Assembly: GCF_000196615.1 (NCBI RefSeq)
Contig: NC_014306.1
Location: forward strand, 3,224,001-3,288,000
Length of the DNA stretch: 64,000 bases
DNA from: Erwinia billingiae Eb661
GTDB taxonomy: Bacteria > Pseudomonadota > Gammaproteobacteria > Enterobacterales > Enterobacteriaceae
Direction of reading: 5' to 3'
Under the pieces are notes generated by a model, which was not told the origin of the DNA, searched no databases, and worked only from the letters and a program-made list of their open reading frames with translations. This document shows positions 1 through 64,000 of the stretch, piece by piece; position 1 is the stretch's first letter, and every line of letters begins with the position of its first letter. The translations under genes were made by a program, and so were the position numbers.

Positions 1-614
1 GCCCCTGTAGCTTTAGTCAGGGCTGTTATTACACATCCCAGAAGAAAATACCTAATGAAATAGGTAAGATTATCATCCTTATCGTAAAAAAGAACAAATG
101 AATAAAAAACCAAAGTGCACCCTAAAATCATCAAAGGATCATTATTATACGAAGCACTCAACATAATAAACATAGGGATACTGAGTAGTGGAAAGAATGC
201 GAAGAATATGGATATCTTCCTCACATTCATCACCAATAATGATTTATAAATATATATAATTGTCAGTGCTGATATAAAGTAATTCACGAGTCGAAATGAT
301 TTATAAGATACATCCACCATGAGCAAAGTTAATTTTGAAATATATCCTGTTAAAAGATAGTACAATGCTGGGTGCTCGAGATAGTTTAACTTGTTTGATT
401 CAAATCCATATCCATTTACATAGTCAGGAAAACCAGATTTAATAACATTAATGACGAAGCCAAGATGTTGTGTCTCGTCAGGAAATAATCCTAACCTGGT
501 TGATATGTTATATCCAATGCATAGAAGGAAAAGCAACATCAAGATGCTATACAACCCCGCGTGCGATGTTAAATTAGAATATATAATTTTCTTACCATCT
601 TCACTAACATTCAT
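1..614 (-). CDS. Membrane glycosyltransferase-like protein (GT-C type), N-terminal part only
   Basis: Only the first 204 codons are in the window and the frame is open at the left edge. My translation shows a short cytosolic stub, a first membrane segment (LYSILMLLFLLCIGY), then a loop with FPDETQHLGF and later YLEHPALYYLLTGY, followed by more hydrophobic stretches. An acidic pair after TM1 and an H-P-x-L-Y-Y motif in the first outer loop are seen in GT-C enzymes such as ArnT and protein mannosyltransferases, which move a sugar from a polyprenyl-phosphate carrier to an acceptor outside the inner membrane. The ATG at 614 lies three bases after the stop of the preceding gene, so the two are co-transcribed. 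It is the last visible gene of a four-gene operon. The acceptor is unknown, and the GT-C call is an inference from motifs and topology. Confidence 0.6.
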   Translation of the reverse strand, partial: MNVSEDGKKIIYSNLTSHAGLYSILMLLFLLCIGYNISTRLGLFPDETQHLGFVINVIKSGFPDYVNGYGFESNKLNYLEHPALYYLLTGYISKLTLLMVDVSYKSFRLVNYFISALTIIYIYKSLLVMNVRKISIFFAFFPLLSIPMFIMLSASYNNDPLMILGCTLVFYSFVLFYDKDDNLTYFIRYFLLGCVITALTKATG

Positions 615-617
615 TAT

Positions 618-1511
618 TTAATGCTCTTGAGTTAATTTAAATGATTTATTTAGGTACGCTGATACAAAAAATAATATATCGCCTATAACGGTGACTATTC
701 TTCCTAACAAAACGGCCAATAGCAGCTCTGCATTGGGTATGTACTCACTTAAAAAATAGACTACGACTAATTCTCTAATGCCAATGCCAGCAGGTGCGCC
801 TGGCATCACTAACCCCGCTAACCAGGCAATCGTATAGACACCTAAAGTAGTGCATATCACTGAAATATCTAAAACCCGCCCATGGGCTAAAAGGGTGAGG
901 ATAGTGGTAAAAATGAAAGCTGATGAGAGCAAAAATAAGAATTGATAGATAATCGCTTTACTTAAGGATAGACTAAAATAAAATCTGGCAATTAGAATAA
1001 CCCCAATATAGCTACAGAACAAAAGTGTCAAAGCCATAATCAGGGACAGGTTGGGAAAAAGTACAGAGAGAACAATCCATCCCATCAATGCTCCTCCACA
1101 CGATATCATAATCAACTCGAGAAGGTTTGACTTCAGTACTAATTTCCCCGGTAAACCTGCAGCCATAGCTAAAGCTTGTCTTCCCGCTATATGGAAAATA
1201 TTACCTGGTACATACTTTGCTAATTGTGAAATACCATAAGCTTGGAAAGCCCAACGTGATGAAACTCTCATGTTGTAATGTTCAAGTATATTTTTCCATG
1301 CAACCACTAAAAATATGTTAGCGCCCGCATAGCAAACACTTAACACACCAATCGCCATCCATGAAATAATACTAACATGGTTGATGCTATCTGCTTGCCA
1401 ATATTGTTTTAACTTTAGAGAAACAAAAACAACTCCAGCTATCGCAAGCAGGGTCCCAATATAGTTAATGCAGGTTTTTAAAACCTTTATTATCCTGTTT
1501 TTCGACGACAT
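618..1511 (-). CDS. Flippase-like integral membrane protein (lysylphosphatidylglycerol synthase TM-region family)
   Basis: A 297-residue, highly hydrophobic protein with about eight predicted membrane segments. Two stretches are characteristic of the LPG-synthase transmembrane / UPF0104 family: GISQLAKYVPGNIFHIAGRQ near residue 90 and MPGAPAGIGIRELVVVYFLS near residue 240. Family members beside glycosyltransferases are usually taken to help flip or use lipid-linked sugars; biochemical proof is thin. I chose the ATG at 1511 over the upstream TTG at 1526. It overlaps the end of the methyltransferase gene by 22 bases, which suggests translational coupling. It sits between a polyprenyl-phosphate sugar synthase-like gene upstream and a GT-C-like gene downstream, so a role equivalent to GtrA is plausible. 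Specific substrate not determinable. Confidence 0.7.
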   Translation of the reverse strand: MSSKNRIIKVLKTCINYIGTLLAIAGVVFVSLKLKQYWQADSINHVSIISWMAIGVLSVCYAGANIFLVVAWKNILEHYNMRVSSRWAFQAYGISQLAKYVPGNIFHIAGRQALAMAAGLPGKLVLKSNLLELIMISCGGALMGWIVLSVLFPNLSLIMALTLLFCSYIGVILIARFYFSLSLSKAIIYQFLFLLSSAFIFTTILTLLAHGRVLDISVICTTLGVYTIAWLAGLVMPGAPAGIGIRELVVVYFLSEYIPNAELLLAVLLGRIVTVIGDILFFVSAYLNKSFKLTQEH

Positions 1512-2134
1512 AATACCATTGTCCAAGGTAATGGGCTTTTGACTTCTACAACATCAAAGTAAGTTGATACCATTTTAATAAATCCTGGTTTCGACCAATG
1601 TTGCAAATGACCTGGAGTATTACCCATATCTAAACAATATTTCCCTCTGGCAAAGTTTAATATGCGCCATAGCGGTTCCCTGGGTACGCTGAGAAGGATA
1701 TAATTTTGAGTGACTCTCTGCAGAGCGCGCAGGCCTTCTTCAGGATCCTCTAAATGTTCAAGTACTTCACAACAAACAATAAGGTCAGCTGCATCTTCCT
1801 CTGCGTCAAGGTCATAGATACTCCTGGTGCTGAACTGTTCGATTGAAACGCCAACCTGTTTAGCATTGTCTCGCGCAATTTCAATCACTTGATGAGAGAA
1901 ATCACACCCACGAGCTTCAATGCCGCTCTGATTCCATTTAGTCACCCAATACCCTTCACCACATCCTATTTCATGTATAGTGCAAGGGTTAGCTTTGGAA
2001 GACAAAGTCATCAGTGACTCCTCAAAGCCTTTCATCATCCATCTCACGATAGGATTACGTGCGCCATATTTATCATAGGTGTTACCCACAACAATGCCGT
2101 CTTCAGTCTTGCCACCTGCAATTTTCATACTCAT
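1490..2134 (-). CDS. Class I SAM-dependent methyltransferase
   Basis: A 214-residue soluble protein with a Rossmann-type methyltransferase core. Motif I is IHEIGCGEGYW near residue 53, followed by an acidic residue in GCDFSH at the end of strand 2, and motif IV-like LIVCCEVLEHLEDPEEG near residue 118, the pattern of the UbiE/Methyltransf_11 group. The acceptor cannot be read from sequence. Its place between a GT2 sugar-phosphate synthase and a flippase-like gene suggests it methylates a lipid-linked sugar or sugar precursor. Start ATG 2134 has a GAG-type ribosome site about eight bases upstream; an in-frame ATG two codons later is the alternative. Codon use is AT-rich, like the rest of 1-3153 and unlike puu or his. 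Confidence 0.8.
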   Translation of the reverse strand: MSMKIAGGKTEDGIVVGNTYDKYGARNPIVRWMMKGFEESLMTLSSKANPCTIHEIGCGEGYWVTKWNQSGIEARGCDFSHQVIEIARDNAKQVGVSIEQFSTRSIYDLDAEEDAADLIVCCEVLEHLEDPEEGLRALQRVTQNYILLSVPREPLWRILNFARGKYCLDMGNTPGHLQHWSKPGFIKMVSTYFDVVEVKSPLPWTMVLCRRKTG

Positions 2135-2208
2135 TTAATCATCTCAAATGTTCATCAATTGTGTTATAGCTATCTTCAACTTTTTTAATTACAGAGCTCT
2201 GAATAAGC

Positions 2209-3153
2209 TTATTTATTTTTTCCATTTTCTTGTGCAGATTTGAACCTTAGATCTTCCAACAACTTTCTGTTTGCTGAAAGCAAATCTGCAATGAAGGCTA
2301 TTAATATTGTTTGAAAGCCCATACCCAAGAGCACAGATGCCAAAATCAGGGATTGAATATGCCCAGTCCCTTCACCATTAATATAATTAAAAACAAATCT
2401 CAGGCCTATTAAAAAACCCGCAGAAAATAGCACTAGCCCAATCGTGCCGAAAAAACGGAATGGGCGATAAATGACAAAAATCCTGATTATAGTTATTATA
2501 CTTCGATTGATGTATGAAAAAATACTTTTCACTAACTTAGAGGGCCTAAGATCTTCATTAACTCGAATTGGGACAGAAGTGATCGCGATATTTTTTTGTC
2601 CAGCCTGAATAATCGTTTCTAATGTGTAAGTATAGTCACTGAAAACAATTAGCTTCTGAGCTGTTTCCCTGCTCATAGCCCGAAAGCCACTTGGTGCATC
2701 TGGAATATCGGTTTTACTGGCTAAGCGCACAACCCAACTACCCAGCCTTTGTAAAACTTTCTTAACCGGTGAGAAATGCTCAATAGTTTGTACTGGACGT
2801 GCACCGATAACGAATTCAGCTCTACCATTCAGAATTGGCTGTGTGAGCGAAGGGATATCGTCAGCTTCGTATTGGTTATCTGCATCCGTATTGACAATGA
2901 CATCAGCGCCTGCGTCAAGACAGGCATTAACTCCGGTCATGAACGCTCTGGCAAGCCCCTTATTGACGGGATGCTTAACAATATGGTCAACACCACAAGC
3001 TTGAGCCACTGCTACAGTGTTGTCGCTACTGCCATCGTCGATAATTAACCATTCAACTTTTTCAAATCCTTCTACGCTACGCGGTAGAGCCTGTAGGGCA
3101 ATAGCGAGTGTTTGACCTTCATTAAAGCAGGGTATTTGTATGATTAGTTTCAC
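2209..3153 (-). CDS. GT2 polyprenyl-phosphate sugar synthase-like glycosyltransferase (DPM1/GtrB type)
   Basis: A 314-residue protein with an N-terminal GT-A domain: IIQIPCFNEGQTL at residue 4, EWLIIDDGSSDNT near 40, and the metal-binding acidic motif NTDADNQYEADD near 90. Two hydrophobic segments at the C-terminus (about 228-250 and 264-290) anchor it. This is the layout of enzymes that load a sugar from a nucleotide donor onto dolichyl- or undecaprenyl-phosphate. I chose GTG 3153 because GAGAG lies eight bases upstream and the product then begins MKLIIQIPCFNE, as in relatives; a TTG at 3166-3168 would add five residues. It is first in a four-gene operon whose other members need such a lipid-linked sugar. 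Sugar identity unknown. Confidence 0.75.
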   Translation of the reverse strand: MKLIIQIPCFNEGQTLAIALQALPRSVEGFEKVEWLIIDDGSSDNTVAVAQACGVDHIVKHPVNKGLARAFMTGVNACLDAGADVIVNTDADNQYEADDIPSLTQPILNGRAEFVIGARPVQTIEHFSPVKKVLQRLGSWVVRLASKTDIPDAPSGFRAMSRETAQKLIVFSDYTYTLETIIQAGQKNIAITSVPIRVNEDLRPSKLVKSIFSYINRSIITIIRIFVIYRPFRFFGTIGLVLFSAGFLIGLRFVFNYINGEGTGHIQSLILASVLLGMGFQTILIAFIADLLSANRKLLEDLRFKSAQENGKNK

Positions 3154-3259
3154 TACAAAAGCTCTCAATGTTATCTAGTTTCTACTCAGAAACAGATGCT
3201 GTGCCAACCTGCATTTTAAAGGACTTTTTACAGGACATTAACAGCAATACTAACAAATT

Positions 3260-3288
3260 ATGCTAATAGTAAAAGAGAAGTATTTCAA
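3260..3288 (-). promoter_or_regulatory. Candidate sigma-70 promoter of the left-edge glycosylation operon
   Basis: On the minus strand TTGAAA (3283-3288) is followed after 17 bases by TAGCAT (3260-3265), about 105 bases upstream of the GTG start at 3153 and downstream of the puuP terminator. Both hexamers are imperfect, so this is only a candidate. Confidence 0.35.
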
Positions 3289-3311
3289 AAGACTCAAATG
3301 TTATTAATCTA

Positions 3312-3340
3312 TTAAAGAAAAGGGCGCCGAAGCGCCCTTT
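3312..3340 (-). terminator. Rho-independent terminator of puuP
   Basis: A perfect 9-bp stem, aaagggcgc (3319-3327) with gcgcccttt (3332-3340). On the minus strand the loop is a stable TTCG tetraloop and the stem is followed by TTTTCTTTAA. It lies 23 bases after the puuP stop and separates puuP from the AT-rich operon to the left. Confidence 0.9.
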
Positions 3341-3362
3341 CCTTTTGCAACATCGCCAGAAA

Positions 3363-4718
3363 TTACATCGGCTCTTCAGTGCACTGCGGCACCGGGTTGC
3401 GGAAGCTGCGGGTGACGAAGGCCAGATAAATCAGACCAATCGTGCCCCACACCAGACCCAGAATCATCGAGCTCTCTTCCAGGTTGATCCACAACGCACC
3501 TACCGTTAACGCACCGCACAGCGGCAACAGCAGGAAGTTGACGTTATCTTTCAGCGTCTTGTTACGGCCTTCGCGGATCCAGAACTGCGAAATCACCGAC
3601 AGGTTAACAAAGGTAAACGCCACCAGCGCACCAAAGTTAATCAACGCCGTCGCGGTCACCAAATCAAAGGTGATAGACGACAGGGCGATTGCGCCAACCA
3701 GCAGCACGTTCAACGCCGGGGTACGCCATTTCGGATGGATATAACCGAAGAAGCGCTCCGGGAAGACGCCGTCACGGCCCATCACATACATCAGGCGGGA
3801 TACGCCAGCATGTGCCGCCATACCGGACGCCAGAACGGTGACACAGGAGAAGATCAGAATGCCGAACTGGAAGGCCTTGCCTGCCACGTAAAGCATGATC
3901 TCTGGCTGTGACGCATCAGGATCCTTGAAGCGTGAAATGTCCGGGAAGTAAAGTTGCAGGAAGTACGACACCACCACAAAAATCACCCCACCGATCAGTG
4001 CCGTCAGGAAGATGGCTTTAGGGATGACGCGCTCTGCATCTTTGGTCTCTTCAGACAGCGAACTGATGCCGTCGAAGCCCAGGAACGAGAAGCACAATAT
4101 GGTCGCACCGGTGATCATCGGTACCACGTGCGCATTCTCAGACCAGAATGGTTTGCTGCTGACCAGCGTGCCGGCACCTTCGCCGTGCGCTACGCCATAC
4201 ACCACCATTGCCATAATGGCGACCATCACCACCACCTGCAGCACCACGATCACGCTGTTGAAGTTGGCGACGGTTTTGATGCCTTTCAGGTTGGAAAGGG
4301 TCATAAAGCCGACCAGCATCACCACGAAGATCCATGACGGGATACCCGGCACCAGGGCTTCGAAGTAAATTTTAGCCAGCAGAATGTTGATCATCGGCAT
4401 GAACAGGTAGTCCAGCAGCGATGACCAGCCCACCATAAAACCGACGTGTGGGCTGATAGCTTTCTGAGCGTAGGTATAGGCCGAACCCGCGGATGGGAAG
4501 CGACGGACCAACTTGCCATAGCTCAGCGCTGTAAACAGAATGGCGATTAACGCGAACGCGTAAGCCGTGGCCACGTGACCATCGGTCAGGCCAGAGACAA
4601 TGCCGAAGGTATCAAACAGGGTCATTGGCTGCATATAGGCCAACCCCATCATTACCACAGGCAATAATGTCAGCGTTTTTTTCAGTTGTGGACGGGACGT
4701 TTGAGGATTAAGCGACAT
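3363..4718 (-). CDS. puuP: Putrescine importer PuuP (APC family)
   Basis: A 451-residue amino-acid/polyamine/organocation permease with about twelve membrane segments. It imports putrescine by proton symport at the inner membrane, the first step of the gamma-glutamylated putrescine pathway. TM1 carries [19 protein letters not shown], the helix-breaking motif of this family, and [20 protein letters not shown] follows near residue 80, as in E. coli PuuP. It is about ten residues shorter than E. coli PuuP. GGGAGG lies eight bases upstream of the ATG. It lies downstream of puuA on the same strand, but a terminator between them implies its own promoter or partial read-through. Its leader carries a possible small open frame overlapping the start. 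Confidence 0.92.
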
Positions 4719-5005
4719 GATTCAGCCTCCCCATAGCATCAACCGTTCTGGGTTGAACCACAGGGAAACTTCGCGCATTGCGAGAGCTGTTCTTACATTG
4801 GGAAACGGACTGGCAGGAGTGGGTGAAAGTGGTGCCTGCCGCGGCGCCGTAGTCATCACGCTGGCGAATACCGGCGTGAACTGGAGTAATAAAGTGTAGC
4901 CCCATCAATCTTATCCTCAACATAGCACGTCCGTGCGTGCTAAAAGCGACTATCTATCCGGTTCTGGACCGGCCTCTTAAATGCGAATGTGTTTTCTGCA
5001 AAAAA
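4719..5005 (-). promoter_or_regulatory. Leader region of puuP with a possible 65-codon upstream frame
   Basis: About 290 bases separate the puuA terminator from puuP. On the minus strand a frame opens with ATG at 4905, preceded by GAGG nine bases upstream, runs 65 codons and stops at 4708-4710, eleven bases inside puuP. A short inverted repeat AGCACG/CGTGCT (4925-4942) lies just before it. The predicted peptide resembles nothing I know and has no signal sequence. It could be chance, or a leader coupled to puuP translation. I found no clear promoter here. Confidence 0.3.
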
Positions 5006-5031
5006 ATAACCGGCGCATAAGCGTCGGTTAT
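5000..5031 (-). terminator. Rho-independent terminator of puuA
   Basis: An 11-base stem with one mismatch, ataaccggcgc (5006-5016) against gcgtcggttat (5021-5031), loop ataa. On the minus strand it is followed by a run of six T residues. It lies about 120 bases after the puuA stop. Confidence 0.85.
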
Positions 5032-5151
5032 AGATTCATTTTGCAGGGCGCATATTCTGCACCAGACGGAGGCAGGATGACAAGAGGTTAAGGCCTTCAG
5101 TGACAATTTCTTTGCTTGTGGGTGGTTTGCGTCATCTTAGTGGCTCTCCCG

Positions 5152-6567
5152 TCAGGCGTTTTTCAGCATCCAGTCAATTTCCGTTGACGTAATCAGGCGC
5201 TCGAAGTGCATTAGTTCATGGTGTTTGCAGCTGTGCCAGACAAACCCAAAGCGCTCACCCAGCAACTTTTGCAGCGGAGTGCTTTGTTCAAACTCATACA
5301 ACGCGTCGCTCTGGCGGATTGGCAACGGATTGCCGTCGGCTTCGTGACCATTTCCGGTGATCGCCGGCGGTAATGGCAGCTGATTATCAATACCGTGCAG
5401 CATACCGGCCAGAATCGCCGCCATTACCAGATAGGGATTGGCGTCCGCCCCGGCAACACGGTATTCAATACGGTGGCTATCGATATCTCCGCAGGGAATA
5501 CGCAGCGCAACGGTGCGATTGTTATGGCCCCAGGAAGCCTGCAACGGCACAAAGGCATCGGGCAGAAAACGGCGATAGGCATTGACGTTCGGCGCTAACA
5601 GCGCCATTGAGGCGGGCATCAGGTCGATCATTCCGGCCAGCGCACGCTTCAATAGCGGCGAGTTGCTGCCGTCATCGCAGGCGAAGGCATTATGATCGGC
5701 GGCATCCAGCACGCTGATATGCACATGCATCCCGCTGCCGGCGTATTCCTCATAAGGCTTGGCCATAAAGGTGGCGGTCATACCGTGGTTTTCAGCCACC
5801 TGGCGCACCAGGCGTTTCAGCTGAACCGCATGATCGCAGGCACTGAGCACATTGCGCGTATGATGAAGATTGATCTCGAACTGGCCTGGAGAGGCTTCGG
5901 CCAGCGCGCCATCGGCGGGGATCCCCTGCTGTTTTGCAATCGTATCGATTTCGCTTAACACCTCGGAGAAGTGATCGAGGTTATCAACTGAGTACACCTG
6001 GCTTTGCATATTCCGCTCGTCGCTGCCCGGCGCGCACGGTGGCTGAATAAAGCCTTCCGCATCACGCTTTTTGTCGACCAGATAGAACTCCAGCTCTACC
6101 GCTACCACAGGAAACAGACCTCGATTACGCAACTGTTGCCAGAGGTGATTGAGAACGTTCCGGGGTTCAACGTCAAAGGGAGTACCATCTTGATTGCGCA
6201 TGGTCAGAAGCACCTGCGCCAGATGTTGAGGATCGGCAGCTGAGGGGATTAACGTGCCTTCTACGGGAATACAAATGTTGTCCGGTTCACCGAGTGCCTG
6301 ACCCAGACCGGCTTCTTCTACGGTGTTGCCGAGGATGTCCATCGCGAAAACGGAAGCGGGGAAGTAACAGCCTTTCTCGAGTTTGGTCAGATTAGCGAAG
6401 GGGATCCGCTTACCGCGAAAGACACCGTTGAGATCGTTGAGAAGAATATCGACGTACTGCGTTTCAGGGTGGCGTTCCAGATAAGCATGCACTTCATTCT
6501 GGAACGCGCTGGTTCGTTTCTGTTCACTGTGTCTCGTGAAGTCTTCTACTTCGACAATATTTGTCAT
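5152..6567 (-). CDS. puuA: Gamma-glutamylputrescine synthetase PuuA
   Basis: A 471-residue enzyme of the glutamine synthetase fold (E. coli PuuA has 472). It joins glutamate to putrescine with ATP, giving gamma-glutamyl-putrescine, so free polyamine is trapped as it is degraded. Features seen: N-terminal DILLNDLNGVFRGKRIP near residue 41, the metal/ATP-site stretch VAVELEFYLVD near 155, the KPYEEYAGSGMHVHIS segment near 270 corresponding to the glutamine-synthetase ATP-binding motif, and NVNAYRRFLPDAFVPLQASW near 330. It is divergent from puuD; the shared 230-base region holds three PuuR-like sites, so repression by PuuR is expected. ATG at 6567 is followed by the usual MTNIVEVEDF start. Confidence 0.95.
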   Translation of the reverse strand: MTNIVEVEDFTRHSEQKRTSAFQNEVHAYLERHPETQYVDILLNDLNGVFRGKRIPFANLTKLEKGCYFPASVFAMDILGNTVEEAGLGQALGEPDNICIPVEGTLIPSAADPQHLAQVLLTMRNQDGTPFDVEPRNVLNHLWQQLRNRGLFPVVAVELEFYLVDKKRDAEGFIQPPCAPGSDERNMQSQVYSVDNLDHFSEVLSEIDTIAKQQGIPADGALAEASPGQFEINLHHTRNVLSACDHAVQLKRLVRQVAENHGMTATFMAKPYEEYAGSGMHVHISVLDAADHNAFACDDGSNSPLLKRALAGMIDLMPASMALLAPNVNAYRRFLPDAFVPLQASWGHNNRTVALRIPCGDIDSHRIEYRVAGADANPYLVMAAILAGMLHGIDNQLPLPPAITGNGHEADGNPLPIRQSDALYEFEQSTPLQKLLGERFGFVWHSCKHHELMHFERLITSTEIDWMLKNA

Positions 6568-6692
6568 AGTCCTGCCCGCCTTTGTCTGGTTAGTGTTGAG
6601 CGTTGCTCAAAATAACAGCCACATTTCTAACATAGCGCCAACACAAAAAGTGTGCAAATGTTACATTCAAGTTTATTTTGCCGCCAAATCAG

Positions 6693-6780
6693 TTTGAATA
6701 TTGTGCAGTCGGTTGCTAGATTGAAAATATATTGTACAAATTTGCGGCTAACGCGCCTTTTCCGGTAGATATATTGAACA
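6693..6780. promoter_or_regulatory. puuA-puuD divergent control region with three PuuR-like boxes
   Basis: Three similar 15-base sites lie between the divergent genes: 6693-6707 (tttgaatattgtgca), 6724-6738 (aaaatatattgtaca) and 6766-6780 (tagatatattgaaca). The PuuR site described in E. coli, as I recall it, is AAAATATAATGAACA; the second site matches 13 of 15 bases and the third 12 of 15, the first is weaker. Their starts are 31 and 42 bases apart, close to three and four helical turns, so bound proteins would face the same side. Regulation by PuuR is inferred. Confidence 0.6.
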
Positions 6781-6797
6781 GCTTCGCGAGGGGAAAG

Positions 6798-7562
6798 ATG
6801 GGCATTATATTTAACAAGCCATTGATTGGCGTAGTGATGTGCCAGATTGACAAGGGCGGTCATCCCACCCAGATGGTGCATAACAAATATCTCGAAGCCG
6901 TACTGCAGGCGGGCGGAGTTCCGCTGGCTTTACCGCAGGGATTGATGTCTTCTCCCGATCTATTAGAAATTGCTATGGCTCCGCTGTCTGGCCTGCTGCT
7001 GACCGGCAGCCCAAGCAATATCGAACCTCACCACTATGGCGAATCCGGCACCGAAGATTATGCCGATCCGGGTCGCGACCAGCTGGCCTTTGCCTTAATT
7101 AACGCGGCAACGACTCAACGCCTGCCGGTTCTGGCTATCTGTCGTGGATTGCAGGAACTGGTGGTGGCGACCGGTGGCAGCCTGCACCGCCAGCTGCATA
7201 CGGTTCCAGGCTTCCAGGAACATCGGGAAGATGAAGCCTTAACGCTGGACGAACAATATGCGCCGGCACATGAAGTTTACGTTGAGCCGGACGGCCTGCT
7301 TTCCCCACTGGTGGAAGGCTGCGAGAAGTTCTGGGTCAATTCGCTACATCAACAGGGGATCAGCACCTTGGGTGCCCCACTGCGCATCGAGGCGCGTGCC
7401 GCCGATGGCCTGATTGAGGCCGTCAGCCTGCGTGACCATCCTTTTGCTCTTGCGGTGCAATGGCATCCGGAATGGCAAAGCGAGACGTCGACGTTATCCC
7501 GCCTGTTGTTCGATGGATTTATTCACGCCTGCCAACGGCATCAGGAGGAAAAAAGGTTATGA
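6798..7562 (+). CDS. puuD: Gamma-glutamyl-gamma-aminobutyrate hydrolase PuuD
   Basis: A 254-residue class I glutamine-amidotransferase-like hydrolase, the same length as E. coli PuuD. It releases glutamate from gamma-glutamyl-GABA, the last gamma-glutamyl step of putrescine breakdown. The nucleophile is Cys115 in LAICRGLQELVVATGG; the His of the triad is in VQWHPEW near residue 225. Substrate-site segments LLTGSPSNIEPHHYG and DPGRDQLAFALINAA match the family. I chose ATG 6798, where GAGGGGAAAG gives a good ribosome site; an earlier ATG at 6732 would run through the operator region and add 22 residues not present in relatives. Its stop overlaps the puuR start (ATGA). Confidence 0.95.
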   Translation: MGIIFNKPLIGVVMCQIDKGGHPTQMVHNKYLEAVLQAGGVPLALPQGLMSSPDLLEIAMAPLSGLLLTGSPSNIEPHHYGESGTEDYADPGRDQLAFALINAATTQRLPVLAICRGLQELVVATGGSLHRQLHTVPGFQEHREDEALTLDEQYAPAHEVYVEPDGLLSPLVEGCEKFWVNSLHQQGISTLGAPLRIEARAADGLIEAVSLRDHPFALAVQWHPEWQSETSTLSRLLFDGFIHACQRHQEEKRL

Positions 7563-8116
7563 GCGAAGCCACTGTGGCACCGGGACGACGTCTATCGGAA
7601 ATCCGCCAACAGATGGGAATGTCACAACGGCGCGTCGCCGAACTCTCCGGCCTGACGCATAGCGCCATCAGTACGATCGAACAGGACAAAGTCAGCCCTG
7701 CGGTCAGCACGCTGCAGAAGTTATTAAAGGTATACGGTCTGTCCCTTTCCGAATTTTTCTCCGAACCGGTAAAGGATGAGGCACCGAAAGTGGTGATTGA
7801 TGCCCATGAGCTGATCGATATTGGCAGTCAGGGCGTGTCATTAAAGTTAATCCACAATGGCAACCCGGAACGCACGCTGGGCATGCTGTTGGAAACGTAC
7901 GAGCCCGGTGCCACCACCGGCGAGAAAATCCGTCATCAGGGAGAAGAGACCGGCACGCTGCTGGAAGGGCAAATTGTCCTGACCATCAGTGGCCAGAGCT
8001 ATTCGCTGCACGCCGGGCAGAGCTACGTCATTAATACCGGCCTGCCCCACAGTTTTACCAATTCATTCGCACAGCCTTGTCGGATTGTCAGTGCGCATAC
8101 CCCAGCGACGTTCTGA
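7559..8116 (+). CDS. puuR: Transcriptional repressor PuuR
   Basis: A 185-residue regulator, the same length as in E. coli. Residues 10-70 form an HTH_3 DNA-binding domain (MSQRRVAELSGLTHSAIS helix-turn-helix, then EQDKVSPAVSTLQKLL); residues about 110-185 form a cupin with HQGEETGTLLEG and the C-terminal NTGLPHSF. It represses puu genes and is released by putrescine in E. coli. The ATG overlaps the puuD stop by four bases, and AGGAGG precedes it, so the frame upstream of 7559 is the overlapping shadow of puuD. Sites it may bind lie at 6693-6780. The product ends AHTPATF, like E. coli AHTPTTF. Confidence 0.95.
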   Translation: MSEATVAPGRRLSEIRQQMGMSQRRVAELSGLTHSAISTIEQDKVSPAVSTLQKLLKVYGLSLSEFFSEPVKDEAPKVVIDAHELIDIGSQGVSLKLIHNGNPERTLGMLLETYEPGATTGEKIRHQGEETGTLLEGQIVLTISGQSYSLHAGQSYVINTGLPHSFTNSFAQPCRIVSAHTPATF

Positions 8117-8147
8117 GCCGGGAACTTAATCAGAAAAGGAGGGAGTT

Positions 8148-9425
8148 ATGGACCATGTGAAGAGTTACTATGCCGCAACGGCCAATCCTCACGCTCCCTG
8201 GCCACAGCTTGAAAACAGTATTCAGTGTGATGTTTGTGTGATTGGCGGCGGCTTTACCGGGCTGTCTTCCGCCCTGTTCCTCACCGAGGCCGGTTATGAC
8301 GTGGTGTTGCTGGAAGCGGCTAAAGTTGGATTTGGCGCCAGCGGGCGCAATGGCGGCCAGGTAGTGAATTCTTACAGCCGCGACGTGGACGTTATTGAAC
8401 AACGTTACGGCAAAGAGAGTGCCCGCTTGCTGGGCAGCATGATGTTTGAAGGCGCCAGCGTGGTCCGCGATCGCATCAAGCGTTATGATATTGCCTGCGA
8501 CTATCGCCAGGGCGGAATATTCGCTGCGTTGAATAAACGTCAGCTGCACCATCTGCAGGATCAGCACAAACGTTGGAAACAGTACGGTAATAATGCATTA
8601 CAGATGCTGGATGAAACCGGTATCCGCCGGGAAATTGCCAGCGAGCGCTACGTCGGTGGTTTGCTGGATAACAACGGTGGCCATATTCATCCGCTGAATC
8701 TGGCACTGGGTGAAGCTGAAGCTATTCGGAATCACGGCGGCCGCATTTATGAAGAGTCCGAAGTGATCTCGGTGGACTACGGCAATCCCCATCAGATCAA
8801 AACCGCTAAAGGCCAGGTCACTGCTAAATTCGTAATTTTTGCCGGAAATGCCTACCTGGCCCCGCATCTTGAGCCCCGATTAACGCGTTTGAGCATTCCC
8901 TGCGGTTCCCAGATTGTGGCCACCGAACCTCTTTCCGCTGATAAGGCGCTGGCGCTATTGCCCAATAATCGCTGCGTGGAAGACTGTAACTATCTGCTGG
9001 ATTACTATCGGCTGACTGCCGATAACCGTTTGTTATACGGTGGCGGCGTGGTTTATGGCGCACGCGAACCGGACGATATTGATGCGTTGATCCGGCCTAA
9101 GTTACTGAAGACCTTCCCACAACTGGCGGGGATTAAGTTTGATTACCGCTGGAGCGGAAATTTCCTGCTGACGCTTTCCCGCATGCCGCAGGTCGGTCGT
9201 CTGGATAACGGCGTGTTCTATATTCAGGGCGACAGCGGACATGGCGTCACCTTTACGCATCTGGCAGGGAAACTGGTAAGTGAAGCGCTGTGCGGCCAGC
9301 CACAGCGCTTTGATGCCTTTGCCAAACTCCCCCATCTGCCCTTCCCCGGCGGCCATCGCTTCCGCGTGCCGCTAACGGCGATTGGCGCGGCCTGGTACTC
9401 GCTGAGGGATCGGTTGGGGGTTTAA
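8148..9425 (+). CDS. puuB: Gamma-glutamylputrescine oxidoreductase PuuB
   Basis: A 425-residue FAD-dependent DAO-family oxidase (E. coli 426). It oxidises gamma-glutamyl-putrescine to the gamma-glutamyl aminoaldehyde, releasing ammonia and hydrogen peroxide. The dinucleotide-binding motif is DVCVIGGGFTGLSSALFL at residues 29-46, then GFGASGRNGGQVVNS near 65, and a C-terminal FAD motif YIQGDSGHGVTFTHLAGKL near 365. AGGAGGG precedes the ATG. It follows puuR by 31 bases; in E. coli the aldehyde dehydrogenase gene puuC sits here, so the next enzyme of the pathway must come from elsewhere in the genome or be replaced. puuE is also absent after it. Confidence 0.95.
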   Translation: MDHVKSYYAATANPHAPWPQLENSIQCDVCVIGGGFTGLSSALFLTEAGYDVVLLEAAKVGFGASGRNGGQVVNSYSRDVDVIEQRYGKESARLLGSMMFEGASVVRDRIKRYDIACDYRQGGIFAALNKRQLHHLQDQHKRWKQYGNNALQMLDETGIRREIASERYVGGLLDNNGGHIHPLNLALGEAEAIRNHGGRIYEESEVISVDYGNPHQIKTAKGQVTAKFVIFAGNAYLAPHLEPRLTRLSIPCGSQIVATEPLSADKALALLPNNRCVEDCNYLLDYYRLTADNRLLYGGGVVYGAREPDDIDALIRPKLLKTFPQLAGIKFDYRWSGNFLLTLSRMPQVGRLDNGVFYIQGDSGHGVTFTHLAGKLVSEALCGQPQRFDAFAKLPHLPFPGGHRFRVPLTAIGAAWYSLRDRLGV

Positions 9426-9532
9426 TACTATCAATTAACTAAGCCCGTCCACTGGTTAAGATACTGTTTGATACCCTTGCCAGGAGGACAGCGTGGTGGC
9501 AAGATCGGCCTCTTTATTTTTAGGGTGCAGTA

Positions 9533-9892
9533 ATGCTTAAGCTATTCGCCAGATATGCCTCTGTTGGCGTTCTAAACACCCTTATCCACTGGGCCGTATT
9601 CACTGCGCTGTATGCTCACGGTTCAAGTCAGTCGCTGTCTAATTTCACCGCCTTTTGCGTGGCCGTCACCTTCTCATTTTTCGTAAATGCTAAGTGGACA
9701 TTCAATCAAGAAGCCACCACGACACGTTATCTTCTTTACGTGGTCTTTATGGGGGCCATGGCGGGTGCGATTGGCTGGTCAGCAGATAAAATGCATATCC
9801 CTGCACTTATTACGTTAATTGCTTTCTCGGCAATCAGTCTGATTTGTGGCTTTGCCTACTCAAAACTGTTCATATTCAGGGATAAGCGATGA
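9533..9892 (+). CDS. gtrA: GtrA-family membrane protein (bactoprenol-linked glucosyl translocase)
   Basis: A 119-residue protein of four membrane segments typical of Gtr[20 protein letters not shown] at the N-terminus and [16 protein letters not shown] at the C-terminus, with FFVNAKWTF in the middle. GtrA proteins of serotype-converting phages are thought to flip undecaprenyl-phosphate-glucose across the inner membrane for O-antigen glucosylation. The stop overlaps the start of the gtrB-like gene (ATGA at 9889). The matching serotype-specific transferase (third gtr gene) is not next to it. Because gtrB behind it is interrupted, the pathway may be inactive. Confidence 0.85.
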
Positions 9893-10803
9893 AAATTTCT
9901 TTAATTGTTCCAGTATATAATGAAGAGGAAGCCATTCCTTTATTCTATTCGGCTGTTCGCGGTTATGCAGTATTAGAACAATATGACGTTGAGATTGTTT
10001 TTATCAACGATGGAAGTCGTGACAGAACGGAATCCGTTTTAGCTGAAATTGAGTCTGATGACCCGCTGGTTAAAAACCTTTCTTTTACGCGAAACTTTGG
10101 TAAGGAACCCGCCTTATTTGCCGGGCTTGAGGCTGCAACGGGCGATGCCATCATTCCAATTGATGTCGATCTGCAGGATCCCATCGAGGTAATCCCTGCG
10201 CTCATTGAGCAGTGGCTGATTGGCGCAGAAATTGTGCTGGCAAAAAGAATTGACAGAAGCTCTGATGGCCATATAAAGCGGAAAACCGCGGAGTGGTTCT
10301 ACAAGTTGCATAATAAAATCAGCTCACCAAAAATTGAATCAAACGTTGGTGATTTTCGATTAATGTCTCGTAATGTAGTTGAAAATATCAAGCAACTTTA
10401 GGAAAGAAATCTCTTTATGAAGGGAATTCTAAGCTGGGTCGGCGGACAGACTGCGGTTGTTGAGTATGTTCGCGCCAACCGTGTAGCTGGTGACAGCAAA
10501 TTTAATGGCTGGAAGTTATGGAACCTGGCTCTTGAAGGGATTACTTCTTTTTCGACATTTCCCCTAAGAATCTGGACTTATCTTGGATTGTTTGTCGCTG
10601 GATTATCGTTCCTCTATGCGGGTTGGATGATCATAGATAAAATCATCTGGGGAAACCCAGTAGCTGGCTACCCTTCATTGTTGGTCTCAATCCTGTTTCT
10701 GGGTGGGATTCAGTTGGTTGGCATTGGTGTCCTTGGTGAATACATTGGTAGAATATACACTGAGACTAAACGCAGACCAAGGTTCATACTCAAGAAGAAA
10801 TAG
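9889..10803 (+). pseudogene. gtrB: gtrB-like bactoprenol glucosyltransferase interrupted by an in-frame amber codon
   Basis: Read through one TAG, this is a 304-codon GT2 protein of normal GtrB length. The first half (170 codons) has [28 protein letters not shown] and [12 protein letters not shown], the donor and metal sites. The frame then meets TAG at 10399-10401 and continues without shift as [15 protein letters not shown], which is the normal continuation after IKQL in GtrB proteins. The second half carries the two C-terminal membrane segments and ends [16 protein letters not shown] single C-to-T change from CAG would explain the stop. An ATG at 10417 could start the distal part, but that would lack the active site. 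Most likely inactive, unless suppressed, or a sequencing error. Confidence 0.85.
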
Positions 10804-11202
10804 TACTATTTACTTATTTGAAGTAATAAATTTAATTAGCAGATGCATTTATCTATTGTATTTATAGTAATATTTATCAGACGCTATTCCAAGTCAAGGT
10901 TAATGAATTTTTTCAAAGTACGAGATAATCACAGCAGCATATGGAAATCCACATCCGTAAATAAATTTCAAGACTCATTTAATCGATAGTAGTGGAATTC
11001 TTGCCTGATAGCTTTCATGTGGAAGACTCTTTTATTTTTTGGGTTAATATCATATGTAGTGCCGGGATGATTTTTCTGCATACGTGCCTAAGTGGCCGCA
11101 ACTTTTGCGGACCACTTAGGCTACAGATGTAGATTTTTATTCATCAGAGGACACAGAAAGGGTTAATTCTCCGCATCGCAGTAATTGCCAGTCTATTTTA
11201 AC
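10804..11202. other. Non-coding stretch between gtrB and the convergent sulfatase gene
   Basis: About 400 AT-rich bases with no frame I can support. A strong hairpin at 11086-11121 is its only obvious structure. No tRNA, attachment-site duplication or insertion-sequence end was seen. Confidence 0.6.
11086..11132. terminator. Large inverted repeat between convergent genes, probable bidirectional terminator
   Basis: A perfect 10-bp arm pair gcctaagtgg (11086-11095) and ccacttaggc (11112-11121), extended inward by ccgc/gcgg around one bulged A and a 7-base loop. A small second hairpin ctac-agat-gtag (11121-11132) precedes TTTTT on the plus strand. It lies between the ends of gtrB and the sulfatase gene. 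Confidence 0.5.
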
Positions 11203-12930
11203 TCAGGGATTCGCTGTCATTTTATAACTTTCTAAAATCATGTTTTTTCCTTCAGCAAAGGCTTTACGCTTGTCTTCAGGAAGAGCAAACTCAGGATACA
11301 CATTCTGCTGATCACTAATAAAATAGCTGTCGCCATATGCTTCCATGTTTGTTTTAGTAAGACAATTACTCTCAAACAATGAGCATCCTAAAAAGAAGTT
11401 TTCACCCTTTTTGTAGCGCAGTATATTCATAATTGTTGGTGCAAGATTAATTGTATTAGAACCTCTTGCATTTATTTTTGTTGGTACCACCCCTCCCCAA
11501 TAAATAAGAAGTGGTATTTTGTCAATAAAATAACGTTTCGGTGTTTCAATAAAATCAGTAAACTCAGGAGCAGGAAAGGATGCATGATCCGTAGTAAATA
11601 TTAATACGGTATTCTTATCCATTCCACTTTCATGGAAATAATCCATAAACCGTCCAAATTGAGCATCAATGTTATGAAATCTGTTCAAAACATTGCTTCT
11701 TCCATCTTGATATTTAATATCTGGACTGTCGATGGTTAAATGTGTGCCAAAATTGTAAAGCCCAATAAAGAAGGGACTTTTTAGTTGGTTGACGTTTTTT
11801 TTCAGGAAGTCTATTAGTTCACGATCGGTCATTGGTGACTGGAGATTCCCCTTAGCATCGGGATTATCTGCACGAGTGAACACCTTGTCAAACCCTAAAG
11901 TTTCAAGAGAAGTGTTAAGATTAGCCCCCTGATAATGCGGACTAATAAAATAACTGCGGTAGCCTTTACCCCTGAGTATATTTGGAAGAGTAGAGAATTT
12001 TACTAATGAATTTTCAATCAATTCATTCTTAGAAATCTGGTCGTAACCCTTATTTTGAGAATCACTCCCTCCTCTATACTGATAACTTGAAGATAATTGA
12101 CCTCTTAAACCTCTAAATGTTGCAGCAGTATGGTTATAATAATTGGTTACCATTATTGATTTTTCAGATAGGGTATCTAAATTCGGTGTTAAGTCACCGT
12201 ATTTCCCTCCATAGGAATCGATAATATTGGCAGACATGCCCTCTATGAAAAAGACTATAACATTTGGCCTCTTAGGCGCGTTAGAAAGGAGATGTGTAAA
12301 ATTAGAATCATCTCCATAATACTCATTCTTTTTGAACCTGTTTAGTGCATTGTCTTTCTCGACTTGACTGACAGAGTCTTTTTTTGACTTATTGACCATA
12401 TGATGGTACTTAAAATAAGTAATTATCGCCGAAGACAGTGGGGAGCGATACTTGTAGTCAATCTTATTAACGGAGGCGGAATTGAAAACAATTAAAGCAT
12501 AACTTAAAAAAACCACTACATAAGCTATTAAACTTTTTTTACTTAAAGTGTATAGGTGTGCTGGAATAAATGTAAATAATACAAAAAATATAATAAAAGG
12601 TATAAACTCCTGGTAAGGCATAGTAATAAAACTTGCTGAGTCAGCGTTCCATAATGCCAACTCGGAAACATAATCCCCTGAAGTGAAAACGAACTGAACC
12701 TGTAGTAAAACTGGAAGCATTAAAACATAACAAATAAAACCAAATAAAGCGAAAGGAATTCGCAAATAAGTTAAAACAAGCGACGCAAATAAATACACCG
12801 CTATCAATTCAAATACAGTTGGAAAAATATATTCTTGTAGGCCATTTGTATAGAATGAGAAAGAAGAATAGCATAACAGCAATACCCATGGTAAAAGAAA
12901 AACATTTTTCTTTAAAAAATTTAACTGCAC
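11203..12930 (-). CDS. Sulfatase-family membrane phosphotransferase (LtaS/phosphoglycerol-transferase like)
   Basis: A 575-residue protein with five N-terminal membrane segments (about 11-28, 38-56, 60-80, 108-126, 133-150) and a large periplasmic sulfatase-fold domain from about 220. Metal-site and nucleophile motifs are visible: VIVFFIEGMSANIID near 224, the threonine-bearing NHTAATFRGLRG at 266-277, NFGTHLTID, and IFTTDHASFP. Relatives transfer phosphoglycerol or phosphoethanolamine from phospholipid to glycans or lipids. The start is GTG 12930, with GGGGA eight bases upstream. The gene is AT-rich, unlike yeeZ beside it, and sits with gtrA/gtrB remnants, which suggests a horizontally acquired surface-modifying set. 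Which donor group and which glycan it uses cannot be read. Confidence 0.75.
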   Translation of the reverse strand: MQLNFLKKNVFLLPWVLLLCYSSFSFYTNGLQEYIFPTVFELIAVYLFASLVLTYLRIPFALFGFICYVLMLPVLLQVQFVFTSGDYVSELALWNADSASFITMPYQEFIPFIIFFVLFTFIPAHLYTLSKKSLIAYVVVFLSYALIVFNSASVNKIDYKYRSPLSSAIITYFKYHHMVNKSKKDSVSQVEKDNALNRFKKNEYYGDDSNFTHLLSNAPKRPNVIVFFIEGMSANIIDSYGGKYGDLTPNLDTLSEKSIMVTNYYNHTAATFRGLRGQLSSSYQYRGGSDSQNKGYDQISKNELIENSLVKFSTLPNILRGKGYRSYFISPHYQGANLNTSLETLGFDKVFTRADNPDAKGNLQSPMTDRELIDFLKKNVNQLKSPFFIGLYNFGTHLTIDSPDIKYQDGRSNVLNRFHNIDAQFGRFMDYFHESGMDKNTVLIFTTDHASFPAPEFTDFIETPKRYFIDKIPLLIYWGGVVPTKINARGSNTINLAPTIMNILRYKKGENFFLGCSLFESNCLTKTNMEAYGDSYFISDQQNVYPEFALPEDKRKAFAEGKNMILESYKMTANP

Positions 12931-13012
12931 TGTAATATCCCCGTAATAAAGTTGTGATTTTCTTTGAATTTTACCACGAGTCGGAGATAAAAACCATTTC
13001 TAAGCAATGCGT

Positions 13013-13058
13013 TAAGCTAACATGTCTGTCCAATTCTGCAGTTTGACATGTTAGCTTA
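13013..13058. repeat. 14-bp perfect inverted repeat downstream of yeeZ
   Basis: taagctaacatgtc (13013-13026) pairs exactly with gacatgttagctta (13045-13058) around an 18-base loop. No T-run follows on the minus strand, so it is not a classic terminator of yeeZ. It lies at the junction between the AT-rich island and the conserved chromosome. Confidence 0.6.
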
Positions 13059-13120
13059 TTAAGACAAATAAGCATTCTTTCCAAAAACGATTATTTACTG
13101 ATTTAGTAACCTATAAATAG

Positions 13121-13948
13121 CTACTTCAGCGGCATCTTCGCCGGATCCGGATAGCTATATTCAAACCCTAACTCGCTGCAGATTTTACTGCCGTCGATCA
13201 ACTTACCAGCGTCTCCGCCTTCTTGCTGGCGGAAGGTCGGTGGCGTCAGGCCAAGCTGCCTTGCCACGGCGGGATAGAACACGTTACGGGCAGGATGCTT
13301 CGGCGCGCTCAGGTTATAGATGTGGCCACCCTTCGGCGTTTTCAGCAGTAAAGAAATCGCTGCAACCACATCTTCAAGATGCACCAGATTGACGCCATGG
13401 CTACCATCGGTCAGATCGGTTTTCCCTGCCAGGAAGCGGCCCGGATGACGTTCCGGCCCCACCAGCCCGGACAAACGCAGGATATCGACCGAGGTATTCG
13501 GCAAATGATGCAGCCAGTCCTCTAACTCCTTCAGCGTTTTACCGGCTACCGTCTGTGGCTCAAGCGGCGAACTTTCTTTCATCACCCCGGAACCGCTGCC
13601 ATAGACAGAGGTTGAGCTGGTGAAAATGATTCGCGGAATCGATCGGGCCAGCGCGCTATCGACAATTTGCTGCACCGCTAACAGATAGTTTTCGCCGCCT
13701 TCGGCTGTCCGACTGGCTGGCAAGGTGATCACCAGCGCATCCACGCTCAGCAGCGCGTCTAAATCATCGGGATCGCAGATAAGTTCGGGCGTCAGCTCCA
13801 GTAAATAGCTTTCAATGCCGCACATCCGCGCAGCTTCAACCCCATCCAGCGTGGTTTTACTGCCGGTAACCTGCCAGCCGTGAGCGGTGAGCGACAGCCC
13901 CAACGGCATCCCCAACCAACCCAGACCAATAATGGCAACTTTTTTCAT
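13121..13948 (-). CDS. yeeZ: YeeZ-like NAD(P)-dependent sugar epimerase/reductase family protein
   Basis: A 275-residue Rossmann protein. The nucleotide-binding motif is KKVAIIGLGWLGMPLG at the N-terminus, and FTSSTSVYGSGSG near residue 110 places it in the extended short-chain dehydrogenase/epimerase family, though the Tyr-x-x-x-Lys pair is not obvious. Function unproven; in E. coli yeeZ lies in the same place and orientation beside the his operon. I chose ATG 13948, with AGGAGTCAGAGG just upstream, and not the longer frame opening at 14110, which runs back through the his promoter. The gene is divergent from the his operon. Residue use and GC-rich codons match the his genes, not the AT-rich island next to it. 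Confidence 0.88.
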   Translation of the reverse strand: MKKVAIIGLGWLGMPLGLSLTAHGWQVTGSKTTLDGVEAARMCGIESYLLELTPELICDPDDLDALLSVDALVITLPASRTAEGGENYLLAVQQIVDSALARSIPRIIFTSSTSVYGSGSGVMKESSPLEPQTVAGKTLKELEDWLHHLPNTSVDILRLSGLVGPERHPGRFLAGKTDLTDGSHGVNLVHLEDVVAAISLLLKTPKGGHIYNLSAPKHPARNVFYPAVARQLGLTPPTFRQQEGGDAGKLIDGSKICSELGFEYSYPDPAKMPLK

Positions 13949-14057
13949 CCTCTGACTCCTGTAGTGAGGCCTGCTCAATACCCTAAACCTACGCCAGCCG
14001 AGTGTCAGTGACAATGCACAGATGATGAGAGAATCTTTCATCATTGACAAAAAAGGG

Positions 14058-14086
14058 TTGCGCCTCGCTATCTCCTGCGTTAGGTT
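14058..14086 (+). promoter_or_regulatory. his operon promoter
   Basis: TTGCGC (14058-14063), a 17-base spacer and TAGGTT (14081-14086), 41 bases before the leader-peptide ATG. As I remember it, the E. coli his promoter has the same TAGGTT -10 element in the same place relative to hisL. Confidence 0.7.
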
Positions 14087-14127
14087 ATTTGTCACGAAAT
14101 GAATATCCATTCATCCAAGAGAATTTT

Positions 14128-14175
14128 ATGACACGCGTTCAGTTCAACCACCATCATCACCATCACCCTGACTAG
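14128..14175 (+). CDS. hisL: his operon leader peptide
   Basis: A 15-codon peptide, M-T-R-V-Q-F-N then six consecutive histidines, P-D and TAG. Ribosome stalling at the His codons when charged tRNA-His is scarce favours the antiterminator and lets transcription reach hisG. E. coli has seven consecutive histidines and otherwise almost the same sequence. AGAGAATTTT precedes the ATG. Confidence 0.97.
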   Translation: MTRVQFNHHHHHHPD

Positions 14176-14238
14176 TCTTTCAGGCGATGTGTGCTGGAAG
14201 ACGAGTAGGATCTTCCAGTGGTGCAGAACGCAAGAGAA

Positions 14239-14273
14239 GCCCCCGGAAGATCACCTTCCGGGGGCTTTTTTTT
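14239..14273 (+). terminator. his attenuator terminator
   Basis: A perfect 11-bp stem gcccccggaag (14239-14249) and cttccgggggc (14255-14265), 5-base loop, then eight T residues. It lies 63 bases after the hisL stop and 78 bases before hisG, the attenuator position known in enterobacteria. Confidence 0.95.
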
Positions 14274-14350
14274 GGGCCATGCCCTGGCCAGGATGGACGA
14301 ACTGCCAATAATCTCAGGTCGAAGCAGACAGGAAATAAGGAAAGGTACCG

Positions 14351-15250
14351 ATGTTAGATAACACCCGTTTACGCATAGCTATGCAGAAATCAGGCCGTTT
14401 AAGCGATGATTCACGCGAATTGCTCTCCCGCTGCGGCATCAAAATCAATCTGCAGCAGCAGCGTCTGATTGCCTTCGCCGAGAACATGCCGATCGATATT
14501 CTGCGTGTCCGTGATGACGATATTCCGGGCCTGGTCATGGATGGCGTAGTTGACCTTGGTATCATTGGCGAGAACGTGCTGGAAGAAGAGCTGCTGAACC
14601 GTCGTGCTCAGGGCGAAGACCCGCGTTATTTCACCCTACGTCGTCTGGATTTCGGCGGTTGCCGTCTGTCACTGGCGATGTCCGTTGATGATGAATATAC
14701 CGGTCCGCAGTGTTTACAAAACTCCCGTATCGCCACCTCTTATCCGCACCTGCTGAAGCAATATCTGGACAAACAGGGCGTGGCGTTCAAATCCTGCCTG
14801 CTGAATGGTTCAGTCGAAGTGGCCCCGCGTGCCGGTCTGGCGGATGCCATTTGTGACCTGGTGTCTACCGGCGCCACGCTGGAAGCCAACGGCCTGCGTG
14901 AAGTTGAAGTGATTTACCGTTCTAAAGCCTGTCTGATCCAGCGTGACGGCGAAATGCCAGGCGCCAAGCAGGAACTGATCGACAAACTGATGACCCGTAT
15001 CCAGGGCGTTATTCAGGCCCGCGAATCCAAATACATCATGCTGCACGCGCCAAGCGAAAAGCTGGAAGATATTATCTCCCTGCTGCCGGGTGCCGAGCGC
15101 CCTACCGTATTGCCACTGGCGGGCGACAAGAGCCGCGTCGCTATGCATATGGTCAGCAGCGAAACCCTGTTTTGGGAAACGATGGAAAAGCTGAAAGCGC
15201 TGGGCGCCAGCTCCATTCTGGTATTGCCAATTGAGAAGATGATGGAGTAA
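14351..15250 (+). CDS. hisG: ATP phosphoribosyltransferase HisG
   Basis: A 299-residue long-form HisG, the same length as E. coli. It condenses ATP with PRPP in the first step of histidine synthesis and is inhibited by histidine through its C-terminal ACT-like domain (about 225-299). Seen: [19 protein letters not shown] at the N-terminus, [18 protein letters not shown] near 63, and the PRPP-binding [18 protein letters not shown] near 163. First gene of the attenuated his operon; AAGGAAAGG lies ahead of the ATG. hisD follows after three bases. Confidence 0.98.
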
Positions 15251-15253
15251 CCG

Positions 15254-20797
<5,544 letters not shown>

Positions 20798-20804
<7 letters not shown>

Positions 20805-21409
20805 CAGAACAACAGCTGGCCCAGCTAGATTGGGTAAAAACTGACGGCATGATGCCGGCCATCGTCCAACACGCGGTGTCGGGTGAAGTGCTGATGCATG
20901 GCTACATGAATCAGGAAGCGCTGGCTAAGACGCTGGAAATTGGCAAAGTGACCCTGTGGTCGCGCACCAAACAGCGTCTGTGGACCAAAGGCGAGACCTC
21001 TGAAAACTTCCTCAACGTGGTCAGCATCACACCGGATTGTGATAACGACACCTTGCTGATTCTGGCGAACCCGATTGGCCCCACCTGCCATCTGGGTACC
21101 TCGAGCTGCTTCTCTCCGGCCGCCCCTGACTGGACGTTCCTCTACCAGTTGGAGCAACTGCTGGCTGAACGTAAGCACGCGGATCCAAAAAGCTCTTATA
21201 CCGCCAGCCTGTACGCCAGCGGCACCAAGCGTATCGCGCAGAAAGTGGGTGAGGAAGGTGTGGAAACCGCACTGGCGGCGACCGTTAACGATCGCCATGA
21301 ACTGACTAACGAAGCCTCCGATTTAATCTATCACCTGCTGGTCCTTCTGCAGGATCAGGATTTGAATCTGAGCACCATCATCAACAACCTGCGTGAACGT
21401 CACAAGTAG
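20798..21409 (+). CDS. hisI: Bifunctional phosphoribosyl-AMP cyclohydrolase / phosphoribosyl-ATP pyrophosphatase HisI
   Basis: A 203-residue fusion, the same length as E. coli HisIE. The N-terminal cyclohydrolase (about 1-115) has [19 protein letters not shown] near 49 and the metal-binding CDNDTLL and [10 protein letters not shown] cysteines; the C-terminal pyrophosphatase (about 118-203) has the acidic helices [12 protein letters not shown] and [16 protein letters not shown]. They catalyse steps 2 and 3 of the pathway. The start codon is GTG at 20798, overlapping the end of hisF. Last gene of the operon; a terminator follows. Confidence 0.98.
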
Positions 21410-21426
21410 TTCTCAGCACTGTTGCT

Positions 21427-21450
21427 AAGGCCGGGAAACCGGCTTTTTTT
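21427..21450 (+). terminator. his operon terminator
   Basis: gccgg (21430-21434), GAAA tetraloop, ccggc (21439-21443), extended by A-T pairs and followed by a run of T residues, 18 bases after the hisI stop. Confidence 0.9.
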
Positions 21451-21527
21451 TACAATTAAAAATTCACACCACCGGCAGCAGCAGTTACTCTGAATGCTTG
21501 TGTAAAGTTATTGAGATGTAATAAATA

Positions 21528-22325
21528 ATGGCTAAAGCTTTGATGTCTTCTGTGCTGCGTAAGGCAGCGATTGCCTCGTTGATGGCAGGCTGCGCTTTTG
21601 GCGCTCAGGCCAAAATCGACCGGGTTCGCTTCGCGGTGGACCCAACCTATCCTCCTTTTGAGTCCAAAACCCCGCAGGGCAAACTGGTCGGTTTTGATAT
21701 CGATTTGGGTAACGCACTCTGTACTCAGATGCAGGCGAAATGCGTATGGGTGGAAAGCCAGTTCGACGGCATGATCCCGGCCCTGAAAGCGCGTAAATTC
21801 GATGCCATTCTGTCGGACATGGGCGTTACCGAAGAACGCCTCAAGCAGATCGACTTTACCGAGCCGATGTATGACACCAAAACCCAGCTGATTGCCCGCA
21901 AAGGCTCCGGTCTGCTGCCAACCCCGGAATCGCTGAAAGGCAAAACCGTCGGCGTTGAACAGGGTACCGTGCAGGAGCGCTATGCGCTGGCGAAATGGCA
22001 GCCGGCTGGGGTGAACGTCGTTCCTTACGGCGATCAGGCTCAGGTTGAGAGCGATCTGGTTTCCGGCCGCCTTGATGCGGTGTTTACCGATGCGGCACAG
22101 GCGGCTATCGGCTTCCTGAAGCATCCTCAGGGCAAAGATTTCGAACTGGCCGGCCCGATTGTGCAGGATCCGATTATCGGCCCTGGCACCGCGATTGGCC
22201 TGCGTAAAGGCGATGCAGAGCTGAAAACCGCGCTGGACAACGCTTTCGCGGAAATCAAGAAAAACGGCACCTTTGATAAGATTCAGAAGCAGTATTTCGC
22301 GACCGATATCTCCATTCAAAAATAG
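21528..22325 (+). CDS. Orphan periplasmic amino-acid binding protein (SBP family 3, ArgT/HisJ like)
   Basis: A 265-residue solute-binding protein with a Sec signal peptide cleaved near AQA-K at 28. The mature part has RFAVDPTYPPFESKTPQGK, GFDIDLGNALC, FDGMIPALKARKFDAILSDM and the C-terminal FAEIKKNGTFDKIQKQYF, all usual in lysine/arginine/ornithine or histidine binding proteins. It should capture an amino acid or derivative in the periplasm for an ABC importer. No permease or ATPase gene lies next to it, so it must share a transporter coded elsewhere. It is followed by a deacylase-like gene after 55 bases. Start could be ATG 21528 or 21543; GAGATG upstream favours the first. Confidence 0.88.
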   Translation: MAKALMSSVLRKAAIASLMAGCAFGAQAKIDRVRFAVDPTYPPFESKTPQGKLVGFDIDLGNALCTQMQAKCVWVESQFDGMIPALKARKFDAILSDMGVTEERLKQIDFTEPMYDTKTQLIARKGSGLLPTPESLKGKTVGVEQGTVQERYALAKWQPAGVNVVPYGDQAQVESDLVSGRLDAVFTDAAQAAIGFLKHPQGKDFELAGPIVQDPIIGPGTAIGLRKGDAELKTALDNAFAEIKKNGTFDKIQKQYFATDISIQK

Positions 22326-22380
22326 TGTCTGAGTCGCGTCTGCGGGCGCGACACTCTTCCCCCTTTCAAGTGATCTGACC

Positions 22381-23496
22381 ATGCAACAACGCCATCATCC
22401 CCTGCTCAGCGCCTCGCTGGGAACGCAACGCGAAATCATCAGCTGTCACTTTGGCGAACCTTCTCCTCGTCAGGTCTATATTCAGGCGGGCTTACACGGC
22501 GATGAACTGCCTGGCGTAGCCGTTGCCTGGTATTTGAAGCAAAAGCTGAAGACCTTAGAGTCTGAAGGACGCCTGGCCGCCGCTATCACCCTGGTTCCGG
22601 TTGCCAACCCGATTGCGTTGGGTCAGCACTGGCACGGTACGCATTTAGGGCGATTCGAAACTGCCTCCGGGCAGGATTTCAATCGGCAGTTCCCCGCGTT
22701 GGGCCCGGCGCTGGCGGAACGGCTGGCTGGCAAATTGACCCAGGATGCTGAGTCTAATCGTGAACTGATTCGCGCAGCGATTAACGACTACTTTGACGGC
22801 GCAACGGTGGTGACAGAGCTGACGTCGCAACGCCACACGTTGATGAGAATGGCCTGTCAGGCCGATCTGATGATTGATATTCACTGCGACTGGGAAGCGG
22901 TCACGCATCTCTACACAATGCCGCACGCGTGGCAGGCGATTGAGCCGCTGGCGCGATACATTGGCAGCGATGTGCAGCTTATTGCCGACATCTCCGGCGG
23001 TGAACCGTTTGATGAAGCCTGCTGTGAACCCTGGCTGTATTTGCAGCGTAAATTTGGCGACAGCTTCCCAATGCCGCAGCCGCTGCTGCCGGTGACGCTT
23101 GAGTTGCGTGGCGTAAGAGATGTCAGCCATGCGCAGGCAGAAACAGATGCCGACGCCATTATCAATGCTTTGATTCACGCGGGTTACATCATTGGTGAAG
23201 CGCCTCCCCTACCAGAATTGCATAATGAAGCCGTACCGCTGGCGGGTTGTGAATACATCACCACGCCGCATTCAGGGGTGATCCTGCATCGCCGCGAGAT
23301 TGGTGAGTGGATTGAAGCTGGAGAAGTCGTCGCCGACATTCTGGACCCGTTAACCGACAGGCTGACGCCATTGGTGGCTGAACACGGTGGATTGCTGTAT
23401 GCGAGGCACTGGGTAAGGTTTGCAACGGCGGGAATGTTGGTGACGAGGCTTGCCGGGAAAGACGCGATTCGTGACGGGGATTTGCTGGTTCCGTGA
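22381..23496 (+). CDS. Succinylglutamate desuccinylase/aspartoacylase-family zinc deacylase
   Basis: A 371-residue M14-like zinc hydrolase. Metal ligands are visible as His39 and Glu42 in AGLHGDELPG and His168 in MIDIHCDWE; the substrate-site Asn-Arg pair is in GQDFNRQFP near 100. AstE and aspartoacylase remove acyl groups from acylated amino acids, and the longer members here with a C-terminal beta domain (about 280-371, CEYITTPHSGVILHRREIGE) are of unknown substrate. It lies 55 bases after the amino-acid binding protein and is probably co-transcribed, suggesting use of an acylated amino acid. Ends before a bidirectional terminator shared with gnd. Confidence 0.82.
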   Translation: MQQRHHPLLSASLGTQREIISCHFGEPSPRQVYIQAGLHGDELPGVAVAWYLKQKLKTLESEGRLAAAITLVPVANPIALGQHWHGTHLGRFETASGQDFNRQFPALGPALAERLAGKLTQDAESNRELIRAAINDYFDGATVVTELTSQRHTLMRMACQADLMIDIHCDWEAVTHLYTMPHAWQAIEPLARYIGSDVQLIADISGGEPFDEACCEPWLYLQRKFGDSFPMPQPLLPVTLELRGVRDVSHAQAETDADAIINALIHAGYIIGEAPPLPELHNEAVPLAGCEYITTPHSGVILHRREIGEWIEAGEVVADILDPLTDRLTPLVAEHGGLLYARHWVRFATAGMLVTRLAGKDAIRDGDLLVP

Positions 23497-23510
23497 GTGT
23501 GCATGAAACA

Positions 23511-23541
23511 AAAAAAAGGCTTCCCGAAGGAAGCCTTTTTT
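23511..23541. terminator. Bidirectional terminator between the deacylase gene and gnd
   Basis: A perfect 12-bp stem aaaaaggcttcc (23513-23524) and ggaagccttttt (23529-23540) with loop cgaa. A-runs and T-runs flank both sides, so it serves the plus-strand deacylase and the minus-strand gnd. Confidence 0.92.
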
Positions 23542-23555
23542 AATAGCGGAGGATG

Positions 23556-24962
23556 TTATTCCATCCACTCGGTGTGGAACACACCTTCTTTATCGGTACG
23601 CTTGTAGGTGTGTGCGCCGAAGTAGTCACGCTGCGCCTGAATCAGGTTCGCTGGCAGTACCGCTGAACGGTAGCTGTCGTAGTAAGCGATAGCAGCTGAG
23701 AAGGTTGGTGTCGGGATACCGTTCTGTACAGCGTACGCCACAACATCGCGCAGCGCCTGCTGGTATTCATCAGCGATGTTTTTGAAGTACGGCGCCAGCA
23801 GCAGGTTAGCAATGTTGGAATCGTCTGCGTAAGCATCGGTAATCTTCTGCAGGAACTGAGCACGGATGATGCAACCAGCGCGGAAGATTTTAGCAATCTC
23901 GCCGTAATGCAGATCCCATTTGTTTTCGTCAGAAGCGGCTTTCAGCTGAGAGAAGCCCTGAGCGTAAGAAACGATTTTACCCAGGTACAGAGCGCGGCGA
24001 ACTTTCTCAACGAACTCGGCTTTATCACCAGAGATAGTCTGCACGGTTGGACCGCTCAGTACTTTGGACGCTGCAACACGCTGCGTTTTCAGCGAGGACA
24101 GGTAACGCGCAAACACCGACTCGGTGATCAGTGACAGTGGCTCGCCCAGGTCCAGAGAGCTCTGGCTGGTCCACTTACCGGTACCTTTGTTCGCTGCTTC
24201 ATCCAGAATCACATCAACCAGGTATTTACCGTCTTCATCTTTTTTGGTGAAGATGTCTTTGGTGATGTCGATCAGGTAGCTGCTCAGCTCGCCTTCATTC
24301 CACTCGCTGAAGGTTTTCGCCAGGTCATCATTGCTCAGGTTCAGGGCATTTTTCAGCAGGGAGTAAGCTTCTGCAATCAGCTGCATGTCGCCGTACTCGA
24401 TACCGTTGTGCACCATTTTGACATAGTGACCCGCGCCATCCGGACCCATGTAGGCTACACAAGCTTCGCCTTCTGCACGCGCAGCAATCTCATTCAGGAT
24501 TGGGGCAACCAGCTCGTAAGCTTCTTTCTGGCCGCCAGGCATGATGGATGGGCCCTTCAGTGCGCCCTCTTCACCACCGGAAACACCGGTACCGATGAAG
24601 TTGAAGCCCTGGTCAGACAGTTCGCGGTTACGGCGAATGGTGTCTTTATAGAAGGTGTTACCACCGTCGATCAGGATATCGCCCTTATCAAGGTGCGGAG
24701 TCAGAGAGGCGATAGTCCTGTCAGTCGCTTCGCCTGCCTGAACCATCAGCAGGATACGACGTGGCTTCTCAAGGGAATCAACAAACTCTTCGATGGTGTA
24801 GTAAGGCGCCAGTTTTTTGCCTTCGTTCTCTGCGATGACTTCTTCTGTCTTCTCGCGTGAACGGTTAAAGATGGACACGGTATAACCGCGGCTCTCGATG
24901 TTGAGAGCCAGGTTGCGGCCCATTACTGCCATACCTACAACGCCGATCTGTTGCTTGGACAT
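23556..24962 (-). CDS. gnd: 6-phosphogluconate dehydrogenase (decarboxylating) Gnd
   Basis: A 468-residue cytosolic enzyme of the pentose phosphate pathway, the same length as E. coli Gnd. It converts 6-phosphogluconate and NADP to ribulose 5-phosphate, CO2 and NADPH. The NADP-binding motif is [20 protein letters not shown], the substrate signature [13 protein letters not shown] near 97, [20 protein letters not shown] near 127 and [19 protein letters not shown] near 182. Its place at the end of the O-antigen locus is the classic enterobacterial arrangement; it has GC-richer codons than the AT-rich transferase genes next to it. Upstream AGGAGTATGTA gives the ribosome site. Confidence 0.98.
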
Positions 24963-25106
24963 TACATACTCCTGTCTTGGGATAACGTAGGCTGTTAGCT
25001 TGTATGCGGAACATATTAACTGATGTTAGGTGATTGAGGGTAGCAATAGGTGTTATAGGTTTAAAAAGCTTTAATTATTTTTTTGTATCCCCCCAAAGAT
25101 AGTGTG

Positions 25107-25946
25107 TTAAAACAATTTCCAACCGTTTTTATTAAAAAACTTAATCATTGAGCTGGTAAATAATGAGATATGTTTCAAACCTTTTCTTGAAGCATTACCA
25201 CCATGGTGAACAACTTCAACAGTAGGAACATAGGCTATCTTTGTGAGCTTAGCAGCACGGTAACTAAGATCGGTGTCTTCAAAATAAAGGAAATAACGCG
25301 GATCAAAACCCTTCAAATCCAGTAGTACGCTATTACGAAATAACATGAAACAACCACTAACAATGGGAGGTTGCCAAAATACCTTGTCGTCAGAAATTTC
25401 GTCCACCATGCTATATTTTCGAAGACGTGATTTTAAGAATTTCCTTACGAAGTTAGGCGCAAAACCCCGTACTAATAATGTGAAAGCATCTGGGTAATTT
25501 TTGCACAGGTATTGCTGCTCACCATTTCGCCACCTAGCCAGGGGAGTGACAAGACCACAATCATGATGCAACGACATAAATTCGATGGCATTGACTAAAG
25601 AATACTCAGAAAGGATTATATCCGGGTTAAGAATGAGGTGATAATCAGCATTTTCTGTAAGAGTAAGGTTATGCGCTTTTCCATAACCAATATTAGCACC
25701 GGTTATAATAACCTGACAAAATGAATATTTTTCTTCGATCTGGATGTGATGAGTATTCTTTGTTTTAAAACCATTCTCGACAATAATCACTTCTAACTTA
25801 GTATTTGAGATATTTTTAGCTGATAATACAATGGACTCTAATAAGCGGTCAATATCATCATCAATATAAAAAGTAACTACAGAAATACGAAGGCAAGTCC
25901 GTAAATCTTGAAATGAAGAGTCGTCATTCAATGAAGTTTCTTTCAT
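25107..25946 (-). CDS. GT2 glycosyltransferase, rhamnosyltransferase-like (WbbL type)
   Basis: A 279-residue GT-A enzyme. The donor-site strand is LRISVVTFYIDDDIDRLLES near residue 19, then LEVIIVENGFKTKNT, the motif GANIGYGKAHNLTL near 83, NPDIILSE as the metal motif near 110, and YFLYFEDTDLSYRAAKL near 218 with the catalytic-base region EDxD. This pattern is common in rhamnosyltransferases of O-antigen clusters. It is last in the O-antigen operon and overlaps the previous transferase by four bases. dTDP-rhamnose from the rfbABCD enzymes of the same operon is the likely donor. Acceptor and linkage not known. AT-rich codon use. Confidence 0.75.
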   Translation of the reverse strand: MKETSLNDDSSFQDLRTCLRISVVTFYIDDDIDRLLESIVLSAKNISNTKLEVIIVENGFKTKNTHHIQIEEKYSFCQVIITGANIGYGKAHNLTLTENADYHLILNPDIILSEYSLVNAIEFMSLHHDCGLVTPLARWRNGEQQYLCKNYPDAFTLLVRGFAPNFVRKFLKSRLRKYSMVDEISDDKVFWQPPIVSGCFMLFRNSVLLDLKGFDPRYFLYFEDTDLSYRAAKLTKIAYVPTVEVVHHGGNASRKGLKHISLFTSSMIKFFNKNGWKLF

Positions 25947-26839
25947 TTTAATACGTACTTTCCCGATTTATTAGAAAAACCATGAAAAATGCCATAAAGA
26001 ATCGCTTTGAAAACTTTGATGCGTCCCGGTGACAACATTAACAATAATGTTAACTTAGCTGCTAATTTAAATGCATCAACAAGTTTCCAGCTTTTAGAAA
26101 TATATGGCCGCTTATAAAGTAGAAGTGCATTCCGGACCATGTAATAATACCTTTGAGGAGAATGCACAGCAATTTTACGCCTTAACACATTTAAATGAGC
26201 ATCACCTAAGGTATGAAACATACGGGCTGAGAAAAGCCCATAGGATCGAAATCCCATAGAGCGTGCACGTAATGCCCATTCGATATCGACATAATCAATA
26301 AATAATGATTCATCCATGAAGCCCACTCTGGATAGATGCTGGATGGGAATGAGTGAACCAGATGCAATGAGATGATCGACCTCAACGAGATTTGGGCTAT
26401 CACTGGATGACATTTTGACAATTTTGAGTCGTTCCAGACGTATGAAACGAGACCGGGTTTTATGTTCATCATCAATAAAGTTAGGACCAATTGCAGCCGC
26501 ATCAGGAAGTTCATTGAGAGCTTCCAACAATTTATAAACCATATTACTTTCTGGTAAGCTATCCTGGTCCATAAGAAGAACATATTGGAAATTCTGCTGA
26601 ATGGCGATTTCAATACCCCGATTTTGTGCATAAGCAATACCGAAGTTATTTTCAAGTTTCATCAGCGTAACTCGAGTGCCATACTCACGCAGTCCTATAC
26701 TTAAATCTTCACTATTTACCGAACCATTATCAATAACTAATACATCTACATTCTCATCCAGAAGTCGATCTACTTGTCGGCAGACCTGGCTTACCAAGGG
26801 TTTCCATGTAACGGTTATGGCTAATATTTTCCCATTCAC
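25943..26839 (-). CDS. GT2 glycosyltransferase, rhamnosyltransferase-like (RfbF type)
   Basis: A 298-residue GT-A enzyme with KILAITVTWKPLVSQVCRQ at the start, DVLVIDNGSVNSEDLS, LENNFGIAYAQNRGIEIA near 66, the metal motif LMDQDSLPES near 90, and FIDYVDIEWALRARSMGF near 192. It resembles the RfbF/TIGR01556 rhamnosyltransferase group. I chose GTG 26839, because AAGGA lies nine bases upstream; the TTG at 26848 sits too close to that site. A terminator-like hairpin separates it from the large multidomain gene before it, so expression may depend on RfaH-mediated read-through. Likely donor dTDP-rhamnose; linkage unknown. Confidence 0.78.
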   Translation of the reverse strand: MNGKILAITVTWKPLVSQVCRQVDRLLDENVDVLVIDNGSVNSEDLSIGLREYGTRVTLMKLENNFGIAYAQNRGIEIAIQQNFQYVLLMDQDSLPESNMVYKLLEALNELPDAAAIGPNFIDDEHKTRSRFIRLERLKIVKMSSSDSPNLVEVDHLIASGSLIPIQHLSRVGFMDESLFIDYVDIEWALRARSMGFRSYGLFSARMFHTLGDAHLNVLRRKIAVHSPQRYYYMVRNALLLYKRPYISKSWKLVDAFKLAAKLTLLLMLSPGRIKVFKAILYGIFHGFSNKSGKYVLK

Positions 26840-26849
26840 TAAATTCAAT

Positions 26850-26876
26850 CCTTAAAAAAGGGCCAAAGGCCCTTTT
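26850..26876 (-). terminator. Terminator-like hairpin inside the O-antigen operon
   Basis: aaaagggcc (26856-26864), 3-base loop, ggcccttttt (26868-26876 region); on the minus strand it is followed by TTTTTTAAGG. It stands right after the stop of the 1189-residue gene and before the two rhamnosyltransferase-like genes. Confidence 0.8.
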
Positions 26877-26877
26877 A

Positions 26878-29800
26878 TCAGTGAGTTGAAAGATATATAT
26901 CAGCTAACTCTTCATATTGTTCGTCAAATGAACGAATGTGTGAGTGCGGGAGAAGAACAGATTCGTCTTTAGGCATCAGCTTGAAATGTTCAATAGTTTC
27001 AAGAATTGCTTTCTTTAAATTTTCAGCATCGTTATCGAAGGGTATGATCAATCCATTTTGGCCAGGCATGATATCCTCAGGCGCACCGCCAGCATCTGAT
27101 GTAATAACCCAAACATTCCTGATAAGCGCTTCACGGACCGTTAGGCCAAAGCTCTCTTTAGATTGCGTTGGATAAAGCAGCACGTCTATGCCGTCATAAA
27201 AATCGTCCATAGTTTCTTGCGTGAACGCAGGAATGACCTTATGGTTTTTGAAATTAACAAGATCGTGATTATTGAAGGATGCATAACCAAGATTTAAAGT
27301 ATTATCAACAATAGTTATCTGCGCACTTTCAGCTGGGATTGATTTAAAAGCGGATTTAATCAAATGGAAGCCTTTGATATCAGTGTTTCCCCCTACATAT
27401 CCAAAGCGGACTATGGACGGGGCCTTCCTTTTTATTTCAGCTTTAGGTAAATTGACACCATTCTTATTCAATATTGCCTTTGCGAAGCCTTCATTTTTAT
27501 ATAACCCTTCGGTGAAAACACTTGGAGTTAATATTTTCGAAGCTAATAATAACGCTTTTCTTTTTTTCATCACATAGTAACTGTTACTATGCTCATCCGG
27601 TGAAGAATTTGAAAGAGCATGGTTAAATATCCCACGTGTCTTATGCTTATTGTCATAGCTAAGTATAAATTGGTGATCATACAGCCACCAATAGTCGTGA
27701 GCTGTAACGCTAATTTCTATGTTTTGCTGGGCACAAATTTCCAGCATTGAAATACCCAAGCCTTGAATAGAATGGAAATGAACCAAATCTGGTTTAACAA
27801 TTTTCAAAATCTCAATGAATGCTTCATCAATATTATTGTTAATTACCTGGTTTTGTTCAGGAAGATAATTCGGTAAGCCAATTCCATAACATTCATGACC
27901 TAAGACACCATAACGACGCACTTGATAAGGTGTCGCATATTCTTCTGAAAGCGAAGTTAAGACATGGATATTTATTTTTTGATTGTCATCAAAACGTTTA
28001 TTCATTTCTTCAGCAACAATTGTCGCACCGCCAAAAGACCGTGGATTATAGAAGCAGTTTACTGATAGTACATTTTTAACTGTTGATTCATTATGTAAAC
28101 GTTCAAAACCACCAACTATCTTCTTAACCTGGTCATTTGCAACACTTTCAGGGGAATAATGATTCATTACAGAAGTTTTGGCGCTTTCGCCTATCAACTT
28201 ACGTAAGTCAGAATTGTTAATTAATTCTGACAAAGCAGCAAACCATTCATTATCTGATTCGCATAGGAAACCATTCTTTCCATGTTCGATGACACGGCTG
28301 AATGTAGGCCTTGGGGAGCATATGCTTGGAATTGCGAGAATGGAAGCTTCTATAAATTTGATATTACTTTTTGAGTAGTTAAATACATAGTCTTCCAGAG
28401 GGGCAAGGCTAATATCGCACTCGGCAAGTACTTTAAGGTAATCTTTATAAGCACACAATCCGACACGTTCAATTTGTGAATGAACTTCATCGAAGCTTTC
28501 TGGGAGGTCTAACATACCTACCAAACGGAAATGAACGTTTTTATTTTGTTTGAGAATACTCAATATTGCATCAGAGGCTTCAAGAAAATCTATATTATGT
28601 GTCGTCGTTCCAGATCCATAAACGATACGAATGATACCATCTTCATCGCTTTTTCGACCCGGTAGGATTTCTTGAGCAGTTATTATTGTTTCAGGATCGA
28701 GCGCGTTTTCAACAACATAGGCATGCTTAGCTCCTGCCGCAACCATCGCCTCAGCAAGATCTTGGGTTGAGGCAATAGCCCCAGAACATTTCAACATGGC
28801 GCGCTTATAAAGTTCGGCACCTTCTAGTAAGGCTTTATAAGTATGCTCGTCAAGAGCCTGCAAGGTTTTACTTTCGCGTAGAATGTCAGCATCGAAGATA
28901 AGATCATCTACCTCCCAAAGAGTAGTGAGATTCAATCGTTCACATTCATCAAATACAGGGTCAACACTATCATAACCTGGCACACGGTAAAAAATCACAA
29001 GTGAGTGTGTTTGCAATGCTTCAATACACTCGTTTTGATGTGTCCAGTCCATAACAGTCGCGGATATACCCAGTTTTTTGAATAGCTCAACCTTTTGGTC
29101 TACCCTATACTTGCGACATTGCGGTATTGATAACTCGGCAATAATCAGGACCTTTGGTACAAGAATTTTTTCAGCAATAACACTCACTGCCTGAAGATTT
29201 TTACGCTCAACGATTATTGAAGCTTGATGCAATTTATTGACATATTTTAGTTTACTAACTATCCCATGAATACCATTACTTTGATAAATCACTTTTGCCC
29301 GTTGAAAACTGCGGCTAAAACCATAATTTTTATACACTCGGGTGGCGACTTCGATACCCTTCCTGACATATCTTAACTGGGAGATTAATTTACGTATAGG
29401 AGATGTAATTTTCCAACTGGATGAAGTAAGTAACGCATGATTATCATGAGACAAACGATGAATTAGATGGTCATTATCAGCTATTTTTTTATAATTTTGG
29501 TCAAGTTCTTTTCTCAAAATATCTTCAATACTTTTGAAGTATAAAACATCACGATTTAGTTTTTCAATTGATGCTTCGAGATTTTTCCTTTCATTAATGT
29601 GCAGTATATTACTTTCATTAAGACGTGCCCATTCCATTTCAGGAAAGGTAGGTAAATCACTGTATGGATTATTAATTTGATTTTGTGGGATATTCAGCGT
29701 GCCATTAATTTCCTTATGGCCTTGAACAACTAAATCCTCTTCTCCAGACACAACTCTTTTACCAAGAACATTTTCATCCTTAATCATTTTTCGAATTATA

Positions 29801-30447
29801 CATAAAGAATTTACGAACTGAACAGAATGGATTTGGCTATAATCGACTTGATCAAATTCAGAGCAATCATAATGTTCATAAAAAGGCTTTAAATACGTAC
29901 TTTCTGACTTTTGAATTCCCCAATGTTCATAATTAGGAATGTCTGCGAGTTTTTTCAGGAAAGACATCGAGGAGTATGGGTCGTAAAGACCACCTTCAAA
30001 ATTTTCCCAATAACTACAGTGCAAATCCTCTATAATATAATAGCCATTCTCTTCTATCATAGGGAAATAAAGTAAAAATGACTTAATGATATCAGAAGAG
30101 TTATGTGAACCATCGTCAATGATTACGTTGAAACTCGATGAAATATCAGCTATTTTATTTTTTGCATTTTGAGTAGATGAGTCATCGATAACCACTTTGA
30201 TTTTATCATTATTATATTCAAGCAATGCGCACTTCTCATTAATATCGCATCCAACGATATTCCTGGCATTAGGAAAATATTTATCCCAGATCTCAAGAGA
30301 GCCGCCGTTCTGAACACCAATTTCTAAAAAATTAATAGCCGACGATTGGAGATGTGACAGTGTTTCATGATAGGTTTCAAGATAGATGGACCACTTATCA
30401 GAAGATTTCCCTACATGCTCATCATAAAGTTCAAATAAAGTTTTCAT
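26878..30447 (-). CDS. Multidomain O-antigen protein: methyltransferase, coiled coil, two GT4-like glycosyltransferase domains
   Basis: An 1189-residue protein. Residues 1-220: class I SAM methyltransferase (INFLEIGVQNGGSLEIWD at 38-55, IIDDGSHNSSD at 109-119, YYIIEDLHCSYW at 136-147), of the group that acts on sugars in macrolide and cephalosporin gene clusters. Residues about 275-335: charged heptad-like helix, probably coiled coil, then SSSWKITSPIRKL (342-354). Residues 432-785: first GT-B domain with WEVDDLIFD at 511 and SNIKFIEASILAIPS near 694. Residues 791-1189: second GT-B domain with GGATIVAEEMN, SVTAHDYWW, RFGYVGGNTDIKGFHLI and ESFGLTVREAL. It overlaps wzt by four bases. Likely role: builds the O-antigen chain and caps it by methylation, with Wzt recognising the cap; this is inference. 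AT-rich. Confidence 0.78.
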   Translation of the reverse strand: MKTLFELYDEHVGKSSDKWSIYLETYHETLSHLQSSAINFLEIGVQNGGSLEIWDKYFPNARNIVGCDINEKCALLEYNNDKIKVVIDDSSTQNAKNKIADISSSFNVIIDDGSHNSSDIIKSFLLYFPMIEENGYYIIEDLHCSYWENFEGGLYDPYSSMSFLKKLADIPNYEHWGIQKSESTYLKPFYEHYDCSEFDQVDYSQIHSVQFVNSLCIIRKMIKDENVLGKRVVSGEEDLVVQGHKEINGTLNIPQNQINNPYSDLPTFPEMEWARLNESNILHINERKNLEASIEKLNRDVLYFKSIEDILRKELDQNYKKIADNDHLIHRLSHDNHALLTSSSWKITSPIRKLISQLRYVRKGIEVATRVYKNYGFSRSFQRAKVIYQSNGIHGIVSKLKYVNKLHQASIIVERKNLQAVSVIAEKILVPKVLIIAELSIPQCRKYRVDQKVELFKKLGISATVMDWTHQNECIEALQTHSLVIFYRVPGYDSVDPVFDECERLNLTTLWEVDDLIFDADILRESKTLQALDEHTYKALLEGAELYKRAMLKCSGAIASTQDLAEAMVAAGAKHAYVVENALDPETIITAQEILPGRKSDEDGIIRIVYGSGTTTHNIDFLEASDAILSILKQNKNVHFRLVGMLDLPESFDEVHSQIERVGLCAYKDYLKVLAECDISLAPLEDYVFNYSKSNIKFIEASILAIPSICSPRPTFSRVIEHGKNGFLCESDNEWFAALSELINNSDLRKLIGESAKTSVMNHYSPESVANDQVKKIVGGFERLHNESTVKNVLSVNCFYNPRSFGGATIVAEEMNKRFDDNQKINIHVLTSLSEEYATPYQVRRYGVLGHECYGIGLPNYLPEQNQVINNNIDEAFIEILKIVKPDLVHFHSIQGLGISMLEICAQQNIEISVTAHDYWWLYDHQFILSYDNKHKTRGIFNHALSNSSPDEHSNSYYVMKKRKALLLASKILTPSVFTEGLYKNEGFAKAILNKNGVNLPKAEIKRKAPSIVRFGYVGGNTDIKGFHLIKSAFKSIPAESAQITIVDNTLNLGYASFNNHDLVNFKNHKVIPAFTQETMDDFYDGIDVLLYPTQSKESFGLTVREALIRNVWVITSDAGGAPEDIMPGQNGLIIPFDNDAENLKKAILETIEHFKLMPKDESVLLPHSHIRSFDEQYEELADIYLSTH

Positions 30448-31778
30448 TGAATTCCCAACTTTACATCATTAAATTTAATACCAACCAGTCCCCAGCGAAC
30501 ATCACTTGAAGAAACATTTATTATTACTGCATCGTGAAGCCAGTGATGTTGAACATGATTATTTATGTCACCATCTGCTAGTGAGATCATCATGGCGTAT
30601 TCGCCATTTGGAAGCATCGGCAGCACAAAGTTGTATTCGGCATAAAAATGACTTCCCGCCGCTACCTCAGTTGGATAGTCATTAGTATAAGGCAATGTAT
30701 TCTCGCCAAATAGCACTTGCCCAAGTCGATCTTTCACCAAAAAGCCTATGATTGGAGACGAAAGCGTTTGGTGAGCAAGGGCGTCAATCCGTAGTTTTAC
30801 TCTCTCTCCACCTTTAAACACATGGATACTCTCTCCAGACTTTTCGTCTATGAAAGATGTGGCAACAATCTCACCATGTCCAGTTTTCCAGCCATTGGCC
30901 ATGGACAAATTATTTTCAATTCCATATTGTGAATGATAATTTATGTGGTCACTGTTGTCCTGTATCTCTGCGGCATCTTCACTGTTTTCAGCTTCAATTA
31001 CTTCATTTCTAACGCTCTCTAACTTGGTATCGTCACCATAGGTTTCCTGCAATGTATACTGCAGATATTTCTCAGCAATATCTTTTGCTTTTCCAGAGGT
31101 AACCATTTCACCTTTATGGAGCCAAATAGCTTTATCGCATAGATTTATTACCGAGTTCGCATCATGGCTGACGAAAAGCAGAGTGCCATTTTCTTTGAAC
31201 TTGCGTATAAAACGCATACATTTCTGTGTGAAAACAGCATCGCCTACGGCTAAAGCTTCATCAACAACAAGAATATCTGCGTCTACATGCGCAATGACAG
31301 CAAAGGCAAGACGCACATACATTCCGCTGGAATATGTTTTAACAGGCTGGTCAATGTAATCACCAATATCTGCAAACTCTAAAATACTTTGATAGCGAGA
31401 TCGAATTTGTTCATTGTTAAGTCCATACAAAGACGCTGCCATAAAGATATTTTCATGGCCCGTAAATTCAGGATTAAAACCCGCGCCCAATTCTAATAAA
31501 GCCGCAATTTTACCCTTGACTTTAACTTCACCATCTGTCGGTGTCAGCGTTCCGCAAATCATCTGTAATAAAGTTGATTTACCAGAACCATTTCGTCCAA
31601 TAATACCTACCGTTTCACCTTTTTTCAGGCTGAAAGAAACTTGTTTTAATGCCCAAAACTCTCGATAGAGTTTTCGCCGGCCACGGTAAAACATTTGAAA
31701 TAGACGATCTTTTGGCGTGTTGTAAATCTGGTAACATTTACTCAGCCCTGTGATTTCAATGATATTATCAGATGACAT
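30444..31778 (-). CDS. wzt: O-antigen ABC transporter ATP-binding protein Wzt with C-terminal carbohydrate-binding domain
   Basis: A 444-residue protein. Residues 1-250 are the nucleotide-binding domain: Walker A GIIGRNGSGKSTLL near 57, signature VKTYSSGMYVRLAFA near 146, Walker B DILVVDEALAVGD near 170, and the H-loop FVSHD. An acidic linker (about 255-300) leads to a beta-rich C-terminal domain (about 305-444) of the Wzt_C type, which in E. coli O8/O9a binds the capped end of the polymer. The start is ATG 31778, with AGGGG upstream, overlapping wzm by eleven bases; a longer frame from 31835 would lie inside wzm. It powers export of finished, lipid-linked O-antigen across the inner membrane with Wzm. 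Confidence 0.93.
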   Translation of the reverse strand: MSSDNIIEITGLSKCYQIYNTPKDRLFQMFYRGRRKLYREFWALKQVSFSLKKGETVGIIGRNGSGKSTLLQMICGTLTPTDGEVKVKGKIAALLELGAGFNPEFTGHENIFMAASLYGLNNEQIRSRYQSILEFADIGDYIDQPVKTYSSGMYVRLAFAVIAHVDADILVVDEALAVGDAVFTQKCMRFIRKFKENGTLLFVSHDANSVINLCDKAIWLHKGEMVTSGKAKDIAEKYLQYTLQETYGDDTKLESVRNEVIEAENSEDAAEIQDNSDHINYHSQYGIENNLSMANGWKTGHGEIVATSFIDEKSGESIHVFKGGERVKLRIDALAHQTLSSPIIGFLVKDRLGQVLFGENTLPYTNDYPTEVAAGSHFYAEYNFVLPMLPNGEYAMMISLADGDINNHVQHHWLHDAVIINVSSSDVRWGLVGIKFNDVKLGIQ

Positions 31779-32586
31779 CTGCAAACCCCTTGCGAGTTCT
31801 CTGGAACCAGTAGAAACCAAACCAGCAAACCACACTACTAAGAACCATTCCTTTGATCCAAGGATAGATTTCCGGGATTCGTCCCCAATACATCACTTCC
31901 CTAGTCTGCTCAATAAAATGCGCTAAAGGATTAAGTAAAAGTAACGAGCGTGCTTCAGGAGGCAGAGCAGAGGTAGGGAAAAATATGGGTGAAAGGAACA
32001 TAAGTACCATGGTGATAATACCTACTAATTGACTAACATCCCTCAAATAGACACCCAATGAAGCAAGTAACCAGCTCATTCCCATTGTCATTAATATCAA
32101 CGGTAACAGAACAAAAGGCAGAAGAAGCAATGTTACATGGGGCATTCCAACTTCAAAAATATAAAAAACCAACCATACAATGCAACTAATCAAAAAATGA
32201 AAAAGTGCAGCCCCCATGTTGACCCATGGTAATATCTCCAATGGAAATATCACTTTTTTTACATAATTTGAATTTGCTATGATTGTAGAAGGTGCTTTGT
32301 TTATGCATTCTGAAAACAAGTTGAAGATAATCAAACCCGAGAATAAAACTAAAGCAAAAGCTGACTTAGAAGTGTGACCTTCACTCCATTTGGCCTGAAA
32401 TACCACACTAAATACAAATGTATAAACAACTAACATTAAGATCGGTGTGAAAAAAGACCATAATAGACCAAATACAGATCCTCTATAACGACTAATGACC
32501 TCACGCTTCGTTAACGTATAAATTAAACGCTTGTTTTTATATGCACTCGATAATAAATCAACTGACGTTTTCACTAAAACACTCAT
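31768..32586 (-). CDS. wzm: O-antigen ABC transporter permease Wzm
   Basis: A 272-residue ABC-2 type membrane protein with six predicted membrane segments. KREVISRYRGSVFGLLWSFF near residue 27 is the amphipathic gate helix and first segment typical of this family (TagG, KpsM, Wzm). It exports undecaprenyl-diphosphate-linked O-polysaccharide with Wzt. It overlaps rfbC at its start by four bases and wzt at its end by eleven. Presence of this pair means that the polymer is finished in the cytoplasm, so no Wzy polymerase or Wzz is needed for it. Confidence 0.93.
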   Translation of the reverse strand: MSVLVKTSVDLLSSAYKNKRLIYTLTKREVISRYRGSVFGLLWSFFTPILMLVVYTFVFSVVFQAKWSEGHTSKSAFALVLFSGLIIFNLFSECINKAPSTIIANSNYVKKVIFPLEILPWVNMGAALFHFLISCIVWLVFYIFEVGMPHVTLLLLPFVLLPLILMTMGMSWLLASLGVYLRDVSQLVGIITMVLMFLSPIFFPTSALPPEARSLLLLNPLAHFIEQTREVMYWGRIPEIYPWIKGMVLSSVVCWFGFYWFQRTRKGFADVI

Positions 32587-33128
32587 TCGAAAACCTCAGC
32601 ATTTTTAAACTCTGATGCTAGTAGGTCCTTATCGGAAAGCAGCACATCTTCAGTTTTCCAATCGATACCGATTTCAGGATCATTCCAAAGAATAGATCTT
32701 TCACTATTCTTAGCATAATAATTTGTTGTTTTATAAACAAACTCTGCTGTATCACTCAACGTCACGAAGCCATGAGCAAAACCTTCAGGAATCCATAACT
32801 GCCGCTTATTTTCAGCATTTAAAATCACACCTACCCATTTGCCAAAACTAGATGAGCTTTTGCGTATGTCTACTGCAATATCAAGCACTTCCCCTTGAAC
32901 ACAACGGACCAACTTACCCTGAGCATCTGGGTCTAATTGATAGTGGAGCCCACGGAGTACGCCCTTAGCCGATTTGGAATGGTTATCCTGCACAAAATTG
33001 ACGTGACGACCAACCGATTCATCAAAAAATCGCTGGCTGAAGCTTTCAAAAAAGAACCCACGCGTATCACCAAATACAGTAGGTTCAAAAATCAGGACAT
33101 CAGTTAGTGATGTTGTGATAACTTTCAT
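32583..33128 (-). CDS. rfbC: dTDP-4-dehydrorhamnose 3,5-epimerase
   Basis: A 181-residue cupin enzyme (RmlC), third step of dTDP-L-rhamnose synthesis. Seen: FGDTRGFFFESFSQRFFDE near 19, VRGLHYQ-type sequence in GVLRGLHYQLDPDAQGKLVR near 55 with the catalytic His, VLDIAVDIRKSSSSFGKWVG, and IPEGFAHGFVTLSDTAEFVY near 115. ATG 33128 with AAGGG upstream is preferred over the frame start five codons earlier. Order in this operon is rfbB, rfbD, rfbA, rfbC, all on the minus strand. Confidence 0.95.
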   Translation of the reverse strand: MKVITTSLTDVLIFEPTVFGDTRGFFFESFSQRFFDESVGRHVNFVQDNHSKSAKGVLRGLHYQLDPDAQGKLVRCVQGEVLDIAVDIRKSSSSFGKWVGVILNAENKRQLWIPEGFAHGFVTLSDTAEFVYKTTNYYAKNSERSILWNDPEIGIDWKTEDVLLSDKDLLASEFKNAEVFE

Positions 33129-33158
33129 ATAATTACCCTTCAAAAAGCAAGCAGGAGT

Positions 33159-34034
33159 TTATTTTTTAATTAACCCTAAGATATATTTACCATAACCATT
33201 TTTTGCATAAGGTTTGGCTAATATTTCCAACTGCTCAGTGCTTATGAATTTTTGCCGCCATGCAATTTCTTCCAGGCACGCAATTTTCAACCCTTGACGA
33301 TGCTCGATTGTTTGAATGAAATTACCTGCTTCAATCAAGCTTTCATGAGTCCCAGTATCAAGCCACGCAAAGCCTCTACCCATAGTTACTACAGATAGCT
33401 TTCCTTTTTCGAGATAGGCCTGATTTACATCTGTAATCTCAAGTTCACCCCGCGGGGAGGGTTTCAAATTTTTTGCGATTTCGACAACGCTATTGTCATA
33501 GAAATAAAGCCCAGTAACAGCATAATTACTCTTTGGCTTAGCCGGTTTCTCTTCAAGAGAAATTGCTGTTCCTTCACCATCAAACTCTACTACCCCATAA
33601 CGCTCAGGGTCCGTTACGTGATATGCAAATACTGTTGCACCATCTGTTTTCTTTTTAGCTGCATCAAGTTGAGGAAAGAGATCGTGACCATAGAAGATAT
33701 TATCACCAAGTATCAATGCGCAGTTATCTTCTCCAATGAACTCTTCACCCAGAATGAAAGCCTGAGCTAATCCGTCAGGACTTGGCTGTACTTTGTATTC
33801 AATGGTTATGCCCCATTGTGATCCGTCACCCAACAGGCTTTCGAAGCGAGGCGTATCCTGTGGTGTGCTGATGATTAGAATATCACGGATCCCCGCAAGC
33901 ATTAGTGTACTCAGCGGGTAATAAATCATTGGCTTATCATAGATAGGCAGCAATTGCTTACTCACAGCCATAGTTACCGGATAAAGCCTTGTTCCGGAAC
34001 CGCCCGCTAAGATAATGCCTTTATTCTTCGTCAT
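33159..34034 (-). CDS. rfbA: Glucose-1-phosphate thymidylyltransferase
   Basis: A 291-residue nucleotidyltransferase (RmlA), making dTDP-glucose from dTTP and glucose 1-phosphate; first step of dTDP-rhamnose synthesis. Motifs: [20 protein letters not shown] at the N-terminus with the catalytic Arg, [15 protein letters not shown] near 26, [14 protein letters not shown] near 104, and [20 protein letters not shown] near 158. ATG 34034 was chosen; a TTG five codons upstream is possible. It lies between rfbD and rfbC. Confidence 0.95.
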
Positions 34035-34084
34035 AATGCTTTGCACCAATTTAACAGCATCTTCTGATGCCGGTTTTTTAGAAT

Positions 34085-34972
34085 TTATCCGATGATTTCC
34101 GTGAGCATCCGCTCTACGCCGTCATGCCAGTCAGGAAGCGTTAAGCCAAAACTCTGCTGGAATTTAGCCGTATCCAGTCTGGAATTGGCTGGTCGCTTAG
34201 CCGGGGTAGGAAATGCCGAAGTGGCCACTGGATTGATTTTGTTGACCTTCAACCCCAGTCCTTTCTCACGCCCGGTAGTAATAACAAATGAAGCGTAGTC
34301 ATGCCAGGTGGTCGTGCCGCTGGCAATCAGATGATAAATGCCTGAAAGCTGTGGCTCCCCTTTCGCTTTGCGAATAGCGTGCGCCGTGCAATCTGCAATC
34401 AAGTCTGCGCCGGTTGGGGCACCAAACTGATCGTTGATGACCGAAAGCTCTTCTCTGTCCTTAGCCAGCTTAAGCATCGTTTTGGCAAAGTTGTTGCCCT
34501 TAGCGGCATACACCCAACTGGTGCGGAATATCAAATAGTTGCTACAAGCCGCTGCAATGGCTTCTTCACCATCACGCTTGGTTTTACCATAAACACTGAG
34601 CGGTTCGGTCACGTCGGCTTCTGTCCAGGGTTGCTCACCCTGGCCATTAAAGACATAGTCTGTCGAATAATGTACCAATAACGCCCCAACTTCTTCCGCC
34701 GCGGCAGCCATTGCAGCTACGGATGAGGTGTTAAGCACAGCAGCAACTTCAGGTTCAGACTCGGCCTTATCAACCGCGGTGTGTGCGGCTGCGTTGACGA
34801 TCACGTCCGGTTTAATCGCTAAAATGGTGGCGGCGATGCCTTCGGCATTGGAGAGATCGCCACAATAGGTCGTTGAGTGACGATCCAGAGCGATAAGCGT
34901 GCCCAGCGGTGCTAAGGCTCGCTGTAACTCCCAGCCAACCTGACCATTTTTACCGAGTAGAAGAATCTTCAT
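34085..34972 (-). CDS. rfbD: dTDP-4-dehydrorhamnose reductase
   Basis: A 295-residue short-chain dehydrogenase (RmlD) giving dTDP-L-rhamnose with NAD(P)H. Cofactor motif [19 protein letters not shown] at the start, [17 protein letters not shown] near 55, [11 protein letters not shown] near 102 and the Tyr-Lys pair in [16 protein letters not shown] near 123. It overlaps rfbB by one base. Codon use is GC-richer than the transferase genes downstream, as is common for the conserved rml genes. Confidence 0.95.
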
Positions 34973-36051
34973 TAATCACGCTTCTCGTAGTTTTGTTCAA
35001 TCCAACTCTGATAGGCACCGCTTTTGATGTTATCGATCCATTCATTATTGGTCAGATACCACTGGACGGTTTTACGCAGACCACTTTCGAAGGTTTCCTG
35101 CGGTTTCCAGCCAAGATCCTTCTGGATTTTGCTGGAGTCGATAGCATAGCGGCGGTCATGACCTGGACGATCGTTCACATAGGTGATCAAATCGGCATAG
35201 CGACCTTCAGTTGGCTGAAGCTCGTCCAGCAGCGCGCACACAGTCTGAACCACTTCGAGATTCTGTTTTTCATTATGGCCACCAATATTATAGGTGGTGC
35301 CCACTTCGGCTTCAGTGACCACTTTGTACAGCGCGCGCGCATGATCTTCAACATACAGCCAGTCACGGATCTGGTCGCCTTTACCGTAGACAGGCAATGG
35401 CTTTTTCTCCAGCGCATTGATGATAATCAGCGGGATTAATTTTTCCGGGAAATGGTAAGGACCGTAGTTGTTAGAGCAGTTGGTGATGATCACCGGCAGC
35501 TTATAAGTGCGTCCCCAGGCTCTGACCAGATGATCGCTGGCCGCTTTGGTTGAGGAGTACGGGCTGCTTGGTGCATAAGGCGTGGTTTCCGTAAACAACG
35601 GCAGCTCACCGCTCATCTCATCGGGATGAGGTAAATCGCCATACACTTCATCGGTGGAAATATGGTGGAAACGGAAAGCCTGTTTTTTCTCATCGCTAAG
35701 CGTGTTCCAGTACTGACGGGTTGCTTCCAGCAAGGTATAGGTGCCTACCACGTTGGTCTGAACAAAGTCAGCAGGTCCGGTGATGGAGCGGTCAACATGG
35801 CTTTCCGCAGCCAGATGCATAATGGCATCCGGCTGGGTTTCGTTCATCACTTTGCTCAATCCGGCGCCGTCACAGATATCCAACTGGAAGAACTGGTAAC
35901 GCTCACTGTCGCTGACATCTTTAATGGATTCAAGATTGCCCGCATAGGTCAACTTATCCACGTTGATTACGGAATCCTGCGTATCTTGAATGATATGCCT
36001 TACAACTGCTGAACCAATAAAGCCAGCGCCACCAGTGATCAAAATCTTCAT
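34972..36051 (-). CDS. rfbB: dTDP-glucose 4,6-dehydratase
   Basis: A 359-residue extended short-chain dehydrogenase (RmlB), second step of dTDP-rhamnose synthesis. NAD motif [37 protein letters not shown] near 82, [13 protein letters not shown] near 130, and the catalytic Tyr-x3-Lys in [17 protein letters not shown] near 165. First gene of the O-antigen operon; about 250 bases of leader with a JUMPStart/ops element precede it. Confidence 0.97.
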
Positions 36052-36136
36052 AGCAAGTCTCTAAACGGAAGTGATATGGAACAATAACCGTAGATTATTG
36101 AGTTTATCTGTACATGTAAGCTGGAAGAAATTTGGG

Positions 36137-36175
36137 CACGCTACCGCCCCTGGGTAAGCAGCCCCAGTGTGCAAT
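36137..36175 (-). promoter_or_regulatory. JUMPStart / ops element upstream of the O-antigen operon
   Basis: On the minus strand the ops core GGCGGTAGCGTG (36148-36137) is preceded by CCAGGG and a GCTGC-type stem, the layout of JUMPStart. RfaH is recruited at ops and suppresses pausing and termination in long polysaccharide operons. It lies 86 bases before rfbB. Confidence 0.93.
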
Positions 36176-36313
36176 CGGCATTTTCTAGTGCATTCCATGC
36201 TGGTTTGATCGTAAACCGTGCAAGCGATGAGGAAACTCACCACCTAAATCGCTGAAAAAACGTCCTTTTTTTAAGCAATCCAGCTCTGACATGACACAGA
36301 GATACAACCCGTA

Positions 36314-36322
36314 ATTGTATCA
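36314..36322 (-). promoter_or_regulatory. Candidate extended -10 promoter of the O-antigen operon
   Basis: On the minus strand TGATACAAT (36322-36314) combines a TGn extension with TACAAT, one base from consensus. No good -35 is visible at 16-18 bases. It would give a leader of about 255 bases containing the ops element. Confidence 0.4.
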
Positions 36323-36560
36323 TTCAGTAATTATGAAAACTAACTAAAATGAGAACAATCCGTACAGCTTACAGGCGATTAATCAATCGCCAGCGCGATT
36401 TGAACCTATCAAAAGTTCTAAGATTAATAAGTCACCTAAATGGCGGATATCCGTTCATATCTCTACCGTCCGCCTTATCTCCAGGGTTGAATTGTAGACA
36501 ACACATCGACTGAACTGCTGCATTTCTCTGCCGATATTTTCTCAGGGACCAGACAGACAA
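36323..36560. other. Non-coding interval between the O-antigen promoter and the galE terminator
   Basis: No supported frame. A small perfect hairpin ggcgatt (36374-36380) / aatcgcc (36385-36391) is present without a T-run. With the ops leader and terminator this makes up the 550-base gap between rfbB and galE. Confidence 0.5.
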
Positions 36561-36582
36561 AAGCCCAGCATTAGCTGGGCTT
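36553..36582 (-). terminator. Rho-independent terminator of galF-galE
   Basis: A perfect 9-bp stem aagcccagc (36561-36569) and gctgggctt (36574-36582), loop atta; on the minus strand TTTTGTCTGT follows. It stands 22 bases after the galE stop. Confidence 0.85.
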
Positions 36583-36604
36583 ATCATCAACGCGTCAGAG
36601 GCGC

Positions 36605-37618
36605 TTATTTATAACCGTTCGGATTCTGGCTCTGCCAGTTCCAGGTATCGCGCATCATCGCATCGATACCGCGGGAGACACGCCAGTCCAGCTCTTTATC
36701 TGCCAGTGAGGCGTCAGCCCAGAACGCGGCGAGGTCGCCGGCACGGCGTGGTGAGATCTGGTATGGGATCTCGCGGTCGGCCGCTTTCTCAAACGCCTTC
36801 ACCATTTCCAGCACCGAGTACCCTACTCCGGCACCCAAATTGTAGGCTTTATAACCTTCAACCTGGCCGATATGATCCAGCGCTTTCAGGTGACCTTCGG
36901 CCAAATCCATCACGTGGATGTAGTCGCGTTCACCGGTGCCGTCTTTGGTTGGGTAATCACCGCCAAAGATGCCGAGCTTCTCCAGACGGCCAATAGCCAC
37001 CTGCGCGATGTAAGGCAGCAGGTTGTTAGGAATGCCGTTTGGATCTTCGCCAATCTGGCCAGATTCATGTGCACCGACCGGGTTAAAGTAACGCAGTGCG
37101 ATGGTTTTGAAATCCGGGTTAGCTTTCGCGTAGTCACGCAGAATGAACTCAACCATCAGCTTCGACGTGCCATAAGGGCTGGTCGTGCCGCCGATTGGCG
37201 TGGTTTCGACGTAAGGTACGGGGGCATCGGCGCCGTAAACGGTGGCGGAAGAGCTGAAGATAAACTGGTTTACGCCAGCAGCACGCATCTCTTCCAACAG
37301 GACCAGGGTCCCGGTGACGTTATTCTGGTAATACTCCAGCGGCATACGCGTGGATTCACCTACCGCTTTCAGGCCGGCAAAGTGAATGACTGCGGTGATG
37401 TCATGCTGGGCGAACAGGTCGCGCAGGCAGGCACGATCCAGAATGTCGCCTTCACAAAATGTTGCCGTCTTCCCTGCCAGTTTTTCAACCCGGTTGACAG
37501 ATTCACGTGAAGCATTGCTCAGGTTATCCAGTACTACAACGTCGTCGCCACGCTGCAGCAGCGTAAGCACCGTGTGGGAACCGATGTAACCAGCGCCGCC
37601 CGTTACTAAAATAGCCAT
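36605..37618 (-). CDS. galE: UDP-glucose 4-epimerase GalE
   Basis: A 337-residue extended short-chain dehydrogenase interconverting UDP-glucose and UDP-galactose. NAD motif [39 protein letters not shown] near 80, SSSATVYG near 122, the Tyr-x3-Lys in [16 protein letters not shown] near 147, and [18 protein letters not shown] near 176. I chose ATG 37618 with AAGGAG upstream; the frame open from 37720 overlaps galF and lacks support. It follows galF by about 50 bases and is probably co-transcribed with it. In Erwinia a galE lies beside the ams cluster and serves EPS galactose supply. Confidence 0.95.
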
Positions 37619-37667
37619 GTTGACTCCTTGCAACCACGCCAGAGCGTGGCCACGTTCAGATTGCGGA

Positions 37668-38564
37668 TTACTTCGCCAGGATTGCTTTGATTGATTCGCG
37701 GAACTCACGTCCCTGCGCATTGTTTCTCAGACCCCAGGATACGAAGGCTTTCATATATCCCAGTTTACGGCCGCAGTCAAAGCTGGTGCCGGAAAGCTGA
37801 TGCGCATCAACAGGCTGCTTTTTAGCGAGGTTAGCGATGGCGTCGGTCAGCTGGTAACGTCCCCATGCACCTGGCTCCAGGTTTTCCAGCTCGGTCCAGA
37901 TATCCGCGGACAGCACGTAACGGCCTACCGCGGCCAGATCGGAATCCAGCGCCTGTGGATGTTCTGGTTTTTCAACGAAGTCGACAATCTGGCTGACCTG
38001 TCCTGGGTGATCCAGCGTCTCTTTGGTTTTAATAACCGAGTACTCAGACAGATCGGCTGCTGGCATATGGTGAACCAGAACCTGGCTGCGTTTGGTCTCT
38101 TCAAACTGCGCAACCATTGCGGCCAAGTTGTAACGCAGGGGATCGGCTGTTGAGTCATCCAACAGGATGTCTGGCAGCACAACCACGAAAGCTTCATCGT
38201 GCAGCATCGGACGCGCGCACAGGATGGAGTTAGCCAGGCCCAGCGGCTGTGGCTGGCGCACGTTCATAATCGTTACGCCCGGAGGACAGATCGATTTTAC
38301 TTCGCTCAGAAGCGAACGCTTAACGCGGGCTTCCAGCAGCGCTTCCAGTTCGTAGGAAGTGTCAAAATGGTTTTCAACCGCATTCTTGGACGCGTGGGTG
38401 ACCAGTACAATTTCCTTGATCCCTGCTGCAACGCACTCATCGATGATGTACTGAATCATCGGCTTGTCGACGATTGGCAACATTTCTTTAGGAATGGCTT
38501 TTGTAGCAGGGAGCATGTGCATACCCAGACCCGCAACGGGGATAACTGCTTTAAGCTTGGTCAT
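37668..38564 (-). CDS. galF: GalF, UTP-glucose-1-phosphate uridylyltransferase-like regulatory subunit
   Basis: A 298-residue protein of the GalU/GalF family. At the nucleotide-binding loop it reads [20 protein letters not shown]; the sequence GLGMHMLP, in place of the GLGTRMLP of GalU, is the hallmark of GalF. GalF has little catalytic activity by itself and is reported to modulate GalU and so UDP-glucose supply. Other family motifs: [28 protein letters not shown], and the C-terminal [20 protein letters not shown] galF in this place flanks colanic acid, O-antigen and amylovoran clusters in enterobacteria. Confidence 0.9.
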
Positions 38565-38721
38565 ATTTTTTCCATATAAATGAAGTAAAAAACGTATAAC
38601 GATTATGCATTAAAGAGATGATTCACAAGTATAATCTTAATCTGAAAATTAAGCAGCGGCTGCTTCACAAATCTGCCAGCCATTTTTAGAGCGCATCCGG
38701 CTGTTCCTGCTGAGCTTTTAA

Positions 38722-38754
38722 AATAAAAAAGGCGACTGCCGAAGCGGTCGCCTT
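38722..38754 (-). terminator. Terminator of the EPS (ams) operon
   Basis: An 11-bp stem (one G-T pair): aaggcgactgc (38729-38739), loop cgaa, gcggtcgcctt (38744-38754). On the minus strand TTTTTTATTTT follows. It lies 24 bases after the amsL stop. Confidence 0.92.
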
Positions 38755-38777
38755 GATATCTACTGCGTCTTTTCAGA

Positions 38778-40118
38778 TTAAAGCCAGCCAACAAACCATT
38801 CGGGTTGTACAAATAGATTGAAATAGCTGACCAGCGCCATAATGCCGACAAACACCACCGCTACCGACATCCACTGCCGGGCATACGGCATAAACGGAAT
38901 GCCAATCACCGGCTTGATGAAGAACGGATGCGCAAAGGCAGAAATCAACACCTGCGAGATCGACAGCGTCAGCGCTACGTACCAGACATTTGGATAGATC
39001 CACGTCGTTGCCAGTACCGCGACCACAATGATACTGGCCACAATGTTCCAGTAAAACTCGACGTTAGTCCGGCCATTGGCCTGCGATATCGCGCCGGTCA
39101 GGCCGCCCATCGGACGCAGCATGCCAAACAGCAGCATCAGTGGGATCAGATGTCCGACCGCTTCATGCGCCGGGCCGTAAAGCAGGCGCACAATCACCGG
39201 TGACAGGATACCAATCGCCAGGTACATCAGGCTGCTGAACAGCATGATCATGAAGGTGCCCTTCAGGAACAGCTTCTGCAACTGCGCGGGCTCATGCTGC
39301 GTTTCCGCAAAACGCGGCAGCGCCAGACGGTTGATCACCGGCGTCACCAGCTTCAGCGGTTGCAACACCAGCTCTTTCGCCAGCGAGTAAATCCCCAGCA
39401 TGTCCGCACCCATCACTTTACCGACAATCAGTGAGTCAGCCTGGGTACGTAACTGGTTAATGGTCTGCGAGCCGAGCTGATAAACGCCGTACTTCATTGA
39501 GCTGAAGAAGGTGGCTTTATCGAACTCAAACGTTGGCCGCCAGGATTTTTCACCAAACCAGATCATGCACGCAATGCGCATGGCGGCATTAGCGAATAAG
39601 CCGAGAATAACCGCAGCCACATTTAACGAGCTGTAATACAACATCGCTACGGTCAGCGCAAAAGCAAGAAACTTAGTGACCATTTCTATTTTAGCCAGCA
39701 ACACCATCTTCTTGGCTTTAATAAAATGCGCCTGATATTGCGACAGCGAACCTAACACCAGGAAGTTTAAGCTGGTCAGCATAATCAGCCCGGTCAGTTG
39801 CGGTAAGTGATAGAAATACGCAATCGGCCAGGCGATGGCGATCAGCAACAGTCCGGTCAACAGGCTGAGCAACACGTTTACCCAGTAAATGGTGCTTTGC
39901 TCTTTGCGGGTAATGTTCTGGCGATGCACGATATAGCTGCTCATCCCCATATCCTGCAGCACCATCGCCACCGCGAGGATGGCATTGATAATCGCCAGAA
40001 TCCCCAACTCATGCGTTTCAAGCTTTCGGGCCAGTACGCCTAACTGGACGACTTGTAGCACCGCAGCAAAACAGGTGCCTCCAAACAGCCATGCGGCCTG
40101 GTTTTTTAAACTACTCAC
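38778..40118 (-). CDS. amsL: EPS repeat-unit flippase AmsL (Wzx, MOP superfamily)
   Basis: A 446-residue membrane protein with about twelve to fourteen hydrophobic segments, of the polysaccharide-type MOP/Wzx family. N-terminal LKNQAAWLFGGTCFAAVLQV and RKLETHELGILAIINAIL resemble WzxC of colanic acid and AmsL of Erwinia amylovora. It should flip the finished undecaprenyl-diphosphate-linked repeat to the periplasm for polymerisation. Last gene of the EPS operon, overlapping amsK by four bases. Confidence 0.9.
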   Translation of the reverse strand: MSSLKNQAAWLFGGTCFAAVLQVVQLGVLARKLETHELGILAIINAILAVAMVLQDMGMSSYIVHRQNITRKEQSTIYWVNVLLSLLTGLLLIAIAWPIAYFYHLPQLTGLIMLTSLNFLVLGSLSQYQAHFIKAKKMVLLAKIEMVTKFLAFALTVAMLYYSSLNVAAVILGLFANAAMRIACMIWFGEKSWRPTFEFDKATFFSSMKYGVYQLGSQTINQLRTQADSLIVGKVMGADMLGIYSLAKELVLQPLKLVTPVINRLALPRFAETQHEPAQLQKLFLKGTFMIMLFSSLMYLAIGILSPVIVRLLYGPAHEAVGHLIPLMLLFGMLRPMGGLTGAISQANGRTNVEFYWNIVASIIVVAVLATTWIYPNVWYVALTLSISQVLISAFAHPFFIKPVIGIPFMPYARQWMSVAVVFVGIMALVSYFNLFVQPEWFVGWL

Positions 40119-41338
40119 GCAAGTTGCTCCAACAATTGTGCCAGCTCACGATAGGCAATGTGTTGGTTGAATTCCGTTTCGACTTTCTCCCTGGCCGCCG
40201 CAATCACCGGCGCTACGTCCACATCACCTTTCGCCAGCTTCAATAAAATCTCACTCAAGGCTTTCGCGTCGCCTTCTGGTGCCAGCCAGCCAGAAACGTT
40301 ATTTTCAATCAGCTCCGGGATGCCGCTGTGGTCAGTCGACACCACCGGCAGGCCAACCGCCATCGCTTCCATCAGCGCGACGGGAATCCCTTCCATATCG
40401 CCATCGGCAGCGGTCAGCGAAGGCAGCAGGAAAATATCGGCTTCATCGAGGTAACGCTTAATCTCTTCCTGTGGCTTGAAGCCCACCATCTTCACGCAAT
40501 CTTCCAGACTGGCGCTGCGAATGGTGTTGCGTAACTCATCTTCCATATCACCGTTGCCGATGATGGTGTATTCAAAGTTCGCGCCTTGCGCCTTCAGGTA
40601 TTTGCAGGCTTCAACCGCCACGCCCAACCCTTTCTTCTCGGTCAGGCGGGCAACAGAAACGATGCGTAATGGCGTGTGCAGCGCCTCACGGACTTTCATA
40701 TTGAATTTTTCAGGTTCAATGCCCATGCGGGTCACATGAATCTTCTCCGGCGGACAGCCCATGGAGATCAGCTTGTTCTCCCACAAATGGCTGATTGGCA
40801 GCAGCAGTTCTGTCTGACGGAAAAGATTGGTGTAGTCCAGCTTATGCTCTTCCAGAATATGGCGGCGGGAGATATCCGCGCCATGGAACACCGTCGCCTG
40901 TTTGCCTTTCAACACGTTCAGCTCACGCAGTTTGTTGGCCAGCGCACCGGCATAGCCAAAGTGCACCAGGAAAACATCCGCGGTGAAGGTCTGCTTAGCA
41001 TGGGCAACAATCGCCGGCAGCAGCAGCTTGCTGGACTGGGCGCCGTAGCGCCCAACGTTGAAGGATTTGAGCGTGGTCAGGCTGAGGATTTTTGGCAGCA
41101 CAATCTGCAAACGCTGCTTCAGCTTTTCCGCGTTAGTTACCTTCTCTTCCGGCAGAAGATAATGGGTTTTCTCCGCCAGATTGTAGCGATCGAACGCACC
41201 GTGCCGGTTTACCAGGTCGCCAGGAAACACCGAGATGATCTCAACGTCATAGCCACTGTCGATAAAGTGGGTGACCTGGTTCAGCACGAATGTTTCCGAC
41301 GAGACCGGAAAACGCATTGTGAAAAAAGTTAGTTTCAT
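40115..41338 (-). CDS. amsK: GT4 glycosyltransferase AmsK
   Basis: A 407-residue GT-B enzyme of family GT4, like WcaL of colanic acid and AmsK of E. amylovora. N-terminal FTMRFPVSSETFVLNQVTHF, HFGYAGALANKLRE near 146, ATVFHGADIS near 170, then the C-terminal donor domain: RIVSVARLTEKKGLGVAVEA near 235 and the E-x7-E motif MEGIPVALMEAMAVGLPVVS near 328. It likely adds a late sugar of the EPS repeat. It follows amsJ by four bases and overlaps amsL. The transferred sugar cannot be read from sequence. Confidence 0.9.
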   Translation of the reverse strand: MKLTFFTMRFPVSSETFVLNQVTHFIDSGYDVEIISVFPGDLVNRHGAFDRYNLAEKTHYLLPEEKVTNAEKLKQRLQIVLPKILSLTTLKSFNVGRYGAQSSKLLLPAIVAHAKQTFTADVFLVHFGYAGALANKLRELNVLKGKQATVFHGADISRRHILEEHKLDYTNLFRQTELLLPISHLWENKLISMGCPPEKIHVTRMGIEPEKFNMKVREALHTPLRIVSVARLTEKKGLGVAVEACKYLKAQGANFEYTIIGNGDMEDELRNTIRSASLEDCVKMVGFKPQEEIKRYLDEADIFLLPSLTAADGDMEGIPVALMEAMAVGLPVVSTDHSGIPELIENNVSGWLAPEGDAKALSEILLKLAKGDVDVAPVIAAAREKVETEFNQHIAYRELAQLLEQLA

Positions 41339-41342
41339 CGGT

Positions 41343-42593
41343 TCACCCTAAAATCTTGACGACGTCTTCGGTGATTTTATTCCCCAAAACCCTCTCCTGC
41401 TCTACCGCGCTATCAACCTGCTGTTTGACCACATCATAGTTATCGAGAATGCCGTTAACTTTCGTGATGATGCTGCCATCCATCAGACTCTTCACATCGG
41501 TAGCCATTTCTGGCAGGCCGAGCTGGTTCATCACGCCGAGCGATTTGTGTTCATAGTTAATCGCCACGGCTGGGGTGCCGAAGTTCATGGAAATGATTGC
41601 AGAGTGCAGACGAGTGCCGATTGTTAAGTGGCTACGTCCTAAAAGGATACCCAATTCAAGGTCATTAAATTCGTCCATGATGACATGGTACTTATCTTTC
41701 TGAACGACGTGGTCGCGCAAGGTCATCGCCACCATACGGTCGTCTTTATTGTAACTGTCGATACCGGTACAGGTAGACAATGCCACTACCTGATAACCTT
41801 TGTCGATCATTGCATTGATCACCTTACCAAACGCCATCTCATACTCCTGCTGGGTGACGCCAAGACGTTTGTCAAATGGCGCCAGCTCACGCACGGTAAT
41901 CGCGATGGTTTTTGTTGAGGAGATCAGCTGCTGCCAGTGCAGCAGGTTATGGCTTGGTTCTTCAACTTCACGGGCACGCACCAGGAAGGCGGTATCGGCA
42001 CCTTTGACCACTTTTTCGGTGGTGATGCTACCCTGCTTCATCATGTCCAGGCTGACGCTTTCACGCAGCACAAGGCTGTTGACGCGCGAGAAGACAAAGT
42101 TAGCAATCTCGTTGAATCTTTCTTTCTGGAAAGGCCCAACGCTGTGGCCGATCATATAGATAGGCTTTTTAGCCAGTAATGCACACAGCGAATGCTCAAA
42201 CTGCAGCGGACCATACAGGTCAACGAAGAACGAGCCGCCGACCTGAATAATGGCATCGTACTGCTTCAGCTTGTTGGTAAAGTCCTGCAGGTACTTGGGT
42301 ACCGCCATTGACTTAAACAGTCCACTTCCGCTGATGTGCGCCATCATGATTTTTGGCATCAGACGACGTTTAACTTTGTCCATAAACTTGTTTTTCCCTT
42401 TCTTGGTTTCAAGAAAGAGTTCATCCGGCATGATCTCCTGCTGCAGCAGATAGCCTGAGCTGGTTGGATAGCGACTGATTACATCAATTTCCAGATCGGT
42501 CCTTGCGAGGTTAAGCGAATCAATGAGCCCGCGTAAAATAGCGCCATCACCACGATTACCACACGTATGATTGCCAACTAATAAGATCTTCAT
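41343..42593 (-). CDS. amsJ: Polysaccharide pyruvyl transferase AmsJ
   Basis: A 416-residue protein of the PS_pyruv_trans family (WcaK-like). N-terminal ILLVGNHTCGNRGDGAILRG, VGGSFFVDLYGPLQFEHSLC near 117, IGHSVGPFQ near 147, and the C-terminal GRSHLTIGTRLHSAIISMNF near 318 with the conserved R-x-H. It should add a pyruvate ketal from phosphoenolpyruvate to a terminal sugar of the repeat, which gives amylovoran-type EPS part of its negative charge. It lies 195 bases after amsF, the longest internal spacer on this side of the operon. Confidence 0.9.
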   Translation of the reverse strand: MKILLVGNHTCGNRGDGAILRGLIDSLNLARTDLEIDVISRYPTSSGYLLQQEIMPDELFLETKKGKNKFMDKVKRRLMPKIMMAHISGSGLFKSMAVPKYLQDFTNKLKQYDAIIQVGGSFFVDLYGPLQFEHSLCALLAKKPIYMIGHSVGPFQKERFNEIANFVFSRVNSLVLRESVSLDMMKQGSITTEKVVKGADTAFLVRAREVEEPSHNLLHWQQLISSTKTIAITVRELAPFDKRLGVTQQEYEMAFGKVINAMIDKGYQVVALSTCTGIDSYNKDDRMVAMTLRDHVVQKDKYHVIMDEFNDLELGILLGRSHLTIGTRLHSAIISMNFGTPAVAINYEHKSLGVMNQLGLPEMATDVKSLMDGSIITKVNGILDNYDVVKQQVDSAVEQERVLGNKITEDVVKILG

Positions 42594-42788
42594 AAAAACT
42601 CCAGAAATAAAATTTTTGTAATTTTACAGGCTATCACTAACCATAAGTGGTTAATTAATAAGTATTATTGTTCGAAACCCCGAACGCTCATCAATACAGC
42701 TGTACCACCTAATGCCCGCTGAGCCCCTCCCTGTCAGAAAGGCGGACAACGGGCAGTGACGGCAGATTGTTTTCCGCCGTATCCTTGA
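42594..42788 (-). other. 195-base spacer between amsF and amsJ
   Basis: No frame is supported. Short complementary segments (acggc/gccgt at 42759-42780, gcccg/cgggc) could fold but no T-run follows. An AT-rich stretch at 42607-42670 just before amsJ could hold an internal promoter; I cannot point to convincing hexamers. Confidence 0.35.
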
Positions 42789-45002
42789 TTATTTAAGGGC
42801 AAAGTAAGGCATGGCGACTTGCTTACCGTTAATCACCATTGAGACATAACCTTCCGGTTGTGCCGTGTTCACCTCATCTGCTTTCAGCAGACGAGATTCC
42901 AGTAAAACATCGCCTTGTTCATTGGCACCGATACCCGCTTTGCCGTTGTGAAGCGTAAAACGCTGCACCGCATGGTGAGCATCAGCACCGGTCGGCGCTT
43001 TGGCAAACTGCATCTCGCTATCGAAGCGGGCGCATTTGCCGGTCATAAAGCGGTCTTTGGCAGTGGACTTCATCAGCACGCCGGCTGACGCCAGCCAACC
43101 CGCTAACTTCACGAAAACGCGCGTGTCGGTGTCATACGGCGTAACGTACATCACGTCGACGATCGGGCTGGCCCCTTCGGCATGCCAGCTGGCCTCAAAT
43201 TTATGCGTCTTACGCTGCAAACTGATGATCGCTTTGCCGCCGGTGCTTTTGCCGTCCACCACCTGGGTGAGCACGCTTTTATCGGTGCCGTTGCTGAACG
43301 ACGCCTGACCAAAGATTTCGATTTCCCAGTTATCACCGACATCAGGCGAATAGATATTGCCCAACTCATACCATTTTTCCTGATTGGTATTGTTGATGAT
43401 GCGGAAGCGCGAGGTCAGGTAGTTGTATTTCATGCTGCCGTCGACGGCGACGCCGTAAGACTCAACGCGCGTCGAACCCCGCTCCCAGGCACCGAGCAAC
43501 TCTTTACCCTGCTGCGAGTTATCAATCCAGCTGCCGGACTGCAGGCTGGTCTGACGCATGTTCAGACGGGCAAAGTGGGCAATCAGCGGGTTTTTACAGG
43601 CTTCCAGACTCAGCGCATCGATAATCCACTGGCCGTTAGAGATGTTGCCTGGGTTCTCGGTATGTTCGATCCAGCCGTTATGGATGATCGACTGACCGCA
43701 ACGCTCCAGATTCAGCACCATCCCTTCGGTGCAATACTGCGCATTGAAGTTAGACAGCTCGATGGCCGTGCTGTGGTCCCACTTGCCCTGCGGCAGATTT
43801 GACCAGATGGATTTGATCACATCGCCGGTACAGTGGGTGGCATACCACTGATCGATTTTACAATCGAGGGTATCCATCAGGCTAAGTGAGGTGCCGCCCA
43901 TGCGCACAAAGCGTAAGGAGGCGCCACGGAAGAACTGGCCACCCTTACATTCGTTGAGGAAGAAGCCCTGCTTGTTAGGCTGCGTGTCGGTGCGACCATT
44001 GACGTTCAGGTTGCTGATTTCCACCCAACGGGTGTTCACTTTGAAAATAAAGTCCGATTTCCCGTCGGAAACGATATTGGTCGCCGGGAAGTAACCGAAA
44101 TTGACCATTGCCCCGGACACGCGGAAGAAGCGGGTCTGTTCGCCGGAGAAGTCACAGCCACTGACAAAGAAGGTTCCGGCCGGGAACTGTACGCAAATCT
44201 GCTGGTTCGCCTGTTGCGACCAGTTGTACATCGCTTTGATCGCCGGTGCCGCATCGGTTTTGCCATCATCGATAGCGCCGAAATCAAACAGCGTCAGACG
44301 GTTAAAATCTTCAACAACACGACGCCAGTGATAACCCGGACCGGAGAAAATCACCCCGCCATCGTCACGGCCCGCTTCGAAGGTGCCGACGAACTCACCG
44401 CCGCCCTCTTCCAGACCGTCGTGCCAGCTGCTGAGTTTGACTTTCGCCCCTTCAAACAGCGGACGCGTTTTACGCAGCTCATCAACCGACGGGATTTCGC
44501 CAATCAACTGATAGCCCGCAGGCTGTGCCAGACGCTGGCTGAAATTGTTGGCACCCGGACGGGAAACATCGGGAATGTTAAACAGCGATTTACCGCTGTC
44601 ATCAACCACCGCCATCGAGTGCGCCGGATCGGCGATCAGCGCGGCATTGTCATCAATAAACTGCTGGAAGTTACCCTTATTGAGCGCAATCGGCTGCTCA
44701 ATTTTAGACAACTTGCCGTTGGCATTTTTCAGAAAAACATCAATCAGATTACCTGCCTGAGTCGGGTCCGTACCGGCTTTACCGATATAGAGCTTACCGC
44801 TGAAGGTTTTCCAGAAGCGGTCAGGCATGGTGTAAATATTTTCAGGCGTCAGGACCGGCACATCCTGCTTCGGCACATCTCCCGGGGAGACATCTTTCAG
44901 CGAAACAGAGGCCTTTTTATCAGCGGCCTGACTGGAAAACGAGCTCACAGAGAGGGCTGCAAGAATCGATGAGAAGCCGGTAATTAATTCTCTTCTTTTC
45001 AT
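42789..45002 (-). CDS. amsF: Secreted phage-tailspike-like EPS protein AmsF/WceF
   Basis: A 737-residue protein with an N-terminal export signal, KRRELITGF followed by a hydrophobic stretch and SSQAAD near 26 (the RR could be a weak Tat motif). Residues about 57-147 resemble the P22 tailspike head-binding domain: GKLYIGKAGTDP, IEQPIAL and HSMAVVDDSG. Residues about 170-235 carry the WHDGLEEGGGEF segment found before phage depolymerase helices, then LFDFGAIDDGKTDAAPAI (238-255) opens a pectate-lyase-like beta-helix to about 600, with a C-terminal beta region. P. stewartii WceF, coded in the matching cluster, is known to be a tailspike-fold enzyme acting on stewartan. It probably cuts or trims EPS in the periplasm or outside. 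Confidence 0.85.
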   Translation of the reverse strand: MKRRELITGFSSILAALSVSSFSSQAADKKASVSLKDVSPGDVPKQDVPVLTPENIYTMPDRFWKTFSGKLYIGKAGTDPTQAGNLIDVFLKNANGKLSKIEQPIALNKGNFQQFIDDNAALIADPAHSMAVVDDSGKSLFNIPDVSRPGANNFSQRLAQPAGYQLIGEIPSVDELRKTRPLFEGAKVKLSSWHDGLEEGGGEFVGTFEAGRDDGGVIFSGPGYHWRRVVEDFNRLTLFDFGAIDDGKTDAAPAIKAMYNWSQQANQQICVQFPAGTFFVSGCDFSGEQTRFFRVSGAMVNFGYFPATNIVSDGKSDFIFKVNTRWVEISNLNVNGRTDTQPNKQGFFLNECKGGQFFRGASLRFVRMGGTSLSLMDTLDCKIDQWYATHCTGDVIKSIWSNLPQGKWDHSTAIELSNFNAQYCTEGMVLNLERCGQSIIHNGWIEHTENPGNISNGQWIIDALSLEACKNPLIAHFARLNMRQTSLQSGSWIDNSQQGKELLGAWERGSTRVESYGVAVDGSMKYNYLTSRFRIINNTNQEKWYELGNIYSPDVGDNWEIEIFGQASFSNGTDKSVLTQVVDGKSTGGKAIISLQRKTHKFEASWHAEGASPIVDVMYVTPYDTDTRVFVKLAGWLASAGVLMKSTAKDRFMTGKCARFDSEMQFAKAPTGADAHHAVQRFTLHNGKAGIGANEQGDVLLESRLLKADEVNTAQPEGYVSMVINGKQVAMPYFALK

Positions 45003-45065
45003 TCAAGTAATCCCATAGTCAACAGACATTATTGAGGTGTGGCGTGAATTTGATTTCCAGAGGCA

Positions 45066-45101
45066 GTTCTTCACAGGCCGGCCTCAGGCTAGCCTGTGAA
45101 G
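45066..45101 (-). terminator. Possible hairpin between the GT4 gene and amsF
   Basis: cttcacaggc (~45069-45078) pairs with gcctgtgaag (45092-45101), 10 bp. No T-run follows on the minus strand, so it may be an RNA-stability or pause element and not a terminator. Confidence 0.35.
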
Positions 45102-45112
45102 GTGCTTAACAG

Positions 45113-46147
45113 TTAAACCAGAGAGAGCCAGCTTTCTTTAATCACCTTGCCATCAAACTTCAGCGAGGTGGTTTTGGTCTTCTCACTCATGGCGTAGAAC
45201 AGCTCGTCGTTGTGTGCAAGCTGGTTCATTTTTGCAATAAAGGTTGCACGGTCGTTCATTGGCACCAGGAAGCCATCGACGTTGTCGTTGATGATTTCCT
45301 GCGGCCCGGTTGGGCAGTCATAGGCGACTACCGGCATTGACCAGGATTTCGCTTCCAGCAGGACCAGCGGCAGGCCTTCGTAACGTGAGGTCATCAGCGC
45401 CATATCACTGTCGCGGTAGTAATCGTTGATATTGGAAACGCGGCCAACAAACGACACGCTGTTGCTGATATTCAGGCTTTTCGCTTGCGCGATCAGCGCA
45501 TCTTTCAGCTCGCCGTCACCGGCAATCACCAGTGTCCAGTCCGGGTTGGTCGCCACAAAACCCTGCCAGACGTCCAGCAGCAGATCGAAGCCTTTCTGGT
45601 GGTCCAGACGGCCGACTGCCAGCGCCTGACGGTTGCGCGTGGTTCTTTCGAAGTTTTTGAATACCACCGGATTGGGAATGGTCTTGCTGGGGATCCCCCA
45701 CTGCGTAAAGACGCTATCGTCTTTATCGGTCAGTACGATGACGCGATCGTAATAACGCAGCATGAGATATTTGAGGAATTTAATCGGCTTGCTGAAGGAA
45801 TTAATCGCAATGTGTTCGCAGGCGTAGGTTTTGGCTGTTTTCTTTTTCAGTGAAAGCATGTTCCAGAAAGCAAACATCACGCTGAGGCGACCCATGCTGA
45901 TCAGGAATACGGTGTCGAATCCCTGCTCGTTGATGCGTTTTACCGCACTGCGGATCGGGTTTTTCTCACCTTCAAAACTGACAATCTGCTTCACTTTCTC
46001 GAAGGGATAGAAGGTCTTACCTGAGCCTTCGAGGGAGTAAATCACCACTTCATGTTCATCGCCTAAGCATTCAGACATAAAGTTGCATATGTTCTCGGTT
46101 CCGGCGTAGGAATAGGCGTCTTTAATCACCAGCACTATTTTTTTCAT
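45113..46147 (-). CDS. amsD: GT4 glycosyltransferase, AmsD-like
   Basis: A 344-residue GT-B enzyme of family GT4. N-terminal IVLVIKDAYSYAGTENICNF near 4 has the acceptor-side glycine motif; the donor domain has QALAVGRLDHQKGFDLLLDV near 173, WTLVIAGDGELKDALIAQA, VSFVGRVSNIND and the E-x7-E region SRYEGLPLVLLEAKSWSMPV near 258. Galactosyl- or glucosyltransfer onto the lipid-linked EPS repeat is expected by comparison with AmsD of E. amylovora; the assignment of the exact ams letter is by family and place only. Two strong hairpins flank it on both sides. Confidence 0.8.
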   Translation of the reverse strand: MKKIVLVIKDAYSYAGTENICNFMSECLGDEHEVVIYSLEGSGKTFYPFEKVKQIVSFEGEKNPIRSAVKRINEQGFDTVFLISMGRLSVMFAFWNMLSLKKKTAKTYACEHIAINSFSKPIKFLKYLMLRYYDRVIVLTDKDDSVFTQWGIPSKTIPNPVVFKNFERTTRNRQALAVGRLDHQKGFDLLLDVWQGFVATNPDWTLVIAGDGELKDALIAQAKSLNISNSVSFVGRVSNINDYYRDSDMALMTSRYEGLPLVLLEAKSWSMPVVAYDCPTGPQEIINDNVDGFLVPMNDRATFIAKMNQLAHNDELFYAMSEKTKTTSLKFDGKVIKESWLSLV

Positions 46148-46177
46148 CGCGGACTAACCACCTCTGTCACATCAATG

Positions 46178-46227
46178 TTAAAAACCCGGCCCGCAGCGCC
46201 AGTCAGTGGCGAAGTGCGGGCCGGGTT
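46178..46227 (-). terminator. Strong intra-operon terminator between the AmsE-like and AmsD-like genes
   Basis: A perfect 12-bp outer stem aacccggcccgc (46183-46194) and gcgggccgggtt (46216-46227), with an inner 5-bp stem cgcca/tggcg. On the minus strand it is followed by TTTTTAAC. It stands between two genes transcribed in the same direction. Confidence 0.8.
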
Positions 46228-46272
46228 ACGGTGTTCGTCTTTCTCAGACTGAAACGTTTCAAGCCACAGCAA

Positions 46273-47025
46273 TCATCTGTGCTTAAGCGTGAACAAAACG
46301 CCGTTAACCATGTACCAGACGTAATAGTAATACACTTTTAGTGGATTGTTTTTATAGATAAATCTTAATAACTCAAGGTGCCACTTCGCCGCTTTGTTTT
46401 TATTCCGCGAAAGGGAGTCACCCAGCTCGTAGTAAACGACCAGATTTTTCTCAATCACTCGCGCCTGCTTGTACTGTTCAAACAATTCGTAGAGGAATAA
46501 AAAGTCCTCGTGCCCCTTTTTCTGGAACATAATATTGCGCGCCGGGCGACGGAAACAGACCGATGAGAAGCAGATACGGAACTGCTTTTTCACAAAATTA
46601 TCTTTCATCAGGTAGGGCTTGCTGTAGGTCACGTCGTAAGACTTGGTGCGGGATTTATAACCGTAATGGGAAATGACCAGATCGTCGCCGGCGGCCATCG
46701 CCTGAGTTTGCAACATCAGCTTATCTTTTTCCCACTCATCATCACTGTCGAGGAAAGCGATAATCTCTTCGTTCGCTGCCAACAAACCGACATTGCGGGT
46801 TTCCGCCGCACCGAGGTTCACCTCGTTACTGAGGATAGTGATACGGGCGTCGCGGCAGTGCTCCTGCACAAAGGCCAGCGAGTCATCGGTGGATTTATCG
46901 TTAATCAGATAGATTCGCCAGTCTGTCCAGGTTTGATCAAGTACCGATTGTACTGCCCGCAGAACCGTGTCCCGCGCATTGTACATGGGGATGATAATGC
47001 CCACTGTGCCGATTTGATTTGTCAT
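46273..47025 (-). CDS. amsE: GT2 glycosyltransferase, AmsE-like
   Basis: A 250-residue GT-A enzyme. GIIIPMYNARDTVLRAVQSV near 8, IYLINDKSTDDSLA near 38, the metal motif IIAFLDSDDEWEKDKL near 88, and KKGHEDFLFLYELFEQY near 170 with the ED catalytic region. It should add one sugar of the EPS repeat at the inner face of the membrane. The likely start is ATG 47025; the frame open from 47085 runs back into the intergenic hairpin. Identity with AmsE is inferred from size, family and place. Confidence 0.8.
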   Translation of the reverse strand: MTNQIGTVGIIIPMYNARDTVLRAVQSVLDQTWTDWRIYLINDKSTDDSLAFVQEHCRDARITILSNEVNLGAAETRNVGLLAANEEIIAFLDSDDEWEKDKLMLQTQAMAAGDDLVISHYGYKSRTKSYDVTYSKPYLMKDNFVKKQFRICFSSVCFRRPARNIMFQKKGHEDFLFLYELFEQYKQARVIEKNLVVYYELGDSLSRNKNKAAKWHLELLRFIYKNNPLKVYYYYVWYMVNGVLFTLKHR

Positions 47026-47065
47026 CTGATTTCCTGAATCTGCATCGCTGAAGCGTAAAAATGGA

Positions 47066-47094
47066 AAGAAAAAAGGCCATAACATTCATGGCCT
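47066..47094 (-). terminator. Intra-operon terminator after the acyltransferase gene
   Basis: aggccat (47074-47080) and atggcct (47088-47094), 7-base loop; on the minus strand TTTTTTCTTT follows. It lies between the acyltransferase stop and the AmsE-like start. Confidence 0.75.
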
Positions 47095-47119
47095 GTGAAG
47101 AATTCGGTGCGCGTCTGAA

Positions 47120-48295
47120 CTACATCCCTGCCGCAGGCGGTGGCGTAAACGGCAGCGACGGTTTCCTGAACTTGAATTTCATAAACGGCTTCTCGATATA
47201 CAGGTAGGTCAGCTTCGACAGGCTGAACGACACCACAAAGAACACCGTACAAAACAGCAGGCAAGAGAGCCACGACTCTTTAAGATAGAAGACCGGGATC
47301 TTCTTCATGAAATACAGCACGATGCCATGCATCAGATACAGGCTGTAACTCACTTCCCCTATCGACATCAGGATTCTGTTTTCCAGTATGCCGAAAATCG
47401 AATTACCGCTGCACGCCACGGCGAAAATAATCGACAACGAGGCAAAGAAGAACAGGTAGAACAGCGCATTACTGGTGAACAATAATGAGAATGCCGCGAG
47501 AAATACGCACAGCGCAGCCGCCGGTTTTGACTCTTTCAGCGGCGCCAGCAATGAAGCGTAGCGGTAGCAGAAGAAGCCGGTGGCAAAACCCAGTACCGGA
47601 CGCGGATCGCAATACGACTGGCTGTTGAGGCGAATGCCGTAACCCACCGCAAAAATGGCGGCAATGCTGCCTAAAACCAGGGTGGTGGTGTGCTTTCTTT
47701 TGGTCAGAATATTCAGGTAATACACCAGCGGAATCGAAGCGTATAGCAACCATTCAATGCGTAATGTCCACTCGACGCCCGCGTTTACAGCGGAAGTGTT
47801 AAAGTCACCAATATGGTAGTTGCCAACAAACAGCATCCACATAACGAAGTCTTTCAGGGTGGTCAGTTGGTCCGGCAGCTCGCCGTTGAACGCCCCGATC
47901 GTAAACACCACAAATCCGGTAAACCAGAACATCGGCACGATACGCTTTACCCTGGAGGTGAACAGGCCGGAGGTGCTGTATTTCTCGGAATAGATCAGTC
48001 GGTAAAACAAAAAGGCTGAAATCATAAAGAAGATCAGCACACCGAACTTGCCGGCGTTAACAAAGAAATTCCCTTCTGAGAACCAGGAGAAGTAATCCTT
48101 GTTATAAATCCAGTCATGATCGATGGAATATAAGTAGTGCGCTACGTGTGAAAAAGCGACAATGGCGGCCAAAAGACATCTCAACCCAGAGAGACTCTTC
48201 ACCCCCTTATCGTTATAAATCCCTTTATCAAACGACAACCCTTTGAGGATTAAAACAGACAACGACAGTGAAATTACCATCATTAAAATGTACAT
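47120..48295 (-). CDS. Membrane acyltransferase (OafA/Acyl_transf_3 family)
   Basis: A 391-residue protein with about ten membrane segments. LSGLRCLLAAIVAFSHVAHY near residue 35 holds the R and H of the family active site; EWTLRIEWLLYASIPLVYYL near 168 and SYSLYLMHGIVLYFMKKI near 316 are the other signatures. Family members carry acetyl or succinyl groups across the membrane to modify surface glycans. Its place inside the EPS operon, next to an SGNH protein gene, points to EPS O-acetylation. To my knowledge the classic twelve-gene amylovoran operon does not have this gene here, so it may be an addition. Confidence 0.85.
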   Translation of the reverse strand: MYILMMVISLSLSVLILKGLSFDKGIYNDKGVKSLSGLRCLLAAIVAFSHVAHYLYSIDHDWIYNKDYFSWFSEGNFFVNAGKFGVLIFFMISAFLFYRLIYSEKYSTSGLFTSRVKRIVPMFWFTGFVVFTIGAFNGELPDQLTTLKDFVMWMLFVGNYHIGDFNTSAVNAGVEWTLRIEWLLYASIPLVYYLNILTKRKHTTTLVLGSIAAIFAVGYGIRLNSQSYCDPRPVLGFATGFFCYRYASLLAPLKESKPAAALCVFLAAFSLLFTSNALFYLFFFASLSIIFAVACSGNSIFGILENRILMSIGEVSYSLYLMHGIVLYFMKKIPVFYLKESWLSCLLFCTVFFVVSFSLSKLTYLYIEKPFMKFKFRKPSLPFTPPPAAGM

Positions 48296-48335
48296 GTTCT
48301 TATTTTTGCTCTGTGTAAATAACAGTTATAAAGAA

Positions 48336-49058
48336 CTACCTGTATTGGGCCAGTTGGTGTCCAAACCCTTTATCAAGCAGTTGGAAGGTTTGCTCAGCCT
48401 TGTTTTTGTAGAGACTCTCGGACGGATGAATACAGTCTGCTGACATTAATGATTGCCAGTTATCCAGCGTCTTAATCCGGTTGTACTGCGTAACTAAAGG
48501 AACAGAGAGTTCGCTCGCAACTTCAGCCAGTTTTATCGCATACGGACCTACATTCCATTTCTCCGCTTTTCCACACAGTGGGTTGGGTTCCTGTAATACC
48601 ACCTGTTTGCCATTGTTCCTGGCAATAGTGACCAGTTTAATCATGATGGCTTTATAGTCGTCCGGACTTTCAACATACCCGTCCATATCATTGAAGCGAT
48701 AATGACGGGCATCATTGATGGCGTAATTCAGCAGCACCAGTTTTGCCGGCGACTGCTTCATCTGCTGGTCCCACGGCATTTTACTGCCATGCGTGCCGCG
48801 CAGCAGTTCCAGTGCTTCGGCAGAAGGAATGCCGCGGTTGACCACCTCGACCCGCGAGCCATATTTTTCCTGAAGCGCCGCGTTGAGGAAGCTGATTTCA
48901 TTATTTTTCAGGATGGTTTGCCGGCCACCTTTCGGCGTGGTCACGCCCTGGGTGGTGGAGTCGCCGTAGGCTTCAATCACAAAGCGATCGCCAGCACTGG
49001 CCGAGAAAGCCGTTGCCGGCAATAAAGCCAGCGACGTTAATACGATAAGTTTCTTCAT
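48336..49058 (-). CDS. Periplasmic SGNH-hydrolase-fold protein
   Basis: A 240-residue protein with a Sec signal peptide (MKKLIVLTSLALLPATAFSA, cleavage near 20-22). Block I is YGDSTTQG with Ser34; block III is NYAINDAR with Asn115; block V is SADCIHPSE with Asp208 and His211. So the SGNH catalytic set appears complete. It could be an O-acyl esterase that removes EPS acyl groups, or a periplasmic partner of the acyltransferase next door, which is 40 bases downstream; fused acyltransferase-SGNH proteins are known. Thirteen bases separate it from the preceding wzy-like gene. Substrate unknown. Confidence 0.82.
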   Translation of the reverse strand: MKKLIVLTSLALLPATAFSASAGDRFVIEAYGDSTTQGVTTPKGGRQTILKNNEISFLNAALQEKYGSRVEVVNRGIPSAEALELLRGTHGSKMPWDQQMKQSPAKLVLLNYAINDARHYRFNDMDGYVESPDDYKAIMIKLVTIARNNGKQVVLQEPNPLCGKAEKWNVGPYAIKLAEVASELSVPLVTQYNRIKTLDNWQSLMSADCIHPSESLYKNKAEQTFQLLDKGFGHQLAQYR

Positions 49059-49070
49059 TCCCAGCCCTGA

Positions 49071-50204
49071 TTAGTTGGTCAGACGGAAAGTATCAGAAAC
49101 GGTGTAACCCACGACGGCCTGTTTCACCTGGATGGTGTTGTAATAGAGGTAATACGCGACGATCAATAACACCATCATATAAACCGGCAGCTTCAGCACC
49201 CTTTTGGCGTAGAACACCAGCGTGGCCAGCACAATCGGTTCAACCTGCAACAGGTAGTTCGACAAACGCGCGCCTGACGGATAGTCATAGAAGAAGATCC
49301 TGACCGCACCACCGATTGAGAAAATCAGGATGATCAGGTAGTTAAAGCTGTATGCCTGCCAGTCGGTCTCTTTCAGCTTTCTTGACAACATAAAGTAGCA
49401 GAAGACAAAGACCAGAATGATGTTCTTAAAGTTAGCGATCGAGAATACCGACGTCGGCTCGGTCGAATCCCCGTTACTGTAGTCCGCCGCACGTTGTCCC
49501 AGCCCCCCGAGATGCGAGGAGATCAGCTGAACAAAGTTATTCCCGCCGACTTTGGATAACGGCACGCTGACCAGAATAATCATGATCGGAATAAACGGCG
49601 ACTTTCTGATAAACAGGAACGGAATAATGGTGACGGCAATGACCGCGGTGTTATGGCTGAAGAACGACAGCAGGAAGAAGGCAAACGCCCACATCTTCTC
49701 GCCGGTAAACAGGAAATAGACAAAGCCGAGGAAAAAGGCCGAGCTAAGTCCGAAGCGGATCTGGTTCATATCTTTGTTGATAAAGATATGCGCTGAGTAC
49801 AACGCCAGCGTCAGGATCGGGTACGGAGAAAGCCTTTTAAAGAATGCGGCGTTGATCGAGACCGAGATTGCGCAGTAGATGAAAATCAGAATATCGGCGT
49901 TTTTCGACACCACACTGGCAATAAAGGCGATAACAAAGGTCAACGGCTCATAACGGAAGAAGGCAATGGTCTGCCAGACGCCGTTCACTTCAATACGTTG
50001 CAGGAAGTCATGATAGAAACTGCGGTACTGATAGTCATCCATTCCCGTTCCGAGTCCGCGGATACCGCCAAAGACAATCAGAACCAGAACGCAAATCAGA
50101 AACAGGTACGTGGAGATTTTTTGACTATTGTTATTCCCCTTCGTAATAACTTCCAGTATTGAAAGTAATGCGATGAACCCTGAAATATACCAGTATGGAG
50201 ACAT
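49071..50204 (-). CDS. amsC: EPS polymerase, EpsG-family (Wzy; AmsC-like)
   Basis: A 377-residue membrane protein with about ten to eleven hydrophobic segments. IVFGGIRGLGTGMDDYQYRS near 43 is the EpsG signature: a conserved R followed by an acidic pair in the first periplasmic loop. A second loop, EPLTFVIAFIASVVSKNADI near 86, is also usual. EpsG-type proteins polymerise lipid-linked repeats at the outer face of the inner membrane. No other polymerase candidate exists in this operon. Equivalence to AmsC is by function and place. Confidence 0.8.
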   Translation of the reverse strand: MSPYWYISGFIALLSILEVITKGNNNSQKISTYLFLICVLVLIVFGGIRGLGTGMDDYQYRSFYHDFLQRIEVNGVWQTIAFFRYEPLTFVIAFIASVVSKNADILIFIYCAISVSINAAFFKRLSPYPILTLALYSAHIFINKDMNQIRFGLSSAFFLGFVYFLFTGEKMWAFAFFLLSFFSHNTAVIAVTIIPFLFIRKSPFIPIMIILVSVPLSKVGGNNFVQLISSHLGGLGQRAADYSNGDSTEPTSVFSIANFKNIILVFVFCYFMLSRKLKETDWQAYSFNYLIILIFSIGGAVRIFFYDYPSGARLSNYLLQVEPIVLATLVFYAKRVLKLPVYMMVLLIVAYYLYYNTIQVKQAVVGYTVSDTFRLTN

Positions 50205-50340
50205 TTAAGCTTTCCTTATATTTTCCAGCTTAATATACAAATTTTCTTAGATTTTATGGGTAAAACTTGCAGTGTGTAGTTGCTCATCCCAACAGGGTAA
50301 AATTGCCCACAACGAGACGTTTCCGTGTTCTGTTGCCGGT

Positions 50341-51246
50341 TTACTTGTTTCCCAGTCGCTCTTTGAATTTGTCTTTCAGGCGATTGATGAAATAGGTGCG
50401 GTTATCTTTATTGGTCAGGAAAAAGTAACGCATAAAGCTGACGCTGGCATGCAGCGACTTGCCATCCATCTTGTAGCGAAGCGGCAGCTTGTAGGCGCGG
50501 TAAGTATTGATATCGCGCTGCGTCAGGTAAGGCTTCATGTTATCCAGCCAGAATTCGGAATACTTGACCGACTCACCTTTGTGCTTGGAACCAAATTTGG
50601 TCACCAAATGGTAGTTAGCCAGCGGCTGGGCAATCATCACAAATTCATAGCCCTTTTTATCGGCACGAATGCAGAAATCGTAATCCTGATGACGGATGTA
50701 CTTCGGGTCAAATTTAATGTCTTCAGCATACTCACGCTTCAGCACAATGGTGCTGGTCTGAATAAAGCCGTAGCAACCGAACAGATATTCAGCAACGGTT
50801 TCGGTCCGTGCTACCGGCTGCATTGGCATCACCTTCAGGAAACTTCCGTCCTGAACGATGTTCACCTGGCTGAAAATAATAAACTTCTGTTTGCCCTGCG
50901 CTTCCAGCTTTTGAATTTCTTTCAGCGACTCAAGCAGCTTGTCTTTATGCCACTCATCATCCGCATCGAGGAAGCTGATGTAATCGCCGGTCGCCAGTTC
51001 GATACCTTTATTACGGGCACCGGATCCGTTCAGCTTCTCCTGCGACAGCACCAGATTAATCTTCAGCTGGCTGTATTTCTCTGCCTTCACCACTTCCGCC
51101 AGTTGCTCAGCATCGGCGGATTTATCATCAATGATGATCACTTCAAAGTTTTGGTAGGTTTGCGCGGCTACGCAGTCAAGCGTGGTGACAATTGATTCGG
51201 ATGCATTGTATGCAGGAATGACAATCGAAAAGAAAATATCCTTCAT
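50341..51246 (-). CDS. amsB: GT2 glycosyltransferase, AmsB-like
   Basis: A 301-residue GT-A enzyme. FSIVIPAYNASESIVTTLDC near 6, FEVIIIDDKSADAEQL near 34, GSGARNKGIELATGDYISFL near 73 with the metal motif LDADDEWHKD, and KYIRHQDYDFCIRADKKGY near 178 with the catalytic acidic region. It is the first transferase after wzc in the operon and probably adds an early sugar of the EPS repeat. About 125 bases with an intra-operon terminator separate it from wzc. A C-terminal basic stretch (RYFFLTNKDNRTYFINRLK) may sit on the membrane. Confidence 0.82.
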   Translation of the reverse strand: MKDIFFSIVIPAYNASESIVTTLDCVAAQTYQNFEVIIIDDKSADAEQLAEVVKAEKYSQLKINLVLSQEKLNGSGARNKGIELATGDYISFLDADDEWHKDKLLESLKEIQKLEAQGKQKFIIFSQVNIVQDGSFLKVMPMQPVARTETVAEYLFGCYGFIQTSTIVLKREYAEDIKFDPKYIRHQDYDFCIRADKKGYEFVMIAQPLANYHLVTKFGSKHKGESVKYSEFWLDNMKPYLTQRDINTYRAYKLPLRYKMDGKSLHASVSFMRYFFLTNKDNRTYFINRLKDKFKERLGNK

Positions 51247-51321
51247 TATCAGGCACCTTTTAAACGTCCAGATGAAACGGCCTAACGAATAACTCCCCTG
51301 CCCTGCGGCTCAAGGGGAGCA

Positions 51322-51360
51322 AATTAAAAGAACCTTTCCCGGTCAAAGCGAAAAGGTTCT
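51322..51360 (-). terminator. Intra-operon terminator after wzc
   Basis: agaaccttt (51329-51337) and aaaggttct (51352-51360), 14-base loop; on the minus strand TTTTAATTTG follows. It separates the export genes (wza-wzb-wzc) from the transferase genes. Confidence 0.75.
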
Positions 51361-51370
51361 TCTTTATTAC

Positions 51371-53554
51371 TTAGCTTTTCGCATCCTGCTTGTACTGGTA
51401 ATCGTAATAGTCATAACCGTAGCCATAGGCATTGGAGGCTTTACGTACCACGGCGTTAAGGATCACGCCCTTAATTTCAATACCATTCTGTGCAAAGCGC
51501 TTGTAACTGATATCCACTTCTTTCAGCGTGTTGGTCTCGAAGCGAGCCACCATCAGTGAAGTGCCTGCCAGCTTGCCGATAATAGAGGCATCGGTAACGG
51601 CCAGGATTGGTGGGGTATCAATCAGCACCAAATCGTAGTTCTTGCTTGCCCACTCCAGCAGGTCGTTCATGCGGCTGTGCATCAACAGTTCTGAAGGGTT
51701 TGGCGGAACCTGACCACGTGGAATGAAATCAAAGCCGAAGTCGCCGCGCTGTACCAGGTCAGTGGTGAATGGCGTTTTGCCAGACAGCACGTTAGACAGA
51801 CCGACTTTACCGCTGGCGCCTAACAGTTCGTGGGTATAACCACGACGCATGTCACCATCGATGAACAGCACTTTCTGACCGGCTTTCGCCACCAGGGTTG
51901 CCAGGTTGGCACAGATAAAGGTTTTACCAATACCCGGGCTGGCACCGGTGATCATCAGGATGTTGTTTTTGGCTTCCATCATCGCGAAGTGCAGGCTGGT
52001 ACGCAGGCTACGAATCGCTTCAATGGACAGGTCAGTTGGATTGCCCAGCGCCAGCAGCGTGTTGTGTGGGTCAGTTTTGCCCTGCACATTACGTTTGGTG
52101 AGCGCTTCAGCATCCTTCTTACGCTGCCATTCGGACAGTGGGACGCTGGCGTAAACGCTCATGCCCAACTCTTCCAGCTGATCCGGACGGTCGATACCGT
52201 GGTGGAACATCGCTTTCAGCACGATATAGCCAACGGAGAACATCAGGCCCAGAATCATGCTGGCTAAAATCAGCAGCATTTTCTTAGGTGCAACCGGGCT
52301 ACCGGCGGTTTCGGCGGTGTCTACAATGCGAACGTCACCCACGGTACTGGCTTTGCTGATGTTCAGTTCCTGTTGGCGGTTCAACAGCTGCATGTAGATT
52401 TCCTGACCGGCCTGCACATCACGCGTCAGACGCACGATATCCTGCTGGGTCTGCGGCATCTGGCCGATTTTGGTGTTCAGCTTTTTCTGCTCATCCAACA
52501 GCGTCTGGCGTTTTTCTAACAGCGCGCGGTAAGTCGGGTGATCTTTCTTGAACAGCTGAGACACTTCGGCTTCACGGAAGGTCAGTTCGTTCAGCTGAGT
52601 CTGGATGCTGACAGAAGAGTCCAGCGCAGACTTCGCTTCCAACGACATATCCACCGAGTCATTCGCACGACGGTAGGTATTCAGCTTGTCTTCTGCTGCG
52701 TCCAGCTTGCCACGCACATCCGGCAGCTGCTTCTTCAGGAAGATCAGGCTTTTCTCAGCTTCTTCAGATTTACGCTCAACGTTCTGGCCAACATAGTTGG
52801 TGATAATCTGGTTCAGCACCTTGCTGATCTGTACCGGATCCTCACCGTTGTAAACCAGACCCAGCACGCCGGTGTCTTTGCCTTTATCCGCAACGTTCAG
52901 GTTATCGTTAACCATCTTGATAGCCTGCAGCTCAGAAAGCTTGGTCGCGGTGAACGTGGTGCCGGCATCAATACCCTGAATGGCTTTAACCATAATGGTT
53001 ACGCCTTTCTGGTTTTCTACCTCACCCACTTTGCCTTTAAACAGCTCGTCACCATCTTTGCTGACGGTGTAGCTGTCCGGGCCGTTGACTTCGATTTCAA
53101 CGTTACGTTTTTCCCAGTCCATCGGTACGGTCAGCAACGGCACGTCCAGCGTACCCGGCTTGTTACCCGCCATACGTGACAGGCCCTGGCCAATCACCGG
53201 CAGGTAGTTCTGCTGTACCAGCACGTCCAGACCCAGGTCATGAACCGTTTTGCCGATAACCATACGTGAAGTCACAATCTGCACTTCCGTGTCAGACGTT
53301 GGCTGCGCGTTTGGCATCATTTGGGTCAGGTCGTTCAGCACGGTGTTCGGGTTTTTATTCTCTACCTGCACCATCGCATCCGCACTATAGATAGGCGTGG
53401 CGAACAGGCTATAAAGGGTCCCTAACAACATAAAAAGCGCTGTGACAGCCACAATTACCCAACGATGGTCTACCAGTTGTCCCACAAGATGCGCCAGATC
53501 CCATCCATTGGAATCGTCTTTTTGCGCGGACGGTGCCTTACTTTTTATATTCAT
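51371..53554 (-). CDS. amsA: EPS tyrosine autokinase / co-polymerase Wzc (AmsA)
   Basis: A 727-residue BY-kinase. Two membrane segments (about 32-51 and 424-446) enclose a periplasmic Wzz-type domain with coiled-coil helices (about 255-400). The cytosolic kinase has Walker A GASPGIGKTF (537-546), Walker A' VLFIDGDMRRG (562-572) and LVLIDTPPIL. The C-terminus is a tyrosine cluster, YGYGYDYYDYQYK, the autophosphorylation tail. Cycles of phosphorylation and removal by Wzb control EPS chain length and export with Wza. I chose ATG 53554; a frame start four codons upstream is less likely. Length fits AmsA of E. amylovora. Confidence 0.96.
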   Translation of the reverse strand: MNIKSKAPSAQKDDSNGWDLAHLVGQLVDHRWVIVAVTALFMLLGTLYSLFATPIYSADAMVQVENKNPNTVLNDLTQMMPNAQPTSDTEVQIVTSRMVIGKTVHDLGLDVLVQQNYLPVIGQGLSRMAGNKPGTLDVPLLTVPMDWEKRNVEIEVNGPDSYTVSKDGDELFKGKVGEVENQKGVTIMVKAIQGIDAGTTFTATKLSELQAIKMVNDNLNVADKGKDTGVLGLVYNGEDPVQISKVLNQIITNYVGQNVERKSEEAEKSLIFLKKQLPDVRGKLDAAEDKLNTYRRANDSVDMSLEAKSALDSSVSIQTQLNELTFREAEVSQLFKKDHPTYRALLEKRQTLLDEQKKLNTKIGQMPQTQQDIVRLTRDVQAGQEIYMQLLNRQQELNISKASTVGDVRIVDTAETAGSPVAPKKMLLILASMILGLMFSVGYIVLKAMFHHGIDRPDQLEELGMSVYASVPLSEWQRKKDAEALTKRNVQGKTDPHNTLLALGNPTDLSIEAIRSLRTSLHFAMMEAKNNILMITGASPGIGKTFICANLATLVAKAGQKVLFIDGDMRRGYTHELLGASGKVGLSNVLSGKTPFTTDLVQRGDFGFDFIPRGQVPPNPSELLMHSRMNDLLEWASKNYDLVLIDTPPILAVTDASIIGKLAGTSLMVARFETNTLKEVDISYKRFAQNGIEIKGVILNAVVRKASNAYGYGYDYYDYQYKQDAKS

Positions 53555-53566
53555 GGATATTCTCAA

Positions 53567-54001
53567 CTATCGGCTTAATGCGTTGACCCATTTCTGGGCA
53601 GCGTTTTCGAGTATTCCGTACACGGCTTCAAAGGCTTCGCGGCTTTTCTTATAGGGATCCGCTATTTCCTGTTGGTTAAGCCAGTGGCCAAATAACATGG
53701 TCTTGCCACGTACGGAAGGGTTGATGCGGTTGACCAAATCGACATGTTTCTTTTCCATCACCAGGATCAGATCGTAATCCCGGCACATGCCTGAGGTCAG
53801 CTGTTGGGCGACGTGCCCATCCAGTGAGACCCCATGTTGATCGGCCACGCTGCTTGCTGTCCCATCGGCTGCCTCGCCCACCATGGCACCGAGCCCGGCT
53901 GAAGCGATTTTTTTATCTGGCAATGCCGATTTGAGTAACCGCTCCCCGGTGGGAGAGCGGCAGATGTTTCCGACACAGACCACTAAGATTGAATTAATCA
54001 T
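53567..54001 (-). CDS. amsI: Low-molecular-weight protein tyrosine phosphatase Wzb (AmsI)
   Basis: A 144-residue cytosolic phosphatase. The P-loop is VVCVGNICRSPTGERLL with Cys9 and Arg15, and the catalytic aspartate lies in the NQQEIADPYKKS loop near 112. It dephosphorylates the tyrosine tail of Wzc. It sits between wza (15 bases upstream) and wzc (12 bases downstream), all minus strand, as in colanic acid and amylovoran clusters. Confidence 0.96.
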   Translation of the reverse strand: MINSILVVCVGNICRSPTGERLLKSALPDKKIASAGLGAMVGEAADGTASSVADQHGVSLDGHVAQQLTSGMCRDYDLILVMEKKHVDLVNRINPSVRGKTMLFGHWLNQQEIADPYKKSREAFEAVYGILENAAQKWVNALSR

Positions 54002-54016
54002 AATGTTCCCCGGTCA

Positions 54017-55150
54017 TTACCAGTTGTGAATCGTCTGGACGTTACGTGTTGCGTCGTAGAGGCCACTGATGGTTGGGACCAGCTGCGAAATCACGCGGTT
54101 CCAACGTGCCAGAGGCGTTGCCGTAACGTAAACGATGTCGTAAGGCTGCAGTTGGAACTCAGAGCCCATGACCATCGCCGAAGCGTCTTTGGTATTCAGC
54201 TGATAGATATTCGCAATCTTCTTACGATTGTTGCCTTTGATAGGGCGGATTACGAATACGCCGGTGGCATCGGCCACGGTCTGATCCATCCCCTGAGCAG
54301 TGCCCAGCGCTTCCGCCAGCGTCATGCCGCTGCGGTCCATTTTCAGGGTGGCAGGCTGTTTCACTTCGCCCATTACAAAGACTTTCAGATCGTCGTTGCG
54401 TGGAACGTAGAGAATGTCGCCCGGATAGAGCAGATGGTTCTGGGACAGGTCGCCATTTTGCATCAGCGCCTGCAGTGAGATAGGCATCTCTCGACCGTTG
54501 TGCGTCAGCACAACGTTACGCCAGTCGGCCGTAGCAGTCAGACCGCCTGCGGCGTTAATGGCATCAAGGATAGTTAACGGTACGTTAGTGATTGGCTGCT
54601 GACCGGAGGTGGTCACTTCGCCCGTCACGTAGGCTTTTTGCGATTTAAATGACGCTACGCTGACATCGACCTGCGGGCTTTCGATGTACTGCGCCAGACG
54701 ACGAGAAATCTCATCACGCACTTCCTGCACCGTGCGGGTGGCAACGCGAACGCGGCCAATGTACGGATAGAAGATGGTGCCGTCTGAATGTACCCAGTTA
54801 CCGGTATCGCTCGCGCTGCGGTACTGGCCAGCTGGCGTAGTCAGTTCAGGGTGGTCCCACACGGTGACGGTCAATACATCGCCCACACCAATGCGGTATT
54901 CATAGTTCTGCAATTCGTTCTGCAGGCTTGGGTTAGGCTGCGCAACGACAGGCGTTGGTCGCATTTGCTCAACCAGACCTGGGGTCATAGGAAAGACGTT
55001 GACGTATTTATCAATATCGAAGTCACTATCCTGCTGCTTAATGACATCTTTTCCGCTGGTGGAAAGGTTACTACCCGGAGCGATGGTACATCCGGAAAGG
55101 AGTGCTGCCGATACCATCAGGGGTATCAATTTCGTTTTGATTGTGATCAT
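54017..55150 (-). CDS. amsH: Outer-membrane EPS export lipoprotein Wza (AmsH)
   Basis: A 377-residue lipoprotein with lipobox [10 protein letters not shown] (Cys21). [19 protein letters not shown] near 86 is the Poly_export (PES) domain; two SLBB domains follow ([20 protein letters not shown] near 171 and [20 protein letters not shown] near 255), and the C-terminal [20 protein letters not shown] is the amphipathic helix that forms the outer-membrane pore in the octamer. It carries the polymer from Wzc to the outside. 292 bases separate it from amsG. Confidence 0.96.
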
Positions 55151-55442
55151 CTGGTTCTTCGCTATCAGTAAATTGATTGATAGTGGCGAGTCCGCCGCTG
55201 TGTAGCGTCATGCAAAATGAATAAGGTGAAGCAACTGTTCAAGCACTGTAACTGTCAGTCATTATCTTTAACTCCCTATCCTTTTTTATGTCTTGCCGGA
55301 TTGATTAAAGCCGACGCTTAACATTCATCAAAAAAAAGTTTGTTTAGCTCGCAAGTCAATGACAGTTAGCAGTCAAAAGACACTCTTTAATACCGGGACG
55401 AGCCGACAACGCCCGCCCCGTTTTGACGGGACAACGCCCCTG
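55151..55442 (-). other. Long spacer between amsG and wza
   Basis: 292 bases in an otherwise tight operon. A 10-base direct repeat gacaacgccc occurs at 55405-55414 and 55430-55439, just after amsG, and a run of eight T (minus strand) lies at about 55330-55337. An internal promoter or attenuator is possible; none is proven by motif. Confidence 0.4.
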
Positions 55443-56876
55443 TCAATAAGCCCCATCACGTTTCAAAACCACACCAACCGTTTTGAAAAGAATGGCGATA
55501 TCGTTCCACAGTGACCAGTTTTTTACGTACCAGGAGTCAAAGTAAACACGAGTTTCGTAATCAACATCATTACGGCCACTCACCTGCCACAAGCCGGTCA
55601 TGCCAGGTTTCGCCATAAAGTAGTAATCCACATCACCCGCGTAACGCTCCAGCTCATCTTCAATGACCGGACGCGGACCCACCAGACTCATTTCACCGCG
55701 AACCACATTCCACAACTGCGGCAGTTCATCCAGGCTGGTTTTACGAATAAAGTGACCAATACGCGTAATACGCGGGTCGTTTTTCAGTTTGAAGTCTTTA
55801 TCCCACTCGGCCCGGGCAATCGGGTCGGTGCGCAGCACTTCCTCCAGCACTTCTTTGGAGTTAACGCACATTGAGCGGAACTTAAGGCATTTGAATTTAC
55901 GGCCGTTCATACCTACACGTTCGTGACCATAAATCGGGTTGCCGCCATCGCGCGCTACCATAAAGATCAGTACCGCCAGCGCAGGCATTAACATGGTGAT
56001 GATGCCCAGCGCACCGATAATGTCGAACGCGCGTTTCACGATGCGTGAGGTGCGCTTAGCCAGGTTATTACTGACGCGCAGGATCATCACTTCGTGGCTG
56101 AAGATATATGCCATATCCGTGCCATATAGCGGAACGCCGCGTAATGAAGGTATCACGGATACGGAACGGCAGTTATGTTTCGCCAGATTTTTCAGCCACA
56201 AATCGCGGAACTGACTCTGCTCATATTCAACGGCCACGATAAACTGCGTGTCGCCGTTCACCAGCTGCCACAGCGCATTCTCTTCGCGGACGACAGGAAT
56301 ACCAAATAAGGCTGGGGCTGGCGTACCGCCATCTACATCGTAGAAGGCCACAACATCGAAACCCATCACCTCTTCGCTTTGCAGAGCCAGGTAGGCTTCT
56401 TCGGCGTTTTTGCCGCTACCGATAATAATCGTTTGTCTTTTCCACAGACCGTAGTGGTTAAGAATACGCTTCACGATGGCGCGGCCAATTGGAATTAAGA
56501 TTAACGCCAGAATCCAGGTTGTGACCCAAATCCAACGGGACATTTCCCATTTGGATAATGCGGTAATCGACAGGTCGATCACCGAGAAAATCAGAATAGT
56601 TCTGAATATTTCTTTTAACTCAAACCAGAATGGCTTGCGATAAGTATAGTGGCGCTGGCGAACCCAGAACCAAAAGATACAGACCACAGAGAGAATAATG
56701 TGTGTCGCTATTTTTAACTGCAGCGCTTGTAGAGAAATATCGCTCAGAAGATTTCCGGGCAATGCATTAATCAACAAGATTGCAATAAACAAAGAGGCAT
56801 TAAAAAAGACTAAATCTGAAAGTGCCAGTGATAGTTTAATTAACAACCCTTTAAAGGTGAACTCTATATCGCGCAT
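55443..56876 (-). CDS. amsG: Undecaprenyl-phosphate galactose phosphotransferase AmsG
   Basis: A 477-residue initiating enzyme of the WbaP/WcaJ type. Five N-terminal hydrophobic segments and a CoA-binding-like middle domain ([17 protein letters not shown] near 150) lead to the bacterial sugar transferase domain (about 280-477): [56 protein letters not shown] and [14 protein letters not shown]. It transfers galactose or glucose 1-phosphate to undecaprenyl phosphate, the first step of EPS repeat synthesis. First gene of the EPS operon, with a long leader carrying JUMPStart and an RcsAB-like box, so Rcs and RfaH control is expected. Confidence 0.95.
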
Positions 56877-57094
56877 AGTTAACTCTTAATTTTTTCTTCG
56901 GAAGCCTGTGATTTATTAATTTCCACCACTGAAAATAATTGCGTGTTTTTTACTCACGTCATTTATTACACAGGAAACGTATTTGGGAGTCGTGTTAAAG
57001 GTCATCGTAACTGGCAGAGCGACAAGAGAATTGACATGTAAAATCAACAACAACGGTAGTGACACCCCAGCTTGCCCGCCCATTCCTGGTCTGG

Positions 57095-57133
57095 CACGCT
57101 ACCGCCCCTGGCTTGTAGCTGCCAATGCGCTGT
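57095..57133 (-). promoter_or_regulatory. JUMPStart / ops element upstream of the EPS operon
   Basis: On the minus strand GGCGGTAGCGTG (57106-57095) preceded by AGCCAGGG and GCAGCTACAA, a full JUMPStart. Nineteen bases around the core (ggcacgctaccgcccctgg) are identical to the element in front of rfbB. It lies 219 bases upstream of amsG. Confidence 0.95.
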
Positions 57134-57288
57134 AACGCTGCTTTACCTTGTTGTTTTTATCCTGTCCTCTCCGGGCTCAGGCTAACGTGTTTGCCGTCTT
57201 AACGTGTTGCTGTTCACATAAAAAGAGATTAAGACGCCGTTACTGCGCAAATTGCGTCATTAACGCAGACATTTACTAACACGTTGCT

Positions 57289-57316
57289 ATACTAGTTATT
57301 ACTGGCCTGTTTACAA
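57289..57316 (-). promoter_or_regulatory. Candidate promoter of the EPS operon
   Basis: On the minus strand TTGTAA (57316-57311), 16 bases, TAGTAT (57294-57289). It lies between the RcsAB-like box and the JUMPStart, the expected order. Both hexamers are imperfect. Confidence 0.4.
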
Positions 57317-57428
57317 GAGGCTGTCCCTGCCCGCACTGTCTTTTAGGATTAAGACTACCTTTCGTTCCAGTCTATACCTTGCATACACTCTCCCCCTTCT
57401 GGATAAAATTCAGATTAATTCGATCTCT

Positions 57429-57442
57429 TAAGATTAATCCTG
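57429..57442. promoter_or_regulatory. RcsAB-box-like site upstream of amsG
   Basis: taagattaatcctg matches 11 of 14 positions of the enterobacterial RcsAB box TAAGAATATTCCTA. It lies 553-566 bases before the amsG start. In E. amylovora RcsA/RcsB bind at about this distance from amsG (reported as roughly -578 to -501), from memory of that work. Confidence 0.55.
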
Positions 57443-57681
57443 AACGGATTGCGTCAGCCGAGAAGTATCACCGAATTTCCGCTCACAACCTATGCGAATA
57501 GTCTTGAAAACTCCGGCAGCAAAATACTCCGGATTTATCTTAGTAAATTCATTTGATGATTATCCCGCCAGTGACGATAAACTGAGCTTTCACTTCAGCT
57601 GACTCTTCCGATTATTTGTTGAATCGCTGCCGATTCACTATCATCATCTCAACTGTTTCAATCTTTGCAGGTGTGTGCGTA
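57443..57681. other. Upstream region of yegH
   Basis: About 240 bases between the RcsAB-like box and yegH. No supported frame apart from the 5' extension of yegH, which I reject. A yegH promoter should be here; I cannot single it out. With the EPS leader this makes up the 805-base gap between amsG and yegH. Confidence 0.4.
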
Positions 57682-59265
57682 ATGTTCGAATGGATCGCCG
57701 ATCCCTCTATCTGGGCTGGCCTGGTCACCCTTATCGTTTTAGAACTGGTCCTGGGGATTGATAATCTTGTCTTTATCGCCATCCTGGCGGAAAAACTCCC
57801 CCCTGCCCTGCGCGACAGAGCCCGTGTAACCGGCCTGCTGCTGGCATTAGTGATGCGGTTGCTGCTGCTGGCATCTATCTCCTGGATCTCCTCCCTTATT
57901 ACGCCGCTTTTCACACTGATCGGGCACCCTTTCAGTGCACGTGACCTGATCATGCTGATTGGCGGGATCTTCTTACTGTTCAAAGCCACCATGGAATTGA
58001 ACGAGCGGCTGGAAGGCAAGGATGAGGATGAAAACCCACAAAAGCGTGGTGCTAAATTTTGGCCGGTTGTCGCGCAAATAGTGGTCCTGGATGCGGTGTT
58101 TTCACTGGACTCGGTGATCACCGCCGTTGGCATGGTTGATCACCTCGCGGTGATGATGGCCGCGGTGATTGTAGCCATCTTCCTGATGCTTCTGGCCAGC
58201 AAACCATTAACAAGATTTGTTAATGGACACCCGACGATCGTCATCCTCTGTCTTAGCTTCCTGCTAATGATTGGTTTCAGCCTGGTCGCCGACGGTTTTG
58301 GCTATGAAATTCCAAAAGGCTACCTTTATGCCGCGATTGGCTTCTCAATCATCATCGAAGCGCTGAATCAGCTGGCGCAATTTAACCGTCGCCGCTTCCT
58401 TTCATCGACCTCGCCATTAAGGAAGAGAACCGCAGAAGCGGTGCTGCGTTTATTACGCGGTAATCATGAACCGGCCGAACTGGACTCGCAGACCTCGGCA
58501 CTGGTGGCCGACAATATTGAAAGCCAGGCGATTTTCAATAAGCAGGAGCGGATGATGATTGCGCGGGTGCTCGGCATGGGCCAGCGCACGGTCAGCAGCA
58601 TTATGACCTCGCGCCATGATGTTGAGCATGTGGACCTCAGCGAGTCGCCTGAGAAAATCATGTCACTGCTCGACCTGAATCAACATACGCGCATCGTGGT
58701 GACCGATAACAGTGACGATCCGCTTGGCGTGGTGCACGTTATCGACCTGCTGAAACAATCCCTGCACGGGGACAGTCTGGATATCAGGGCGTTGATCCGC
58801 CAGCCCCTGGTGTTCCCCGAACAGCTCACCTTACTGCCCGCGCTGGAGCAATTTCGCTCCGCACGGACGCATTTCGCCTTTGTGGTGGATGAGTTTGGCT
58901 CGGTGGAAGGGGTCGTGACATTAAGTGACGTGATGGAAACCATCGCCGGCAACCTGCCTAATGAAGGTGAAGCGATCGATCCGCGCTACGACATTCAGCA
59001 AAATACCGACGGCAGCTGGACGGCTAATGGCCATATGCCGCTGGACGACCTGGTGATGTATCTGGAGTTACCGCTGAATGAGAAGCGGGAATATCACACG
59101 CTGGCAGGGTTACTGATGGAGCATATGCAGCGGGTGCCGCAGCAAGGGGAAGAGATTCAGGTGGGGGATTTCCTGTTCCGTACGTTGCAGGTAGACAGCC
59201 ACCGCGTCCAGAAAGTGCAAATCATTCCGTTGGCGGTGACTGAAGAGCCGGATTACGAAGTCTGA
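57682..59265 (+). CDS. yegH: TerC-family membrane protein with CBS and CorC_HlyC domains (YegH)
   Basis: A 527-residue protein, the same length as E. coli YegH. Residues 1-220 form the TerC membrane domain with [19 protein letters not shown] and the acidic [11 protein letters not shown] motif, matched by [15 protein letters not shown] in the second half. Residues about 285-400 are a CBS pair ([23 protein letters not shown]), and the C-terminus (about 440-527) a CorC_HlyC domain. Related proteins are linked to metal-ion efflux; YegH itself is unproven. ATG 57682 was chosen because the protein then starts as in E. coli; 22 more codons upstream are open. It is convergent with asmA. Confidence 0.92.
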
Positions 59266-59283
59266 GCAACTTCCCGGCTCCTG

Positions 59284-61128
59284 CTACATGTCTTTAAGCA
59301 GTTTCTCTACTGAGCTGTTTTTATCGCTGCTCTTGTTACGGTCCGACCACTGCTGTAGCCGTTTTTTGGCTTCATCCTGCAACTGCTGACGCAGCACCTG
59401 GTCGACCTGTAATGAGTAGTTCAGCCCAGACCACGGCCCGTAGATGCGCAATGGCACCGGCGTCGACTGCAGACGTTTCACCAGCTCATCGTCGCCCTGC
59501 CAGCCATTCGTCACCGTTACACCAAAGGTCATGTCCGCCTGCTGGCTCGCCAGGTTGACCTGCCCTTTGCCGCTGTAATCCAGCATCGAGGAGTGTCCCT
59601 GCAATCCAGGGAAGGTCAGTAAGCCGTTATTGAGCGAGGCGTTACCTTTAATCTGCTGCAGATTGTTTTCCTTCGCCGCATCGGCCGGCCCACGAACCCG
59701 ATTACTGTTTCTTTCTACCGCGCGCTGGATCATCTGCTGGAAGTTAAGCCCGGCCATCTGGGCATTATCCAGCGTCAGCTCAGCGTTACCCTGCCAGGCC
59801 TGCTTAAAGGAAGGCACCGTCAGGCCAGAGCCGCTGAAGTTTCCGGCCAGCGACAGATCGCCGCTAAGGGAAGCTGGCAAAGCAAAGGCTTTCAGCAACG
59901 GTGCCACGGCAATGTTTTTTAACGTCGGCTGCAACTTAACCATCGTCTCAGCCGTGCGCACATCAATACTGCCTGGCAGAGAGAAGTCCCCGCTGCCGGC
60001 TTTACCGCTTAAGGTCGCCAGATTCAGCAAGCCACCTTTACTCGACGCACGCAGCTTAACCTGGTCGAAATCCATGCCCCGCCAGCGCATTTTATCGACC
60101 GTCAGCGCAACGTTGCCGTCCATCGCATTGAGCGGCGAATTAGCATTATCATGCTCAACCGGGCGGGAAATGACCGGGCCAGGGCCCGAACGTTGCGCCT
60201 GGACCGTCTGACCACCGTCGGCACTGTCCGGCTCCAGACCCAATAAGGAGTCCATATTGAGCAACGGTGAATGCAGGTCGACATTCAGCTGCGGACGGGC
60301 GCCGAGCATGCCGCTGGCGCTGCCATCAAGCTGGCTGTCATTGGCGGTCAGTGAGAGATTTTTCAGGCTAAAGGCCTGATTGTCTCCTGCCCACTCGGCC
60401 TGCATTTTCATCTGCCCTTTCAGCCCGTCTTTCGGCAGGTCGGCACCGGTCATCTGGTAATCCAGCTGATTGATGGCGGCGGTGAGATGCTGAGGATAGC
60501 GGCTGACGTCCAGATCGCTGTTGAGGTTGAGCAGCAGTTCGCGCTGATCGCGATTGATACGGCTGCTCAGCTCAATGTGCGCCTGACGCTTACTGTCCTG
60601 GGATAGCTGAAGGTTGAGATCACGAAGATTGAGCTGCTCGCCGTTATCCTGTTGCCAGATCAGCAAACTGTCGGCAATGCGCAGTTCGGCAATATCAAAC
60701 TTCCAGCCATGGGTCACACCTTCGTCCGGGTTGTTCCCCGCCGGGCCGACGGGCGCATTAGCCGGACGTTGCGCTTCGCTGTCCGGGGTGAGATTGAATA
60801 CCGCCCCTTTCAGCATCACCTGCTTCACCGACAGCTGGTGAGAAATAAGCGGAAGAAGACTGACATCAAGACGCATATTGCTGGCGCTGACCACCGGCTG
60901 TTTGGCACCCGGCGCGGTCAGCGTCATCTGACCGGAAAGAATGCTCAGCTGCGGCCAGACATGCCAGCGCAGATCGCCATTGAGCGCTAAACGGTAGCCG
61001 CTGCGCTGCTCAACCTGCTGAGCCATGTAACCGCGAAAATCGTTGGGATTAACCAATAACACCAGCGCAGTCATTCCGGCCACAATTACCACCAGCAAAA
61101 TAGCCAGCGTGGTAATAAATCGTCTCAT
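59284..61128 (-). CDS. asmA: AsmA-family outer-membrane/lipid homeostasis protein
   Basis: A 614-residue protein (E. coli AsmA has 617) with one N-terminal membrane anchor, FITTLAILLVVIVAGMTALV, and a long periplasmic part. It begins after the anchor with NPNDFRGYMAQQVEQRSGYR and contains the AsmA repeats; the C-terminal ERNSNRVRGPADAAKENNLQ region is usual. AsmA-like proteins are thought to form periplasmic bridges for phospholipid transport to the outer membrane. It lies between yegH and dcd, as in E. coli, ending 18 bases from the convergent yegH. Confidence 0.95.
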   Translation of the reverse strand: MRRFITTLAILLVVIVAGMTALVLLVNPNDFRGYMAQQVEQRSGYRLALNGDLRWHVWPQLSILSGQMTLTAPGAKQPVVSASNMRLDVSLLPLISHQLSVKQVMLKGAVFNLTPDSEAQRPANAPVGPAGNNPDEGVTHGWKFDIAELRIADSLLIWQQDNGEQLNLRDLNLQLSQDSKRQAHIELSSRINRDQRELLLNLNSDLDVSRYPQHLTAAINQLDYQMTGADLPKDGLKGQMKMQAEWAGDNQAFSLKNLSLTANDSQLDGSASGMLGARPQLNVDLHSPLLNMDSLLGLEPDSADGGQTVQAQRSGPGPVISRPVEHDNANSPLNAMDGNVALTVDKMRWRGMDFDQVKLRASSKGGLLNLATLSGKAGSGDFSLPGSIDVRTAETMVKLQPTLKNIAVAPLLKAFALPASLSGDLSLAGNFSGSGLTVPSFKQAWQGNAELTLDNAQMAGLNFQQMIQRAVERNSNRVRGPADAAKENNLQQIKGNASLNNGLLTFPGLQGHSSMLDYSGKGQVNLASQQADMTFGVTVTNGWQGDDELVKRLQSTPVPLRIYGPWSGLNYSLQVDQVLRQQLQDEAKKRLQQWSDRNKSSDKNSSVEKLLKDM

Positions 61129-61188
61129 GCCTTCCCCTTATTCCCGTCACGGTTACCCAGTGGCAAGACGCTGACGGGCCAGATTGTT

Positions 61189-61770
61189 CTAATCTTTGTC
61201 GATCCTGCTGGCATCCGCGCCCTGCTGCCCTTTGTATTTGGCATCGGTGCGGCGGTTATACGGCCGCGCAGCCGGGCCGGACAGCGGTTCAAAACTCAGT
61301 GCGCCGATCAGCATACCCGGACGCAGTGCCAGAGGCAGCTTACCTGAATTATAGAACTCCAGCACAATTCGGCCCTGCCAGCCGGGATCGATGCGGTGAG
61401 CCGTGACGTGAACCATCAGCCCAAGACGCGCCAGAGAAGAGCGTCCGTCCAGCCAGCCTACCAGATTATCTGGCAGCGTGACCGACTCCAGCGTCACGGC
61501 CAGCGCCAGTTCGCCCGGATGCAGGAAGAACGCCTCGCCTTCCGGCAGGACAATCTCGTCACTCATCACCCGATCCAGCGCCGCACTGACTTCATCCTTT
61601 GGACCACTGAGATCGATAAAGGCCGCGGTGTGCCCGCGGAAGGTTCTGAACTGATTCCCCAGACGCACATCAACGGTCGCACCGTTAATGCGTTTGACCG
61701 GTGGACGTGGGGTGATCTCCAGCTGGCCATTGTCCAGCCAGGCTTCAATATCGCGGTCGCATAATCTCAT
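61189..61770 (-). CDS. dcd: dCTP deaminase
   Basis: A 193-residue trimeric enzyme, the same length as E. coli Dcd, making dUTP from d[22 protein letters not shown] at the start, [20 protein letters not shown] near 108 and the catalytic-Glu segment [20 protein letters not shown] near 128. It follows udk by 19 bases and is probably co-transcribed with udk and asmA. Confidence 0.97.
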
Positions 61771-61789
61771 GGATAAAATTCCCTGTCGG

Positions 61790-62431
61790 CTATTCGAAGA
61801 ATTGATTGATCTTGGCCTTCAGAATATCGATGGCGATGCGGTTTTTTCCGCCGCGAGGCACGATAATGTCAGCATACTGTTTGGAAGGTTCGATGAACTG
61901 CAGGAACATCGGACGAACGGTTTTCTGATATTGCGCCATGACCGAATCCATCGAGCGGCCACGTTCATTCACATCGCGCTTCATACGCCGCATCAGGCAG
62001 ATATCCAGCGGCGTATCGACGAAGATAGAGAAGTTCATCTCCTGGCGCAGACGGGCGTCGGTCAGCAGCAGGATCCCTTCCAGGATGATGACTTTTTTTG
62101 GCTTCAGCTGAACAGTCTGTGCAGTACGGGTATGATCAACATAGCTGTATACTGGCAGGTCTATCGCTTCACCGGCTTTCAGCTTCTGCAGATGTTGCAG
62201 CAGCAGACTATGATCCATCGCGCTGGGGTGATCGTAGTTGGTTTTGACCCGCTCATCCATGGTCAGATGGCTTTGGTCTTTGTAATACGCATCCTCGGGG
62301 ATAACGCCAATATTTTCATCACCCACACGTTCGCGCACTTCGCGATACAGTGTGCTGGCGATAAGACTTTTTCCCGAGGCAGATGCGCCGGCGATACCTA
62401 CGATGACGCACTGGTGCGACTTGTCAGTCAT
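61790..62431 (-). CDS. udk: Uridine/cytidine kinase
   Basis: A 213-residue enzyme of the pyrimidine salvage pathway, phosphorylating uridine and cytidine with GTP or ATP. P-loop [20 protein letters not shown] near residue 10, [13 protein letters not shown] near 43 with the catalytic Asp, [13 protein letters not shown] near 64 and [13 protein letters not shown] near 130. I chose ATG 62431 (MTDKSHQ), as in E. coli; the longer frame from 62467 adds twelve residues without support. Confidence 0.97.
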
Positions 62432-62719
62432 AAAATTAAAGACCTGATTACTGGTTGTCTGAGACAAAGGAGAGGACGATTTCGCGCGTAATTATAAGGA
62501 TTTCGGGGGTTTGATGCCAGAGAAAAGCGCGGAAATGCTTTTAGGACTTTCCCGTTAGCCGTGCCTGGCAATGCCCGTTAAACTGGTAACAATGAGACCA
62601 AGCTCACATTTTAAGCCGGGCAGCTTTCGCCAGGCGTGAAATGCATAATCAATAAGTTATCTGTATACCGTCCCTGCTCACGCTGGCCCGGCTCGGTAAC
62701 ACAGTAAGAAGGAAACACG

Positions 62720-63349
62720 GTGTCCTGGCATATTTTGCATATTTTGACTTATTTCGGCGACAGCATGCTGTTGATCCCCACGGCGGTCATTATGGCCATT
62801 CTTATTACCTGGAAAAACAGCGACCGTCGCGCCGTCTGGTATTGGGCGCTGGCTTTTTGCGCCGCGGGTGCCATCGTCAGCCTGTCTAAAATCGCCTTCC
62901 TCGGATACGGCATTGGCAGCGCACGCTTTAATTTCACCGGCTTCAGCGGCCACAGCGCCATGTCCGCCACCCTGTGGCCGGTCATGCTGTGGTTACTCAG
63001 CGGCCGTCTTAAGCCGGCCTGGCGCACCTGCGCGGTGATGGTGGGTTACCTGATCCCGCTGATGGTCGGCGCCTCCCGTCTGGTGCTGAACTATCATTCC
63101 ACCAGCGAAGTGGTTGCCGGTCTGATCCTCGGCTTTACCTTGAGCACCGCGTTCCTGGTCAGCCAGCGTCGTTCGGAGCTGCAGGGATTTTCCGCCACCC
63201 AGCTGTGCATCGCGCTGTTGTTGCCACTGCTGCTGATGAGTCACGGCCGCCTGGCGACCACCCAGCAATTCCTGCAGCGCTTTTCGGTGCAGCTTTCCGG
63301 TATCGACCATGCCTGGACCCGCGCTGAGTTGCTCAAACTCCGTCAGTAA
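62720..63349 (+). CDS. PAP2-superfamily membrane phosphatase
   Basis: A 209-residue protein with five to six membrane segments and the three PAP2 acid-phosphatase motifs: SKIAFLGYG near 54, FSGHSAMSATLW near 74 and GASRLVLNYHSTSEVVAGL near 117, with the catalytic His in the last two. PAP2 proteins remove phosphate from lipids such as undecaprenyl diphosphate or phosphatidate at the periplasmic face. Start is GTG 62720 with AGAAGGAA upstream. It stands between udk and dgcE, where E. coli has no such gene; recycling of the undecaprenyl carrier used by the polysaccharide operons is a possible but unproven role. Confidence 0.85.
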   Translation: MSWHILHILTYFGDSMLLIPTAVIMAILITWKNSDRRAVWYWALAFCAAGAIVSLSKIAFLGYGIGSARFNFTGFSGHSAMSATLWPVMLWLLSGRLKPAWRTCAVMVGYLIPLMVGASRLVLNYHSTSEVVAGLILGFTLSTAFLVSQRRSELQGFSATQLCIALLLPLLLMSHGRLATTQQFLQRFSVQLSGIDHAWTRAELLKLRQ

Positions 63350-63360
63350 TCCCACCATTA

Positions 63361-63406
63361 AGCGGAATCGGGCGAAAAAATGCAGGTCAATCGCCCGAAT
63401 ACCGCT
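63361..63406 (+). terminator. Probable terminator after the PAP2 gene
   Basis: tcgggcga (63368-63375) and tcgcccga (63391-63398), extended by agcgg/ccgct at 63361-63365 and 63402-63406. The plus strand continues ATCTTTTG, a weak T-tract. Confidence 0.55.
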
Positions 63407-63516
63407 ATCTTTTGAATTACCGCAAGCATTCATAAACGGTTATGTTAGCATCGCTGATGTAACGTAGATTGCGCCTTCGGTTGATCTAAACCTCCGGCGC
63501 CACGCTGGATTTTTGA

Positions 63517-64000
63517 ATGACGACTGACACCCTTTTTTCCGTAAAGCGCATCACCCTCCGCTGGCCTCAGACCTTCATGCTGGGCGGGCTGAGTTTTGCG
63601 TTAACGCTGTTCTGCTTAGAGCTGATTAAAGTCAGTGGCCAGATTTCCCCGCTGTGGTTCTCCACGGCCCTGATGACCATGGTGATCTTTCGCCTGCCTC
63701 TTACCTCCCTGCCGCTGGCCTTACTGAGCTGTTTTATCGGCGTTGCCCTTGCCAACTCGCTGGTGATCGGTCCTGGGATCGCCAACGTCAAGTATCCGCT
63801 GATCAACCTGACCCAGGCGATAATTGGCGGATCGTTACTGCGGGTGATGCTCGATCGCCAGTCGCCGCTTGGCTCACTGATGAGCTGGAGCAAAATGATG
63901 GTGACGGTGGGTATGTTTACCCCGCTGGTGGGCGGCCTGTTGGCGGCCTGGGTGCTCAGCAGCTCCGGGCACAGCAGCTTCCGCTTCTTCTCGACCTGGG
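63517..64000 (+). CDS. dgcE: MASE1-domain diguanylate cyclase DgcE (YegE), N-terminal part only
   Basis: 161 codons are in the window and the frame is open at the right edge. The visible part has several membrane segments in the MASE1 pattern: FMLGGLSFALTLFCLELIKV, SPLWFSTALMTMVIF, LPLALLSCFIGVALANSLVI and QAIIGGSLLRVML. In E. coli the gene in this place, beside udk, is dgcE, a large MASE1-PAS-GGDEF-EAL protein that makes c-di-GMP. The catalytic part is not visible here, so the name rests on MASE1 and gene order. ATG 63517 was chosen; no strong ribosome site precedes it (GGATTTTTGA). Confidence 0.75.
   Translation, partial: MTTDTLFSVKRITLRWPQTFMLGGLSFALTLFCLELIKVSGQISPLWFSTALMTMVIFRLPLTSLPLALLSCFIGVALANSLVIGPGIANVKYPLINLTQAIIGGSLLRVMLDRQSPLGSLMSWSKMMVTVGMFTPLVGGLLAAWVLSSSGHSSFRFFSTW

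Follow-up and report, generated by a model that had tools for sequence, protein, structure and literature searches.

The window, a 64,000-nucleotide stretch of the Erwinia billingiae Eb661 genome, contains a polysaccharide gene cluster flanked by galF/galE and gnd, in the order rmlB, rmlD, rmlA, rmlC, wzm, wzt, a gene of 1189 codons, GT2, GT2. All of these genes, and the features described within them, lie on the minus strand. Pfam matches identified the 4,6-dehydratase RmlB (34972..36051), the reductase RmlD (34085..34972), an RmlA-type nucleotidyltransferase (33159..34049) and RmlC, a dTDP-4-dehydrorhamnose 3,5-epimerase (32583..33143); the rmlB and rmlA products are also each 69% identical to annotated plasmid rfbB and rfbA, respectively. 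They are followed by the ABC-2 permease Wzm (31768..32586, Pfam) and the ABC transporter ATPase Wzt (30444..31778, ORF call and Pfam). Beyond the long gene are a GT2 rhamnosyltransferase (25943..26848; TIGR01556, 222.6 bits against a cut-off of 200.55), probably an adaptor or accessory glycosyltransferase, and a second GT2-like glycosyltransferase (25107..25946, Pfam). G+C content is 35-41% over 25 to 34 kb versus 49-57% in the surroundings, which fits horizontal transfer, and judged by its wzm, wzt and rml genes the cluster is of O-antigen type.

The 1189-codon gene (26878..30447), supported by the ORF call, full-length relatives and a structural model, is a single intact gene that directly follows wzt and overlaps it by four bases. 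Sequence and model agree with the earlier note on this DNA, which had placed a methyltransferase at residues 1-220, a coil at 275-335 and two GT-B domains at 432-785 and 791-1189 behind a Wzt with a C-terminal sugar-binding domain; the boundaries now stand at 1-229, ~269-340, 430-781 and 789-1189. The N-terminal domain is a class I SAM O-methyltransferase (MT; 29761..30447) whose nearest kin by fold and sequence match are the sugar O-methyltransferases SpnK and MycE, and its residues D112, H115 and D141 align with MycE residues that we take to have metal or base roles. The coiled-coil segment (residues 260-345, 29413..29670) runs from the linker motif NPY to the anchor Trp345 and is supported by the model, heptad spacing and register. 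The SSSWKITSPIR motif and the helices after it (residues 342-410, 29218..29424), predicted at 343-375 and 377-410 in the model, are presumed to form a membrane or complex anchor. Both C-terminal domains match GT-B group 1 Pfam models. The first (28105..29160), of GT4 type with a GT-B fold, keeps only the second Glu of the E-x7-E motif invariant (E700, residue 692 being Ser), and in the second (26881..28083) both E1098 and E1106 are invariant across 50 aligned rows. The VIA list for the whole protein consists mostly of last-domain matches, and further families may lie outside it.

A similar cassette (rmlB, rmlA, rmlD, rmlC, wzm, wzt, long gene, GT2, GT2) occurs on plasmids of Escherichia coli and Enterobacter cloacae, where the long protein is 57% identical to that of the window and its gene again overlaps wzt by four bases. 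The possibility raised in the earlier note, that a frameshift or misassembly had joined separate genes, is ruled out by the existence of full-length relatives and by the same wzm-wzt-gene-GT2-GT2 order elsewhere. A perfect hairpin, AAGGGCCTTTGGCCCTT, lies immediately 3' of the stop codon (26858..26874) and is also found behind the plasmid relative. Query coverage of at least 80% was reached in five of the 143 plasmid records with any match to the long protein. With the whole protein as query, one of 295 genomes in the family sample was found, the window's own, and at E 1e-20 five of 295 in the order sample including its own, the other four matching in the GT part only; an alignment of the GT pair found 4 of 369 genomes in the class sample and 10 of 398 in the phylum sample, own genome included. 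Relatives may have been missed in these genome samples because the first look scores few candidates. Scanning genome contigs turned up three distant GT pairs, in which the match begins C-terminal to the MT, and among the matches listed for E. coli genomes the rml genes alone were common to the window cluster. A viral origin was rejected: no relative could be confirmed among viral contigs scanned with the GT-pair alignment, and the five phage rows listed of 81 records had at most 27% query coverage at 23-28% identity. Among the papers listed for a capped Pantoea rhamnan and for plasmid-borne O-antigen clusters, none was relevant.

In an alignment of 50 sequences that carry the MT, 88 to 194 residues (sd 20.3) separate the MT end from the SxSW motif, and 83 to 111 residues (sd 3.7) lie between the motif and the first GT domain. 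The linker motif (N-x-aromatic) and the SxSW Trp are separated by 7n+1 residues in 184 of 211 proteins, with n = 5-23. In the window protein the NPY-to-Trp345 spacing of 85 corresponds to 12 heptads plus one residue, with a modelled helix of ~10 heptads; the plasmid form has 11, and proteins from two further loci, L053 and L046, have eight and six. The proteins are a non-random sample, consisting of the best 120 each of 864, 1307 and 2198 matches (350 in total) together with the window protein and five proteins from the opened loci, and 145 of these 356 were dropped for a missing anchor, nine of them for the linker anchor alone. After thinning by MT identity, the rule held in 35/43 proteins below 70%, 6/7 below 60% and 4/6 below 55%. 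Coil length was measured first from alignment anchors and then from MT and SxSW anchors, and the linker anchor was picked afterwards. With MT and SxSW anchors, one of the seven length classes contains 114 of 209 proteins; unthinned sets gave low p-values for some other periods too, and the set below 70% MT identity gave period 7 only.

Disjoint nearest-neighbour pairs that differ in coil length do so by a multiple of seven in 39 of 56 cases, against a chance expectation of eight, and among periods 3 to 14 this neighbour-pair test found an excess for 7 and its double only. When the heptad register was set from the motif Trp rather than fitted, LIVMF content was 81% and 51% at two core phases and 10-13% at the others. 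The window coil taken alone gave a modest 0.0105 by shuffling. This pattern identifies the segment as a genuine coiled coil whose two ends are mostly held in phase. The structure prediction proposed in the earlier note delivered a predicted coil helix, modelled as a monomer at modest confidence, while an oligomeric state remains our assumption. Slippage at repeats in the coding DNA, rather than selection on coil phase, could also produce whole-heptad steps, and 14-residue repeats are visible in some coils, for example in P0029. We think this rather unlikely, because the quantisation is kept in low-repeat coils (57 of 70 at self-identity <0.2 and 22 of 30 at <0.15) and because the commonest step between coil neighbours is a single heptad (14 of 56 pairs).

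Length control of exported glycans has few experimental cases so far, WbdD and WbbB. Insertions or truncations in the WbdD coil shift the modal chain length (PMC5082667), and by analogy the coil in the window protein would measure chain length. Natural heptad steps were not found in the literature on heptads in O-antigen coils, where the review PMC5082667 covers WbdD insertions and truncations, and on this limited search we think that the natural ladder is unreported. With the same terminator and anchor motif separated by 5 to 23 heptads, the ruler model is testable on natural proteins.

The second line of evidence concerns the C-terminal domain of Wzt (Wzt_C, 30480..30896), which follows the NBD and matches PF14524 at 110.3 bits against a cut-off of 30.4 (E 1e-31); among solved structures it is matched best by the Wzt domain of Aquifex aeolicus (E 1.1e-7). 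Besides the window, the MT comes directly after a Wzt with Wzt_C in five distinct loci: L009 (a cassette present in five plasmid records), L053 (two records), L046, L047 and L054, with a wzt/MT overlap of four bases in L009, L053 and L054. Identity to the window in these five is 50-70% for Wzt_C, 45-68% for the MT, 55-91% for the NBD and 23-77% for Wzm; in the Rhizobium locus L054, Wzm is only 23% identical and Wzt_C 53%. A family search found Wzt_C in 12 of 177 genomes, one being the window's own, and the opened stretches around the 11 other Enterobacterales Wzt_C proteins held no MT match; identities of these 11 to the window are 13-34% for Wzt_C and 45-65% for the NBD, and 27-51% for Wzm in the six for which it was compared.

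A reciprocal search with Wzt_C addressed the co-occurrence that the earlier note had suggested looking for. Across 34 plasmid records, the MT was present in 8/8 with Wzt_C at least 50% identical and in 0/26 below that. Both genomes at 55-57% have the MT, and of nine genomes at 24-46%, four were opened and 0/4 had it. At one locus, L052, the GT pair (41-54% identical) occurs without the MT, and the Wzt there has 244 residues and no Wzt_C. These sequence comparisons support the view that the cap-reading domain tracks the MT. The link is probably not universal: of 13 other distinct MT loci (10 of 34 plasmid MT records and 6/6 non-own genome hits opened), eight, with an MT 30-44% identical, had no Wzt within the opened stretch, and Wzt adjoins the MT in five. 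The methyl pocket described for A. aeolicus (PMC9445017) is partly conserved. Of the six MT-linked Wzt_C domains, counting that of the window, four retain the Trp that stacks on the methyl group, and L053 and L054 have another residue in its place. Mapped by residue number, the A. aeolicus pocket equivalents Leu300, Arg304 and Trp362 are kept in the window domain, and Thr346, Ala348, His350 and Met353 are substituted. One metagenomic ORF, P0273, has the MT fused to a Wzt_C domain and is possibly an artefact. The coupling of terminator and Wzt_C suggests that the kind of cap might be predicted from the Wzt domain, an aid in reading O-antigen clusters of undefined structure, plasmid-borne ones too.

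We consider it likely that the 1189-residue protein is a one-chain O-polysaccharide polymerase and terminator with a coiled-coil ruler, whose methyl cap is read by the Wzt encoded upstream. The two C-terminal GT4 domains would extend a rhamnose-containing chain on the lipid carrier, with the 12-heptad coil keeping the N-terminal MT away from them. When the chain reached the MT, its non-reducing end would be O-methylated, most likely at the 2-OH or 3-OH of rhamnose, and growth would stop; Wzt would then read the cap through its C-terminal domain for export through Wzm. With dTDP-beta-L-rhamnose as the probable donor, to which the rml genes point, and GT4 enzymes being retaining, the less common beta-L-rhamnose linkages are predicted. 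The single-chain polymerase, terminator and ruler put forward in the earlier note has thus gained comparative support from MT/Wzt_C tracking and the 7n+1 coil. Sequence or model shows the order and fold classes of the domains, the coil register, the gene coupling and the joint inheritance of MT and Wzt_C; methylation and its position, donor, linkages, oligomer state and length control are what we infer.

The glycosyltransferases can be assigned differently, with polymerisation left to the GT2 proteins and one or both tandem GT4 domains adding sugars of the adaptor or of side chains. Two GT2-type genes do lie downstream, one of them above the rhamnosyltransferase cut-off, and the beta-L-rhamnose that a retaining GT4 would give is a less common linkage. 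The same GT pair is also joined to other N-terminal modules: among the best 120 of 864 relatives, 58 carry the MT by BLAST, 14 are barely more than the GT pair and 48 have another N-terminal part, which in seven examples searched with Pfam was PIG-L deacetylase plus GT2 (P0058), sulfotransferase (P0084), GT2 (P0108), other methyltransferases (P0061, P0070, P0081) or nothing at the threshold used (P0099). However, C-terminal GT modules polymerise in characterised systems of like layout, as described in PMC11231755, and the cluster has just two GT genes more, as many as an adaptor would need; we regard this assignment as unlikely. An MT that acts on internal residues or on the adaptor without capping the end, the coil being a docking scaffold that sets no length, is distinctly improbable: the eight Wzt-less loci suggest a role for the MT-coil unit beyond ABC export too, and two further points count against our preferred reading as well, namely that methylation by the S-layer glycan enzyme WsaE is chain-length independent in vitro and that any coiled coil would show heptad phasing, which demonstrates a coil and not length measurement, but MT and Wzt_C are coupled in both search directions, L052 lacks both, and the terminal rhamnose of the WsaE glycan bears a 2-O-methyl group (PMC2943079).

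The preferred reading, a one-chain polymerase with a ruler and a methyl cap, can be extended to the other partners of the MT. This MT type precedes GT2-type domains in L047, stands alone upstream of WbsX-type and RgpF-type glycosyltransferase genes in L053, and stands alone in L046 and L054 before separate genes with at most weak GT-pair similarity. MT, coil and Wzt_C might accordingly form a portable writer-ruler-reader module moved among polymerases (GT4-GT4, GT2-GT2, WbsX/RgpF-type and separate GTs), with a ruler evolving mostly by whole heptads (5 to 23) and a phase-locked rod setting glycan length in discrete steps, a proposal for which we see the balance as even. If it is true, nature offers a ready ladder of rulers with which to measure length per heptad.

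The earlier note contrasted the window protein with the E. coli O8/O9a systems. As these are described, the MT and coil of WbdD and the dual-GT polymerase WbdA resemble the window domains but are two proteins that make a mannose polymer, and the O9a WbdD adds a kinase, whereas the window has one protein. The window protein has the WbdD-type layout of a catalytic terminator followed by a coiled coil and a putative anchor; in that type the coil is trimeric, and the model of the window coil is a monomer. No kinase domain was found in the 1189-residue chain among Pfam matches up to E 0.01, in agreement with the note, but O8 does not differ in this respect, its WbdD being described as a simple methyltransferase (PMC3482155). 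Nor is the novelty implied by the contrast supported, given the MT and two GTs of WsaE and the single-chain rulers of Klebsiella O7 and O12 (PMC2943079; PMC11231755).

WsaE, from Geobacillus stearothermophilus NRS 2004/3a, is like the window protein in joining an N-terminal O-methyltransferase to two GT domains, there rhamnosyltransferases, in one chain encoded directly after wzt in a cluster with rml genes, and wzm, wzt and wsaE overlap (PMC2943079). It has a role in chain ending by 2-O-methylation, and its in vitro activity is reported as not length-dependent (PMC2943079; PMC3898925). This comparison is by published description rather than sequence, and sets a Gram-positive S-layer glycan against the O-antigen-type cluster of the window. 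The WsaE linkages are given as alpha-1,2 and alpha-1,3; to make these from dTDP-beta-L-rhamnose its GTs would presumably be inverting, whereas GT4 domains such as those of the window would be retaining.

The terminator of Klebsiella O12 WbbB is a GT99 Kdo transferase, whereas the N-terminal module of the window protein is a methyltransferase. WbbB is similar in combining polymerase, coil and terminator in one polypeptide but has three GT modules, GT99, GT102 and GT103 (PMC11231755). ORF6 of the ABC-dependent Klebsiella O7 antigen likewise has a terminator, a coiled-coil ruler and two C-terminal rhamnosyltransferase modules in one chain, but its terminator is an MT plus kinase that makes a methylphosphate cap, its modules are GT2 and the third GT is a separate protein (PMC11231755); both GT domains of the window belong by Pfam to GT-B group 1 rather than to a GT2-GT2 polymerase. 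On the reader side, the A. aeolicus WzmWzt system binds the methyl-capped end of an O antigen terminated by 3-O-methyl rhamnose or mannose, its Wzt C-terminal domain binding 3-O-methyl-mannose, and it handles D-sugars (PMC9445017). From the comparisons with WsaE, O7, O12 and O8, the window protein appears to combine an MT and coil like those of O8 with a pair of GT4 domains. The single-chain builder and terminator is thus already known from WsaE, Klebsiella O7 ORF6 and O12 WbbB, and, as far as the published accounts describe these systems, the MT-only GT4-GT4 form is new.

Just past the stop codon of the long gene, ahead of the two GT2 genes, lies a perfect hairpin followed by T residues (26858-26874, minus strand). 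Its exact 17-mer has a single occurrence in the genome, and the same 17-mer is also present where the E. coli plasmid gene ends (18546-18562 of locus L008), despite 57% identity between the two proteins. Between the long gene and the GT2 genes, this hairpin is a possible intra-operon attenuator. Rfam matches elsewhere in the window were a His leader (14151-14273, plus strand), the STnc240 sRNA (4998-5070, minus strand) and a JUMPstart element (57095-57132, minus strand).

Rhamnose O-antigen-type cassettes, complete or partial, were found amid IS elements on plasmids of E. coli, Enterobacter and Klebsiella (L008, L009, L010, L011 and L053). Macrolide-resistance genes lie near the L011 cassette, whose wzt occupies two open frames.

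Protein searches returned relatives in which the same GT4-GT4 pair follows other N-terminal modules: a PIG-L deacetylase plus GT2 (P0058), a sulfotransferase (P0084) or a GT2 (P0108). These modules may be other chain terminators. The best 120 of 864 matches listed for the window protein also included P0113, which carries a Neisseria name.

One metagenomic open reading frame (P0273) joins a methyltransferase of this type, the start of the coil and a Wzt_C domain, making it a possible fusion of cap writer and reader. On a Comamonas plasmid (L098) and an Azospirillum plasmid (L099), Wzt_C domains 42-43% identical to the window's are encoded by genes that are each overlapped and followed by an annotated SAM methyltransferase gene that gave no BLAST match to the window's methyltransferase. 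Both loci are perhaps further writer-reader pairs.

According to PMC10433991, E. coli group 3 capsule clusters contain conserved glycosyltransferase genes named wsaE.
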